Shown here in pieces: positions 1 through 44,338 of a stretch of DNA of 44,338 nt (positions are counted from its first letter, which is position 1; the number at the start of each line of letters is the position of its first letter). The DNA is taken from the IMG/VR virus record IMGVR_UViG_3300034145_000012, positions 1 to 44,338 of that record. The stretch is one strand, 5' to 3'. The notes beneath the pieces were generated by a model. That model saw nothing but the letters and a program-made list of their open reading frames with translations. It was not told the DNA's origin and did not search any database. The position numbers and the translations under genes are program-made. The DNA comes from a virus.

Positions 1-65
1 GCGCTTGCGGCGACTGCCGCCGCGCCCTACCCTCGCCCGCTATGGCTCAGTTGGGGGACAAAGCC

Positions 66-824
66 ATGGCGCTGGTTGCCTCCAGCGCCAAGGCGGCACA
101 GGCGGCGGAGAGGCTGCTGCGGGAGCGCTACCGCTTCGTGGAGCCGCATGAGGCGGACCTGATGCTCGCTTTGGGCGGCGACGGATTCCTGCTCCAGACC
201 CTTCACGAGATGCTGGCGCGGGGTCGGCTCTGCCCGGTCTTCGGCATGAACCGGGGCACGATCGGGTTCCTGATGAACGACTGGCGGATCGACGGGCTGA
301 TCGAGCGGCTCGATCGTGCCAAGCCCTTCTCGATCGCCCCGCTCCAGATGACGGCGCACCGCATCAACAGCGAACAAGTCGTCCATCATGCGATCAACGA
401 GGTCTCGCTGCTGCGCGAGACCCGCCAGACGGCGTGGATCGAGATCTCGGTCAACGGTCGCGTCGTGCTTCCGGAGCTGATCTGCGACGGCGTCCTGGTC
501 GCCTCGCCGGCCGGATCCACCGCTTATAATTATTCCGCGCACGGGCCCATCCTGCCCCTCAATTCGAAGCTGGTCGCCCTGACCCCGATAAGCCCGTTTC
601 GGCCGCGGCGCTGGCGGGGGGCGCTGATCCCCGAGGACATCAAGGTGTCGCTGCGCGTGCTCGATCCCAAGAAGCGCCCGGTCTCGGCGGTGGCGGACCA
701 GCACGAGGTGCGCGACATCGACCGGGTCGAAGTCTGCGTCGACCGCGCCCAGGCGCTGACCCTGCTGTTCGACCCCGAACATGCGCTGGACGAGCGGATC
801 GCCATGGAGCAGTTCGCGGTCTGA
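66..824 (+). CDS. nadK: NAD kinase
   Basis: ATP (or polyphosphate) dependent kinase that converts NAD to NADP in the cytoplasm. The 252-residue product has the family GGDG motif at about residues 37-40, the NE-containing segment (INEVSLLRET) and the glycine/serine-rich ASPAGSTAYN stretch of the NAD site. Length fits the short bacterial NadK form. I chose ATG 66 because a GGGGGA ribosome site lies at 53-58. An in-frame ATG at 42 has no such site. It is a host housekeeping gene outside the prophage, followed by a hairpin and then tRNA-Asn. Identity is secure; the start is less so. Confidence 0.93.
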   Translation: MALVASSAKAAQAAERLLRERYRFVEPHEADLMLALGGDGFLLQTLHEMLARGRLCPVFGMNRGTIGFLMNDWRIDGLIERLDRAKPFSIAPLQMTAHRINSEQVVHHAINEVSLLRETRQTAWIEISVNGRVVLPELICDGVLVASPAGSTAYNYSAHGPILPLNSKLVALTPISPFRPRRWRGALIPEDIKVSLRVLDPKKRPVSAVADQHEVRDIDRVEVCVDRAQALTLLFDPEHALDERIAMEQFAV

Positions 825-830
825 CTTTTT

Positions 831-862
831 GCCCCCTCCACGGCGCGTGGAGTGGGGCTTTG
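831..862 (+). terminator. Probable nadK terminator hairpin
   Basis: An inverted repeat pairs GCCCCCTCCAC (831-841) with GTGGAGTGGGGC (847-858), with one bulged base, followed by only three T residues. It begins 6 bases after the nadK stop and ends before the tRNA promoter. The short T run makes intrinsic termination probable rather than certain. Confidence 0.5.
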
Positions 863-866
863 TGCC

Positions 867-896
867 TTGCACCGCTGGAAAAAGGGCTGCTATAGG
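867..896 (+). promoter_or_regulatory. Probable tRNA-Asn promoter
   Basis: A -35 like TTGCAC (867-872) and a -10 like TATAGG (891-896) are separated by 18 bases. Transcription would start a little over 20 bases before the mature tRNA 5' end at 922. The GCTATAGG form is common before stable RNA genes of sphingomonads. The site lies wholly in host DNA, so integration leaves tRNA expression unchanged. Confidence 0.55.
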
Positions 897-921
897 CGCC
901 GCTCGCCTCGCTTGAGGCTGT

Positions 922-996
922 TCCCCGGTAGCTCAGTGGTAGAGCGTTCGACTGTTAATCGAATGGTCGCTGGTTCGAATCCGGCCCGGGGAGCCA
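922..996 (+). tRNA. tRNA-Asn (GTT)
   Basis: Folds as a complete cloverleaf. The acceptor stem is TCCCCGG/CCGGGGA, the D stem GCTC/GAGC, the anticodon stem TTCGA/TCGAA around loop CTGTTAA (anticodon GTT at 954-956), and the T stem GCTGG/CCGGC around TTCGAAT. It is followed by G and an encoded CCA (994-996). The final 16 bases are the prophage attachment core, so the tRNA 3' end is supplied by phage DNA in the lysogen and remains functional. Confidence 0.97.
981..996 (+). repeat. attL core (tRNA-Asn 3' end)
   Basis: The sequence CCGGCCCGGGGAGCCA, covering the T-stem 3' strand, acceptor 3' strand and CCA, is repeated exactly at 41973-41988. Identity stops at both edges (T versus C on the left, T versus C on the right). 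This is the classic footprint of a tyrosine integrase that uses a tRNA 3' end. Confidence 0.93.
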
Positions 997-1033
997 TCCC
1001 TACTTCCGCCATTGTCCGCCAACGTCCGCAAAG

Positions 1034-1086
1034 GCGCTGTTCCCCTATGGGAAACGGCGCTAAGCAACGTCCATGACGGTCCGTCA
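1034..1086. promoter_or_regulatory. Inverted repeats between attL and integrase
   Basis: The 160-bp gap between attL and the first integrase holds an imperfect hairpin at 1034-1060 (GCGCTGTTCCC / GGGAAACGGCGC) and a 13-bp palindrome TGACGG-T-CCGTCA at 1074-1086. Possible roles are integrase or excisionase binding, or control of the integrase promoter. Function is inferred from position only. Confidence 0.35.
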
Positions 1087-1112
1087 CTTTCCGCCCGAAG
1101 CCGGGATCAGAA

Positions 1113-1153
1113 GGGGGTATTTTGCGGGGTAGCGCCGCCGCGGCTGGGGGTAT
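1113..1153 (+). repeat. GGGGGTAT repeats near attL
   Basis: Two copies of GGGGGTAT lie at 1113-1120 and 1146-1153, with a GCGGGGTA variant at 1124-1131. The same motif recurs on the attR side (41892-41899, with a variant at 41904-41910). Short direct repeats on both sides of the core match the layout of arm-type integrase binding sites. The second copy ends 3 bp before the integrase GTG, so binding could also regulate its expression. Confidence 0.45.
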
Positions 1154-1156
1154 CGG

Positions 1157-2407
1157 GTGCTGACCGACCTGCAGTGCCGATCGGCGAAGGCCGAGGAGAA
1201 GGCGCGCAAGCTGGCCGACGGGAAGGGGCTCTACCTCTTCGTCACGCCGACGGGCCACAAGTCCTGGCGCTGGAAATACCGCTTCGGCGGCAAGGAGAAG
1301 CTGCTCGTGCTCGGCAGCTATCCCGAGCTCGGGCTCAAGGCGGCGCGCGACCTACGGGATGCGTCGGACCGGCTGCGGCGCCAGGGGACCGATCCGGCCG
1401 AGGCCCGGCGCGCTCCGCCCCCGTCGGCCGCGCCCTCCTTCGAGGAGCTGGCCAGGGGCTGGCATGCCGACCAGCTGACGCGCTGGAAGAAGAAGCACGG
1501 CGAAACCGTGCTGAGCAGCCTGAAGCAATGGGTCTTCCCGGCGATCGGCGCGGTACCGGTCGACCTGGTCACGCCGCCGAAGGTGCTCGAGGTGGTCGAG
1601 GAGATCCAGGATCGCGGCGCGATCGAGACGGCTCACCGGGTGCTGGGTCGGATCGAGGCGGTGCTGGACCGCGCGATCGCGCGGGGGCTGATTGGGAGCA
1701 ATCCGGCCGCGGCGATCGCGGGGGCGCTCAAGCCCGTCGTCGCCGGCCGACTGCCGGCGCTGACGAAGCTCGAGGAGGCCCGCGCCTTTTTGAAGGCCGC
1801 CGAGGCACTGGCGGGGCAGCCGACGACCAAGCTCGCCTCGCGGCTGCTCGCCCTGACCGCGGTTCGGCCGGACGTCATCCGCTTCACCCCCTACTCGGCC
1901 GAGTTCGACACGCTGGCGACGGAGGAGGCGCTCTGGCGCGTGCCGGCGGAGCGGATGAAGCTGCGCCTGGCGGAGTCGAGGGACGAGGCGCACGAGCTGC
2001 TCGTGCCGCTGTCCCGTCAGGCGATCGAGACGATCGAGGCCGCCCAGGCCGTGGCGGGGCGCTCGGAATGGCTGTTCCCGAGCGAGCGCTTCACGGATCG
2101 GCCGATCAGCGAGAATGCGCTCAGCGACTTTTATCGGCGGGTGACGGAGTTCAGCGGCCGTCACGTGCCGCACGGCTGGCGCTCGACCTTCTCGACGGTG
2201 ATGAACGAGCTCGCCGTGGAACGCGAACGCGCCGGCGACGGCGATGTCATCGAGCTGATGCTGGCGCACAAGCCGCGCGGCGTGCGGGGTATCTACAATC
2301 GCGCCGCCTATATGAAGCGGCGCCGGGAGATCGCCCAGGAATGGGCGGACATGCTGCTGGAGGGCTTCCCGCCGCCCGATGCACTGTTCGACGGTCGGCG
2401 CCGCTGA
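1157..2407 (+). CDS. Tyrosine recombinase / phage integrase (Int1)
   Basis: Site-specific recombinase of the P4-like integrase family, 416 residues. It has the N-terminal DUF4102-type arm-binding region (GLYLFVTPTGHKSWRWKYR), a core-binding domain and a C-terminal catalytic domain. The likely catalytic set is intact: R237 (TAVRP), K268 (MKL), H339 and R342 (HGWR), H371 (LAHK) and nucleophile Y380 (IYNRA). The box around R237 is unusual, with TPYS where relatives have GARW. The start is GTG 1157. It lies 160 bp inside attL, so it is the best candidate for the enzyme that recognises tRNA-Asn. It is a clear paralogue of the second integrase at 3286-4473. Confidence 0.93.
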   Translation: MLTDLQCRSAKAEEKARKLADGKGLYLFVTPTGHKSWRWKYRFGGKEKLLVLGSYPELGLKAARDLRDASDRLRRQGTDPAEARRAPPPSAAPSFEELARGWHADQLTRWKKKHGETVLSSLKQWVFPAIGAVPVDLVTPPKVLEVVEEIQDRGAIETAHRVLGRIEAVLDRAIARGLIGSNPAAAIAGALKPVVAGRLPALTKLEEARAFLKAAEALAGQPTTKLASRLLALTAVRPDVIRFTPYSAEFDTLATEEALWRVPAERMKLRLAESRDEAHELLVPLSRQAIETIEAAQAVAGRSEWLFPSERFTDRPISENALSDFYRRVTEFSGRHVPHGWRSTFSTVMNELAVERERAGDGDVIELMLAHKPRGVRGIYNRAAYMKRRREIAQEWADMLLEGFPPPDALFDGRRR

Positions 2408-2426
2408 GCACCCGGGGAGGCCGCTC

Positions 2427-3122
2427 ATGACGGCCGCAGCCCGCACATTCCAGCCGGTCCGCCGGAACAGCCGCCACCTGGGCGAGCGCGAGCATCGGAT
2501 CTGGCATCCGATCGGCGCCACCAACGAGGATGCACGGCGCTTCGTCGGCGCCCTGATTAAGGCGGCCGAGCAGCACGACGACGAGACGAAGAAGCCGGGG
2601 GCGCAGATGGGCGCCCTGGGCCTGACAGGGGTCAAGGTGCTGAAGGCGCTCTGCAGCTTCGTCTGCTATCGCAGCGGCCGCCTCGATCCGTCGATCGCGC
2701 GCCTGCAGGAGCGCACCAGGCTCGCCCGGGCAACGGTCGTGCGCGCGCTGGCGCGGCTCAAGGAGGCCGGCTTCCTGGATTGGCTGAGGCGCACCGAGCC
2801 CGTCGAGAATGACGGCGCCGGGCCCCAGGTGCGGCAGATCACCAATGCCTATTGGTTCGCGCTCAAGGAGGGGGCGCTGGCGCGAGTCAAGCGCCTGCTC
2901 GGGCGAAGACCCCCGCTCCCGGCCGACGCCGTCCAGCGGGCGCGCCAGGACGCCGGAGAAACCCGGCGGATGCTGGCCGCTGCGCCGTGCGAGGACCAGG
3001 CCACTTTCCTTGCCGGCAGCGACAACCCTCTCGGGGAAGCCCTCGCCGGCCTCGGCCGCGCGATGGATCAGAGCGCGAGTTCAGAATCGCGCCAGAATCC
3101 GGCCGAAGATTCAAGGATATGA
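2427..3122 (+). CDS. Winged-helix protein, replication-initiator-like
   Basis: A 231-residue protein starting at ATG 2427 behind a GGGGAGG site (2414-2420), 19 bp after Int1, so probably cotranscribed with it. The middle part (LTGVKVLKALCSFVCYRSGR, then IARLQERTRLARATVVRALARLKEAG) is a winged helix-turn-helix of the kind seen in plasmid RepA-like and phage replication proteins. A short wing follows, then a basic linker and a low-complexity tail. It could bind an origin or act as a regulator. With no other replication initiator visible, origin binding is attractive but unproven. Confidence 0.6.
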   Translation: MTAAARTFQPVRRNSRHLGEREHRIWHPIGATNEDARRFVGALIKAAEQHDDETKKPGAQMGALGLTGVKVLKALCSFVCYRSGRLDPSIARLQERTRLARATVVRALARLKEAGFLDWLRRTEPVENDGAGPQVRQITNAYWFALKEGALARVKRLLGRRPPLPADAVQRARQDAGETRRMLAAAPCEDQATFLAGSDNPLGEALAGLGRAMDQSASSESRQNPAEDSRI

Positions 3123-3285
3123 TGACGCGCTTCGCGCGGCGCCATTTGATGGGCGGGTGATCGCACCAACAACGCTAAAATCCGGCTAACGGGCGCACTG
3201 CCCAACCCCCGCAAGGGCTCGCCGAGAGGGAGCGTGGCAAGAAGCGCGCCACAATTCCGCCGGCTATGCGCCTGGCGCGGCGGCC

Positions 3286-4473
3286 CTATGCGGTGACGAG
3301 ATCGGCCCAGCGCTGGAACAGATCCCGGCGCCGCTCGAGATGCTCGGCCCGGTTATACGCCGCCTCGACCTTGTCCTTCGGCGCATGCGCCAGCGCGCGA
3401 TCGATCAGGTCCCGGTCCCCCGGGCTGCGCTCGTTCATGATCGTGGAGAAGGTAGCTCGCCATCCGTGCGGGACGTGCCGGCCGGAATGGCCGGCGCGGA
3501 TGTAGAGCTCGCCGATCGCGGCCTCGCCGATCGGCAGGCGGCCGCCGCGGCCGGGAAAGACGAAGCCGGCGTCACCGGCGATCGCGCGCGCCTGGCGCAG
3601 GACGTCGACGGCCGCCGCCGAAAGCGGCACCAGGTGATCGGCCGCGGGATCCGCCTTCTTAACCTGCGTCAATTTCATCCGCGCCGCGGGGATGCGCCAG
3701 AGCGGCGCTGCACCGTCGAGATCCTGGAACTCGTCCCAGCGGGCGCCGCGCAGCGCCGCGAGGCGGACGGCGGTCAGCGCCAGGAATCGGGAAGCGAGCT
3801 TGACGATCGCCGCGGCGTCGACGCGCTCGGCCGCGGCGAGCAGCGCGCGCGCGTCGGCCAGCTCGAGCAAAGCCGGGTGGCGCCGCGTGGCCGGCGACGG
3901 CGCCAAAGCGCGCGCGACGATCGCGGCAGGATCCGCCGCGGCGATTCCTTCGGACATGGCGAAGCCGAAGACGCCGGAGATGCGCTGGCGCAGGCGCCGG
4001 GCGGTCTCGACGGCGCCGCGGCGTTCGACGTCCCGCAGCACGCGCAACACCGCCGGCGCGTCGATCGCGCCGAGATGCAGCGCGCCGATCGCCGGGAACA
4101 CGTCGCGCTCGAGGCTGGTGAGGACGTCGGCCGCGTGGACCGTCGACCAGCGCGCCAGCTGGTGGGCGTGCCAGCGCCTGGCTGCTGCTTCGAATGTGGC
4201 CTCGATCGACGCGAGCTCGGCCGAGCGGGCGGTCGGATCCTCGCCGCGGCGCAGCTGCTCCCGGGCCCGGTCGCGCAGCTCGCGCGCGTCGACCAGGGCG
4301 ACGTCGGGGAAGTCGCCGAAGGTGAGCAGCTTCTCGCGGCGCTGGTACCGGAATTTCATCCGCCAGGTCTTTGAGCCGCTCGGCCGGACGTAGAGGTACA
4401 GCCCGCCGGCGTCGCCCAGCTTGTACGCGCGCGCGGAAGGGCGCGCGGCCTTGACGGTCGCGTTGGTGAGCAT
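3286..4473 (-). CDS. Second tyrosine recombinase / integrase (Int2)
   Basis: A 395-residue P4-like integrase with the same architecture as Int1: arm-binding region (GLYLYVRPSGSKTWRMKFRY), core-binding domain (WHAHQLARW, VFPAIGAL), and catalytic domain with R in LTAVRLAALRGARW, K in MKLTQ, HGWR, LAHAP and nucleophile Y in AAYNRA. All catalytic residues are present. ATG 4473 is preferred over TTG 4476 because AAGGA lies 5 bases before it. It faces attL and is divergent from the small gene at 4501. Having two intact, related integrases in one prophage is unusual. It may be a paralogue, a relic of another element, or a control protein. Confidence 0.92.
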   Translation of the reverse strand: MLTNATVKAARPSARAYKLGDAGGLYLYVRPSGSKTWRMKFRYQRREKLLTFGDFPDVALVDARELRDRAREQLRRGEDPTARSAELASIEATFEAAARRWHAHQLARWSTVHAADVLTSLERDVFPAIGALHLGAIDAPAVLRVLRDVERRGAVETARRLRQRISGVFGFAMSEGIAAADPAAIVARALAPSPATRRHPALLELADARALLAAAERVDAAAIVKLASRFLALTAVRLAALRGARWDEFQDLDGAAPLWRIPAARMKLTQVKKADPAADHLVPLSAAAVDVLRQARAIAGDAGFVFPGRGGRLPIGEAAIGELYIRAGHSGRHVPHGWRATFSTIMNERSPGDRDLIDRALAHAPKDKVEAAYNRAEHLERRRDLFQRWADLVTA

Positions 4474-4500
4474 CAACGTCCTTCGAAATTGGAGGGAAAT

Positions 4501-4731
4501 GTGGGCGAACAGGACTCGATTGTCGTCGCGGCTGCTCGGCAGCTCACCTCATATGCAGAGCTGGCCTTTAGGAACTCCCAGCCGGTTCGGGTCTGGGGAG
4601 GTGGCCTCGAGGGTGAGCACGCCTCATGGATCGGCTGCGACGAGGAGACCTGTCTTGTGTCCGTTCAGCTTGCGACTGGCGGCATGGTGCACATGCTCCC
4701 GGGGGCGCTGATCGGGATCCGCGCCGGCTGA
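4501..4731 (+). CDS. Small hypothetical protein
   Basis: A 76-residue acidic protein of unknown family, starting at GTG 4501 behind GGAGGG (4491-4496). A TTG at 4489 is a weaker alternative. It has no membrane segment; the pattern of short hydrophobic stretches and glycines suggests a small beta-rich fold. Start codons of this gene and Int2 are only 27 bp apart, so the two share a control region and it may influence integrase expression. I do not recognise the family. Confidence 0.55.
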   Translation: MGEQDSIVVAAARQLTSYAELAFRNSQPVRVWGGGLEGEHASWIGCDEETCLVSVQLATGGMVHMLPGALIGIRAG

Positions 4732-4765
4732 CCGAGGCGGACACGTCCTCCGCCGTGTTAATCGG

Positions 4766-4784
4766 CGCTTTTCGCCGAAAAGCG
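4766..4784. terminator. Palindromic hairpin CGCTTTTCG/CGAAAAGCG
   Basis: A near-perfect 19-bp palindrome, CGCTTTTCG-C-CGAAAAGCG, lies 35 bp after the stop at 4731. It would fold with 7-bp arms and a 5-base loop. There is no long T run after it. With the stronger inverted repeat at 4797-4831 it probably separates two convergent genes. Confidence 0.4.
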
Positions 4785-4796
4785 TGGCATTAGCGA

Positions 4797-4831
4797 GGGT
4801 ATGGATCGGGGCCGTACCCCGATCCATACCC
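4797..4831. terminator. Perfect 15-bp inverted repeat between convergent genes
   Basis: GGGTATGGATCGGGG (4797-4811) and its exact complement (4817-4831) flank a 5-base loop. The site lies between the small gene ending at 4731 and the methylase ending at 4850, which are convergent. A bidirectional terminator is the simplest reading, although T tracts are missing. The arms contain the GGGGGTAT-type motif seen at the prophage ends, so protein binding is an alternative. Confidence 0.5.
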
Positions 4832-4849
4832 CCAGATGACCGCGCTACC

Positions 4850-5701
4850 TCAGGCTGCCTCGAGCGCCTCGATCGCGCACGGCCGGTTGGTGATGACGAG
4901 CTCACGTCCGTCATTGTGATGCTTCGACACGCTGTACCTGAAGGCCACCGGTTGGACCGTAAACTCAGCGAAGAATTCACGCACCTCCGGTTTGTCGTTG
5001 ATCGTGAGGATGAAGCTGCCGGCGAGCTGGCGGAGTCGCGCGCGCAGCGTCTCATAATCGGCTCGTGAGAAGAGCTCTTTGCCGTACAGGCCTTCGATTC
5101 CCCAGTAGGGCGGGTCGATGAAGAACAGGGCCTCTGGTCGATCGTAGCGCCGCATCAAATCATCGAACGGCAGCCGCTCGATGGTCACGCCCGCCAGTCG
5201 CTCGTGCAGGTCCTCGAGCGCCGGCTGGAGTCGGGTAACGTCGAAACGACCGGGACGGTGCGGGCGCAGCCCGAACACGCCTTCACGAAGGCCCCCGTAG
5301 GTGGTGCACTGCAGGTAGAGGAATCGCGCCGCTCGCTCGAGGTCGGTCAGCGTCTCCGGATTGGTCGCCCTGAGCCGCTCGAACTCCACCCGGCTGGTGA
5401 GCTGAAAGCGGAGCATATCCAGGAACGCGACGTAATGACGCTGCAGGATGCGGAAGAACGTGGAGACGTCGCCCGACAGGTCGTTGATGACCTCCGCAGG
5501 TGGCTTCCGGTCGCGCCGCAGGAAAACCCCACCCATCCCGAGGAAAGGCTCGGCATAGGTCTTGTGAGGGATCGCATTGATCGCTGCGATGAGCTTCTTC
5601 GCCAAGCGGCTCTTTCCCCCGACATAGGGAGCAGGCGGCACGATTGGCTTCACGATGGCAGCCGGCGTCGCCGGCCGGAATTCGGTCGCTGTTGATTCCA
5701 T
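4850..5701 (-). CDS. DNA adenine methylase (D12 class)
   Basis: Transfers a methyl group from S-adenosylmethionine to the N6 of adenine in DNA. From ATG 5701 the product has 283 residues. Near its start it has the SAM-binding motif PYVGGKSRL, then a YAEPFLGMGGVFLRR segment, NDLSGDV, and the catalytic DPPYWG motif in the second half. These are typical of Dam-like D12 enzymes. A GTG at 5737 would add 12 residues, but no ribosome site favours it. No restriction enzyme is adjacent, so it is a solitary methylase, likely protecting phage DNA from restriction or altering regulation. It lies downstream of the lysis genes on the same strand. Confidence 0.92.
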   Translation of the reverse strand: MESTATEFRPATPAAIVKPIVPPAPYVGGKSRLAKKLIAAINAIPHKTYAEPFLGMGGVFLRRDRKPPAEVINDLSGDVSTFFRILQRHYVAFLDMLRFQLTSRVEFERLRATNPETLTDLERAARFLYLQCTTYGGLREGVFGLRPHRPGRFDVTRLQPALEDLHERLAGVTIERLPFDDLMRRYDRPEALFFIDPPYWGIEGLYGKELFSRADYETLRARLRQLAGSFILTINDKPEVREFFAEFTVQPVAFRYSVSKHHNDGRELVITNRPCAIEALEAA

Positions 5702-5926
5702 TGCTGATGTGAGTCCAAATAGCCCCGCCCGGTGCACGGGTGCGGGGCGCTAACGGCTGGGCCAGCCGTGCGTGACGGGTAATCGGACTGGTTCCCGTCG
5801 GTTGCTGGGTTGCCGCCCAGCACCCCCGCTCCGGCCCTACGCGCCAGGGCGCGACCGTGCAGAGGGTGTTCCGAAAATAGCAGGATGCGCCGCCGCCGCA
5901 AGCGGCGACGGCCATCCCTTCGCGCC
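5702..5926. other. Intergenic region with hairpins
   Basis: A 225-bp gap between the lysis operon and the methylase. It holds a tight hairpin ACGGCTG-GGC-CAGCCGT (5753-5769) near the methylase start. It also holds GC-rich inverted repeats around 5888-5937, one spanning the stop of the 5927 gene, which may end the late transcript. No additional ORF with a convincing ribosome site was found. A methylase promoter is expected here but I cannot point to it. Confidence 0.4.
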
Positions 5927-6580
5927 TTAGCGGCGCGCATCCTCCGCGATCGACTGCGCCGCCTGCCTCAGCTCCGCCACGTGGCGGTTGAGGGCGACGG
6001 GCGCGGCTTCGGGCGGCGCGGCATGGCGCAGCGCCTCCTCGGCCTCCCGGACCTCGGTGATCGCTTCGCTGGCGAGCTGCTCGGCCCGGGCGCGATTGCC
6101 CTGGTCGAGCGCCAGGCGCGCCAGGACGATCGCGGAGCGGGCGGTGCGGATATGGCCGCGCACCCGCTCGGCAGTCGAAGCGTCGATCAGGCCGCTCGCT
6201 TCGGCCGCGTTGACCAGGACCTCGCCGACGTCGATCCCCCGCTCGGCCAGGTTCAGCCGGTCCGTCAGGGTCGCGCATCCCGGGATCATCAGCCCGGCCA
6301 CGCCGGCGAGCAGCGCGATCGCGAGCGGCCCGGAGGAGCCGCCGCGCGGCACCAGGCCGAAGCTCAGCGGCCGCGCTCCCTGGGTCGTGATCCGGCCGTA
6401 GATCGAATAGGCGAGGCCGGCGAGGCCGAACAGGGCGAGGATGCCCTCGACCAGGACGGACTGTTCGGCGCCGCTGATCTGGAAACCGAGCATCGCGGCG
6501 ATCGCCGCGAAGGCAATGACGGCGCCGCGAACGACCTCGCTGTCACGCGCGGGCACGGTCGGACTTTGGATGTCGTTCAT
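5927..6580 (-). CDS. Lysis-region membrane protein with internal lipobox
   Basis: A 217-residue protein starting at ATG 6580 with AAGGAG 8 bases upstream. It shows two hydrophobic segments (about residues 18-36 and 44-62), a third at about 85-99 ending in a lipobox-like IPGC with Cys102, and an Ala/Glu-rich helical C-terminal half with coiled-coil character. The third segment is preceded by VPRGG. Codon 77 is GTG (6352-6350), so an internal start would give a lipoprotein of about 141 residues. Its place after the endolysin suggests a holin or spanin role. No family was recognised. Confidence 0.6.
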   Translation of the reverse strand: MNDIQSPTVPARDSEVVRGAVIAFAAIAAMLGFQISGAEQSVLVEGILALFGLAGLAYSIYGRITTQGARPLSFGLVPRGGSSGPLAIALLAGVAGLMIPGCATLTDRLNLAERGIDVGEVLVNAAEASGLIDASTAERVRGHIRTARSAIVLARLALDQGNRARAEQLASEAITEVREAEEALRHAAPPEAAPVALNRHVAELRQAAQSIAEDARR

Positions 6581-6606
6581 CTTCACTTCTCCTTGGGTTG
6601 GGAAAT

Positions 6607-7398
6607 TCAGGCGAGCGCGGCCGCGTGCGCGGCGATCGCGTCGGCCAGCGCCAGGCCGGCGCGCTTCGACCAGTCGCGCATCGAGGAGGCCGGCGGGTTG
6701 GCCGGCGACTGCTCGTGAATGAAATAGGGCTCGATCAGGATCGCCGCCGGCACGCCCGCGGCCCGGGCCCCCTTCAGCACCGACAGCCCCATCGGCCGCG
6801 CGCCCTTGTTCGGGATCCCGAGCTCGGCCGCCAGCGCCGCGGCGACGGCGGTACCGAGCGCGCGATCGGCGGCGCTGCCGCCCTCGTCGTAAAGCGCCAG
6901 CGCATATTGGGCGGGCCCGCCGGCGGCATTGTGGTGGAAGCTCACGAAGATCGCGGCGCCGCGGCCGGCCAGGCCCGCCTGGTAATTCTCAAGCGCGCCG
7001 TCATCGATGGTGACGCGAAAGCCGAGCTCGCGCAGCCGGCCGGCGCAGGCCTCGGCGCCGGCGAGGTTGAGGCTATGCTCGGTCGTCGCGGAGCCGGCAT
7101 GGACCGCCCCCGGGTCGAAGCGTCCGCCCTTGCGGCCGTGCCCGACATCGATGTGAACGACCCGACCTGCGCCGATCGGCGCCGCGGGTGCCGCGGGTGC
7201 CGCGGGTGCCGCGGCCGCCGGCAATGGCCCGCCAAGCGCGGCGAGCACGCCCCGCAGCGTCTCGCTACCGTCCCAGGCGATGCGCGGGCCCAGGTCGCCG
7301 TCGGTGGCGACGTCGATCCCGCGCTCGCGCAGCCGGTGCTGGATCTGCCAGACGACCGTGCTGCCCTGCGGCGTGTCGGTGACGAGTTTCTCGCCCAT
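6607..7398 (-). CDS. Endolysin: N-acetylmuramoyl-L-alanine amidase (amidase_3)
   Basis: Zinc amidase that cuts the bond between N-acetylmuramate and the stem peptide, releasing progeny phage. The N-terminal 50 residues (VVWQIQHRLRERGIDV, DGDLG) look like a small peptidoglycan-binding module. A PAAPAAPAAP linker follows, then the amidase domain with VDVGHG-type first zinc ligand (IDVGHG), glutamate in TEHSLNL, FHHNA for the second histidine, and EPYF near the end. It has 263 residues, a usual length. No signal peptide is visible, so a holin is needed for release. It sits in the lysis cassette with holin candidates on both sides. Confidence 0.92.
   Translation of the reverse strand: MGEKLVTDTPQGSTVVWQIQHRLRERGIDVATDGDLGPRIAWDGSETLRGVLAALGGPLPAAAAPAAPAAPAAPIGAGRVVHIDVGHGRKGGRFDPGAVHAGSATTEHSLNLAGAEACAGRLRELGFRVTIDDGALENYQAGLAGRGAAIFVSFHHNAAGGPAQYALALYDEGGSAADRALGTAVAAALAAELGIPNKGARPMGLSVLKGARAAGVPAAILIEPYFIHEQSPANPPASSMRDWSKRAGLALADAIAAHAAALA
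7181..7214. repeat. 9-bp tandem repeat in endolysin linker
   Basis: GCCGCGGGT is repeated three full times plus a 7-base partial copy (7181-7214). It encodes the Ala-Pro-Ala linker between the two endolysin domains. Changes in copy number would stay in frame and only alter linker length. Confidence 0.85.
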
Positions 7399-7427
7399 GC
7401 TTCTTCTCCGATTTGGTTTGCTGAAAT

Positions 7428-7661
7428 TCAGTGCGCGGTCGGCGGCGCCTGGTCGTCGCCGGGCAGCTGCTCGAGCAGCTCGCGGAGCTCGGCCGGCACC
7501 GGCTCGTCGGCGACGCTCCGGTAGAGATCGCGCAGCGCGTTGCCGATCGGCGTCCGGAGCCGGACCAGCTCGACATGGGCCCGGGTCGCCATGACTCCGG
7601 CGCCGGCGGCGAGGGCCGAGCTGGCGGCGCCGATCGCAACGAGGGTGAAGGGGTCAAACAT
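7428..7661 (-). CDS. Small single-helix membrane protein, lysis cassette
   Basis: A 77-residue protein with one hydrophobic segment at about residues 4-27 and a charged, partly helical tail (VELVRLRTPIGNALRDLYR, ELRELLEQL). Its start overlaps the end of the upstream holin candidate by 8 bp and it precedes the endolysin. The shape, one N-terminal anchor plus a soluble helical tail, fits an inner-membrane spanin (Rz-like) or a pinholin partner. No sequence family is recognised, so the role rests on topology and position. Confidence 0.6.
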   Translation of the reverse strand: MFDPFTLVAIGAASSALAAGAGVMATRAHVELVRLRTPIGNALRDLYRSVADEPVPAELRELLEQLPGDDQAPPTAH

Positions 7662-7980
7662 TCTGGATCCTCCGCGTGACGATCGCCTGCAGGGCCTGCA
7701 GCAGGAAGCCGAAGCCGAGCGCGCCCGACGCCATCGAGCCGAGCACCACGAAGGGCACCGACAGCGCCCAGAGGTAGGAGGCTGCGGTCCAGGCGGCCGC
7801 GAATGCCGGCAGCGCGCTGAACTCGGCGACGATCGTCCACACCCGCTTGCGCTTCCACGCGGCGAAGGCGGCCGCGTCCTCGGGCGGAAGGTCGTTGCCG
7901 ATGCTGAGGCCGATGCGCGCCACGAGCGCCGCCAGCGCGGCCGCGCAGGACAGGAAGAAGACCAAAACGGCCTCTTTCAT
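7654..7980 (-). CDS. Holin-like protein with three membrane helices
   Basis: A 108-residue protein with hydrophobic segments at about residues 4-24, 48-70 and 73-97, and a charged loop (PPEDAAAFAAWKRKRV) between the first two. Size, three helices, a basic C-terminal end and placement ahead of the endolysin match a class I holin, which forms the membrane lesion that releases the amidase. It overlaps the next gene by 8 bp. The sequence itself is not diagnostic, so a general lysis membrane protein is the cautious name. Confidence 0.65.
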   Translation of the reverse strand: MKEAVLVFFLSCAAALAALVARIGLSIGNDLPPEDAAAFAAWKRKRVWTIVAEFSALPAFAAAWTAASYLWALSVPFVVLGSMASGALGFGFLLQALQAIVTRRIQNV

Positions 7981-8005
7981 GGTGGAACTCCGATAATGTG
8001 AGGTG

Positions 8006-8028
8006 CCGGACCGGCTGACGCGGTCCGG
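8006..8028. terminator. Inverted repeat between fibre and holin genes
   Basis: CCGGACCG (8006-8013) and CGGTCCGG (8021-8028) form perfect 8-bp arms around a 7-base loop. The repeat starts only a few bases after the fibre stop at 8035 on the minus strand. No T run follows. It could weaken transcription into the lysis genes or protect the upstream mRNA end. Confidence 0.4.
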
Positions 8029-8034
8029 GAGGAA

Positions 8035-8907
8035 TCAGGCCTCGAGCGCGGCGAGCCGTGCTTCGATCCTCGCCATCCGGCGGCGCTGATACGCCGCCTC
8101 GATCGAGAAGCATTCGGTGTAGCGCAGGCCCCAGCGATCGCCCGCGGGCCGCTCCGGTTCGTCCGGCTTCAGGACATTGTCGTTTCCGTCCAGCACTGCG
8201 GGAACCGCCTCGCTCGCCTCCCACTCGTCAAGGCAGCACAAGCCGATCGCGAAGGCGTCCAGGCCGTGAGCAGCGAAGGCGGCGTGAACCTGTTGCGCGA
8301 TCGCGCCGGCGTGCCAGCGGGCGTCGTCGCCCTTCTCCTGGACCGAATTGGCGAACTTGAACCGCCCCCATTCGACCTGGTCCCAGGCGTCGAGCCAGGC
8401 GTCGGGGAAGGTGCCGATCTGTACCTTTTCGCGCTCGTCGGAGGTGTTGATGCTGCCGGTGCCGGAATAGATTACCGACCAACGGTTTGAGGGGCCGCCA
8501 ATCGGGCGAACATTGTCTGCACCGGCGAGAAACCCGGAGCCGTTGAGCGTGGCGTAGGACGCCGCAGCGCCGCGCCCCCGGAAGACGTGGGAGGCATTGT
8601 CGTAGTAATTGGCCTGGTCGCCGACGCCGCCCGCGCGGAGCGCGCTGGTGCCGCTCGGCTCATAAAAGAGGTGGTTGTCGCCGGCCTTGGCCAGCAGCAG
8701 CGTGCCGCCAGTGGCGTAATATTCTGGCGCGAGGAGCGAGCCCGTGACATCCATCCCCGCGCCCGCCTTGAAGCGCCCATCGGCCGCTTTGTAGACAAGC
8801 ATCGATAGGGGGAAGTTTTTGCCCCCGCTCCCGCGCACCATGAGGCCGACGTCGCCCGCCTCCAGGTATGTCGCGTCGTCAAAATCGCCCCAAGCCGTAT
8901 CAGCCAT
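8035..8907 (-). CDS. Tail fibre with S74-type intramolecular chaperone domain
   Basis: A 290-residue fibre or spike protein. The middle has short repeats typical of trimeric beta structure (ATGGTLLLAKAGDNHLFYEPSG, NYYDNASHVFRG). The C-terminal part from about residue 150 has the signature of peptidase S74 chaperone domains, INTSDEREKVQIG, with a Ser next to an acidic pair and a Lys. It ends in a long helix (RMARIEARLAALEA). Such domains trimerise the fibre and then cut themselves off. It directly follows the tail tip gene, so it likely forms the distal receptor-binding part. Confidence 0.85.
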   Translation of the reverse strand: MADTAWGDFDDATYLEAGDVGLMVRGSGGKNFPLSMLVYKAADGRFKAGAGMDVTGSLLAPEYYATGGTLLLAKAGDNHLFYEPSGTSALRAGGVGDQANYYDNASHVFRGRGAAASYATLNGSGFLAGADNVRPIGGPSNRWSVIYSGTGSINTSDEREKVQIGTFPDAWLDAWDQVEWGRFKFANSVQEKGDDARWHAGAIAQQVHAAFAAHGLDAFAIGLCCLDEWEASEAVPAVLDGNDNVLKPDEPERPAGDRWGLRYTECFSIEAAYQRRRMARIEARLAALEA

Positions 8908-8931
8908 CCCGCTTCGTCCTTTTCGTCCCGG

Positions 8932-11900
8932 TCACGCTGCCGTGCCGGTCATCGAGCCGTTGTTGGTGACGGTGACGGTGTGGCCGTTCTTCCGCACGGC
9001 GTAGCCGCCGGCTCCGCCGCCACCCCCGCCATTGCTGCTGCCGCCGCCGGCTGCCCCGAAACCGGCTCCCGCGCCGCCACCAGGCGCGCCGCCGGCTCCG
9101 CCGCCCGAGGTCGAGCCGCCACTCCCGTCGGCGCCGGTCGTATTGTCGCCGGCATAGCCCTCGCCGCCCGCTCCGTTGGGAGCGCCGCCGCCGCCGCCGC
9201 CGCCGCCGAACTTGCCGGCCGACGTCGTCGCGCCGCCGCCGCCCCCGCCGCCGCCGCCGCGAACCGTGCCGCCGCTGTCGATCGTCACCGTGCAGGGCAC
9301 GCGGCAATAGATGGCATCGCCGCCGCTGGTGCCGTTGGCGCCGCCGCCATTGCCGCCGTTGCCGCCACCGCCGTCGACCGTGCCGCCGCTCTGCACGACC
9401 AAAGCGAGCGTGATGCTGTGCCCGGCGGGCCAGATGCCGGTGTCGATCCCGAACCCGCCGGCCAGCCCGCGGATCGTCACGCCGTTGGGAACGCGGAACG
9501 TGACCGTCGCGTCGGAATGGCCGGTATAGCCCTCGGCGTCGGCTATCGAGCGCAGGTTCACGGCGCCGGTCGAAGCGGCGAGGTCGATCGTGTCGGTGAA
9601 CGCCCCCGGCGCCGTGGCAGGTGCCCCGGTGTCCCCGGGAGCGGCCAGCACGTCCCAATAGGCATTCGCCTGTCCGGTCCCGGTCGGGGCCTCCCCATCG
9701 AAATTGTCCTGCAGCGCGATGTAGGATCCGCCGCCGAACTGGACCGTGTTGTTCAGGAAATAGGTGTCGCTCAGGGAAAAGGGCCCGCGCGGGGTCAGGC
9801 CCGACAGCGATTGCGGGGTGGACCAGCTCCCCACCAATGTCCCGTCATGGATCTTGGTCGCGGTGCTCGACCACAAGGTTTCCGTTCCGGCCGGCACGCC
9901 GTCCGACCAGCCGCTGGGATTGTCGCCGGTGGGCGTCGCTGGCTGCCCAAGGGACCGGATGAAGATGATGTCGCGATAATTGCCGGTGAAGCCGTCGAGC
10001 CGGATTGGAGATGACCAGGAGCCCACCAGCACGGCCGCGGCCGTCTGCTCCGCCACGCTCATGAAAAGTGGATTGCCGTCGTCTGCCGGAGGTCCGTCCG
10101 ACCAGCCCGAGGGAATGCCGTTGCCGCTCGGGGTGGCCGGCGCGGTGGCGGCGCGCTTGAACACGTGCTGCTTGAGATTGCCCGTCCCGCCGTCCTCGCC
10201 GATCGCGAGCATCGCCGCGCCGAAGGTCAGGCCGCCATCGGTGGAGATTCGCATGTAGCGGTCTCCCGAGGTGAACGTGCCCCAGCTGGTGGAGCCGTCC
10301 GGTGACCATTGAACGACGACCGACGCCCGCGCGATCTTGAGCCGCAAGGCGTCCAGCGCCTCGCCATAAGCCTGCAGCAGGCCGTCATAGTCGGCGCGCG
10401 CGACGGGGGACGGCGCGCTGGTGTCATCCCAGTCCGGCGTGATCGCGCCGAGCAGGGCCAGCCAGTCGTCGCGCGCATCGGCCGCGGCGGCTCGCTCGGC
10501 GGCCACCCCGAGCTCGCCGGCCAGCGCATCGAGGTTGAACCAGGCTTCCTCGAGCTGCGCGGCCCTCGGGATCAGGATGCGGATCTTCTCGTCAACCGTG
10601 AGGATGCCGTCATCGTCCAGGTCATCGAGCGCGGCGATCGCCTCGGTGGCGCTGGCGAGCGCTTCGGTGGCGATGTCATAGGCGTCGCGCAGCCGCTGGT
10701 CGCTCGCCTCGGTCCAGGCCAGCGCGATCGCATCGCCCCCGATCAGGATGCGGTCCGCGCCGATCGAAAGCAGGCCCGAGCCGGCGACCCGGACAAAGGC
10801 GCGATACCCGTCGCTGCTGTCCAGCCAGTGGGCCCCGGGAACGCTTTGACCGCCAACGGGCGGAGTGTCCTGGATGAAGCCAGCGTCCCGCACCAGGTGA
10901 GCGGCCGCGTCCATATCCTCACCCGCCACCAGCGACGGCGTCGCCGGCGCGGTGCCGGTGCGGCCGAGCGCGAAATCGTGCTTCTCGTCGGTTTCGGTGA
11001 AGAGGGTGAGCTCGACCGTCGGCGGCTGACCCTTCCCCCCGGGCAGGATCCGGCGCTTCGTGATTACGCAGAGCCGGTTGTCGAGCTCCTCCTCGGGAAT
11101 GTCGACGTAGAGCGCATCGCCGGGCTTGTACTCGATCAGCCGCGGTTTGCAGAGGATCGTGATCGGCCCCATCTCCCGGCGGTTGACCAGGTCGTAGGCG
11201 GCGAGCTCCGCGCCCTGGTCCGCCTGCTGGACCAGCTCGAGGCGGAGCACCTCGCTCTTCTCCTCGCCGTCCTCGGCGATGTAGGTTTCGCTCCGGACCT
11301 CATCGATCTGGACGTGCTGCCACTTTTGCGCCTCGAGGCGCACCTCCGGCACCAGGACGTTCTTGCGGTCCTTCCACGAGCGCATCGCCCTGATGCGGAT
11401 GTCGCCGGCGACGTCGCCGCTGCTGATCGTGTCGAGCGCCACCCGCGGCCGCGAGAAGAGCACGGTCAGCTTTCCGCCGACCCAGGCCGGCCGGCCTCCG
11501 CCGGCCGCGCAGATCCGCTTGAGATTGTCCCAGCGGCTGCCGGGCTCGAAAACGACGCCGCCGACCTTCCAGCCGTTGACGGTGCAGACGTTGGCGAACT
11601 CGACCCAGGCCGGCCAGTCGATCGCCGCGGCCGCCTCGGCCGGGCTCGCGGCCGGGACGTCCGGCCGGGCAAAGCCGACGCCCATCACCTTCACGCCGTT
11701 CTGCCAGCGGCCAATCGCGTAGGTGACGCCGTGGCAGCCAGGATTCTCGGCCGCCTCGCCGCCTACATAGGTGGGTTCGTCCGCGACGCGGCACGCGCCG
11801 GATCCGCCGGGATAGGTCGAATCCTGGCGCGGGTCGTAGACCAGCACCCACCTGGCCACCATGCCGAAGCCGGGGACGCCGGAGGCATAGTGCTTGCCCT

Positions 11901-12435
11901 CCTTGTCGTCCCTCAGCGTCGTGAGCCAGGCCGCGCAGCCGGACAGCTTGTGCGCCGCGCTCCAGCTGGGGATCGCGCCGAACGGTCCCGCCAGCGCCGC
12001 AGGCTCCGGGCAAAGGCCGAGCTGCGACGCTAGGTAGAGGAAATTGTGGTAATAGCCGACAGCGTTTCCGCCGCTGAACGGGATCGTCGCATAGTCGGCC
12101 TGGAAAGCCTCATATCCTTCGATCGGGCCGACCCGGGAGCCGACGATCACCATCGACCGATAGGGGTTGGGAACGCCGTCGACGGTCGGCCCGTAGCCGA
12201 CGTCGTGCACCATCGTCCCGCCGGTGAAGGTCCGGCCCATCGGATAGGGCGACGGGTTGTTGCTGCCGATCCGGATCTGGTTGGGCGAGCCGAGCACCGG
12301 CGGCTTCTTCTGAAGCAGGCTCGCGCCGACGTTGAGCGCCACCGAGGCCGCGGCCGCGATGATGTTGAACGGCGGCGGCAGGAAGCCCGCGGCCGCGCCG
12401 GCGATGCTGCCGGCGATCCGCATCACGGTCGCCAA
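8932..12435 (-). CDS. Tail tip / host specificity protein with glycine-rich C-terminal adhesin
   Basis: A 1167-residue central tail tip protein (lambda J role). The N-terminus is a hydrophobic Ala-rich stretch, the next 500 residues resemble phage tail hub proteins, and a Phage-tail_3-like part ends near KRRILPGGKGQPP. Repeated small domains follow (TPSGNGIPSGWSDGPP, NPSGWSDGVP). A carbohydrate-binding-module-like unit lies at about residues 888-925 (FGGGSYIALQDN, YWDVLAAPG). From about 1010 onward there are long Gly runs between short polar motifs, like the polyglycine-II adhesin of phage S16 gp38. The start is TTG 12435 with GGAGGG 7 bases upstream. Confidence 0.85.
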   Translation of the reverse strand: MATVMRIAGSIAGAAAGFLPPPFNIIAAAASVALNVGASLLQKKPPVLGSPNQIRIGSNNPSPYPMGRTFTGGTMVHDVGYGPTVDGVPNPYRSMVIVGSRVGPIEGYEAFQADYATIPFSGGNAVGYYHNFLYLASQLGLCPEPAALAGPFGAIPSWSAAHKLSGCAAWLTTLRDDKEGKHYASGVPGFGMVARWVLVYDPRQDSTYPGGSGACRVADEPTYVGGEAAENPGCHGVTYAIGRWQNGVKVMGVGFARPDVPAASPAEAAAAIDWPAWVEFANVCTVNGWKVGGVVFEPGSRWDNLKRICAAGGGRPAWVGGKLTVLFSRPRVALDTISSGDVAGDIRIRAMRSWKDRKNVLVPEVRLEAQKWQHVQIDEVRSETYIAEDGEEKSEVLRLELVQQADQGAELAAYDLVNRREMGPITILCKPRLIEYKPGDALYVDIPEEELDNRLCVITKRRILPGGKGQPPTVELTLFTETDEKHDFALGRTGTAPATPSLVAGEDMDAAAHLVRDAGFIQDTPPVGGQSVPGAHWLDSSDGYRAFVRVAGSGLLSIGADRILIGGDAIALAWTEASDQRLRDAYDIATEALASATEAIAALDDLDDDGILTVDEKIRILIPRAAQLEEAWFNLDALAGELGVAAERAAAADARDDWLALLGAITPDWDDTSAPSPVARADYDGLLQAYGEALDALRLKIARASVVVQWSPDGSTSWGTFTSGDRYMRISTDGGLTFGAAMLAIGEDGGTGNLKQHVFKRAATAPATPSGNGIPSGWSDGPPADDGNPLFMSVAEQTAAAVLVGSWSSPIRLDGFTGNYRDIIFIRSLGQPATPTGDNPSGWSDGVPAGTETLWSSTATKIHDGTLVGSWSTPQSLSGLTPRGPFSLSDTYFLNNTVQFGGGSYIALQDNFDGEAPTGTGQANAYWDVLAAPGDTGAPATAPGAFTDTIDLAASTGAVNLRSIADAEGYTGHSDATVTFRVPNGVTIRGLAGGFGIDTGIWPAGHSITLALVVQSGGTVDGGGGNGGNGGGANGTSGGDAIYCRVPCTVTIDSGGTVRGGGGGGGGGATTSAGKFGGGGGGGGAPNGAGGEGYAGDNTTGADGSGGSTSGGGAGGAPGGGAGAGFGAAGGGSSNGGGGGGAGGYAVRKNGHTVTVTNNGSMTGTAA

Positions 12436-12436
12436 G

Positions 12437-12865
12437 TCAGACCCTCCACGCCGCGTCGATCCGGTGAGCCACGATGATCACTATCTCCGGCGCGTCCTGG
12501 TGCCAGCCCAGGACCTTGCCGTTGCCGATGTTCACCACGGCCGCGCCAATGCCTTCGCCGTCCGTCATCACCGCCAGATCGCCGGGCAGCATGGCGGCCG
12601 CGGGGATGCGCTCGAGCAGGCTGTCGAACAGCTCGGTCAGGTTCTCGAAGCCGGCATCCTTCAGCGCCCGCAGCGCCCCAGCCAATGACCTGTAGCGCGG
12701 CAGCGCCGGCGCCGTTCGGCCCATCTTGATCAGATGGGTGCGGCTCATCCGGATGCAGTCCGCGCCGACGAAGTCGCACGCGCGGCCCTTATACTTCGCG
12801 ATCAGATAGGCGAGCGCCCGCTGCCGCCGGATCAGCTCCGGCGCTTTCCGCTTGCTCTTGCTCAT
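12437..12865 (-). CDS. Tail assembly protein, DUF6950-like
   Basis: A 142-residue protein at the position where related phages and gene transfer agents encode an NlpC/P60 cell-wall peptidase, just before the tail tip gene. The layout GRACDFVGADCIRM, then RYRSLAGALRALKDAGF and a C-terminal beta part (GDLAVMTDGEGIGAAVVNIG) resembles the DUF6950 family often found there. A Cys-centred DC motif is present, but no convincing catalytic His is visible. It therefore may be a structural relative. The start is ATG 12865. It ends 2 bp before the tail tip start. Confidence 0.65.
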   Translation of the reverse strand: MSKSKRKAPELIRRQRALAYLIAKYKGRACDFVGADCIRMSRTHLIKMGRTAPALPRYRSLAGALRALKDAGFENLTELFDSLLERIPAAAMLPGDLAVMTDGEGIGAAVVNIGNGKVLGWHQDAPEIVIIVAHRIDAAWRV

Positions 12866-12866
12866 G

Positions 12867-13499
12867 TCAGGCCCGCTCGACCTCGAAGCCGGGATGCGTG
12901 GTCTTGGGATCGTTCCCGAAGCCCCCGCCGCCGCCGACGACGCTTCCGCGCGGCGGCGACTTCACGCGCCAGGCCACCGTGACGCCGACGTCGACGGCAT
13001 TGTCGAAGCCCAGCTCACCCGGGTACACCTTCTTGTGAAAGCGGCTCGCCAGCACGTTGCCCTCGTTGATCGAGAACAGCAGGTCGGCGGCCGAGATCAT
13101 TCCCATCTCGAGCGCCCGTATTCTTTCCCCCGAGACGAGCTCGGTCGTGTCGAGCAGCAGGTCCGCGAGCAGCTCGACCGAAGCGTCGCTGGTCGCGCCC
13201 GTCGTCGGATCGACCTGGGCAAGCCAGAAGCGGATCCGCGACATCTGATAGGTCGGATGCGACAGCGTCGCGGCCGCGGCGCCGGATGCCGGCAGGAAGG
13301 TCATCTTGCTGTCCGGCGCCTCGTCGCCCGCGTCCTCGTCAAAGGATTCGATCGCGCCGATCGTGCCGAACACCGCATCCTTGTTGCGGTAGGTTTCGGC
13401 GCCCCAGATCACCTGGCCGCCGTCGCACAGCCGCAGCGTGCGGTCGGGGAGGTCGATCCGGCACAAGCCAGCCAGCGTGAGGATCCGGTCCGAAAACAT
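12867..13499 (-). CDS. Tail tip assembly protein of unknown family
   Basis: A 210-residue protein starting at ATG 13499, overlapping the upstream stop as TGATG. It is beta-rich (RTLRLCDGGQVIWGAETY, FGTIGAIESFDED), like distal tail proteins that form a hub ring. A glycine-rich loop (VVGGGGGFGN) lies near the end. Its order, after tape measure and one tail protein and before the DUF6950-like gene, matches the tail-tip set of gene transfer agents (gp12 to gp14 positions), though I cannot assign a specific family. Longer in-frame starts upstream lie inside the preceding gene and are unlikely. Confidence 0.65.
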   Translation of the reverse strand: MFSDRILTLAGLCRIDLPDRTLRLCDGGQVIWGAETYRNKDAVFGTIGAIESFDEDAGDEAPDSKMTFLPASGAAAATLSHPTYQMSRIRFWLAQVDPTTGATSDASVELLADLLLDTTELVSGERIRALEMGMISAADLLFSINEGNVLASRFHKKVYPGELGFDNAVDVGVTVAWRVKSPPRGSVVGGGGGFGNDPKTTHPGFEVERA

Positions 13500-14101
13500 C
13501 ACTCGGACTCGGTGATCACGATCGGGTCGAAGGTCATGAACGGCTCGAGCTCGAGGTTCCACGGAACCGAGTCGCCGCCGATCATCAGTCCCTCGAGCTT
13601 GGGCTCGGCGATCTCCACCGTCTGGCCGGCGCTGAGCGACACGCGCAGCATCGGGTCGATCGTGAGGCTGGCGACGCCGCCGGCATTGGCCGCGGTGTCC
13701 GCCGCCACGCCATGGACATAGCGGCGACCGGCGACGATGATCGAGATGAACTGCCCCAGCACGAAGGGCTGGCCGTTGCTCAGGCCCGAGATTGAAATCG
13801 CGGTACCGCCGGCAACGGCGCCGGATATGGCGCCGGTGGGGGCGCCGCTCAGCACCAGGCCCGGTTGCGGGAACGTGTAGAGCGCGCCGTTCTGCTTCGC
13901 GAGCCGCAGCTTGGCCGCGAGGATCCGTCCTTCCGGCTCCTGCCGGATCGGCGGCAGCGCGAGCTCGATCGAGAAGCGGTTGCCGAGGCGGTTGATCCGC
14001 TGCACCGGCCCGCCCAGCGGCGGCACGATCTCGCCGCCAAAGTCGAGCATGCGCAGCCCGGCGGTGCGGAACTTGTACGCGCTGAGGTCGATCGCGGCCA
14101 T
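13499..14101 (-). CDS. Distal tail protein, unknown family
   Basis: A 200-residue protein that begins 2 bp after the tape measure stop and overlaps the next gene by one base. The first 80 residues include a beta strand pattern (LRMLDFGGEI, NRFSIELALPPIRQ). The centre has alternating small residues (GAISGAVAGGTAISISGLSNG) and reads like the barrel of a distal tail or hub protein. No catalytic motif is seen. Function is assigned only by its place straight after the tape measure. Confidence 0.65.
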   Translation of the reverse strand: MAAIDLSAYKFRTAGLRMLDFGGEIVPPLGGPVQRINRLGNRFSIELALPPIRQEPEGRILAAKLRLAKQNGALYTFPQPGLVLSGAPTGAISGAVAGGTAISISGLSNGQPFVLGQFISIIVAGRRYVHGVAADTAANAGGVASLTIDPMLRVSLSAGQTVEIAEPKLEGLMIGGDSVPWNLELEPFMTFDPIVITESE

Positions 14102-14102
14102 G

Positions 14103-16934
14103 TCAGGGGATCCTGCGCTCGGCCGAGCGGTAGATGCGCTGCGCGCCTCCGCCGGCGCCGCGGGCCGCCGCCAGCTGGTCGCCCTGGTGGATCTGCGCCC
14201 AGAATTCCGGCGTCATCAGATTGCCTGTCATGTGATAATGATTGTGGATCGCGCCGCCGCCGCCCTGGCCGCGAGGAACCGTGATCGAGGGCACGCGCGG
14301 GATGATCGTCCCCGCCGTCCGCGGCACGAAGATCTCCGGCCGCCGCTCCCCGACCAGGTAAGCGCTGCCCGGTTCCACCGGGCCGCCGAACTCGCGCTTG
14401 CCGAGCGCCCCTGCCAGGTCGATGCCGGCGGCGGCAATTCCGCTGCCCTTGCCGCCGCCGGAGCTGCCGAGGCCTACCAGGCTGAGGATCGAGGAAAGGA
14501 TGCCGCCGCCGCCGCTCGACTTGCCCTGACCTCCGCCGACGGCGTCCGACAGGGCCAGCAGGCTTTGCTGGATGCCGATGCGGATCAGCTCCGCTACGAC
14601 CCCCCCGAGCGCGCCGCTCAGCCCCAGCGCCGCCTGCGCCGCGCCGACCAGCTCATCCTCCAGCCCCCTGATCGCGTCGACCTCGAGCTGCTCCAGCCGC
14701 GTGTCGATGTCGGACATGCCGCCGCGCAGTTCGCGCATGTAGCGGGCGCGCGGACCTTCCTGTGACCGGTTGAGCCCCTCGCGCTCCAGCCCCTGCTTCT
14801 CGTCCAGGTAGCGCAGCCGCAGCTGCGCCTGGCGCGCCGCATTCTCGTCCTGCGACAATGCCAGCCGCTTGAGCTCTTCGCGCTCCTGCTGCTGGGCAAG
14901 CGCGAGCAGCTGCTGCTCGACGCTGTGCCGCTCCTGGACCGACCCGGTGAGATCCGCCCGCAGCTGCAGCAGGGTGCGCTGCTCGCTCAATTCAGTCTCG
15001 CGAAGCCCCGCCGCCTGCTCCTCGATCCGCCGTTGCTCGGCGGTCACCACTTGGCGCGCCTCCTCGTCGGCGACACGCTTGTTCAGGAGCATCAGCTCGG
15101 TCTGGTGAAGGACGTAGCGCCCGACGTTGATCGGGTCCTCCTGGATCCGGCGCTCCGCGTCCCGGCGGGCTTCCTCGTCCGCCTTGGCCAGGTCGGACCG
15201 GATCATCTCGATGGCGAGCCGTGCCCGCTCGCCCTCGGTGTCGGCGGCCGATCGCCGCGCGCTCAGCAAGCGCTCACTGGCGCCCTGGATCTCGCGGTCC
15301 ATCTCCTCGGCGTTGCGCCGCTGGCGCTCGGCGAGCTGCGCGGCTTCACGGGCCCGCCGCTCTTCCGCTTGCTGGGCGGCCCGTTCGGCCGCGTTGCCGC
15401 CGCCGGCGCCGACGCGCCTGAGCGGATCAATGTTGCGGCCGCCTTCCTTGAGCTGCCAATGAAGATGCGGAGTGCCGGTGCCATCGGGGCGGGTGGCATT
15501 GCCCGACCGGCCGAGGCGGCCGACGAGCTCGCCGGCATTAACCCGCCTTCCCTCCTCGGGTATCTCGAAGCCGTTGAGGTGGCCGAGGATGGTCTCGCGG
15601 CCATTCCCGTCCGTGATCTTGACGTAATTGCCCAGCCCGCCAGGCGCCACCCCGCGGCGCGCCGTCCCGGCAAATGGCGCCACGACCGGATCGCCGATAT
15701 TGCCGGCGAGATCCACGCCCTGATGGCTGCGGCGCGTGAGCCTCCCGTTCAGGGGAACGCCGCTGCGGTCCGCTCCGAAGGGACTGAGCACATCGCCGGT
15801 GGACGGGCGGACGACGTCGTTCGATCGATCGCTGGTTCGGCTTCGGCTGGAACCGCCGCCGCGGCCTCCCGAGGAGGTTTCGCCCGTGGGCGTGAAGGTC
15901 CGCCTGGCCGGAAAAATGCGCTCGAGCGGCCCGAGCACGCCGCGCAGCATGTCGTTCGCCCGACCCTGCTGAATGCCCGCGAGCCGGTCGCGGCCGCCCT
16001 GCTCCGTCCAGCCCCCCGGAGCGACCAGATTCATTATCGGGTTGGTCGCCCGCAGCAGGTTCATCGCGTCGGGTTGCTGGTCGTTCAGGCGCCCGAGGAC
16101 GACATTGGCCTCGGCGCCATACTCCGAGATCGTGCGGAACAGCTTCTCGAACCAGCCGATCGTGTTCGCCAGGCTGATGGCCGACAGGTACTGGACCGAT
16201 TCCGTGAACACGTCGATCCGCTCGTTCGCGGCGGACAACTGGGCGGACATCTCCGCCGTCATGATTCCGGAAGCGCGCGCCTGCTGCTCGAGATCGTGGA
16301 GCGCCTCGGTGCCGCCATACAGCGCCGGCGTGAACTTGCCCGCCAGCTTCGCCCCGGCGATCTCGGAAAGTTCGCCGGCGAATTGCGCCTGCGTTCCGGC
16401 CCTGGTGGAGGCTTCGGACAGGGCGTCGAGCGCTTCCGCCGGATCATCGATCTCGCCGCGCAGGATCCGGGCCCGGATGCCGAGACGGTCGAGCGCCTTG
16501 GTCGCGTTGTTGTCGACCCCGTTCTGGACGTCGCCGATCACGCCCTGGAGGCGGATGAACATCTTCTCGGCGTCTGCTCCGTCGACCTCGAGGGTGCGGA
16601 GCGCGCGGGTGAGCGTCTGATAGCGCTCGATGTCGATGCCGGCCCTGGCCGCGGCCGCCTCGAGGTTGTCGGCGAATTCAAGGGCGTTCCGACCCGCGGC
16701 GAGCAGACCGGCGCCGAGCGCCCCCAGAGCTATTCCTCCGGCAAGCCCTTTCAGCTTCGAGAAACCGTCACCGAGCTTCCCGCTCGCTTTGTCGACCTTG
16801 TCCAGGTCGCGGTCCATCTTGTCGGTGTCGCGGTCGATCTGGTCGCGCAGCTCCCTGACCTCGCGACGTGCGAGCTCGGTCTGCGCATTGAACCGGAGGA
16901 GCAGCTCCTTAACGTCGGTGCCGCCTCGTGCCAT
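14103..16934 (-). CDS. Tail tape measure protein with M23 endopeptidase domain
   Basis: A 943-residue protein that sets tail length. The N-terminal 60 residues are a charged coiled coil (DTDKMDRDLDKVDK), followed by a hydrophobic segment (GGIALGALGAGLLAAG). An M23 LytM-like zinc peptidase domain lies at about residues 385-500, with SHQGVDLAG supplying the first His and Asp ligands and HLHW the last His. A long Arg/Glu-rich helical region (about 505-740) and a second hydrophobic glycine-rich stretch follow. The peptidase would open the peptidoglycan during DNA entry. It is shorter than many tape measures, predicting a tail of roughly 140 nm if 0.15 nm per residue holds. Confidence 0.92.
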   Translation of the reverse strand: MARGGTDVKELLLRFNAQTELARREVRELRDQIDRDTDKMDRDLDKVDKASGKLGDGFSKLKGLAGGIALGALGAGLLAAGRNALEFADNLEAAAARAGIDIERYQTLTRALRTLEVDGADAEKMFIRLQGVIGDVQNGVDNNATKALDRLGIRARILRGEIDDPAEALDALSEASTRAGTQAQFAGELSEIAGAKLAGKFTPALYGGTEALHDLEQQARASGIMTAEMSAQLSAANERIDVFTESVQYLSAISLANTIGWFEKLFRTISEYGAEANVVLGRLNDQQPDAMNLLRATNPIMNLVAPGGWTEQGGRDRLAGIQQGRANDMLRGVLGPLERIFPARRTFTPTGETSSGGRGGGSSRSRTSDRSNDVVRPSTGDVLSPFGADRSGVPLNGRLTRRSHQGVDLAGNIGDPVVAPFAGTARRGVAPGGLGNYVKITDGNGRETILGHLNGFEIPEEGRRVNAGELVGRLGRSGNATRPDGTGTPHLHWQLKEGGRNIDPLRRVGAGGGNAAERAAQQAEERRAREAAQLAERQRRNAEEMDREIQGASERLLSARRSAADTEGERARLAIEMIRSDLAKADEEARRDAERRIQEDPINVGRYVLHQTELMLLNKRVADEEARQVVTAEQRRIEEQAAGLRETELSEQRTLLQLRADLTGSVQERHSVEQQLLALAQQQEREELKRLALSQDENAARQAQLRLRYLDEKQGLEREGLNRSQEGPRARYMRELRGGMSDIDTRLEQLEVDAIRGLEDELVGAAQAALGLSGALGGVVAELIRIGIQQSLLALSDAVGGGQGKSSGGGGILSSILSLVGLGSSGGGKGSGIAAAGIDLAGALGKREFGGPVEPGSAYLVGERRPEIFVPRTAGTIIPRVPSITVPRGQGGGGAIHNHYHMTGNLMTPEFWAQIHQGDQLAAARGAGGGAQRIYRSAERRIP

Positions 16935-16963
16935 TCACTGACCTTTCGATTGGGCGCGCGCGC

Positions 16964-16992
16964 TTGGACGGCGGAGAAATCGGCTCTATTCG
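16964..16992 (+). promoter_or_regulatory. Putative promoter of the reversed moron gene
   Basis: TTGGAC (16964-16969) and TATTCG (16987-16992) are spaced by 17 bases, and a GGGAG ribosome site overlaps the region just downstream, before ATG 16999. The gap between the divergent tape measure and moron starts is only 64 bp. A private promoter is typical of morons; this one is a motif match only. Confidence 0.4.
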
Positions 16993-16998
16993 GGAGCG

Positions 16999-17382
16999 AT
17001 GAAGCGCTGCCCGCACTGCCGAGCCTCGATTAAATCGGCGGCTCGGACGTGCCTTTACTGCGGCTACCGACAGCCGAAGCGCGGCGGCTGTACGGGCTGG
17101 CTGATAGGTGCGCCCTTGCTAGCGCTGGCTGCGTTGTTCTTGGCGACCGCTATCCAATTACCCTCAGCCTATCGCTCCGGCGGTCCCCCCGGATGGGGAG
17201 GCGGCGACCCCTATTATGAGGCGGAAGCCGCCCTGCAATTGACGCGTCAGCCGTGCGGCGAGGTTGTCAGCGCCCGCCGGGGGAGGGAGAGCGATCTACT
17301 TGCGGTTTGCTCGAACGGCCGGATTTTCACGATCACGCCGATCAGCGATGGCCGGCTTCGAGTGCGAGAAATCGAGCGCTGA
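16999..17382 (+). CDS. Zinc-ribbon membrane protein, phage moron
   Basis: A 127-residue protein encoded against the direction of the surrounding tail genes. The N-terminus is a zinc ribbon with two knuckles, CPHC and CLYC, 11 residues apart. Residues about 33-53 form a membrane helix (WLIGAPLLALAALFLATAI), and the rest is an exported or cytoplasmic beta-rich domain with two cysteines (QPCGEVV, LAVCSNGRIF). Codon use is visibly less GC-biased than in neighbours (TTA, ATT, TTG codons). It lies between the tape measure and the tail chaperone genes with its own possible promoter. It is probably expressed in the lysogen. Function is unknown. Confidence 0.75.
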   Translation: MKRCPHCRASIKSAARTCLYCGYRQPKRGGCTGWLIGAPLLALAALFLATAIQLPSAYRSGGPPGWGGGDPYYEAEAALQLTRQPCGEVVSARRGRESDLLAVCSNGRIFTITPISDGRLRVREIER

Positions 17383-17393
17383 TCCGGACCGCC

Positions 17394-17573
17394 TCAGGCG
17401 CCGCCTTGCGGCGGCGCGTTCACCTTGGACGCCTCGTAGGCGGCGTACCATTCGTGCGGGGTAGCCGACCAGAAGGCTGCCGGCGGCCAGCCCCAGACGG
17501 CGCAGGCTATTCCGAGCTGCCGGCGGCGGGGGTCGCCTTCGTTGTCCCCGTCGCCTTCACTTCCCCCGCCGCG
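17394..17573 (-). CDS. Tail assembly chaperone C-terminal frame (TAC_6-like), reached by frameshift
   Basis: The -1 frame relative to the 17507-17938 gene is open from 17573 to a stop at 17394-17396. It encodes a short domain with WGWPPAAFWSATPHEWYAAYEA, matching the W-x-P-x-x-FW-x-x-TP-x-E pattern of DUF2376/Phage_TAC_6 chaperones. There is no ATG, GTG or TTG in this frame ahead of the conserved motif. A -1 ribosomal frameshift inside the overlap (17510-17573) would fuse it to the upstream product. Candidate slip sites are a run of five G (17563-17567) and one of five C (17528-17532) on the coding strand. The coordinates given are the open frame, not a free-standing gene. Confidence 0.7.
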   Translation of the reverse strand, partial: RGGGSEGDGDNEGDPRRRQLGIACAVWGWPPAAFWSATPHEWYAAYEASKVNAPPQGGA

Positions 17574-17938
17574 TCATAACCCCCCGTCAGCGCACCGGCG
17601 AGGATGACCAGAAGGACGATCCGCACCGTGGGCACGCCCTCCTCGTAGATCAGGCGCGCGAGCTTTTCGGGGTTGGACCCGCGATAGGTTGCGATCATCG
17701 GGTCGTCGGGGTGTGAAGCGCCGTACCCGCGCATCAGCTCGGCCGTGATGATGCCGAGTTCCGCGAGCGGGACCCGGCCCTGGTTGAGCGTCTCAACCAG
17801 GACGTCCAAGGGGCGGACCTTGGACTCGATCGCCTCGATCGCCTCGAAGCTCGGGCGCAGGCCGTAGGTCGCCCCGCCGAGGTTGAGCGTGAGCTCGCCC
17901 CGGCGGTTGACCTGGGCCGTCTTGCTGCGCGGGGCCAT
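17507..17938 (-). CDS. Tail assembly chaperone, GTA gp10/TAC_11-like
   Basis: A 143-residue protein that matches the gene-transfer-agent family tail chaperone (TAC_11). It has an N-terminal beta hairpin (RRGELTLNLGGATYGLRPSFEAIEAIE), a helical region (LVETLNQGRVPLAELGIITAELMR) and an Ala/Thr-rich tail. Such proteins coat the tape measure before the tail tube grows. It starts at ATG 17938, 2 bp after the tail tube stop. Its last 22 codons overlap the -1 frame encoding the second chaperone domain, the layout that in lambda gives the G and GT products. Confidence 0.8.
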   Translation of the reverse strand: MAPRSKTAQVNRRGELTLNLGGATYGLRPSFEAIEAIESKVRPLDVLVETLNQGRVPLAELGIITAELMRGYGASHPDDPMIATYRGSNPEKLARLIYEEGVPTVRIVLLVILAGALTGGYDAAGEVKATGTTKATPAAGSSE

Positions 17939-17939
17939 A

Positions 17940-18377
17940 TTAGGAGAGCGTGTCCGTCTCGGGCGCGGCCGAGAGGACGAACGTGCAGCTGGTCTCGAGA
18001 ACCGCGTTCTGCCCCATATTGTCGCTGAGGTCGGTGACCGTGACCGAGCCTTCGAACACGACGTCGTCGGTGTCGCCGGCGGAGCCGCCCTTGCGGATCT
18101 GGATATTGAAGGGCGCGCCAGCGGTGCCGTTGGCGAGGGTCAGCAGCCGGTCGTAGCCATTGGCATCCGGCAGATCGGGGCGGAAGGTCGCGCCGATCGA
18201 CAGCGTCCGCATGCCGGCCGCCTGCGTCGCATAAGGGAAATTCTCCTTGGAGGAGGTGTCGATCGTGGATCCGGACCGGTTGCGGGTCAGGGCGGTGTTG
18301 CCCTTGATCTCGTTATACGTCCCCGCGACCGCGCTTTCGATCCACACGCGATAGTCGTTGCCCAGCTTCTTACCCAT
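17940..18377 (-). CDS. Major tail tube protein
   Basis: A 145-residue protein of the TP901-1/GTA major tail protein type. The N-terminus GKKLGNDYRVWIES is the common opening of this family in alphaproteobacterial phages, followed by NEIKGNTALTRNRSGSTIDTSSKEN, and a C-terminal FEGSVTVTDLSDN strand segment. These subunits stack into the long tail tube. The start is ATG 18377. A terminator-like hairpin with a T5 tract lies just upstream at 18393-18417, so expression may depend on readthrough. Confidence 0.85.
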   Translation of the reverse strand: MGKKLGNDYRVWIESAVAGTYNEIKGNTALTRNRSGSTIDTSSKENFPYATQAAGMRTLSIGATFRPDLPDANGYDRLLTLANGTAGAPFNIQIRKGGSAGDTDDVVFEGSVTVTDLSDNMGQNAVLETSCTFVLSAAPETDTLS

Positions 18378-18392
18378 GTTTCAGTCTCCAAC

Positions 18393-18417
18393 AAAAATGG
18401 CCCGCCCTTCGGCAGGC
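18393..18417 (-). terminator. Intrinsic terminator-like hairpin upstream of tail tube gene
   Basis: On the minus strand GCCTGCC and GGCGGGC form a stem (one G-T pair, loop of about 4) followed by CATTTTTG. It sits between the tail terminator gene (ending 18452) and the tail tube gene (starting 18377). Only about 15 bp remain after the T tract, too little for a new promoter. It therefore acts as an attenuator, is overridden by antitermination, or is not functional. Confidence 0.55.
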
Positions 18418-18451
18418 TGGTGATTCTTCCGATTATCGCAGGGGGCGCCGG

Positions 18452-18850
18452 TCAGGCCGGCTGCACGTAAAGTGCGAAAATCTGTGTACCCTCGTAGGTC
18501 TGCCCGTCCTCGAGCAGGCCGTCGTCCCGGCTGACCAGCTCCGGGGGTGAGAGTTCGGCGCCGTCGGCCACGAGCTGCGCGCCCTCCAGCGCGGTGCGGA
18601 CCGCGTGCTGCAGTTCGTAGAGCGCCGCCCGCCGCGGCTCGCGCACGTAGGTCAGCACCTCCACCGAAGCTCGATCAAGGCCGCCCCCTTTGCCCCCCTC
18701 CGGCGTCAGCTCGATGCGGCCGATCACGACCAGCGGCAGATCCGTCTCCTCGAGCACGTGCTGCGTCACCTGGGCAAGATCCGTCACGCCCTCGACATTT
18801 AGGGCCCCGAACACGCCGTCCTGGACGGCCAGGGCCACATCAATCCCCAT
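18452..18850 (-). CDS. Tail terminator protein, DUF3168
   Basis: A 132-residue protein matching DUF3168/tail completion proteins, which cap the tail tube. It shows the family pattern of an N-terminal helix (GIDVALAVQDGVFGAL), a central strand with DLPLVVIGRIELTPE, then RRAALYELQHAVRTALEG and a final strand ending in QIFALYVQPA. ATG 18850 is preferred over a longer upstream start because it gives the family's normal length and an 11-bp overlap with the preceding gene. Its order after the HK97 gp10-like gene and before tail tube is the standard one. Confidence 0.8.
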   Translation of the reverse strand: MGIDVALAVQDGVFGALNVEGVTDLAQVTQHVLEETDLPLVVIGRIELTPEGGKGGGLDRASVEVLTYVREPRRAALYELQHAVRTALEGAQLVADGAELSPPELVSRDDGLLEDGQTYEGTQIFALYVQPA

Positions 18851-19376
18851 CGCCGCTCCCCGGCGGGTGCTTGGCAAGAACCCTGCCCCATACCGCCTTC
18901 ATGTCTTCGTACAGCGCGCGCCGCGCCTGCCTGGCGGCCGAAGGGTCGATTACTGGCTGCGCGACCCGCGCTTTCACTCGCAGCCGGTAGGTGGAAACGA
19001 TATCTCCCTGGACCTTCCGGCGGCCCTGAAGCCGCTTCCCGTGCGCCGCGATCGCGGCCTTGCCGCGCCGCGAGACCGTCACCGTCTGCGCCCTTCGCCC
19101 GCCGCCGATGATTCGGGCGTAGAACAGGCGCCGAGCTGAGGCCTTGCCGAAAATTCCGATGCGCAGAAGCAGCGACTTCTTCGAAAGGTCCATCCTCAGG
19201 CCGGCGGCGAGCTGCCCCGTCTTCCGCGGCGCCGCGGCCTTCTGCGCGGTCAGGATGCGCCGACCGCCCCGCTCGAGGACCTCCGCGATTTCCTGGCGTG
19301 CTTCGTCCGGCAGCTGTTTCAGCAGGCGCCGTACGGCCTTAATGCCGGCGATGTTGGAACCCCGGCCAGCCGCCAA
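18840..19376 (-). CDS. HK97 gp10-like head-tail joining protein
   Basis: A 178-residue basic protein of the HK97 gp10 type, which links the head completion ring to the tail. It begins with a helix (KAVRRLLKQLPDEARQEIAEVLERGGRRILTAQKAAAPRKTG), the characteristic region containing the P-x-K-T-G turn, followed by a strand-rich middle and FYARIIGGG. It starts at TTG 19376 behind AGGAG with 8-base spacing. It overlaps the next gene by 11 bp. A lysine/arginine-rich tail extends beyond the usual core. Confidence 0.78.
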   Translation of the reverse strand: MAAGRGSNIAGIKAVRRLLKQLPDEARQEIAEVLERGGRRILTAQKAAAPRKTGQLAAGLRMDLSKKSLLLRIGIFGKASARRLFYARIIGGGRRAQTVTVSRRGKAAIAAHGKRLQGRRKVQGDIVSTYRLRVKARVAQPVIDPSAARQARRALYEDMKAVWGRVLAKHPPGSGDGD

Positions 19377-19390
19377 CGCCTCAGCTCCTG

Positions 19391-19765
19391 TTACGCGCCT
19401 TGCGGCGCCGTCGTGTCCGCCATGAAGACGATCTCCGCTCCACGGCCGTCAGGGTCCGCGGGCGGCGATATGATGTTAAGCTCGAGGCCACGCCACAGCA
19501 CCTGGTCCGAAGCCCGCGGCGCGACGTCGCCACCGGCGCGCCAGGCCGGCCGCATCCGCATCGTAACCCTGACCGTTGTCACGCCGGTTAGCGTTGAGCC
19601 GATCACCGCCTCGCGTCCCGACTGGTTGATCACTTCCGCCCAGCCGGCTGCAAAGGTCGACCAGCCCCGGACGTACCCGGCCTTGCCGTCTGAGACGTTG
19701 CCCTGCCTGCGGATCGTGACCCGCTGGTTATACTTGCCGGCCGAGGGCAGCGATGCCTGGGCCAT
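19391..19765 (-). CDS. Head closure protein
   Basis: A 124-residue protein of the phage head-tail adaptor family, which seals the portal after packaging. It has the typical opening GKYNQRVTIRR, a glycine-containing loop (DGKAGYVRGWSTFAAGWAEV) and a C-terminal strand pair with LNIISPPADPDGRGAEIVFMAD. Start ATG 19765 shares one base with the upstream stop (TAATG). A much longer in-frame extension upstream is an overlap with the connector gene, not real coding sequence. Confidence 0.82.
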   Translation of the reverse strand: MAQASLPSAGKYNQRVTIRRQGNVSDGKAGYVRGWSTFAAGWAEVINQSGREAVIGSTLTGVTTVRVTMRMRPAWRAGGDVAPRASDQVLWRGLELNIISPPADPDGRGAEIVFMADTTAPQGA

Positions 19766-20289
19766 TAGATTCGGCGCGGCCGTTCGTCGCTCAGCAGCGC
19801 GGCAACAGCCAACGGTTCGGCTGCGCCCTCGCGATCCTGGTACCAGGCGCTGACCGCCAACCGGGATGCGTGCTGCAGCTCGGCCGGGCAATCTGCCGCG
19901 GCATCTCCGAAGCCCACGTCGGCCGTGACGGTGACGGCTGATGCCACGCAAGCGGCCGCCGGCCAGCAGAAGCCGATCGCCGGCTCGATCCTCACATAGC
20001 CATTGCGCTCGTAGGCGCGGAAATCGGTGAAGCTCTGCTCGTCCCCGTTCGGGTCGAGATAGCTGATCTGGATGCTGTCGAGGTCGACCGGCCGCAGCTT
20101 CAGCCGCAGCGCCCGACCGAAGCGGTCGAACTGGAAAGCCTCTTGCTCTCGCGCCGGCGCGACGAAGCCTGTGGCCTCCTCGATCTGGCGAGCGGCCGTG
20201 GCGATGAGGCTCTGAATAAGAACGTCCTCATCCGCGTGGTCGACGCGCAGCTGCGCCTTGGCGTCCTCCAGGCTGATGAAGCCGCCCAT
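19765..20289 (-). CDS. Head-tail connector protein (gp6-like)
   Basis: A 174-residue protein of the HK97 gp6/phage connector family, which forms the ring under the portal. The opening SLEDAKAQLRVDHADEDVLIQSLIATAARQIEEATG is diagnostic for this helical family, followed by a beta part and a final helical segment (PAELQHASRLAVSAWYQDREG). It starts at ATG 20289 behind GGAGG and follows a strong GC-rich hairpin. It is followed directly by the head closure gene. Confidence 0.88.
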   Translation of the reverse strand: MGGFISLEDAKAQLRVDHADEDVLIQSLIATAARQIEEATGFVAPAREQEAFQFDRFGRALRLKLRPVDLDSIQISYLDPNGDEQSFTDFRAYERNGYVRIEPAIGFCWPAAACVASAVTVTADVGFGDAAADCPAELQHASRLAVSAWYQDREGAAEPLAVAALLSDERPRRI

Positions 20290-20311
20290 CCGTCACCTCC
20301 GCCTGCAGAAA

Positions 20312-20340
20312 CGGGGCCGGCGCTCTGCACGCCGGCCCCG
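20312..20340 (-). terminator. Strong hairpin after decoration gene
   Basis: Perfect 11-bp arms CGGGGCCGGCG/CGCCGGCCCCG surround a 7-base loop, followed on the minus strand by TTTCTGC. It lies between the decoration-like gene and the connector gene. It could partly stop transcription, so that capsid and decoration proteins are made in greater amounts than the connector proteins. Confidence 0.55.
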
Positions 20341-20355
20341 CCAAGATCCCGACCC

Positions 20356-20772
20356 TTATTCGACCGGCGAGGAATCGGCGCCGCCGAGGACGGCGATCGC
20401 CGACACGAGCGCGGCGCTCGCGTTGTTTGCGGGCGTGATGGTCAGACGCACGTAGCGCTTGTTGCCGACATAGCCGATCTTCCGCGTCTCGTTGTCGTCG
20501 TCGTACTGGAAAGACGCGGCCGCCTCGGAGCCGTTCAGCTCCGCGTCCGGCACGGCCGCCGCATCGCTGAGGTTGTCGGCATCGCCATGCTCGACCAGCG
20601 TGGTGAAGGTGGCATCGGCGTCGGCGACCGAGCCGATGGCGATCGCGAAGAGGAGGCCGGTGAAGCCCTGGCGATCGATGATCTGTGAGGCGAGCGCGGT
20701 ATTGTCACCATCGGACTGGGGGCTGACGGCGCGGCGCACGGCCAGGCGGCTGTAGAGGTCGAGGTTCTTCAT
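20356..20772 (-). CDS. Capsid decoration-like protein
   Basis: A 138-residue protein immediately after the major capsid gene. It opens MKNLDLYSRLAVRRAVSPQS, has a central part with small acidic residues, and ends in strands typical of a jelly-roll or Ig-like accessory protein (YVRLTITPANNASAALVSAIAVLGG). It has no membrane segment or enzyme motif. Position, size and the flanking hairpins, which suggest high expression, support a head decoration or stabilising role. Family assignment is uncertain. Confidence 0.6.
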   Translation of the reverse strand: MKNLDLYSRLAVRRAVSPQSDGDNTALASQIIDRQGFTGLLFAIAIGSVADADATFTTLVEHGDADNLSDAAAVPDAELNGSEAAASFQYDDDNETRKIGYVGNKRYVRLTITPANNASAALVSAIAVLGGADSSPVE

Positions 20773-20846
20773 GGATCGTGTCTCCTGGTTGAAGGCCGAT
20801 CGCGTCGGTCCTTTCGGAAGGCGGCCGCACCGCCCTCGGAAAGAAC

Positions 20847-20874
20847 CCGGGCCGGAGCAGCTGCCCCGGCCCGG
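20847..20874 (-). terminator. Strong hairpin after major capsid gene
   Basis: Perfect 9-bp arms CCGGGCCGG/CCGGCCCGG enclose a 10-base loop, followed on the minus strand by GTTCTTTCC. It begins 14 bp after the capsid stop. It may be a leaky terminator or an mRNA-stabilising 3' structure for the capsid message. Confidence 0.5.
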
Positions 20875-20887
20875 ACCTTGATCGAGA

Positions 20888-22186
20888 TTAGGCGCTGATC
20901 TTCAGCAGCTTGATCGCCTCGAAGTTCACGACGCCGCCGCCGACACGCTTGGTCGTGTAGAACAGCACGTTCGGCTTCGAGGTGAAGGGGTCGCGCAGGA
21001 CCCGGACGCCCTGCCGATCGCCGATCAGGTAGCCGCGCTTGAAGTTGCCGAACGCCACGGGGAACGCGCCGGCGCCGAGGCCGGGCATGTTGTCGTCGGT
21101 GACGACCGGCTTCTGCATGATCGTCGGGACGTCGGCCGCGCCCTGGGGCGGAGCCCACAGGTAGTTGCCGTCGCCATCCTTCATCTTGCGGATCGTGCCG
21201 AGCACGGCGTCGGAGGTCAGGAACGAAGCGCCGTTCCGATAGCCCTCCTTCAGCGCGTAATAGAGCGAGATGAGGCAGTCCGCCGGGCTGACCTCGGCCG
21301 CCGGCGCCGCGAAGGCGGTCGCGTGGCCCGACGTCACGAAGCCGAGCTTGCCCCAGGCGTGGTTGGCATTGGCGACCGTCGGGTACGACAGGAAGCCGCG
21401 GGGCCGGCTGACCCCGTCACCGCTGATGAAGGCGGCGCCTTCCTGCTCGGCGAACGCGATCGACACCTCGTCGGCCAACCAGGACTCGACGTCGAAGAAG
21501 GAATCGTCGAGCGAGGTCTGGGTGGCAGCCGGCTGGGCGTAGATCTCGTGCGCGTTCAGCGCGATCTCGACCAGCGTCGGCGTCGACGTTTCGCCGCGGG
21601 CGCCCTGCTCGCCAACCCAGCCGGCCGAGGCGCCGCCCTTGTTGACGAGCTTCTTGTACGTCTGGCCCGAGAAGGAGATGTTCCCGGAGAGGCTGCGCAT
21701 CGCGGACACGCTGCCCAGGACGCGATCGATGGTCTTTTCCATCTGCTCGGGCACCAGGTAGCCGCCGTCCGGATCGGACTGGGTGGTCAGCTTGGCCGCC
21801 ACCTCGAGCTCGCGCATCCCGCTCGCAGGCTCGCTGCCCTTGCGGAAGAACTGGTTGAACGCGGTCGAGTGAGCCTTGGCCTCGGCCGAGAGCTGGTCGC
21901 CGCCGGAGCCGCCGATCTGGGCGGCGGCGAGCTTCGCCTGTGCCGCTTCGAGCGCGCTGGTGAGCTCGGAGATCGACGTCTCGACGGCCGCGAGCTTGGC
22001 GGCGTCGGCCTTGCCGTTCACCGCGGCATCGTTGGTCGCCTTGTATTCCGCGAAGGCGGTGTTGATCTGGGCGACCAGCGCCTTCGGATCGTTGGCGTCG
22101 GCGCGCGGGGTCGCAGCGACGGCGCGAGGAACGGACGTGAGGGCGGTGCCCGCCGCCAGCGCGACGGCGATGGAAAGCTTCTTCAT
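20888..22186 (-). CDS. HK97-type major capsid protein with signal-like N-terminus
   Basis: A 432-residue major head protein. Residues about 30-95 form a helical delta/scaffold region (coiled-coil pattern of Ala, Lys, Glu, Leu). The HK97 fold follows from about residue 120, with motifs DPDGGYLVPEQMEKTIDRVLG, the E-loop region, FISGDGVSRPRGFL, FLTSDAVLGTIRKMKDGDGNYLW and the GYLIGDRQGVRVLRDPFT end. Oddly, residues 1-26 read as a Sec signal peptide: MKK, a hydrophobic core, then an AVA-AT cleavage-like site. The delta region is normally removed by the protease encoded just upstream. Identity is firm; the N-terminal feature is unexplained. Confidence 0.95.
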   Translation of the reverse strand: MKKLSIAVALAAGTALTSVPRAVAATPRADANDPKALVAQINTAFAEYKATNDAAVNGKADAAKLAAVETSISELTSALEAAQAKLAAAQIGGSGGDQLSAEAKAHSTAFNQFFRKGSEPASGMRELEVAAKLTTQSDPDGGYLVPEQMEKTIDRVLGSVSAMRSLSGNISFSGQTYKKLVNKGGASAGWVGEQGARGETSTPTLVEIALNAHEIYAQPAATQTSLDDSFFDVESWLADEVSIAFAEQEGAAFISGDGVSRPRGFLSYPTVANANHAWGKLGFVTSGHATAFAAPAAEVSPADCLISLYYALKEGYRNGASFLTSDAVLGTIRKMKDGDGNYLWAPPQGAADVPTIMQKPVVTDDNMPGLGAGAFPVAFGNFKRGYLIGDRQGVRVLRDPFTSKPNVLFYTTKRVGGGVVNFEAIKLLKISA

Positions 22187-22197
22187 GATTGTGCTCC

Positions 22198-23097
22198 CTA
22201 TGAGCGAATGGTGCGGAGGAGGCCGGCGAGGGCGCCGACCAGTTCTGAATCCCCAGCGCCAGGCGTGGGGTTGTCGAGGTCGGCTGCAGCGCCAGGCGTG
22301 CCGCCACCCTTGATCCTGTTGATGCGTGCGCGCGCTTCACCGCGGCTGAGGCCGGCGGCCACCAGCGACAGCTCCATGCCGCGCACCTCATTGAGCTTGC
22401 GATCGGAGGCTCGCGCCTCCTCGTCGTGAGTCACCTGGTCGGCGGCCAGCAGAGCGTCGGCGAAGCCGTGTTCGATCGCCGCGGCGCCGGACATGAAGGT
22501 CTCGGCGTCCATCCATTTGGCGATCTGCTTCTCGTCGGCGCCGGTGCGCGTCGCATAGACCGCCGCCATCGCCTGGTCGAAGGGCTGCAGCCAGGCGGCC
22601 GTCTCGGCCATGTCGTGACGATTCCCGACCGCGACGACCCAGCAATTGTGGATCATCAGGAAGCTGGCAACGCCGATCTCGATCCGATCGCCGGCCATTG
22701 CGATAACGGACGCCGCGGACGCGGCCATGCCCATGATCTTGACGGTGATGTCCTGCGGATGCTCGCGAAGCACGTTGTAGATCGCGATCCCTTCGAACAT
22801 GTCCCCGCCGAAGGAATTGATCTGCACCTCGACAGGCCGCTCGCCGATCGCGCGCAGCTGCGCGCCGACCTTCTTGGCGGTGATGCCGCCGCCGCTCCAG
22901 ACGTCCTCTCCGATCACGTCGAACATCGTGATCACATTGTCGCCTGGGGCGACGGCCGCGGGCCGCACGCCGGCGGCGTCGGCGGTCCAGCGGTCGAGCA
23001 CGTCCGACTTTGTCAGCGCGGCGACGTCGCGATTGGCCGGTAGGGGCAGCGCCCCCGGGCGCGACTTAGCGTTCACCCGGAGGGGGCGTTTCATCAT
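22198..23097 (-). CDS. ClpP-like (S14/S49-type) prohead protease
   Basis: Serine protease that trims the capsid delta region and scaffold during head maturation. From ATG 23097 (with AAGGA 8 bases upstream) it has 299 residues. The ClpP fold is clear: INSFGGDMFEGIAIYNVL, then GMAASAAS with nucleophile S127, and FLMIHNC with H150. A C-terminal extension rich in charged residues may serve as an internal scaffold. It overlaps the portal gene by 32 bp. Several ATGs lie close together (23106, 23103, 23097, 23094). Confidence 0.9.
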   Translation of the reverse strand: MMKRPLRVNAKSRPGALPLPANRDVAALTKSDVLDRWTADAAGVRPAAVAPGDNVITMFDVIGEDVWSGGGITAKKVGAQLRAIGERPVEVQINSFGGDMFEGIAIYNVLREHPQDITVKIMGMAASAASVIAMAGDRIEIGVASFLMIHNCWVVAVGNRHDMAETAAWLQPFDQAMAAVYATRTGADEKQIAKWMDAETFMSGAAAIEHGFADALLAADQVTHDEEARASDRKLNEVRGMELSLVAAGLSRGEARARINRIKGGGTPGAAADLDNPTPGAGDSELVGALAGLLRTIRS

Positions 23098-24346
23098 CGT
23101 CATCATCCTTGCTGGCGGGGGCGGCATTCGAATTGAGCGGCGCGTCGTAGTCGTCGCCCCCGGGGATCGGGTTCATGTCCTCGAGGCCGCGGATATCGTT
23201 CTTCGACAGCCAACCTCCGTTGCGGCCGATCTGATACGCGCCGTAGCGCGACTTCAGATTTCCACGCACGAAGGCGCTTCGATTGAACCGGGCGTAAATG
23301 GCAGGCTCGCGGTCGCCGATCAGGTCGCCATTGATCGCTTCTTCCCACATGGTGAGATCGTCTTCGGCGCTGAAGTCGAGGAAGCCCTGGCGCTGCTCCT
23401 CGATGCCGCTTCCCCAGCTGGTCGACTTTTCGGTGTTGCCGATCATGTGCGGCGGTACGCCGTAGAACATGCCGATCTCGGTCCAGCCGAGCTTCAGCGC
23501 CTCGATCCACTGCATATCGCTGAGGCTCAGCGACATCTTCTCGTAGGAGAGCCCCTCCTCCAGGATCATGAACTCGGCTTCGCGCTCACCCCCGGATCGG
23601 AAATCCTCGACCGATTCCTTGAGCCGCTCCCATGCTTTGTCGGTGAGCTTGTTCTCGGTCTTCAGCGCGCCGCTGACGCGAGCGCCTTTGGCGAGGACGC
23701 GCCCTGCATATTCGCTCATCGCCAGGGAGGTGCCGATCGACTCGCGCGCATAGGTGAGCGGGGTGACCCCGGAATATCCGTTGAGCGTCAGGCCGTAGAG
23801 GTGGAACACCTCCTCCTGGCCCAGCCGCACCGTGCTGCCGTTCTTCCTCGTCCAGTCATGGACGATCGACAAGTCATCGAGCTGCTGTGTCTTCACCCGG
23901 TCCGGGTGGAGCGGCAGCAGCGCCTGAACGCGCCCGCCGACGCCGGGCACCTTCAGTGCATAGGCGTTGCCGCGCAGCATGACGTTGGCCTGCAGTTGCC
24001 GCTTGAACTGGTGCGGCTTCTGCCAGTTGTTCGGCCGCCGGCGGAGGAGTGGATAGGCCCAGTGATCCGACGCGTCCGCCCGGGTCCGCTCATCGATCCG
24101 CCGCTTGATGTCGAGCGGCAGGTTCGCCGGGCCTGTGCACCGCAGCCGCACGCATGCGAAGACTGCCGCCGCCCGCATCGCCCGTTCAGGCGTGACGGCC
24201 GTTCCAGCGGCCGACATGTTGCCGTGGCGCAGCGCCTCCTCGAGCTGCTGCGGTCCGACGATAAGCGTCCCGCCCTCGCCGATCGCAGCGCGCGGCCGAG
24301 CTGCCTCCGCGGCGGCGCCGCGGCGGAAGATATCGAACAGTCCCAT
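23066..24346 (-). CDS. Portal protein (HK97 family)
   Basis: A 426-residue portal subunit that forms the DNA channel at one capsid vertex and docks the terminase. Family marks are MGLFDIFRRG at the start, CVRLRCTGPANLPLDIKRR, LLRRRPNNWQKPHQFKRQLQ followed by NVMLRGNAYAL, and the GVPPHMIGNTEKSTSWGSGIEEQRQGFL region. The latter is the conserved portal clip and stem signature. It lies between TerL and protease as in other HK97-like phages, and its C-terminal tail is acidic and disordered. Confidence 0.95.
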   Translation of the reverse strand: MGLFDIFRRGAAAEAARPRAAIGEGGTLIVGPQQLEEALRHGNMSAAGTAVTPERAMRAAAVFACVRLRCTGPANLPLDIKRRIDERTRADASDHWAYPLLRRRPNNWQKPHQFKRQLQANVMLRGNAYALKVPGVGGRVQALLPLHPDRVKTQQLDDLSIVHDWTRKNGSTVRLGQEEVFHLYGLTLNGYSGVTPLTYARESIGTSLAMSEYAGRVLAKGARVSGALKTENKLTDKAWERLKESVEDFRSGGEREAEFMILEEGLSYEKMSLSLSDMQWIEALKLGWTEIGMFYGVPPHMIGNTEKSTSWGSGIEEQRQGFLDFSAEDDLTMWEEAINGDLIGDREPAIYARFNRSAFVRGNLKSRYGAYQIGRNGGWLSKNDIRGLEDMNPIPGGDDYDAPLNSNAAPASKDDDDDETPPPGER

Positions 24347-24357
24347 CCGATCTCCCG

Positions 24358-26187
24358 CTACAGCTTCCGAATGCCATGCTCTTCGAGAGCACTGGCCGGA
24401 GCCTGCAAAGTCAAATTGTCGGCCGCCCCGGCGCCCATTGCGCAGGTGACCAGTCCGTCGATCCGGCCCCGGGATCGCTTCTTGTCGAAGCAGCGGTTCT
24501 TCATGCCGTCTTCATCGAGTGCGGCATTAGAGGCACAGCTGTAAGTTACCGGCGAATTGTCGATCACGATCCGCTTTTGGAGGATGCGGTCCTCGAACTT
24601 CTCGATCGACCGCGGCATGCAATGTTGCCGGTCTTCAAAGACGACCCGCTTGCCCTGGGCGTGGGCCACCATTTTGAGGCCCGTGCCGGTCGGTTTGTCC
24701 AGGCCCTCAAAGCGCCAGGCCGGAAAGCCGATGACCTCGCACGCCGTCTCGAAGTCCGCCATTTTGGCCGGATCGAACACCAGCTCCTCGACCTCGTGGT
24801 CGCTACAAAGCTGCTTCACGCGCTCCGCTACGAACGTATAGTCGATCGTGGCGCCGCCGACGGCTGAGATCCAGCCGGCCTCGACCCATTCGTCATACGG
24901 CGCCTTGTCGCGCTTTGCCCGGTCGGTGAGACCGTCCTTCGAAGTCCAGTACCAGGTCTTCTGCCAGAGCCGGTCTTCATCGTCGCGCCAAGTGGCGGTG
25001 AGAGCCGTGAGGTCGTTCTTCTGGCTGAGGTCGAGACTGAGCCAGCATTGGCGGCCGCGCAGCTCGGCGAGCTTCGCGTCGTCAACGGCGCCGAGCACCG
25101 CCGCCCAATCCTCTTCGTTGATCCAGAAGTCGGCCGCGCCGGCCGGGATCCCGAAGTAGAGCCGCTTGACCGAGGAGGCCGTCGACAACCGCGTCTTGGC
25201 GGTCTGCACCTCCTCGCGGATATTCTGGACCGGGTAGGTGATGCCCAGCGCCGGCAGCGACTTGGGCCAGCACGCCTCATTTTCGAAGACCGTCTCGCGG
25301 TCCTTCTTGTCGACCCGCGCCACGAAGGCGAATGCGGTGTCGTCTTTGACCTCGCCCTTGGCGATCGCCTGGGCGGTCTCCGAATAGGAGGTCCCGACGA
25401 GCTGCGACGTCGCCGGCGTGTTGGTCCCCAGGACCATCATCGCGCTGCCGGCCACCTTCGTGATCGCCCGCCGCCAGGTCTCGATCTGGCCGTCGCTGTC
25501 GAACTCGTGGATCTCGTCGGCCAGCACCATCCGAGGCCGCGGCCCCGACTGCTGCTCGCCGCCCGCCAGCGGCAGGAAGAAGGACTGCGTGCCCGGGTGC
25601 TCGATCTTCCAGGCGTTGTCGCCCTCGCCGCGGATGACGACGTGGCCGAGCCCCTCGAGCGTCTCGCCCTCGTCATAGCCGGGCACCTGGGCCCGGCACA
25701 TAGCCACCGCGTCGCGGAACAGCACATTGGCCGTCTGCTTGTTCGCCGCGATCGAATAGACCTGGCTGCGCGCGAAGTCGCACCAGCCCATGGCGTAGAG
25801 CCCGAGCCCCGCCATCAGCGGCGACTTAGCCTGCCCCTTGCCGGTCTCGATCCACCCCGATCGGAAGCGCCACCGGCCGTCGGCGTTGACCCAGCCCATC
25901 AATGAGCCGGCGCAGAAGACCTGGTACGGCAGCAGGTGGAATGGCTTCCCCTGGGCGGGCCCGTCCGTGATCGTGAACAGCGAGCAGAAGAAGTCCAGCA
26001 CACGCTGGGCCTCCTCGGGCCGCCAGTAATAGCCGCGACTTGCCGCGTCGCGCAGATCCCTCAGGTGCCGTTCCGCCGCGTGGCGGACCAGCTCGCCGAC
26101 GACAAACTCGCCGCGTACGGCCGCCTCTGCCCAGGCCGTGGTCGGGTCGGTCGGCTTAGCCTCTTTGGCCGAGGAACGCGTCCGCAC
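24358..26187 (-). CDS. terL: Terminase large subunit
   Basis: The motor and nuclease for DNA packaging, 609 residues. The ATPase domain has a variant Walker A, TGKGQAKS (residues about 115-122), and Walker B RMVLADEIHE (acidic pair about 224-225). The nuclease domain contains LSLDLSQKNDLTAL with the first metal-binding Asp, and further acidic residues near LVFDPAKMADFE and RGRIDGLVT. The start is GTG 26187, overlapping TerS by 32 bp. Close relatives are the HK97/P27-associated terminases, which usually cut cos sites. Confidence 0.95.
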   Translation of the reverse strand: MRTRSSAKEAKPTDPTTAWAEAAVRGEFVVGELVRHAAERHLRDLRDAASRGYYWRPEEAQRVLDFFCSLFTITDGPAQGKPFHLLPYQVFCAGSLMGWVNADGRWRFRSGWIETGKGQAKSPLMAGLGLYAMGWCDFARSQVYSIAANKQTANVLFRDAVAMCRAQVPGYDEGETLEGLGHVVIRGEGDNAWKIEHPGTQSFFLPLAGGEQQSGPRPRMVLADEIHEFDSDGQIETWRRAITKVAGSAMMVLGTNTPATSQLVGTSYSETAQAIAKGEVKDDTAFAFVARVDKKDRETVFENEACWPKSLPALGITYPVQNIREEVQTAKTRLSTASSVKRLYFGIPAGAADFWINEEDWAAVLGAVDDAKLAELRGRQCWLSLDLSQKNDLTALTATWRDDEDRLWQKTWYWTSKDGLTDRAKRDKAPYDEWVEAGWISAVGGATIDYTFVAERVKQLCSDHEVEELVFDPAKMADFETACEVIGFPAWRFEGLDKPTGTGLKMVAHAQGKRVVFEDRQHCMPRSIEKFEDRILQKRIVIDNSPVTYSCASNAALDEDGMKNRCFDKKRSRGRIDGLVTCAMGAGAADNLTLQAPASALEEHGIRKL

Positions 26188-26593
26188 CAGCGCTGCGCTC
26201 CCGCTTCCTCGTCACCTTGCCGACGCGGCCGCGCCGTCCCGGCGACAGGCCGAGCTGCGCCTCGAGCCGCTCCGCCGTCTTCTCGGCTTCGGCCATGGCT
26301 TTGTAGTGGATGGAGAGGCGGGCGATCGCCTTGGGATTGTCCGCCTTTGGCTCGGTCACCAGGCCGTCGATCGCGACCTTAATTGAGCAGCGGTCATAAA
26401 CCACATAGGCCAGCACCAGCCGCAGCAGCGCATGGCTGTTCGCCGCCGAGAGCGTCTCGCGTTCCCGCATCTCAGCTGCGATCGCTCGCCATTGTTCCTG
26501 CGCCGCCGCACGCTCCCCCTTGTCCGGAAGCAGCTGGGCCCATTTCGGCTCGGCAAGGATCCCGCCGGCGGCGGATGCCGTTCTTTTGGCCAT
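26156..26593 (-). CDS. terS: Terminase small subunit (P27 family)
   Basis: Recognises the packaging site and recruits the large subunit. It has 145 residues from ATG 26593, which has GGGAGG upstream. The helical core (WAQLLPDKGERAAAQEQWRAIAAEMRERETL, then VKVAIDGLVTEPKADNPKAIARLSIHYKAMAEAEKTAERLEAQLGLSP in pieces) is the typical P27 layout ending in a basic tail (RRGRVGKVTRKRERS). The preceding HNH gene is a frequent partner of this terminase type. Confidence 0.88.
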   Translation of the reverse strand: MAKRTASAAGGILAEPKWAQLLPDKGERAAAQEQWRAIAAEMRERETLSAANSHALLRLVLAYVVYDRCSIKVAIDGLVTEPKADNPKAIARLSIHYKAMAEAEKTAERLEAQLGLSPGRRGRVGKVTRKRERSAGADAFLGQRG

Positions 26594-26693
26594 CCGCACC
26601 TCCCGAACTTTTTACTTTCGAACAACTCCCGCTGCACAGGGAGGGTAGGCGCGGTGTCCGCCGGGTCCGATCCCAGAGATTTGACCCGCCCCC

Positions 26694-27035
26694 CTACCCT
26701 CTCGGGCGGTTCCAGGCGTGGTCGGCCGACGTCGGGCGGCCGCCGGCGTCGACGCCGCGAGCCTCGACCGCCGCGGCCCGGCCGAACTGCAGGGCAGTCA
26801 CCTCAGCGTCATGCCGATCGCACAGGTTCTCGGTATTCTCATCGACGTCGTCGCCACCCTGGGCCAGCGGGATCTTGTGGTTGACGATGGTGGCCAAGGC
26901 CGTGCGGCCTTCAGCGAGGCACATCTCGCAAAGACCATTGGTGCGAGCCATGCGCCTCTGGCGATCGCGCTGCCCGGCGCGGCCGCGCTTGCGGCGGTCA
27001 GGCGCGCCTTCAGGCCTCGCCCAAGGCCGCCGCAT
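26694..27035 (-). CDS. HNH endonuclease next to terminase
   Basis: A 113-residue HNH nuclease. The core runs from CEMCLAEG (zinc-binding Cys pair) through VNHKIPLAQGG (catalytic His after Asn) to NLCDRHD (second Cys and last His). The N-terminus is Arg-rich, and the C-terminus is probably flexible. HNH proteins beside the terminase help cos cleavage in HK97-like phages, so this one is probably part of the packaging machine. About 100 bp separate it from TerS. Confidence 0.88.
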   Translation of the reverse strand: MRRPWARPEGAPDRRKRGRAGQRDRQRRMARTNGLCEMCLAEGRTALATIVNHKIPLAQGGDDVDENTENLCDRHDAEVTALQFGRAAAVEARGVDAGGRPTSADHAWNRPRG

Positions 27036-27036
27036 G

Positions 27037-27219
27037 CTAGCCTTGGCTCGCTTCAGGCGAGTCGATCCAGTCGCAGATCCGATACTGCCACGGCTCGAGG
27101 GGGATCAGCAGCACGCGCGAGATGAACTCGGCCGTGCCCATCACGCGGCCCTCGAGGGCAACCGCCTGCACCTGCCGCGGCGCGTGCTCGACCAAGGCGG
27201 CGACGATCGGATCAGCCAT
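27037..27219 (-). CDS. Small hypothetical protein before HNH gene
   Basis: A 60-residue protein from ATG 27219, 4 bp after the Gam stop and ending 1 bp before the HNH start. Its sequence (ISRVLLIPLEPWQYRICDWIDSPEAS) has a mixed helical, aromatic-rich end. No family is recognised. Tight spacing on both sides supports a real coding gene in the first part of the late operon. A longer frame upstream is the shadow of Gam. Confidence 0.55.
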   Translation of the reverse strand: MADPIVAALVEHAPRQVQAVALEGRVMGTAEFISRVLLIPLEPWQYRICDWIDSPEASQG

Positions 27220-27223
27220 GTCA

Positions 27224-27736
27224 TCAGCTCCCGATCGTACCGGCCTGCTCGACCCGTTCGATGTAGAAGAGCTCGCCCTGCTCGACCCTGAAGCCGAGCC
27301 CGACCAGCGTCTCGGCGGCCTTGCCCGTCGACTGCAGCAGCTTGAGGGTGGCCGCCCGATCGAGCGAATATTTGATCCTCGTGGTCTGGTTGGCGAGGCG
27401 GGTGGAGCGCAGCGCCTCGACCGCCTGGTCGTCCTGGTCGAAGCCATGCGCCAGCACCGGCCGCTTCGCGCGCATGCCGATCATGCAACCGCCTAGCTGA
27501 ATCGACTTGCGGCCCTTCGGGGTGAGCTCGGGGCCGCGGCTCCTCCACCACGGCTCGAGCTGAGCCGCAATCTTCTGCCGCTCCTCGATCAGCGTGGCGG
27601 CGACCGCGTCGGCCGCGGCGTTGATCTGTCCGACCTCTACCCTTCGGTTCGCCTCTATCTCGGCGATGCGGGCGTCGAGCGCGGCGAAACAGTCGAGCAG
27701 CTCGGCCGCCTGCCCGGTCGTGCGGGGCGGCCTCAC
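27224..27736 (-). CDS. gam: Host-nuclease inhibitor Gam-like protein
   Basis: A 170-residue Mu Gam-family protein. These bind double-strand DNA ends and block RecBCD/AddAB-type exonucleases, and they are relatives of Ku. The long N-terminal helices (LDARIAEIEANRRVEVGQIN, TLIEERQKIAAQLEPWW) and the compact core (TPKGRKSIQLGGCMIGMR, then a GFRVEQGELFYIE strand end) fit the family. It starts at ATG 27736 and precedes packaging genes, so it may protect linear phage DNA late in infection. The gene symbol follows the family, not proven activity. Confidence 0.82.
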   Translation of the reverse strand: MRPPRTTGQAAELLDCFAALDARIAEIEANRRVEVGQINAAADAVAATLIEERQKIAAQLEPWWRSRGPELTPKGRKSIQLGGCMIGMRAKRPVLAHGFDQDDQAVEALRSTRLANQTTRIKYSLDRAATLKLLQSTGKAAETLVGLGFRVEQGELFYIERVEQAGTIGS

Positions 27737-27933
27737 GAGGCGGTGCTCCCGCGCCCGATCTTGTCGATCGCTTCGGCCATGCCCTTGTGCCTGGCCAGCT
27801 CGGCCTGGGCGGCGCGGCCCGCCTCGATCTCGGCGAGGGCGGCGGCCAGCCAGCGGCGCGACACCGGCGCGTGCCCGGCGTCGACCTGCTCGGCCGAGCG
27901 CCGCAGCGCATCGATGTCTATACGGGCGCTCAC
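27733..27933 (-). CDS. Small hypothetical helical protein
   Basis: A 66-residue protein of two or three helices (IDALRRSAEQVDAG, WLAAALAEIEAGRAAQAELARHKG). Its start GTG 27933 overlaps the upstream stop as GTGA, and its end overlaps the Gam start by 4 bp, so it is translated as part of the operon. No family or enzyme motif is seen. Similar-sized helical proteins are common ahead of Gam in sphingomonad prophages, but I cannot name it. Confidence 0.55.
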   Translation of the reverse strand: MSARIDIDALRRSAEQVDAGHAPVSRRWLAAALAEIEAGRAAQAELARHKGMAEAIDKIGRGSTAS

Positions 27934-28220
27934 CAGCCGGCCTTTCCGCCCTGCTGCCAGAGCGGCGGGTTGCTGGGCTGGGGCGAGGTGGAACCGCGGA
28001 AGGCGGCGCGGACGCCGGCGCCGATCGCCTCGGCCTCCGCGACCTGGCGCTCGAACTCGCGATGCGATCCGGCGCCGGCGCGGGCGTCGCGGATCAGCAG
28101 GTCGAGCCGGTCGCTCAGCCGCTCGAGCTGGGCGATGGAATGGGTGGAGCGCCGCCCCGCACCTTGCCGGAAGGGGGCGCGCTGGGCGGCGCTCGGCCGA
28201 AGGGCGGGATCAGTGGACAA
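27930..28220 (-). CDS. Small hypothetical protein, first gene of the late operon
   Basis: A 96-residue protein starting at TTG 28220 with GGAGG 9 bases upstream. The centre is a helix (HSIAQLERLSDRLDLLIRDARAGAGSHREF in sequence) and both ends are disordered, with the last part rich in Pro, Gln and Trp. The ribosome site lies only about 5 bp after the T tract of the terminator at 28241-28266. Its mRNA must therefore begin upstream of that terminator. Function is unknown. Confidence 0.55.
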   Translation of the reverse strand: MSTDPALRPSAAQRAPFRQGAGRRSTHSIAQLERLSDRLDLLIRDARAGAGSHREFERQVAEAEAIGAGVRAAFRGSTSPQPSNPPLWQQGGKAGW

Positions 28221-28240
28221 TCCGCTGCACCTCCGGAATC

Positions 28241-28266
28241 AAAAAGCCCGCCGGGGACGGGCGGGC
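28241..28266 (-). terminator. Intrinsic terminator at the head of the late operon
   Basis: On the minus strand GCCCGCC-CGTCCCC-GGCGGGC (28266-28246) is followed by TTTTTGATT (T5 at 28245-28241). This is the best-formed intrinsic terminator in the window. It sits directly before the ribosome site of the first late gene. It resembles lambda tR', where transcription stops until an antiterminator acts. Confidence 0.8.
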
Positions 28267-28464
28267 TTCGGATCGACGGCCTGCGTCGGGCGCAGCTGTC
28301 GCGGGGTCGTTTTGGCCGCTTTCGTGGCCGTTTTGCAGTCAGCTTTTCGTCAACCAGGGAACTTTTCTCGCCAGCAGGGCGGACATGGCCTCCGCCCGGG
28401 TCGCGGCGCCACTAAGGACACGGGGCTTTCCGGGGCGGCTGCATACCCCGAGCCGTACCCCCGG
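28267..28464 (-). other. Late leader region with possible promoter
   Basis: A 198-bp stretch between the regulator gene and the terminator, read on the minus strand. It contains TTGACG at 28353-28348, followed 11 bases later by GCAAAAC, a partial match to the alphaproteobacterial TTGACG-N10-14-GCTANAWC promoter. A 15-codon mini-ORF (28386-28339) starts with ATG and ends near the same site. A short leader RNA ending at 28241 would result. The repeated GGGGTA motifs at 28443-28462 are near the regulator stop. Confidence 0.45.
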
Positions 28465-29247
28465 CTAGAGGATACCCGCATGCGCCGCGGCAAGGGTCGC
28501 GTCGTCCACTTCCTTGCAGACGCCGCCGAGGATCCGCGGCCAGAGGTCGAGCGCGTCGATCAGCAGCCTCTTGGCTTTGCGATTGTGCATCCGGTACCTC
28601 TTCGCGACGATCGTGAAGCCCTCCGGCTCGCCGACGATCATGTCGAGCACCGCGGCGATCGGCCCGCGTACCTCGGCGCGCCAGCGCGTATAGGCCATCT
28701 CCCGCCGCACCTGGCCGAGCCGCTCGTGGAAGGTCCCGTCGCCCATCCTCGTCGCGTCGACGCGGGTCTCGAGGCTGGCGGTCTTCACCGCGACGTCGGC
28801 GCCGATCCGCTCGGCAACGGCGGCGATCTCGACCGCCGCGTGCAGCTGCTCGCTATCGATCTCGCCATTCTTCCACAGCCGGGCGAGCGCGCCCTGGTTG
28901 CGGCGCGATGCGTGCTCGTGCGTCTCGGGCGTGCCGTCGCGCTTGTGGCCCCAGCGCTCGAGCATCTGCGCGCGATCCTTGCGGATCCGGCGTTCGGACG
29001 CGGCCGCTTCGGGATGGCGACGGGCCCAGCGCTCCTTGGCGGCCTCCGCGGCCGCGACCTGCAGGCGGTCGAGCTCGCCGGCCTTGCGCCGGCGATCGGG
29101 CCTGGTCGACCAGCTGGCGGTGGAGGATGTCGTCGCCCCTGCTGCGGCGTGGGCGGAGCGCGCCTCGCGCCGCTGCGCGAGCGCAACCCGATGTTCGCGC
29201 GCGGCGATCGCGCGCATCACCTTCGCCTCAGCCGGCAAATTCTCCAT
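28465..29247 (-). CDS. Probable late gene regulator (Q-like position)
   Basis: A 260-residue basic protein of unknown family from ATG 29247. The first third is Ala/Arg-rich and helical. The middle is helical (GALARLWKNGEIDSEQLHAAVEIAAVAERIGADV in sequence). The C-terminal part, GPIAAVLDMIVGEPEGFTIVAKRYRMHNRKAKRLLIDALDLWP in order, resembles a helix-turn-helix. It overlaps the upstream LexA-like gene by 20 bp and lies directly before a leader and terminator ahead of the late operon. The same order occurs for the lambda antiterminator Q, so a late activator or antiterminator is the best guess. No homology to Q was seen. Confidence 0.6.
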   Translation of the reverse strand: MENLPAEAKVMRAIAAREHRVALAQRREARSAHAAAGATTSSTASWSTRPDRRRKAGELDRLQVAAAEAAKERWARRHPEAAASERRIRKDRAQMLERWGHKRDGTPETHEHASRRNQGALARLWKNGEIDSEQLHAAVEIAAVAERIGADVAVKTASLETRVDATRMGDGTFHERLGQVRREMAYTRWRAEVRGPIAAVLDMIVGEPEGFTIVAKRYRMHNRKAKRLLIDALDLWPRILGGVCKEVDDATLAAAHAGIL

Positions 29248-29599
29248 GGTCGACCGTCCCCGTCCCACTTCCCGAGCCCGGATCATGGTCGAGCTCGGGG
29301 AGCATGGGCAGTCCGCTTTTCGTCAACCCGGCGTCGTTGACGATCCAGCCCTGCCGCGCGAGGATCACCAGCGCGTCGGCCTCGCTGATCTCCTCCTTCC
29401 GGTCGATCAGCCGGATCCCGCGCCTTTTGCCGGCGACGTGGCGGATCATCTGGTCGACGGCGAGCTGGTGGACCAGGTCCGACGCATGCTGCCGCGACAC
29501 GCCGAGCTCGGCGCCGATCTCGGCCAGGCTGGGGCTGTCGCCATAGGCGGCGAAATAGCGCTTGATGAAGTCGAGCGCCTGCAGCTTGCGGCTGGCCAT
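29228..29599 (-). CDS. LexA-like winged helix-turn-helix regulator
   Basis: A 123-residue protein from ATG 29599 with a LexA-type DNA-binding domain at about residues 3-65 (LQALDFIKRYFAAYGDSPSLAEIGAELGVSRQHASDLVHQL in pieces). There is no protease domain, so it is not a self-cleaving LexA. The C-terminal half has KEEISEADALVILARQGW and an acidic end. It is encoded just before the Q-like gene with overlap and faces a palindrome-rich region (29630-29686), a plausible operator. It probably controls early-to-late switching. Confidence 0.75.
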   Translation of the reverse strand: MASRKLQALDFIKRYFAAYGDSPSLAEIGAELGVSRQHASDLVHQLAVDQMIRHVAGKRRGIRLIDRKEEISEADALVILARQGWIVNDAGLTKSGLPMLPELDHDPGSGSGTGTVDHGEFAG

Positions 29600-29629
29600 G
29601 GTCGGCTTGAGGCGGCGATGCTCCCCCAC

Positions 29630-29686
29630 GGCGCCACTGTAGCGCCAAGAGGATGAATAGGAACATAGCGCGAATTGCGCTTCCTA
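29630..29686. promoter_or_regulatory. Palindromic operator candidates between divergent genes
   Basis: The 110-bp gap between the LexA-like gene (minus) and the small plus-strand gene at 29710 has GGCGC-N7-GCGCC (29630-29646). It also has a longer two-part palindrome, TAGGAA (29658-29663) with AGCGC-GAATT-GCGCT (29667-29681) and a trailing TCCTA (29682-29686). Such symmetrical sites fit binding by a dimeric regulator. Confidence 0.45.
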
Positions 29687-29709
29687 GAGCTGGCCGTCAT
29701 TGATCGGGA

Positions 29710-29973
29710 ATGGACGATTCGCAGCCCCGCATCACCGTCACTCCCGAACAGCTCGAGCGCAACTTTCGAGTCTGGTTGAAGGTCATGCCCCTCCACCTCT
29801 GGCGACCCTATCAGGCGATGCTGGCGGTCGATCCTACGCGGCGCACCGAAGAGCATCGCGTGGATCCGCACGACATCCTCGCCGCCTATCTGCGCGAAAA
29901 ATTCACCCTTGCGCGCTGGACCGCCACATACCCGGAGCGGGCGCCCGTCCTAGACCGCAGCGGGCCCGCTTAG
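29710..29973 (+). CDS. Small hypothetical protein, single plus-strand gene
   Basis: An 87-residue protein from ATG 29710, the only plus-strand gene in this stretch. It has an amphipathic first half (TVTPEQLERNFRVWLKVMPLHLWRPYQAML) and basic and acidic patches, with no membrane segment. It is convergent with the XRE gene, overlapping by 4 bp at 29970-29973. The promoter would lie in the palindrome-rich gap shared with the LexA-like gene. Family unknown. Its start is the most upstream ATG. Confidence 0.6.
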   Translation: MDDSQPRITVTPEQLERNFRVWLKVMPLHLWRPYQAMLAVDPTRRTEEHRVDPHDILAAYLREKFTLARWTATYPERAPVLDRSGPA

Positions 29974-30245
29974 TCTAGCCCGGCCAGCGCATCCTCGCAG
30001 CCGCGAAACCGGCCCCGCAGGGGGGCGAGGCACGCCGGCGTCACGCCCAGCGCCGCCGCCAGGCGCTTCGCCTGCTCGTCGCGCAGCCGCCTGCTCTCCT
30101 CGATCCTGCGCAGCTCGGACGGCGGCATCTCCGCGCGGCTCGCCAGCTCGCGCTCCGAAAGGCCCCGATGCTTGCGCCACACGGTCACCGGAAAGGCGCC
30201 GGCGTGCAGCTGCTCGATCAGCCGGTCCGGCAGCGGGTCGGTCAC
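29970..30245 (-). CDS. XRE-family DNA-binding protein
   Basis: A 91-residue helix-turn-helix protein of the Cro/CI type. Residues about 20-68 show the core: FPVTVWRKHRGLSERELASRAEMPPSELRRIEESRR, with recognition helix around PPSELRRIEE, then an Ala/Leu helix (RLAAALGVTPACL). It is the last gene of the repressor-led minus-strand operon. It could be an autoregulator of that operon or an antitoxin-like partner of the small protein at 30252-30452. Confidence 0.8.
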   Translation of the reverse strand: MTDPLPDRLIEQLHAGAFPVTVWRKHRGLSERELASRAEMPPSELRRIEESRRLRDEQAKRLAAALGVTPACLAPLRGRFRGCEDALAGLD

Positions 30246-30251
30246 CGCTCC

Positions 30252-30452
30252 TCAGCGCGCCTCGACCAGGTGGCCGAACTCGCGCCCCAGCCTTTCGGGG
30301 TCGTTCCTGATCGCGATCGCGCGGTCCGCATCCCGGTCGCCCGGCGTGCCGATTCTCACCACGCCGCTCCGGCCGGCGGTGTCGTAAATCAGCCAGACCA
30401 GATTGTCGCCGTCCGGACCGCGCACCCCGTAGGTGAAGGAATCGCCTGCCAT
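30252..30452 (-). CDS. Small hypothetical protein upstream of XRE gene
   Basis: A 66-residue protein from ATG 30452, with beta-like segments (SFTYGVRGPDGDNLVWLIYDTAG, GVVRIGTPGD) and a helical end. It ends 6 bp before the XRE start. The pair of a small protein followed by an XRE regulator looks like a toxin-antitoxin module, but there is no family match to a RelE or HigB toxin. A 13-bp palindrome (30454-30466) lies just upstream of its start. Confidence 0.5.
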   Translation of the reverse strand: MAGDSFTYGVRGPDGDNLVWLIYDTAGRSGVVRIGTPGDRDADRAIAIRNDPERLGREFGHLVEAR

Positions 30453-30453
30453 G

Positions 30454-30466
30454 CCGGTTCAACCGG
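30454..30466. promoter_or_regulatory. Palindrome CCGGTT-C-AACCGG upstream of small gene
   Basis: A perfect 6-bp inverted repeat with one central base, 2 bp upstream of the start codon at 30452. It could be the operator of the XRE protein encoded two genes downstream. Such a site would make the last two genes a sub-operon with their own control within the 83-bp gap after the nuclease gene. Confidence 0.4.
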
Positions 30467-30535
30467 AGTCCCGCCGGCGAAGTTCCGTCAGGCTATCAGC
30501 TGCGACGGTAAAGGCCGCGCGAGCTAGCCTCCCCT

Positions 30536-30922
30536 TCACCAGCGCCGGGCCCAGCCGGCGCGGACCATCGCCTCGCCCAGGTCGCCGACGCCTTCGGCCG
30601 AGCAGCGTACCACCGGCCGTCCGTAAGGATCCGCGCTCTGGAATCCGCTCAGCCGCGGCGAAGCGTCGACCACGCGGCAGCGCACCGCCCGGCCCGCGGC
30701 GAAGGCGCGCAGCGCGGCCTGCGCCCGCCGGCCGAGCCGGTCGTTGCACCAGGCGCGACTCCGCGCCCCGCGCCTGCAGCTCGGCGAGCCCGCCAGCTCC
30801 GGCGCGTTGATCCCCGCCAGCCGCATCTCCCGCCCGCCGGCGCAACGAATGTTGTCGCCGTCGTGGAACGTCGGGGAGGCGCAGGCAAAGGCCGCCTGCA
30901 GCGCGATCATGGCGAGGCTCAT
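30536..30922 (-). CDS. SNase-like (thermonuclease) nuclease with hydrophobic N-terminus
   Basis: A 128-residue nuclease of the staphylococcal nuclease fold. Catalytic residues are visible: R34 and E42 in MRLAGINAPE, and R102 in DPYGRPVVRC, with calcium-binding acidic residues in FHDGDNI (D21, D23). Residues 1-16 are hydrophobic (LAMIALQAAFACAS), suggesting export, but lack the usual positive start. If exported it would degrade nucleic acid in the periplasm or at the surface. ATG 30922 follows the HIRAN gene by 4 bp. It is the most enzyme-like member of the repressor-linked cassette. Confidence 0.82.
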   Translation of the reverse strand: MSLAMIALQAAFACASPTFHDGDNIRCAGGREMRLAGINAPELAGSPSCRRGARSRAWCNDRLGRRAQAALRAFAAGRAVRCRVVDASPRLSGFQSADPYGRPVVRCSAEGVGDLGEAMVRAGWARRW

Positions 30923-30926
30923 CGGT

Positions 30927-31256
30927 TCACGCCGTGGGCCGGTAGCGTCGGCTTTCCAGCTCGGCGTCGCAGAGCTTGACGTCGAGCACGACGTCCAGAT
31001 GCTCAGCAGTTCCACGCTCGATGCTGGCGATGATCGCCTCGCATCCCTGGCCCTGGGTAAGGATGGCGCCGCGCAGCCAGTTGGAGCGGGGGATATAGCC
31101 GATCACCATGCCGCGCATGCTCTCGACCGCCAGCGCCTCCTCGTCATAGGGGTTGCCCACCTCGTGGACGACATAGACCTTCTCGCCGGGCCGACACTGG
31201 CGAATCGCCGGCTGGTAGTTTTGCTCCCCGACCAATCCGACCTTGTAGCTGCTCAA
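30927..31256 (-). CDS. HIRAN-domain protein
   Basis: A 109-residue protein made up mostly of a HIRAN domain (SSYKVGLVGEQNYQPAI, KVYVVHEVGNPYDEEALAVE, GMVIGYIPRSNWLRGAIL). In eukaryotic HLTF, HIRAN binds 3' single-stranded DNA ends; in bacteria it occurs alone or next to nucleases in mobile DNA. The start is TTG 31256, overlapping the lipoprotein stop as TTGA, with AGGGAGA upstream. It is followed by the SNase gene with a 4-bp gap. A DNA-end sensor working with the nuclease is plausible but unproven. Confidence 0.8.
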   Translation of the reverse strand: MSSYKVGLVGEQNYQPAIRQCRPGEKVYVVHEVGNPYDEEALAVESMRGMVIGYIPRSNWLRGAILTQGQGCEAIIASIERGTAEHLDVVLDVKLCDAELESRRYRPTA

Positions 31257-32017
31257 TTGCGATCTCCCTGGGCATGATCCACCGGCACCAAGACAGGTGG
31301 TTCGGGTGGGCACATGGCCGAGCTATGCCCCTCCGCCTCGAAATTCCGGCAGCGCTGCTTCCTGAGCTCGTATAGCTCGGTCATCCGGCGGTTGGTTTCT
31401 CGCGCCCGGCGCCGCTGGTCCTGGACAACCGGATCGCGCGCCCGCTCGCGGCGGAACTCCGCCTCCTCAGAGGCCTGCTCGTCCGGGCTGCGCTCGCTGC
31501 AGAGCGCGGCGAAGCGCTCGCGCTCGGCCCGCGGGAGGTCGATCCGCCACGTCACCGGCGTCGGCGCGTGCCCGTAAAGCCCAGTCAGCTGGACGGTCTT
31601 CGCCCGCGCGATCGCGAGCACCAGGCGCTGCTCCTCCGCATAGGTCAGCCCGCCCTCCTGGTTCGGGTGCTGGCTGCGCGGCGTCCAGCTCGCCGGCGGC
31701 AGATATCCCATCTCCAGCCGAAGCGGAGCGCCGCTGTCGATCGTCACCGTCCCGAACACGCCCCGCAAAGGCGGCGGCGAGGGCGAACCGCGCACCAGGC
31801 CAAAGCTGACGAACAGGCTGCCGACGTCGCACGAGACGTAGAGCTTCGGGCGCTTGCCGTCGATCGGATCGGCATCGTCGCTGCTGAGCTCCAGCCCGCT
31901 CAGCGGCTTCTCGGCGCGCTCGACGCTGGCGCGGCCGCCCGTCTTCCTCTCACCGCCGCCGCACCCGGACGAGGCCAGCAGCAGGGCGAGCGGGAGGAGG
32001 TTTCGCAACCACATCAT
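31253..32017 (-). CDS. Lipoprotein of unknown function in repressor operon
   Basis: A 254-residue protein with a lipoprotein signal, MMWLRNLLPLALLLASSGC, the lipobox cysteine being residue 19. The next part is linker-like, then a beta-rich domain (LYVSCDVGSLFVSFGLVRG, FGTVTIDSGAPLRLEMGYLPP). The C-terminus is a charged helix (EEAEFRRERARDPVVQDQRRRARETNRRM in sequence) and a Pro/Cys-rich tail. It is anchored to a membrane facing the periplasm. Its stop overlaps the HIRAN start by 4 bp. A superinfection-exclusion factor is one possibility. Family unknown. Confidence 0.75.
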   Translation of the reverse strand: MMWLRNLLPLALLLASSGCGGGERKTGGRASVERAEKPLSGLELSSDDADPIDGKRPKLYVSCDVGSLFVSFGLVRGSPSPPPLRGVFGTVTIDSGAPLRLEMGYLPPASWTPRSQHPNQEGGLTYAEEQRLVLAIARAKTVQLTGLYGHAPTPVTWRIDLPRAERERFAALCSERSPDEQASEEAEFRRERARDPVVQDQRRRARETNRRMTELYELRKQRCRNFEAEGHSSAMCPPEPPVLVPVDHAQGDRN

Positions 32018-32262
32018 TCCTCGGGGGGATCCACGGCGCGGCTTTCGACTATCGCCCTGACTATGACGGAGCAGCCCAGCAGCACGATCCCACCCAGAAG
32101 CGCGACCGCCGCCCCGAGAACGAAATAGGTCGCGCCTAGCGGGTCATCGAAAACTTCGGACTGCGGAAACAGTACCGGCCACAGGAAGCCGACCAGGCCG
32201 ACCATCGAGAGGAGATAGCCCCAGGCGCCTAGGGCATCGCCGGTCGCCTTCCGGTCAGACAT
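32014..32262 (-). CDS. Two-helix membrane protein next to repressor
   Basis: An 82-residue protein from ATG 32262, which has GGAGGG 8 bases before it. It shows two membrane segments (AWGYLLSMVGLVGFLWPVLF, and YFVLGAAVALLGGIVLLGCSVIV) with a short loop and a charged end. It overlaps the lipoprotein start as ATGA and lies 16 bp after the repressor stop. Longer in-frame starts run through the repressor gene and lack a ribosome site. Size and topology resemble phage exclusion proteins, such as those that depolarise or guard the membrane, but there is no sequence match. Confidence 0.65.
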   Translation of the reverse strand: MSDRKATGDALGAWGYLLSMVGLVGFLWPVLFPQSEVFDDPLGATYFVLGAAVALLGGIVLLGCSVIVRAIVESRAVDPPEE

Positions 32263-32278
32263 GCGCAGCACCCTCCAC

Positions 32279-32734
32279 TCAGCCCGAAGATCCGCTGTCG
32301 CCGGCTCGATAATGATCCTGCGTGCCATGGAGCGTCGCCCTAGCCTGCTCCCCACGCGTCGGATCGTTCGCGTCGCGCAGCGTGCGCACCAGCGCGCGCG
32401 CGATCTTCTGCTCCCTCGGCGGCACGGCGAAATAGTCCTCGAGCAGCGCGGCCGCGCCCGGATCAAGCTGCGCCGCCTCGGATCGCTCGCCGGTCAGGAC
32501 GTACAGAACGTCAATTCCCAGCATGGCCGCAGTTGCCAGGTCAGCCGCACGAAGTTCGGTAGCCCCGGTTTCAATGCTGCTCAGCTTGCCCTGCTTCACC
32601 CCCATTCGGTCCGCGAACCTGCCTTGGTGCGGCTCCACCCTCGAACGCTCTTGGCGAAAACGGACGGCGATTTCTTCGAAATGATCAGAATCCAGTTGAC
32701 GATTTCTGATATTAGCGGAAGAACGAGGCGACAT
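32279..32734 (-). CDS. Phage repressor, XRE helix-turn-helix (CI-like)
   Basis: A 151-residue repressor from ATG 32734. The helix-turn-helix lies at about residues 14-70 (FEEIAVRFRQERSRVEPHQGRFADRMGVKQGKLSSIETGATELRAADLATAAMLGIDVLYVLTG in pieces). This is the XRE family with a Tyr-Val-Leu-Thr-Gly end typical of phage repressors. The C-terminal part is helical and lacks a Ser-Lys self-cleavage domain, so induction may need another factor. It is divergent from a Ner-like gene with 23 bp between start codons, and its gene leads the minus-strand cassette. Confidence 0.87.
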   Translation of the reverse strand: MSPRSSANIRNRQLDSDHFEEIAVRFRQERSRVEPHQGRFADRMGVKQGKLSSIETGATELRAADLATAAMLGIDVLYVLTGERSEAAQLDPGAAALLEDYFAVPPREQKIARALVRTLRDANDPTRGEQARATLHGTQDHYRAGDSGSSG

Positions 32735-32757
32735 TCTCCATTCTAGGCGAGAGTCGC
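32735..32757. promoter_or_regulatory. Repressor/Ner divergent switch region
   Basis: Only 23 bp separate the two start codons, so both promoters must reach into the coding sequences. A short inverted repeat GCGA-GAG-TCGC (32748-32758) and a direct repeat ATTCTCC/ATTCTAG lie here. TTGACG at 32696-32701 inside the repressor gene is a candidate -35 for the rightward operon, but no good -10 is seen. The layout matches lysis-lysogeny switches. Confidence 0.45.
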
Positions 32758-33087
32758 ATGCCTGCCGAGTCTCTGTTTGCCCCGATATCGAAGGACGCGA
32801 TCCGGCGGGCTCGTGCACGACTCGCCCTAGCCGGCCAGTCGGTCGAGGATTGGTCCGTCGCCAACGGCTACAACGCCAAGACCGTTTACGGGGTGCTGAG
32901 CGGCGCCCGCCCCGCGATTCGCGGCAAGGCGCTGAAGATCGCGATCGCGCTCGGCCTTCGCCAACATCCCGACGCTCCCGGCCACCAGGGCCCAGCTGCT
33001 TCCATCGATCGCAATCTAGCCGCCGGCCTCCCGGCCTCCGATCGGAATCGGAGCTCCGGATTACAACTCGGCGAGCCGGCGCGGTGA
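32758..33087 (+). CDS. Ner/BcepMu gp16-like early regulator
   Basis: A 109-residue DNA-binding protein and first gene of the early operon. The region ARLALAGQSVEDWSVANGYNAKTVYGVLSGARPAIRGKALKIAIALGLR (in pieces) matches the BcepMu gp16/Ner family of phage regulators. Those have the helix-turn-helix pattern V-x-x-W-A and YxVLSGxxxxxRGxAxKIAxxLGL. The C-terminal 35 residues are disordered. It would be the Cro/Ner-type counterpart of the divergent repressor. It ends with a GTGA overlap to the next gene. Confidence 0.82.
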   Translation: MPAESLFAPISKDAIRRARARLALAGQSVEDWSVANGYNAKTVYGVLSGARPAIRGKALKIAIALGLRQHPDAPGHQGPAASIDRNLAAGLPASDRNRSSGLQLGEPAR

Positions 33088-33368
33088 GCAGCTACCGCGC
33101 CTCGCTTGCCTTCGCGGCCTCCGCTCCGGCCCTGCAGGACGCCGCTCTGGTCGAATCGGCCCGCGCCGCGGTCGCGGCATTTCGCGAGGATCTCGAGGCG
33201 GGGCGGCTGACCTCGGCGAAGCACGCCTCCCTCCGCCTGCTCGAGGCGGCGCTCGAGCCGTTCGACCGCGCCGCGGCCGAGGCGGCCGAGCTCGCCCGCC
33301 TGCCGGCGCGCGACCTCACCCCGGGTGACCTGCGCCATGGCTGGGCGGCAGGCAGGCCCGGCGCGTGA
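33084..33368 (+). CDS. Hypothetical helical protein, early operon
   Basis: A 94-residue Ala-rich helical protein from GTG 33084, sharing GTGA with the preceding stop. The core (LVESARAAVAAFREDLEAGRLTSAKHASLRLLEAALEPFDRAAAEAAEL in pieces) is two or three long helices, with no recognised family. Its end overlaps the next gene by 4 bp. Position between two DNA-binding proteins suggests a regulatory or replication accessory role, without direct evidence. Confidence 0.55.
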   Translation: MSSYRASLAFAASAPALQDAALVESARAAVAAFREDLEAGRLTSAKHASLRLLEAALEPFDRAAAEAAELARLPARDLTPGDLRHGWAAGRPGA

Positions 33369-33844
33369 CGAAGCTGCGCACCCCGCTCAGCTTCGAGGCG
33401 GCGCTCGCCCAGGTCGCCGGTGAGATCGGCTGGCCTCGCAGCGCCCGGATCTGCGGCTATGCCGAAAGCACCGTTCGGAACTGGTCGGATCCCGACACGA
33501 CGGCCGCGATCTCGATCGAGAGCGCACTCCGCCTCGATGCGGCGTTCATCGCCGCCGGCGGCGACTCGGCTCCGTTCTTCGCCTGTTATGCCGCGCGGCT
33601 GAAGCAGGAGGCCGAGGCCGTCTTCTCGGCTGACAAGCTGCTTCGCTGCGGGGCGGCCGCGGCCAAGGAATCGGGCGAGGCTATCTCGGCCATTTTCGAT
33701 GCAGCGCGCCCTGGCGCCGGCCGGCACGAGCGCGAACAGGCTGCTCGTGAGGTCGAAGAGTCGATCCTGCAGCACCAGCAGGTCCTCGCCACGCTTCGCG
33801 GCCCGGAGGTGCCGCACGCCGGCCCGGGCCCCGACACCTCCTGA
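33365..33844 (+). CDS. CII-like phage regulatory protein
   Basis: A 159-residue protein from GTG 33365 with a GTGA overlap. The first 65 residues (SFEAALAQVAGEIGWPRSARICGYAESTVRNWSDPDTTAAISIESALRLDAAFI in pieces) look like a helix-turn-helix of the CII/phage regulatory type. The rest is a long helical, probably oligomerising part (AARLKQEAEAVFSADKLL, EREQAAREVEESILQHQQVLATL). It would act as an early transcription regulator. The assignment rests on fold impression and position, third in the early operon. Confidence 0.55.
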   Translation: MTKLRTPLSFEAALAQVAGEIGWPRSARICGYAESTVRNWSDPDTTAAISIESALRLDAAFIAAGGDSAPFFACYAARLKQEAEAVFSADKLLRCGAAAAKESGEAISAIFDAARPGAGRHEREQAAREVEESILQHQQVLATLRGPEVPHAGPGPDTS

Positions 33845-33926
33845 GCCGCGGCGGCCGCCGCCCAAGCTGAACTGACTCCTCCGCCACTTTTGCCCGACCC
33901 GCCCCGACCAACCGGGTGCGGGAGGG

Positions 33927-33949
33927 CCTTTCTGCTGCCTGAAGAAAGG
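33927..33949 (+). promoter_or_regulatory. Hairpin that can hide a ribosome binding site
   Basis: CCTTTCT (33927-33933) pairs perfectly with AGAAAGG (33943-33949). The right arm contains most of the AAAGGGA ribosome site (33945-33951) for the gene starting at GTG 33960. Folding could hold translation low until the RNA opens. It lies at the end of the 115-bp gap 33845-33959, which is otherwise GC-rich and holds no obvious gene. Confidence 0.4.
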
Positions 33950-33959
33950 GATCCGCCAC

Positions 33960-34451
33960 GTGACGACGACCCAGACCGCCCCGCCCGATCCGGCGCCGCC
34001 GCCGCCCCTCTCTCCCGGTCGGTACCTGCAGCTGCGGCGCAGGGCCGCCGGCCTCAAGTCGACCGAGCTCGCTCTACTGGTCGCTTCCGACGAGCGCCGG
34101 CCGGTCCGCCTTGCCGACCGCACCGCGACCGAGCGCCGCATCGTCGCCCTCGAATCCGACCAGGCGGGCCCGGGTGTCGATCTCGACTTCGTCCGCCGGC
34201 TCAATCGCCACGTGCGCTTTGACGAGCAGATCTACCTCGCCCTGGTCGGGCTCGCCGCCGCCCCTGACGACGGCTTGCCGGTCCCGCAGCATTGCCGCCA
34301 GTGCGGCTGCAGCTGGAACGACGCCTGCGTCAGCCCCAGCACCCCCGCCTGCTTCTGGGCCGACGCCGCCGGCACGCTCTGCAGCGCATGTCCGCCGCTG
34401 CGCGTCGCCCCCCGCGGCACCGCGCCCTCGCCGTTCGAGGAGGCACGGTGA
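33960..34451 (+). CDS. Helix-turn-helix protein with Cys-rich zinc-binding tail
   Basis: A 163-residue protein from GTG 33960. The N-terminal 20 residues are Pro-rich, the middle (YLQLRRRAAGLKSTELALLVASDERR, then ATERRIVALESD) resembles an XRE helix-turn-helix, and the C-terminal half is a zinc site. The Cys pattern is C-x2-C-G-C-S, then DAC, then a fourth segment C-x-W and a final C-x2-C. This tail occurs on its own in other alphaproteobacterial phages. A DNA- or RNA-binding regulator is likely. It follows the possible ribosome-site hairpin. Confidence 0.65.
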   Translation: MTTTQTAPPDPAPPPPLSPGRYLQLRRRAAGLKSTELALLVASDERRPVRLADRTATERRIVALESDQAGPGVDLDFVRRLNRHVRFDEQIYLALVGLAAAPDDGLPVPQHCRQCGCSWNDACVSPSTPACFWADAAGTLCSACPPLRVAPRGTAPSPFEEAR

Positions 34452-34627
34452 TGATCCACGATCCGCGCCTGCTCGAGCAGGCCAAGCTCGCCCGCGAGAT
34501 CCGCGAGACCGTGCGCGACGCGATCACCGGCGTCGGCTTCGGCCTCGCCGTCGCCGCTCTGCTGCTGATCGACCAGGCCTGGCCGCATCTGGTGGCGGCG
34601 ATCGCCGCAATCGGCGGCGCGCCATGA
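34451..34627 (+). CDS. Small single-helix membrane protein, early operon
   Basis: A 58-residue protein starting at ATG 34451 (or GTG 34448), overlapping the upstream stop. The first 25 residues are charged and helical (LLEQAKLAREIRETVRDAI) and a membrane helix follows (GFGLAVAALLLIDQAWPHLVAAIAAI). No family is seen. Small membrane proteins in early operons often act in host takeover or lysis timing. It ends with an ATGA overlap to the next gene. Confidence 0.6.
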   Translation: MIHDPRLLEQAKLAREIRETVRDAITGVGFGLAVAALLLIDQAWPHLVAAIAAIGGAP

Positions 34628-34809
34628 AGGCCCGCTCCGCTCACACCGAGGCGGCGGCCGCAAAATGTCCGGCCTGCGAGGGCTGGGGAATCGACCGCGC
34701 GGCCTCGCGGCTCACCCTCTGCTCATCATGCGGCGGCAGCGGCCGCCCCGCCCAATCGGCGGCCGCCCCGGCCCCCCAGCTCAACATCGTGGAGAACGGC
34801 AATGGCTGA
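34624..34809 (+). CDS. Small DnaJ-type zinc finger protein
   Basis: A 61-residue protein from ATG 34624 with two CxxCxGxG-like knuckles, CPACEGWG and CSSCGGSG, separated by 13 residues. These match the DnaJ zinc-finger repeat, here without a J domain. A Pro/Ala-rich tail follows. It may bind unfolded protein, nucleic acid or another phage protein. It overlaps the upstream gene (ATGA) and the GapR-like gene by 8 bp. Confidence 0.65.
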   Translation: MKARSAHTEAAAAKCPACEGWGIDRAASRLTLCSSCGGSGRPAQSAAAPAPQLNIVENGNG

Positions 34810-35044
34810 CGGATCGATCGCGGCCGACGAGCTGCGCCAGCTGATCGAGCGCATCGAGCGGCTCGAGGAAGACAAGAAGGGCGTCAGCGAGGATATCCGC
34901 GACGTCTACGGCGAGGCCAAGGCCCGCGGCTATGACGGCAAGACGATCCGCGCGATCGTCCGCCTGCGGCGGATGGAGAAGAACGCCCGCGACGAGGCCG
35001 AGGCGCTCCTCGAAACCTACAAAGCCGCACTGGGGCTCGGCTGA
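34802..35044 (+). CDS. gapR: GapR-like nucleoid-associated protein (DUF2312)
   Basis: An 80-residue DUF2312 protein. Nearly the full length matches the family: LRQLIERIERLEEDKKGVSEDIRDVYGEAKARGYDGKTIRAIVRLRRMEKNARDEAEALLETY in pieces. In Caulobacter, GapR encircles overtwisted DNA ahead of the replication fork and helps gyrase and topoisomerase IV. Every core helix is present, so it should be functional. It lies in the early operon between a zinc-finger gene and three small ORFs. A phage copy could manage supercoiling during phage replication or replace host GapR. Confidence 0.92.
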   Translation: MADGSIAADELRQLIERIERLEEDKKGVSEDIRDVYGEAKARGYDGKTIRAIVRLRRMEKNARDEAEALLETYKAALGLG

Positions 35045-35331
35045 TGGACCGGGCTGACCTTGAGATGGCGCTCGATATCGGCCGGGCCGCAGCGGCCGAG
35101 GCGTCCAATTCGATCATCATCAAGACGGGGGTGCTCCCGAGGCGCCTGCAGTTGCTTGCGATCTTCGTCGCGGTTCAACTCGTCGCGAACAAGTCGGCCG
35201 CCCTCCGGCGCACCATCCCCGGCGCCGAGCTTATCGGATCCGTCCTCGACCAGGCGGCCGGGCTTGAAGAGCAGGATCTGCGCGAACGGCTGACCCGCGG
35301 CGCCTTCGGCTTCGAGACGGAGCGCAGCTGA
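35044..35331 (+). CDS. Hypothetical early protein
   Basis: A 95-residue protein from ATG 35044 (TGATG overlap). It reads as three helices: ADLEMALDIGRAAAAEASNSIIIKTG, a more hydrophobic middle (RRLQLLAIFVAVQLVANKSAALRR), and an acidic end (GLEEQDLRERLTRG). The middle may be a buried helix rather than a membrane segment. No family is recognised. It is in a string of five small genes between GapR and the ParB-like gene that likely share one mRNA. Confidence 0.55.
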   Translation: MDRADLEMALDIGRAAAAEASNSIIIKTGVLPRRLQLLAIFVAVQLVANKSAALRRTIPGAELIGSVLDQAAGLEEQDLRERLTRGAFGFETERS

Positions 35332-35519
35332 TGGACCGCGCCCGGCTCAACGCCCGCATCCGAGAACTGGACGATCTGTCGCGGTCGAGGGCGCTCCTCG
35401 CGCACGAGAGCCGGGAACTCGAGGTGCTCATCCGCGCCGAGGGCATCTACGACCGAATGCGCACCGCGCGGCAACTGGGCCGTCCCAGCCAAAGTACCAC
35501 TTTGGCAGGAGGCGCATGA
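35331..35519 (+). CDS. Small coiled-coil protein
   Basis: A 62-residue protein from ATG 35331 (TGATG overlap) consisting of a heptad-like helix (RLNARIRELDDLSRSRALLAHESRELEVLIRAEGIYDRM in pieces) and a short disordered tail. No family is recognised. It resembles its neighbour at 35519-35749 in pattern, and both could be products of one small duplicated helical gene. Confidence 0.5.
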   Translation: MDRARLNARIRELDDLSRSRALLAHESRELEVLIRAEGIYDRMRTARQLGRPSQSTTLAGGA

Positions 35520-35749
35520 TGCCCGGCCTCACCCTTGCCCAGGAGCTCGAGCGGCTCGACGCGATCTCCCGCCTCCGCGCCCTCAGCGACGCTGAGAGCC
35601 TCCGCCTCGAGCGGCTGCTGGAGCTCACCTCGCGGACCAACGCCCACTACACGCGCTCGAGGGTCACCTACGGCACGCGCCGCGAGGAGGCCCGGCTCGG
35701 CGTCAAGCGCGACATGCGGCAGTTCGCCCGTTGCGAGGAGAAGGGCTGA
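35519..35749 (+). CDS. Small helical protein
   Basis: A 76-residue protein. AGGAGG at 35507-35512 gives a 6-base spacing to ATG 35519, against 3 bases to ATG 35516, so 35519 is preferred. It begins with a helical hairpin (QELERLDAISRLRALSDAESLRLERLLELTSRTN in pieces) and has a basic end (TRREEARLGVKRDMRQF). Function is unknown. It shares TGATG with the next gene. Confidence 0.55.
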   Translation: MPGLTLAQELERLDAISRLRALSDAESLRLERLLELTSRTNAHYTRSRVTYGTRREEARLGVKRDMRQFARCEEKG

Positions 35750-35979
35750 TGCCGCCGCCGTTCCCCACCGCCGCCGCCGCGCTCAAGGCCGATGCGGCCG
35801 CCTTCCGGATCCTGCGCGATCGGCGCCTCGCCCGCGGTGGGCTGCCGCTGCACGCCTTGGCCTCCGCCCTCTATGGCATGGCGGCCGCGAAGCCCGCCGG
35901 CTCATCGACCCGAGCGATACTGATCCAGGCCGCCGACAATATCAGCCGCCTCGCCGATCCTGAGCAGGGGCAGGGCTGA
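35749..35979 (+). CDS. Small hypothetical protein
   Basis: A 76-residue protein from ATG 35749, with GAGGAG upstream. It is an Ala-rich helical protein (TAAAALKADAAAFRILRDRRLARGG, then ASALYGMAAAKPAGSS). No motif is recognised. A longer frame start upstream lies inside the preceding gene. It overlaps the next gene start by one base. Confidence 0.5.
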   Translation: MPPPFPTAAAALKADAAAFRILRDRRLARGGLPLHALASALYGMAAAKPAGSSTRAILIQAADNISRLADPEQGQG

Positions 35980-36401
35980 TGGGCGTTCGTTATCCCGATC
36001 GCATCCCGCCGGCCTTGGCCGAGGTCCTCGGAATGCCGCCGCACCTGCTGCACCCGTGGTGGGTCGCGCTTCGCGAAGTCGGGGTCGAGGTGCCGAGGCG
36101 CTACGAAGGGGAAGTCGCCGCGGCGCTTCACTTCCTGATTCCGTTCGCCGTCAATCATCCGGAGAATTGGTGGCAGTCCGCGATCGCGGAGCTCCAGCGC
36201 CTTCAGCGCGGCGGGGACTTCCAGCTCTTTGTCCTCGAAGCGAAGCCGGCGCCGGCCGAAGCCGGCGCCGAGCCCCCGAAATCCAGCACGCCGGCGCCTG
36301 AGGCCGGCGGGCCTGGCCAGCCGCGTCGACAGGACGCGGCGACTTCGGCCGCACCGGAAGACGGTGCCGCCGGGGCTGATCCAACCAGCACCGGAGACTG
36401 A
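35979..36401 (+). CDS. Hypothetical protein upstream of ParB-like gene
   Basis: A 140-residue protein from ATG 35979. The first 85 residues are ordered, with several Trp and Pro (MPPHLLHPWWVALREVGVEVP, FLIPFAVNHPENWWQSAIAELQRLQRGG). The remaining 55 are disordered and rich in Ala, Pro and Glu. It ends 3 bp before the ParB-like gene. Tight coupling suggests it works with that protein, but no family or catalytic motif is visible. Confidence 0.55.
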   Translation: MGVRYPDRIPPALAEVLGMPPHLLHPWWVALREVGVEVPRRYEGEVAAALHFLIPFAVNHPENWWQSAIAELQRLQRGGDFQLFVLEAKPAPAEAGAEPPKSSTPAPEAGGPGQPRRQDAATSAAPEDGAAGADPTSTGD

Positions 36402-36404
36402 CCC

Positions 36405-38054
36405 ATGAATAAAGCTTCCGCGGCCGCTGCCAACCGCCAACCCGGCGGCAAGGGCAAAACCGCCGCCACCGACGTGTCCGCGTTCATTGCCAAGGCCAAG
36501 ACCAAAGGCGGCGCCACGATCAAGGTCGGCGGTCCGCCGGCCGGGCCCGCCGCGGCCGCGCCCGAGCCGGCCTCGGCCGAGCCGGCGCCGCCGGTCTGCA
36601 CCGAGGTCCCGCTCAACAAGCTGATCCTCTCGGCCCAGAACGTCCGCAAGTCCAACCGCGACGAGGACATTGCCGGCCTGGCCGAGTCGATCCACGCCAA
36701 GGGCCTGCTGCAGAACCTCGTCGTCTCCCCCGGCCAGGGAGATCGCGGCCTGTTCCAGGTCGACGCCGGCGGCCGCCGCCTGCGCGCGCTCGAGCTCAAT
36801 GTCCGGCTCGGCCGCATCCCCCGCGACTGGCCGGTCCCGGTAAAGGTCGTGCCGGCGGACCAGGCGCGCGAGGCGAGCCTCGCCGAGAACGTCCAGAAGG
36901 TCGCGATGAACGCGGCTGACGAGGCCGAGGCTTATGCCCAGGTGATCGCCAGCTATGCCGACAGCTGGATCGGCGCGGATCTGCCGGCCGAGCGCATGCG
37001 CGACGAGCATATCGCCCACTGCGCCCGCCGCTTCGGAGTCGCCGAGCGCCACGTCCGCCAGCGCCTCCGCCTTGCCGAGCTCGCGCCGCAGATCCTCGAC
37101 GCGCTGCGCGAGGGCATCATCAGCCTCGACGCGGCCAGGGCCTATGCCGGCACCCCGGACCACAAGCTGCAGCTCAAGGTATTCGAAGCCGAGGCGAAGA
37201 AGGGCTTCGAGCCGCACCAGCCCAGGGCAATCCGCGAGGCCTTGGCCGGCAAGGTCTACACCGAGGATCACAAGGCGGTCCGCTACATCGGAATCGACGC
37301 CTATGTCGCGGCGCACGGCCGCGTCGAGCAGGACCTGTTCTTCGGCGCCGAGGACCGGGCCATCCTGCTCGACACGGCTCTGGTCGACCGGCTCGCCCTG
37401 GAGAAGGCGGAACGCGAGGCGCAGCAACTCGCCCAGGCGGACGGGTGGCTCGATGGAATCGTCAAGCCCTGGACCGGGCCCGATTGGGCCGACCCGAAAG
37501 CGCCGGCCGGCTACGTGCACAAGCATAACGGCATGAAGCACTTGCCCGCGGAGCAGCGTTCCGAGGCGCTCGTGGCATTCGAGCTTGCCGAACGCGAGGA
37601 CGGCGCCGTCGTCCTGGCGCCGTACCGCTACGCCTCCGCCTGGGTGAAGGCGGAGCCTACGCCGGCGGCCGCGCCGGGCAGCGTCTACGATCACGAGGCG
37701 GCGGTGCGCCGGCGCGCCGAAGAGGCGCGGCAGAACCTCATCCGTCTCCGCGCCGCCCGTCTCGCGGCAAGGGCGCTCGACACCGTCACCTTCGAGAAGA
37801 GCAGCTTCTTCCCGGCCCAGGACGGCGGCTGGTGCCCGTCCTATGCCGAGCATGACGACGGCACCGTTGTTGTCGCCGTGCTGGTCCGCGTCCCCGCTGC
37901 CGACGTCGAGGCCCGCCTAGGCGAAGCCGAAGCCCGCATCGCCCAGGAGGAAGCCGAGCTCGCCGAGGAGCAGGCGGCGATCGAGGCGGAGAAGGCGGCT
38001 GCGGCCGCGCCGCTCCAGGCCGAGCCGGCGCCGGCGCCGGTGCCGGTCCAGTGA
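36405..38054 (+). CDS. ParB/RepB/Spo0J-like protein
   Basis: A 549-residue ParB-family protein. After a disordered, basic N-terminus it has the ParB nuclease/CTPase fold from about residue 66 (VPLNKLILSAQNVRKSN, then GLLQNLVV), a variant nucleotide motif GGRRLRAL in place of GERRxRA, and ENVQK instead of ENxxR. A helix-turn-helix follows (HCARRFGVAERHVRQRLRLAEL). The long C-terminal part ends in a Glu/Ala coiled coil. No ParA lies nearby. It could act in partition, silencing or DNA loading. It is the longest early gene after the HerA-like one. Confidence 0.85.
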   Translation: MNKASAAAANRQPGGKGKTAATDVSAFIAKAKTKGGATIKVGGPPAGPAAAAPEPASAEPAPPVCTEVPLNKLILSAQNVRKSNRDEDIAGLAESIHAKGLLQNLVVSPGQGDRGLFQVDAGGRRLRALELNVRLGRIPRDWPVPVKVVPADQAREASLAENVQKVAMNAADEAEAYAQVIASYADSWIGADLPAERMRDEHIAHCARRFGVAERHVRQRLRLAELAPQILDALREGIISLDAARAYAGTPDHKLQLKVFEAEAKKGFEPHQPRAIREALAGKVYTEDHKAVRYIGIDAYVAAHGRVEQDLFFGAEDRAILLDTALVDRLALEKAEREAQQLAQADGWLDGIVKPWTGPDWADPKAPAGYVHKHNGMKHLPAEQRSEALVAFELAEREDGAVVLAPYRYASAWVKAEPTPAAAPGSVYDHEAAVRRRAEEARQNLIRLRAARLAARALDTVTFEKSSFFPAQDGGWCPSYAEHDDGTVVVAVLVRVPAADVEARLGEAEARIAQEEAELAEEQAAIEAEKAAAAAPLQAEPAPAPVPVQ

Positions 38055-38176
38055 CGGGCGAGGCGGACAAGGTGACGGCGCAGCGCCGCCACTGCGGCGA
38101 ATGCGACCGCGAGGTCCTCGAGCGGGAGGCGCGCTGCTGTCAGGCGCGCTTCTGCCCGCTGCGGAGGGCGGCATGA
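38051..38176 (+). CDS. 41-residue Cys-rich small protein
   Basis: A short gene from GTG 38051 to TGA 38176, sharing GTGA with the ParB-like stop and ATGA with the next start. The 41-residue product has HCGECD, CC and FCP, four or five Cys with spacing like a small zinc finger, plus many Arg and Glu residues. Its coupling on both sides argues for a real gene. It may assist the ParB-like or DGQHR protein. Function is unknown. Confidence 0.55.
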   Translation: MTGEADKVTAQRRHCGECDREVLEREARCCQARFCPLRRAA

Positions 38177-39015
38177 CCGCACCCGAAAAATTGGGGGGGG
38201 GGGGCGAGCTGATGGCTGCCCCCTCCTTCCCCCCGCCGATCGGCCGCCGCCCCTCGATCGAGTGGGTGCCGCTGGACGAGCTGCAGATCGACGCCGCCTA
38301 CCAGCGCTCGGTCGAATTCGCCGCGTCCAAGCGCCACATCCGCAAGATCGCCGAAGGCTGGGACTGGACGCTGTTCGGCATGCTGCTCGTCTCGCGCCGG
38401 CCCGACGACCGGCTGTTCGTCGTGGACGGGCAGCACCGGCTCGAGGGCGCGCGCCTGCGCGGGGACATTGACATGGTCCCCTGCAGCATCAGCCGCCGAT
38501 CGGGGCCCGAGGAGGAGGCGAAGCTCTTCATCGCCGCCAACCGCACCAGGCGGACGGTCGCGACGATCGATGACTATCACGCCGCGCTCGCGGCCGGCGA
38601 CCCGGACACGGTCCGGCTCAACGGGCTGATCGAGGGCGCCGGCCTCAAGGTCGCGCGTCACTATGACGCGAAGGGCTATGGGCCGGGCGAGCTCGGCTTC
38701 ATCGCCGGCCTGCGCCGCGCGGTCCAGAAGCACGGCGAGCCGCCGATCGCGGCGGCGCTGACGCAGCTCGGCGAGGCCTTCCCCGACGAGACGCTGGTCA
38801 ACGGCGGGGCGATCCTGTCGGCGCTGATCGACCTTCAGGTCGGTTACGAGCTCGACCAGGACGCCCTGTTCCAGACCCTCCTCGAGAAGACGACGGCGGA
38901 GTGGAGCCAGGCGGCGAAGCTCGGCGCCCTCACCGGCGGCAAGCAGCGCATCGATGCGGTCAAGAACGCTATCCTCGCCCGCTACCGGGCCCACAGCGCG
39001 AGGGCCGCGGCATGA
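38173..39015 (+). CDS. ParB-fold DGQHR-type protein
   Basis: A 280-residue protein with a ParB/DGQHR-type nuclease fold. It opens (PSIEWVPLDELQIDAAYQRSVEF), has IRKIAEGWDWTLFGMLLVSRRPDDRLFVVDGQHRLEGARLRG (in pieces; DGQHR near residue 85), and FIAANRTRRTVATIDDYHAALAAGD. It resembles DUF6551-type phage proteins. ATG 38173 precedes a 12-G tract in the coding region, and an in-frame ATG at 38212 follows the tract with good spacing. Either may be used. It is coupled by ATGA to the HerA-like ATPase. Confidence 0.78.
   Translation: MTAPEKLGGGGELMAAPSFPPPIGRRPSIEWVPLDELQIDAAYQRSVEFAASKRHIRKIAEGWDWTLFGMLLVSRRPDDRLFVVDGQHRLEGARLRGDIDMVPCSISRRSGPEEEAKLFIAANRTRRTVATIDDYHAALAAGDPDTVRLNGLIEGAGLKVARHYDAKGYGPGELGFIAGLRRAVQKHGEPPIAAALTQLGEAFPDETLVNGGAILSALIDLQVGYELDQDALFQTLLEKTTAEWSQAAKLGALTGGKQRIDAVKNAILARYRAHSARAAA
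38193..38204 (+). repeat. 12-G homopolymer tract near gene start
   Basis: Twelve consecutive G residues lie in codons 7-11 of the DGQHR-type gene. The current length keeps the frame from ATG 38173. A gain or loss of one or two bases would break that frame, while the downstream ATG 38212 would stay unaffected. The tract could also serve as a purine-rich ribosome site 7 bases before that ATG. Confidence 0.7.
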
Positions 39016-40709
39016 AGCCCCTCGGGTTCACCCCGGCCGGCGACGCGATCGGCGTCGACCTCGACCGGCTGATCGGCAGCCACGCCTGCATCGTCGCCAA
39101 TGCCGGCGGCGGCAAGTCGGGCCTGATCCGGCGCCTGCTCGAGGTGACGCACGGCCGGGTCCAGCACATCGTCCTCGACGTCGAGGATGAGTTCTACACG
39201 CTCCGCGAGCGCTTCAGCTACGTCATCGCCGGCGGGGACGGCGCCGACGCTCCCGCCACCGTCGCCGGCGCCGCAGATCTCGCGCTCGCCGCTCTGCGCC
39301 ACAATTTCTCGCTGATCGTCCAGCTCAACGACCTGGGCCCGGCCGCGGCGCCGGCCTTCGTCGGCCGATTCCTCGAGGCGCTGATCGCCGCGCCGCGCGA
39401 CCTGTGGCGGCCGCTCCTGGTCGTGCTTGACGAGGCGCACCGATTCGCGCCCCAGGAAGGCTCGACCGAGGCGACGCATGGCGTCCACGCCCTCGCCGCC
39501 CAGGGCCGCAAGCGCGGCTTCACCGCGATCCTCGCCAGCCAGCGAATCGCCAAGATCGACGCGAACGTCCGCGGCGACGTCAACAATTGGCTGCTCGGCC
39601 GCGTCGGCCAGTCTCTCGATCGCCGCACCGGCGCCGACCTGCTCGGCTTCCCGCCCAGCTCGGCCGAGGCGCGCGGCCTGCAGGGCATGGCCGACCGCAC
39701 CTTCTGGGGCTTCGGCCCGGCGATCGCGCGCGAGCCGGTGCAGCTGCGCGTCGCCGACGTCGAGACGACTCCGGTCCGTCCCGGCCAGGCGAAGATCGCC
39801 ACGCCGCCGGCGCCCGAGGAGCTGCAGTCGATCCTCGCCGGCCTGGCCCGGCCGGAGCCCGGGCCCGAGCCGCACCCCGACGATCGCATCCCGGCCGATC
39901 CGGCCGAGGCTTTCGCGGCCGGCAGCGACGTCGGCGCCGCCCTCAAGGATCGCGACGATCGCATCGCTGAGCTCGATCGGCAGCTCGCCGAGCTGCAGGT
40001 CAAATTGGACGACGCCAACGATCAGGCGAACCGCTACCTGGCACGCATCTACGATGCCGTTTGCCTGCTCGATCCGCATGGCAGCCTTCGAAAGCTATTG
40101 CCGCAATCCGCCGAAGCGCCGGACCGACCCCTTTCGGTCCCTGCAGCGTCAGGCGGAGGGGAGGCGAAGGGTGAGGCGAAGTCACGTGCGCCCGCCCCCG
40201 CCTCCCCAACTTCCGACGGCGAGCAGCAGAGCCGCGAGTGGGACGGCCGCGGCCGCCGCTCCCTGCAGGCGCTCCACCGCTCTCCGCACGGCCTGACCGA
40301 GCGGCAATGGGCATGGATCGCGGGCTTCAGCCGCAAGGGCGGCACCTGGGGCACTTACAAGTCTTCGCTGCGCGCCGCCGGCCTCATTGAGGAGCATGAG
40401 GGCCGCTGGCGCACGACACGCTCCGCAGACTTCGAGATCGGCGCCGACGTCGGTGACTTCCCCGCGATCGGCGCCGCGCTCGCCACCTGGTGGGGCAAGA
40501 AGCTTCCCGGCGTCGGCCGCATGGTCGCGGTCCTGGTCCGGCGCTGGCCCCACTTCACTACCCGCGATGGCCTCGCCGCGGATCTCGGGATGGCCGCGGC
40601 CGGCGGCACCTTCACCACTTACCTAAGCCGACTGCGCAGCGCCGGCATGCTCGATGAGCAGGGCAAGCGGATCCGCCTCCATCCCGAGCTGATGGAGTAC
40701 ACACCTTGA
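39012..40709 (+). CDS. HerA-like P-loop ATPase (DUF87/FtsK type)
   Basis: A 565-residue ATPase of the HerA/FtsK class, which moves along or pumps DNA. Walker A is ANAGGGKSGL (GGGKS about 32-36) and Walker B is LLVVLDEAHRF (DE about 140-141). An Arg-containing AAQGRKRGFTAILASQR, a typical HerA sensor region, follows. The ATPase core runs to about residue 300, then a short coiled coil (RIAELDRQLAELQVKLDDA), a disordered linker, and a C-terminal part with two winged-helix-like units (LTERQWAWIAGFS, FTTYLSRLRSAGML). It overlaps the DGQHR gene by ATGA, so the two products may act together. A replication or host-DNA role is open. Confidence 0.87.
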   Translation: MKPLGFTPAGDAIGVDLDRLIGSHACIVANAGGGKSGLIRRLLEVTHGRVQHIVLDVEDEFYTLRERFSYVIAGGDGADAPATVAGAADLALAALRHNFSLIVQLNDLGPAAAPAFVGRFLEALIAAPRDLWRPLLVVLDEAHRFAPQEGSTEATHGVHALAAQGRKRGFTAILASQRIAKIDANVRGDVNNWLLGRVGQSLDRRTGADLLGFPPSSAEARGLQGMADRTFWGFGPAIAREPVQLRVADVETTPVRPGQAKIATPPAPEELQSILAGLARPEPGPEPHPDDRIPADPAEAFAAGSDVGAALKDRDDRIAELDRQLAELQVKLDDANDQANRYLARIYDAVCLLDPHGSLRKLLPQSAEAPDRPLSVPAASGGGEAKGEAKSRAPAPASPTSDGEQQSREWDGRGRRSLQALHRSPHGLTERQWAWIAGFSRKGGTWGTYKSSLRAAGLIEEHEGRWRTTRSADFEIGADVGDFPAIGAALATWWGKKLPGVGRMVAVLVRRWPHFTTRDGLAADLGMAAAGGTFTTYLSRLRSAGMLDEQGKRIRLHPELMEYTP

Positions 40710-41089
40710 CCGCCCACTTCTCGCCGTGGCCCGCCGGCTCGCTCCACGACCCCGGGGTGCCGCGGTCCGCCACCTGCGAGCGCCAGCTCCTCGCCTGTCT
40801 GATCGAGGCGGCCGCCGCGGGCGAGCCCTGCCCAACGAACGAGCAGCTGGAGGAGCTCGGCTGCGGCACGAGGTGCGCGATCTCCGGCCTGCTCACCCGC
40901 CTCGAGGCGCGCAACCAGGTCCGCGTTCAGCGCACCGGAGGGCGCCGGCGGGTGCGCATCGTCCACACCGGCTGCGTCACCGACTGGACCCGGCGCGCCG
41001 ACGACGGTTCCGCTTTGGCAACTCGAATGGCCGAAGCACCCGAGCAGCTCGGCTTCTTCGCCGGCCCCCTCTTCGACTTCGCCGCATGA
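40706..41089 (+). CDS. Winged-helix hypothetical protein
   Basis: A 127-residue protein starting at TTG 40706, overlapping the HerA-like stop as TTGA. Residues about 22-85 (SATCERQLLACLIEAAAAGEPCPTNEQLEELGCGTRCAISGLLTRLEARNQVRVQ in pieces) look like a winged helix related to those at the C-terminus of the preceding ATPase. It may bind DNA with it. The rest is low complexity. No family is assigned. Confidence 0.6.
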   Translation: MTAHFSPWPAGSLHDPGVPRSATCERQLLACLIEAAAAGEPCPTNEQLEELGCGTRCAISGLLTRLEARNQVRVQRTGGRRRVRIVHTGCVTDWTRRADDGSALATRMAEAPEQLGFFAGPLFDFAA

Positions 41090-41367
41090 GCGGGCGGCCC
41101 TTCACCCCGGCGATGCAGATCGCGCTGCTGCAGCTCCACCTCGGCTGGCGGTTCGGCGTCGACGGCCGAACCGAACGCGCTCTTCTGCGCCGCGGGCTGA
41201 TCGAGATGCGGCCCTACAGCGCCACGTTTCCAGAACTGCCGGTGCTGACGCCCGCGGGCAGCCGGGCGGCAAAAGCAGTCTGGCTCAGCTGGCCGATCGC
41301 TCAGAAGCAAGCGGTCCGCCGCGAAATGGCGAACTGGGGTCTGGATCGTCTGAGGTTCGGCGCTTGA
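41086..41367 (+). CDS. Small hypothetical protein, late part of early operon
   Basis: A 93-residue protein from ATG 41086 (ATGA overlap). The order of an N-terminal helix, a basic middle (TERALLRRGLIEMR), a Pro-rich turn (FPELPVLTPAGSRAAKAVW) and a final basic helix looks like a winged helix. No family is recognised. It overlaps the next gene start by 4 bp. Confidence 0.55.
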   Translation: MSGRPFTPAMQIALLQLHLGWRFGVDGRTERALLRRGLIEMRPYSATFPELPVLTPAGSRAAKAVWLSWPIAQKQAVRREMANWGLDRLRFGA

Positions 41368-41639
41368 GCGGCCGCCTCCCCCCGATCGCCCGCCGCATCA
41401 AGGCGGCCGTCGCCGCCGCGATCGCCGACGGCCTGGTGCCCAAGAGCGTCTACCTCACCCCCGCCGATCGGGACGAGCTGCTCGCCGCGCTGCGCGAGGC
41501 GGGGGAGTGGTACCCGGGCGAGGCGGATCCGCCGTTCATCGACGGGCTGGCGCTCCGCCGCGTCTCCGGCCGGGGCACGTCCAAGGTCTACTGCCGTCAC
41601 GGCATCGCCCGCGCCCTGCCGGCGCGTGCGCCGCCCTGA
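41364..41639 (+). CDS. Small hypothetical protein
   Basis: A 91-residue protein from TTG 41364 (TTGA overlap). It has basic helices (IARRIKAAVAAAIADG) and a central segment (SVYLTPADRDELLAALREAGEWYPGE, LALRRVSGRGTSKVYCRHGIARAL). Homologues appear to be common in alphaproteobacterial prophages, but the function is unknown. It is the last overlapping gene of the early operon. The next gene is separated by 52 bp. Confidence 0.55.
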   Translation: MSGRLPPIARRIKAAVAAAIADGLVPKSVYLTPADRDELLAALREAGEWYPGEADPPFIDGLALRRVSGRGTSKVYCRHGIARALPARAPP

Positions 41640-41691
41640 CAGGCGCGCGAGCCCGTCCCGCACCGCCACGACCAGCTGAAGAGTAAGCCTC

Positions 41692-41871
41692 ATGTCCGAC
41701 CCCCTCCTCCGCCGCCGCGACGTCGAAGCCGAAGTCGGCCTCAAGAAGTCCGCCATCTACGAGATGATCGCGCGCGCCGAGTTCCCGGAAGGGGTGAAGG
41801 TCACCAGCCGCGCCCGCCGCTGGCGCCTGTCCGAAATCGAGGCCTGGAAGCGCTCGCGTCCGAGCGACTGA
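41692..41871 (+). CDS. alpA: AlpA-family regulator / excisionase-like protein
   Basis: A 59-residue protein with the AlpA/MerR-like helix-turn-helix: LLRRRDVEAEVGLKKSAIYEMIARAEFPEGVKVTSRARRWRLSEIEAWKRSR in pieces. The pattern I-Y-x-x-I-x-x-x-x-F-P and W-x-x-x-E-I-x-x-W is typical of AlpA proteins, which control integrase genes or act as excisionases. It lies 101 bp from attR, the expected place for an Xis. ATG 41692 gives the usual length. This gene is the best excisionase candidate. Confidence 0.88.
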   Translation: MSDPLLRRRDVEAEVGLKKSAIYEMIARAEFPEGVKVTSRARRWRLSEIEAWKRSRPSD

Positions 41872-41891
41872 AGCCGCCGCATCCGTCATTC

Positions 41892-41917
41892 GGGGGTATC
41901 CAGGGGGGTACCCCCTG
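41892..41917 (+). repeat. GGGGGTAT motif and hairpin near attR
   Basis: GGGGGTAT at 41892-41899 is followed by a hairpin CAGGGGG-GTA-CCCCCTG (41901-41917), which includes a second GGGGGTA. The motif matches the repeats at 1113-1153 beside attL. A role as arm-type integrase sites is plausible. The hairpin may also end the early transcript after alpA. Confidence 0.45.
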
Positions 41918-41972
41918 CCCCCACACAACCAAAAAACAAACATCAGCAGGGAGTTAGACCGTTGAAATGCAC

Positions 41973-41988
41973 CCGGCCCGGGGAGCCA
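41973..41988 (+). repeat. attR core
   Basis: CCGGCCCGGGGAGCCA, identical to the tRNA-Asn 3' end at 981-996. Nothing upstream forms a tRNA, so it is a partial copy left by integration and marks the right prophage end. Confidence 0.93.
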
Positions 41989-42043
41989 CCTTTCCCGCCG
42001 ATACGCGTCCATGATCAGCCGCGGCAGCAGCGATCAGGTCCTC

Positions 42044-42310
42044 CTAGGTCTCATCCTTTCGCCGCGTCGCGTCGGTCACATTCTGGTCGTGCCCGCTCTT
42101 GTCGCTGAAGAAGGCGGCGGCGAACAGGCCGCAGCCGAGCAGGATCGATAGGAACACGCCGGCGATGGTGGCAATCGTCATGTGCACGGTCAGGCCGCCG
42201 GTCGCGGACAGATACCAGAGCGCTCCCACGACGACGACAACGCCGGCCAGAGCGATCCACACGACCATCCGGCGGAACTCGGCGGCAGCCTTCGCTCGAT
42301 CATATGCCAT
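42044..42310 (-). CDS. Small host membrane protein
   Basis: An 88-residue host protein outside the prophage, from ATG 42310. It has two membrane helices (RMVVWIALAGVVVVVGALWYL and TIATIAGVFLSILLGCGLFAAAFF) and short charged ends (AYDRAKAAAEFR; DKSGHDQNVTDATRRKDET). Similar short proteins are widespread in sphingomonads but have no assigned role. It ends 56 bp from attR, on the far side. Confidence 0.75.
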   Translation of the reverse strand: MAYDRAKAAAEFRRMVVWIALAGVVVVVGALWYLSATGGLTVHMTIATIAGVFLSILLGCGLFAAAFFSDKSGHDQNVTDATRRKDET

Positions 42311-42448
42311 GGCGCCACAACCGCCGGGACCCCCAAGACGTTGCAAGGCTCCGGGCGAGTTCGCCAACTTATCGACCCAGGGTGACAGCAACGGCCGAAG
42401 CAGCGGCACCGCGCCCCCGCCTCCGGAACTTGCGACCCACTCGCAACC

Positions 42449-42474
42449 GGAACATCGCCGGGCGGCCGCGGGTT
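42449..42474 (+). promoter_or_regulatory. Putative EcfG-type general stress promoter
   Basis: GGAAC (42449-42453), 17 bases and GGTT (42471-42474) approximate the alphaproteobacterial stress consensus GGAAC-N16-17-CGTT. The hemerythrin start (GTG 42512) lies 37 bp downstream. A second GGAAC at 42424-42428 has no good partner. Confidence 0.4.
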
Positions 42475-42511
42475 TCCCACTCTAACTCATCACCCGAACC
42501 AGGAGGCATTC

Positions 42512-43201
42512 GTGGCCACTACCGAAGCCAAGAACAGCGATAGCAAGAACAGCGAGACCAAGAGCGGCACTGCCAAGGGTGACACCGGCAAGAGCGGCAG
42601 GAAGTCGCGGAGCAACGGGAACAAGTCGCGCGAACGCACGGAGCGCAGCGCCTTCTTCGGCGGCCAGACCGGTGCCCTGGTCGGCGCCGCCGTCGCCGGC
42701 GCGGCGGTCGGCCTGGCGGCGAATTACGGGCGCAAGATGCTGATGCAGTCGCCCGCCTTCATGTCGGGCAATTGGGACGACGCGCTCAAGACCGAGCACA
42801 AGATGACGCTCGCCTTGTTCGACCAGCTCGAGGCGACGGGGGACGACGCCGCCGCCACCCGCGCGGGCCTGGTCATGAAGATCAAATATGCCCTCAGCAA
42901 GCATGCGCTTCAGGAGGAGAATGTCATTTATCCGGCGATGCGCGAGGCCAACGAGGCGCATGAGGCCGACGAGCTCAATGCCGAGCACGGCTATGTGAAG
43001 ACTTACCTCTATGAGCTTGAGAATATGAACAAAGCCAGCCCGGACTTCCTCGCCCGCGTGCGTGCTTTCCGCGCGATGCTGGAAGAGCATATCCGCAACG
43101 AGGAAGACCGGATCTTCCCGCGGCTGCGCGCGCTGATGAGCGAAGCTCAGAACCGCAAGATCACGCTCGCGATGAACAAGGAAGGCCTCAAGCTGGCCTG
43201 A
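42512..43201 (+). CDS. Hemerythrin-like HHE domain protein
   Basis: A 229-residue host protein from GTG 42512 with AGGAGG 5 bases upstream. The first 50 residues are Lys/Ser/Glu-rich and disordered. A glycine-rich hydrophobic segment (ALVGAAVAGAAVGLAANYG) may anchor it to a membrane. The HHE domain has the iron ligands: H in KTEHKM, H and E in KHALQEENVIYP, H in AEHGYVK, and HIRNEEDRIFP. Such proteins bind a di-iron centre and sense oxygen or oxidants. A stress-type promoter may drive it. Confidence 0.85.
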   Translation: MATTEAKNSDSKNSETKSGTAKGDTGKSGRKSRSNGNKSRERTERSAFFGGQTGALVGAAVAGAAVGLAANYGRKMLMQSPAFMSGNWDDALKTEHKMTLALFDQLEATGDDAAATRAGLVMKIKYALSKHALQEENVIYPAMREANEAHEADELNAEHGYVKTYLYELENMNKASPDFLARVRAFRAMLEEHIRNEEDRIFPRLRALMSEAQNRKITLAMNKEGLKLA

Positions 43202-43209
43202 GGATCATC

Positions 43210-43233
43210 CCTCCCCGGCCTTTGCCGGGGAGG
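43210..43233. terminator. Bidirectional terminator between hemerythrin and secA
   Basis: CCTCCCCGGC (43210-43219) and GCCGGGGAGG (43224-43233) form a perfect 10-bp stem with a CTTT loop. Coding regions converge from both sides (43201 and 43240). A T run is weak, but strength and placement favour a shared transcription end. Confidence 0.65.
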
Positions 43234-43239
43234 ATGTTC

Positions 43240-44338
43240 TCAGCCTAGCTGCCCGTGGCAGTGCTTGTACTTCCTGCCCGATCCGCACGGGCAGGGCGCG
43301 TTGCGGCTGGCCGGCATCACGTCGGCGTCCGCCAGTACCGTGTCGGGCATGTCGGGCTTGGGCGCCTGGAGCGGGGGCAAGCGTGACAGGATCGCGCCGG
43401 TGCTCGCATCCATATCGGCCGTGTCGTCGTCGCCCGACAGCGGGTCGATATGGTGCGTGATGAAGTCCGGCATCTGCGGCAGCGGATCGGCCTCGAAGCG
43501 GAATTGGGCGTGGGCGAGGGCCGAGGTCACGTCCTCGCGGATCAGACCGAGCATCCGCTCGAACATCGCGAACGCCTCGTGCTTATATTCGTCGATCGGC
43601 TTCTTCTGCGCATAAGCGCGCAGGTGCACGACCTGGCGCAGCGCGTCGAGCATCGACAGATGCTCCTTCCAGTGATGGTCGAGGAACTGGAGCATGTAGC
43701 TCTTCTCGATCTGCACCCAGCTCTCCGGCGGGATGTCCGCCGCCTTGGTCGCGATCTGCTCGTCCGCGAGCGCCTGGATGCGCTCGACGAACATCTCGGG
43801 CTCGACCGCCTCCTCCTTGACCCACTCGTCGACCGGCGGAGTCAGGCCGAACACCGTCTCGAGCCGGGTCTTGAGGAGCTCCACGTCCCACTGTTCGGGG
43901 TAGGAATTGGGCGGGATCGCCTCGCCGACGATCGAATTGACCATGTCGGTACGCATGTCCTGCATCACCTCGCCGATCGCGTCGGCGTCCATGATGTCGG
44001 CGCGCTGCTCGTAGATGACGCGGCGCTGGTCGTTCATCACGTCGTCATATTCGACGACCTGCTTGCGGATGTCGTAGTTGCGCGCTTCGACCTTCTTCTG
44101 GGCGGTCTGGATGGCCTTGGCGATCCACGGTGAGATGATCGCCTCCCCTTCCTCCAGGTTCGATCGCACCATCTTCGAGAACATCGTCTGCGGCCCGAAG
44201 ATGCGCAGCAGGTCGTCGTCGAGGCTGAGGTAGAAGCGGCTGAAGCCGGGGTCGCCCTGGCGGCCCGAACGGCCGCGCAGCTGGTTGTCGATGCGCCGGC
44301 TCTCGTGCCGCTCGGTGCCGAGCACGAACAGGCCGCCG
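43240..44338 (-). CDS. secA: Preprotein translocase ATPase SecA (partial, C-terminal part)
   Basis: The motor that drives proteins through SecYEG. Only the last 366 residues or so are inside the window; the 5' part continues beyond 44338. Visible marks are the helicase motif VI region ([27 protein letters not shown]), [34 protein letters not shown] and the C-terminal zinc site [17 protein letters not shown]. It has the typical end of alphaproteobacterial SecA. It is a host gene with no sign of damage. Confidence 0.97.

Follow-up and report, generated by a model that had tools for sequence, protein, structure and literature searches.

Accessory genes linked to the repressor gene have been described in phage lambda (rexAB), in Gordonia phage CarolAnn (genes 43/44; PMC6426606), and in phage BTP1 (cI-bstA; PMC7067206, PMC8585504). 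The repressor-linked Hex of phage 434 blocks RecA-stimulated repressor cleavage (PMC3564112). HIRAN domains, such as that of HLTF, bind DNA ends (PMC8262856, PMC4666394). We found no tests of bacterial HIRAN function in the literature examined, though HIRANs occur in phages and defence islands.

A probable repressor-led operon

The window analysed here is a 44-kb provirus record (44,338 nucleotides), the source of which is apparently a sphingomonad. Seven ORFs, all on the minus strand, extend from position 32734 to position 29970 with spacings of 16, -4, -4, 4, 83, and 6 bp (negative values are overlaps), which agrees exactly with the repressor-led arrangement given in the preliminary description. 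The seven genes and the two genes that border the region are:

32279..32734, minus strand: candidate immunity repressor, HTH_31/XRE-like, without an S24 peptidase domain; 151 aa, first gene of the operon
32014..32262, minus strand: small membrane protein with two predicted transmembrane (TM) segments; 82 aa, hydropathy 2.45
31253..32017, minus strand: predicted lipoprotein, orphan; 254 aa, N-terminus LLLASSGC, predicted to have a long C-terminal helix (overall confidence low)
30927..31256, minus strand: stand-alone HIRAN protein; 109 aa, TTG start, without a membrane anchor of its own
30536..30922, minus strand: SNase-fold (thermonuclease-like) protein; 128 aa, R34, E42, and R102 kept, Asp-to-Asn at position 39
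30252..30452, minus strand: 66-aa ORF, 83 bp downstream of the SNase gene; operon membership uncertain
29970..30245, minus strand: XRE/HTH_3 DNA-binding protein, antitoxin- or repressor-like; 91 aa, last gene
29228..29629, minus strand: LexA-like winged-HTH protein, the kept border of a variable slot in related phages
32758..33087, plus strand: divergent Cro-like HTH gene (phrog_925, E = 2e-12), the other slot border; similar divergent HTH genes occur in relatives

The XRE/HTH_3 gene overlaps the 3' end of a convergent plus-strand ORF (29710-29973). A caller based on codon usage and trained on the other genes of the window picked all seven independently, with a shorter start for the repressor. 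The Pfam HTH match of the repressor was weak and below the cut-off (HTH_31, 20.3 bits, E = 7e-4), and the protein matched phage repressors in PHROG (phrog_2328, transcriptional repressor, E = 7e-8). A search for the S24 domain (PF00717) found none in the whole record, the repressor included. The HIRAN and SNase identities proposed in the preliminary description were borne out, both proteins scoring above the Pfam cut-offs (PF08797, 34.4 bits against 24.7; PF00565, 23.9 bits against 21).

The accessory genes are codirectional with the immunity repressor and directly downstream of it, and from this layout cotranscription of the first five genes is plausible. The repressor ATG is preceded, 5-6 bases upstream, by one weak promoter-like match (9/12). 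From the repressor to gene 7 there is a single terminator-like site, within the TM gene; more are obtained from shuffled sequence. The first five genes would most likely be transcribed with the repressor and would thus be made in the uninduced lysogen.

A hypervariable slot in related phages

Scans of viral contigs with the HIRAN, SNase, and lipoprotein sequences singly gave no matches, so relatives were sought through the same terminase, which yielded 28 related phages (denoted below, like other genomes, by L numbers). Because some genes with low scores, several repressors among them, escape the gene caller, raw ORFs were used as well to read the slots. The same-terminase phages keep the borders, with the Cro-like and early genes at one end and the LexA-like gene at the other, and swap everything between; from the repressor to the LexA-like gene, the accessory slot is hypervariable.

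Across relatives, the slot contains toxin-antitoxin pairs, PARIS (AriAB), small membrane proteins, and HIRAN or SNase-like genes. AriAB was found in the slot of L032 (E = 9e-117) and HicAB in those of L024 and L025. L013 carries ParE there together with an HTH antitoxin, L011 and L024 have antidotes of the HI1420 type, and L020 has a PD-Lambda-2_B-like HTH fragment; SNase-like genes were present in L011 and, degenerate by eye, in L023. In the first two positions behind the repressor, 13/22 genes coded for envelope-type proteins, compared with 28/237 elsewhere (p = 1e-6); for TM proteins alone the count was 9/22 (p = 1e-3). These p-values are optimistic because the genes were chosen manually and the phages are related. 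At least one envelope-type protein lay behind the repressor in 11 of 12 phages. The TM protein of the window resembles in topology the slot TM proteins of L005, L011, L019, and L020, with about 23% identity to that of L005. New exclusion genes may be sought in this slot, where one relative has PARIS.

The HIRAN protein, the nuclease, and the lipoprotein

The structure model of the window HIRAN protein (pLDDT 94) matched the HIRAN domain of HLTF (4s0n/4xzg) and lp_0118 (3k2y), and the NPYD motif is kept (N35, P36, Y37, D38). In a sequence alignment with the HLTF pocket, the Asn/Tyr/Asp motif was kept and the Arg71/Tyr72 positions were not; the 3'-end pocket of HLTF comprises Arg71, Tyr72, Asn91, Tyr93, and Asp94. 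PADLOC called no complete antiphage system and gave partial HIRAN and HTH matches only. Membership in HipN/PDC-M03 was rejected, since the PDC-M03B models matched the HIRAN part only and no HipA kinase (HipA_C) was found in the record. Likewise, no HipS-like domain was seen in the window HIRAN protein and no diDNase among the genes scanned.

Close HIRAN homologues were adjacent to a repressor in 9 of 11 cases, against 2/19 for more distant HIRANs and 3/30 for SNase homologues, and the repressor-linked HIRANs fell on one side of a branch with 98% support in the tree. The window HIRAN belongs to a clade that lies next to the immunity repressor in most of the sphingomonad prophages examined, and this linkage spans different repressor types (with and without S24) and both gene orientations. 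Outside the sphingomonads, alphaproteobacterial prophages had the order repressor-TM-HIRAN (L128/L131) or a HIRAN gene convergent with an S24 repressor (L124/L132). Some HIRANs of the clade have predicted membrane anchors of their own, those of L013 and L024 being TM-HIRAN fusions, and the two elements recur as neighbours in L128. The HIRANs of Xanthomonas phage Mallos and Stenotrophomonas phage DLP4 are early genes or lie in the replication module, with no adjacent repressor as annotated (PMC6469090). One HIRAN relative was found in Sphingomonas echinoides ATCC 14820 (L041). A literature search for HIRAN together with prophage or repressor returned no description of the linkage. The HIRAN gene of the convergent subclade cannot use the repressor promoter, so the linkage may reflect something besides cotranscription. 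This repeated adjacency suggests a role in the dormant state, perhaps in shutting out rival viruses.

In the window SNase, the equivalents of the catalytic trio Arg35, Glu43, and Arg87 are kept as R34, E42, and R102, so the two catalytic-type residues named earlier, R34 and E42, are indeed present. The position of the metal ligand Asp40 (the Asp of the 'GIDAPE' motif) is occupied by Asn39, and the four aligned relatives and L112 have Asp there. Export of the family is possible, because cysteines are conserved and the relative in L004 has a clear signal peptide. SNase homologues are common in Sphingomonadaceae (150 of 398 genomes), and those on plasmids occur in varied contexts without HIRAN. 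The thermonuclease family of sphingomonads, found on pNL1 and other plasmids, shares 40-55% identity and the DGD and R/E/R motifs with the window protein; however, the latter has Asn for the motif Asp and sits in a prophage repressor operon. The window SNase is probably either a general nuclease that is exported or an impaired relative, and it need not belong to the same mechanism as its neighbours.

The lipoprotein had no credible match in viral contigs, genome contigs, the 398 family genomes, plasmids, or phages, and its single-sequence AF2 model (mean pLDDT 49) was too poor for a claim about its fold. The 66-aa ORF is likewise an orphan. An exported protein encoded in L023 (2989-3669) looks by eye like the core of the lipoprotein; this candidate was rejected, as BLASTP and hhalign were unsupportive (E = 0.14), and it had no relatives in 329 genomes.

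Function and comparison with known systems

Our best explanation, to which we give about an even chance, is that this temperate sphingomonad siphophage carries a lysogeny-linked accessory operon in the hypervariable slot behind its immunity repressor, most likely excluding other phages. The gene set is a mosaic, each gene being gained and lost separately among relatives. The two-TM protein and the lipoprotein may work in the envelope, at the cell surface or at the inner membrane, and HIRAN, for which some clade members have a predicted anchor of their own, would bind the ends or single-stranded regions of phage DNA that is entering the cell or being replicated. Several points weigh against this explanation: the window HIRAN itself has no anchor, the identity of its TM neighbour to other slot TM proteins is weak, the promoter-like match before the repressor is weak as well, some HIRAN genes are convergent to the repressor, and those of Mallos and DLP4 lie away from one as annotated.

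A more specific proposal is that the repressor-linked HIRAN clade is a functional partner of lysogeny: fixed to the inner membrane through a TM segment of its own or through a neighbouring membrane protein, it would capture the injected DNA ends or replication ssDNA of a rival phage and abort infection, its place being kept through changes of repressor type and orientation. We put this forward tentatively and consider it rather improbable as a whole, but a position-tied HIRAN clade with anchored members offers a specific testable hypothesis, the lysogen-expressed capture of foreign DNA ends.

The preliminary description had read these genes as a repressor-led exclusion cassette. That view stands as far as an accessory or defence slot is concerned, given PARIS, the toxin-antitoxin genes, and the enrichment of envelope proteins, and is not supported for a single dedicated system in which a lipoprotein, a membrane protein, and an exported nuclease attack incoming DNA at the envelope while HIRAN marks its free ends. 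The tight packing of the five genes, the recurrence of a membrane segment with HIRAN, the possible export of the SNase family, and the SNase-like genes in two related slots agree with such a system. However, the co-occurrence expected of it did not appear: the full set was found nowhere else, and the HIRAN-SNase pair and the lipoprotein were absent from relatives. At the Pfam level, HIRAN occurred in 4 and SNase in 1 of the 28 same-terminase phages, never in the same phage, and none of the 398 Sphingomonadaceae genomes had a close pair. The nearest distance was about 2 kb, in L115, where the SNase-like gene (31%) belongs to an early operon of its own, followed by 9 and 13 kb; what does co-occur is the repressor with HIRAN, joined in a few genomes by pairing of HIRAN with a membrane segment. 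A dedicated HIRAN-plus-nuclease system is therefore not supported, HIRAN and SNase never sharing one of the 28 phages at the Pfam level and no relative of the lipoprotein being detectable. The Asn in place of the metal-ligand Asp, and the expectation that HIRAN would be cytoplasmic and the nuclease periplasmic, also count against it, making it very unlikely.

The genes could also be passenger morons, unrelated cargo expressed from the repressor promoter. On this view the SNase would be an exported thermonuclease general to sphingomonads, and no gene of the set would exclude phages. The wide distribution of SNase homologues in varied contexts without HIRAN, the two orphans, and slot contents unrelated from phage to phage fit this reading. 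However, the envelope-protein enrichment and the persistent repressor-HIRAN linkage exceed what random cargo would give, and PARIS occupies the same slot in L032, so we regard it as doubtful. Less probable still is HIRAN as a lysogeny-control factor that, bound to ssDNA or DNA ends, tunes damage induction as 434 Hex does. Its attachment to repressors of changing type and orientation, the Hex precedent, and the end binding of HIRAN domains are in favour; yet membrane anchors on several HIRANs would be unexpected, and with no S24 domain in the record the Hex mechanism cannot apply directly to the window and was rejected for it.

Compared with described systems, the putative exclusion operon favoured here shares several features with lambda cI-rexA-rexB and CarolAnn genes 43/44 (PMC6426606), which likewise lie behind the repressor or are cotranscribed with it and pair a small membrane protein with a soluble partner in a variable slot. 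However, the window operon has HIRAN instead of RexA and an extra lipoprotein and SNase, and no window protein matched known exclusion proteins in the libraries used. The HIRAN protein has the fold and NPYD motif in common with human HLTF (4s0n, 4xzf) and lp_0118 (3k2y), but differs from HLTF in being a stand-alone domain in which the Arg71/Tyr72 positions are not kept in the alignment; its 3'-end binding is putative. HipN/PDC-M03B and the diDNase-HipA-HIRAN clusters (PMC8262856, PMC11706625; PADLOC) are likewise HIRANs of mobile elements with a predicted defence role. Salmonella BTP1 cI-bstA (PMC7067206, PMC8585504) is likewise an accessory gene that conserves its repressor-side position across diverse prophages, whereas the HIRAN, SNase, and TM proteins of the window belong to other families and the HIRAN gene is convergent to the repressor in part of its clade. 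The analysis as a whole supports an accessory operon of the lambda cI-rexAB or cI-bstA kind, rich in envelope proteins.

The provirus and its repressor-led cassette

In the window record (44,338 bases, G+C content of 69%, IMG/VR), portal, protease, and terminase form an HK97-type head module, accompanied by tail genes and a pair of tyrosine integrases. By eye, the ends of the record (42-824, plus strand, and 43240-44325, minus strand) resemble host genes, NAD kinase-like with GGDGFLL and a SecA-like C-terminus. This combination identifies the record as a provirus that includes its host flanks. The host is likely a sphingomonad, since nearly all relatives of the SNase and HIRAN proteins belong to Sphingomonadaceae or Erythrobacteraceae. 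Further features of the record are:

1157-2407, plus strand: tyrosine integrase (phrog_1), near the left end
3286-4476, minus strand: tyrosine integrase (phrog_1), near the left end
4850-5737, minus strand: DNA methyltransferase (phrog_56, E 2e-76), left part of the prophage
29710-29973, plus strand: 87-aa ORF, convergent with the last cassette gene (4-base overlap)

One of the two integrases may belong to an adjoining element.

Re-reading of the ORFs recovered all seven cassette genes with exactly the spacing given in the preliminary description. With its Pfam model the HIRAN protein scores 34.4 bits, above the cut-off of 24.7, and the SNase clears its own cut-off of 21 bits narrowly, at 23.9. 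The predicted structure of the HIRAN protein (pLDDT 94) matched lp_0118 and the HIRAN domain of human HLTF in the PDB; in the alignment with HLTF, the Asn-Pro-Tyr-Asp motif is present and the Arg71/Tyr72 positions are changed. Tyr72 and Tyr93 of HLTF flank a DNA dinucleotide (PMC4666394), which makes DNA-end binding by the window HIRAN plausible. The SNase has R34, E42, and R102, and its activity may be reduced because Asn39 replaces the Asp found in all relatives examined.

The variable slot behind the repressor

In 28 phages chosen by their related large terminase, the gene order is largely kept: early genes, Cro-like gene, repressor, variable stretch, LexA-like gene, g28465, HNH, terS, and terL. 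Almost every one of these phages has its own variable stretch, containing HIRAN (loci L013, L024, and L025), SNase (L011), HicAB (L024 and L025), ParE with an HTH antitoxin (L013), HI1420-type antidotes (L011 and L024), a PD-Lambda-2_B-like HTH fragment (L020), or the following:

L032 3842-5497: AriAB fusion (PARIS) occupying this relative's accessory slot (PADLOC, E 9e-117)

The expected repressor was not located in L032, where a CRP-like regulator takes its place. Envelope-type proteins are encoded by 13 of the 22 genes that come first after the repressor and by 28 of 237 genes elsewhere in the same phages (p 1e-6; TM-only version, p 1e-3), these p-values being guides only, as genes were chosen manually with simple hydropathy in related phages. 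At least one such protein followed the repressor in 11 of 12 phages. At L023 2989-4094, behind the repressor come an exported protein and then a SNase-like one in degenerate form (VWDGDGPIYC...IRLAEIAARE), which the Pfam SNase model misses.

A HIRAN clade beside the prophage repressor

Close homologues of the window HIRAN were repressor-adjacent in 9 of 11 cases in the family survey; the figures were 2 of 19 for less closely related HIRANs and 3 of 30 for SNase homologues (p about 2e-4; 4e-4 after near-duplicate removal). In a tree of 38 HIRAN domains, every repressor-linked member falls to the same side of a 98% branch. The codirectional-downstream arrangement is scattered over that side, and HIRANs convergent with an S24 repressor form a single nested group; the S24 repressors of L053 and L057 were verified by Pfam. 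Eight more HIRAN loci were found in 385 alphaproteobacterial genomes, two of them repressor-adjacent and both in prophages, with the order S24 repressor, TM zinc-ribbon protein, HIRAN (L128/L131) or with HIRAN convergent with the repressor (L124/L132). In phage Mallos and in phage DLP4 (PMC6469090), HIRAN has other early genes as its neighbours; the repressor linkage is therefore a property of the window HIRAN's clade, not of HIRANs generally.

Some HIRANs have their own predicted membrane segment, at the N-terminus (L013 and L063) or the C-terminus (L024 and L044). The window HIRAN has none, and the gene of a two-TM protein lies two genes upstream. By eye, the HIRANs at L024 2914-3732, L025 4344-5105, and L061 1501-2142 (minus strand) have an extra N-terminal stretch resembling a degenerate second HIRAN without NPYD.

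Proposed role and known systems

The best-supported reading of the observed gene anatomy, slot variability, repressor-HIRAN linkage, and predicted membrane anchors is an accessory operon that would be transcribed in the lysogen, place its proteins at the envelope, and exclude other phages there, with HIRAN as its putative DNA-binding component. The preliminary description had instead joined lipoprotein, membrane protein, nuclease, and HIRAN into one integrated system, which is the least likely explanation because these genes were not found together as a set in the genomes surveyed. Pfam models detected HIRAN in 4 and SNase in 1 of the 28 same-terminase phages, never in the same phage. Among 398 Sphingomonadaceae genomes, 46 had HIRAN and 150 a SNase relative, and no pair in a single operon was found; the closest two genes were ~2 kb apart in one prophage, where the SNase-like gene was a weak match and belonged to another operon, and the next distances were 9 and 13 kb. 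The lipoprotein is an orphan, with no relatives found anywhere searched. Given the missing pairing and this orphan gene, the cassette is a mosaic. The closest SNase relative in the family survey (55%; L112 9180-10179) lies behind a HicAB-like pair beside tail genes of another phage type, outside any repressor operon.

Two rivals to the accessory operon are that the cassette genes are passenger morons carried as cargo, and that HIRAN has a role in lysogeny control. The latter has a precedent in 434 Hex (PMC3564112); however, no S24 domain was found in the window record, which argues against a Hex-like role.

The closest HIRAN precedents are HipN and the diDNase-HipA-HIRAN clusters (PMC8262856, PMC11706625). 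Membership in them was ruled out, since the window record has no HipA kinase and the PADLOC match spans the HIRAN part alone. The literature searched gave no account of a HIRAN clade that stays linked to the repressor and includes membrane-anchored proteins. The repressor-linked accessory operon as a type is already known: lambda rexAB and Gordonia phage CarolAnn genes 43/44 share a transcript with the repressor and act in phage exclusion (PMC6426606), bstA of BTP1 is located behind cI (PMC7067206, PMC8585504), and all three are precedents for the operon of the window.
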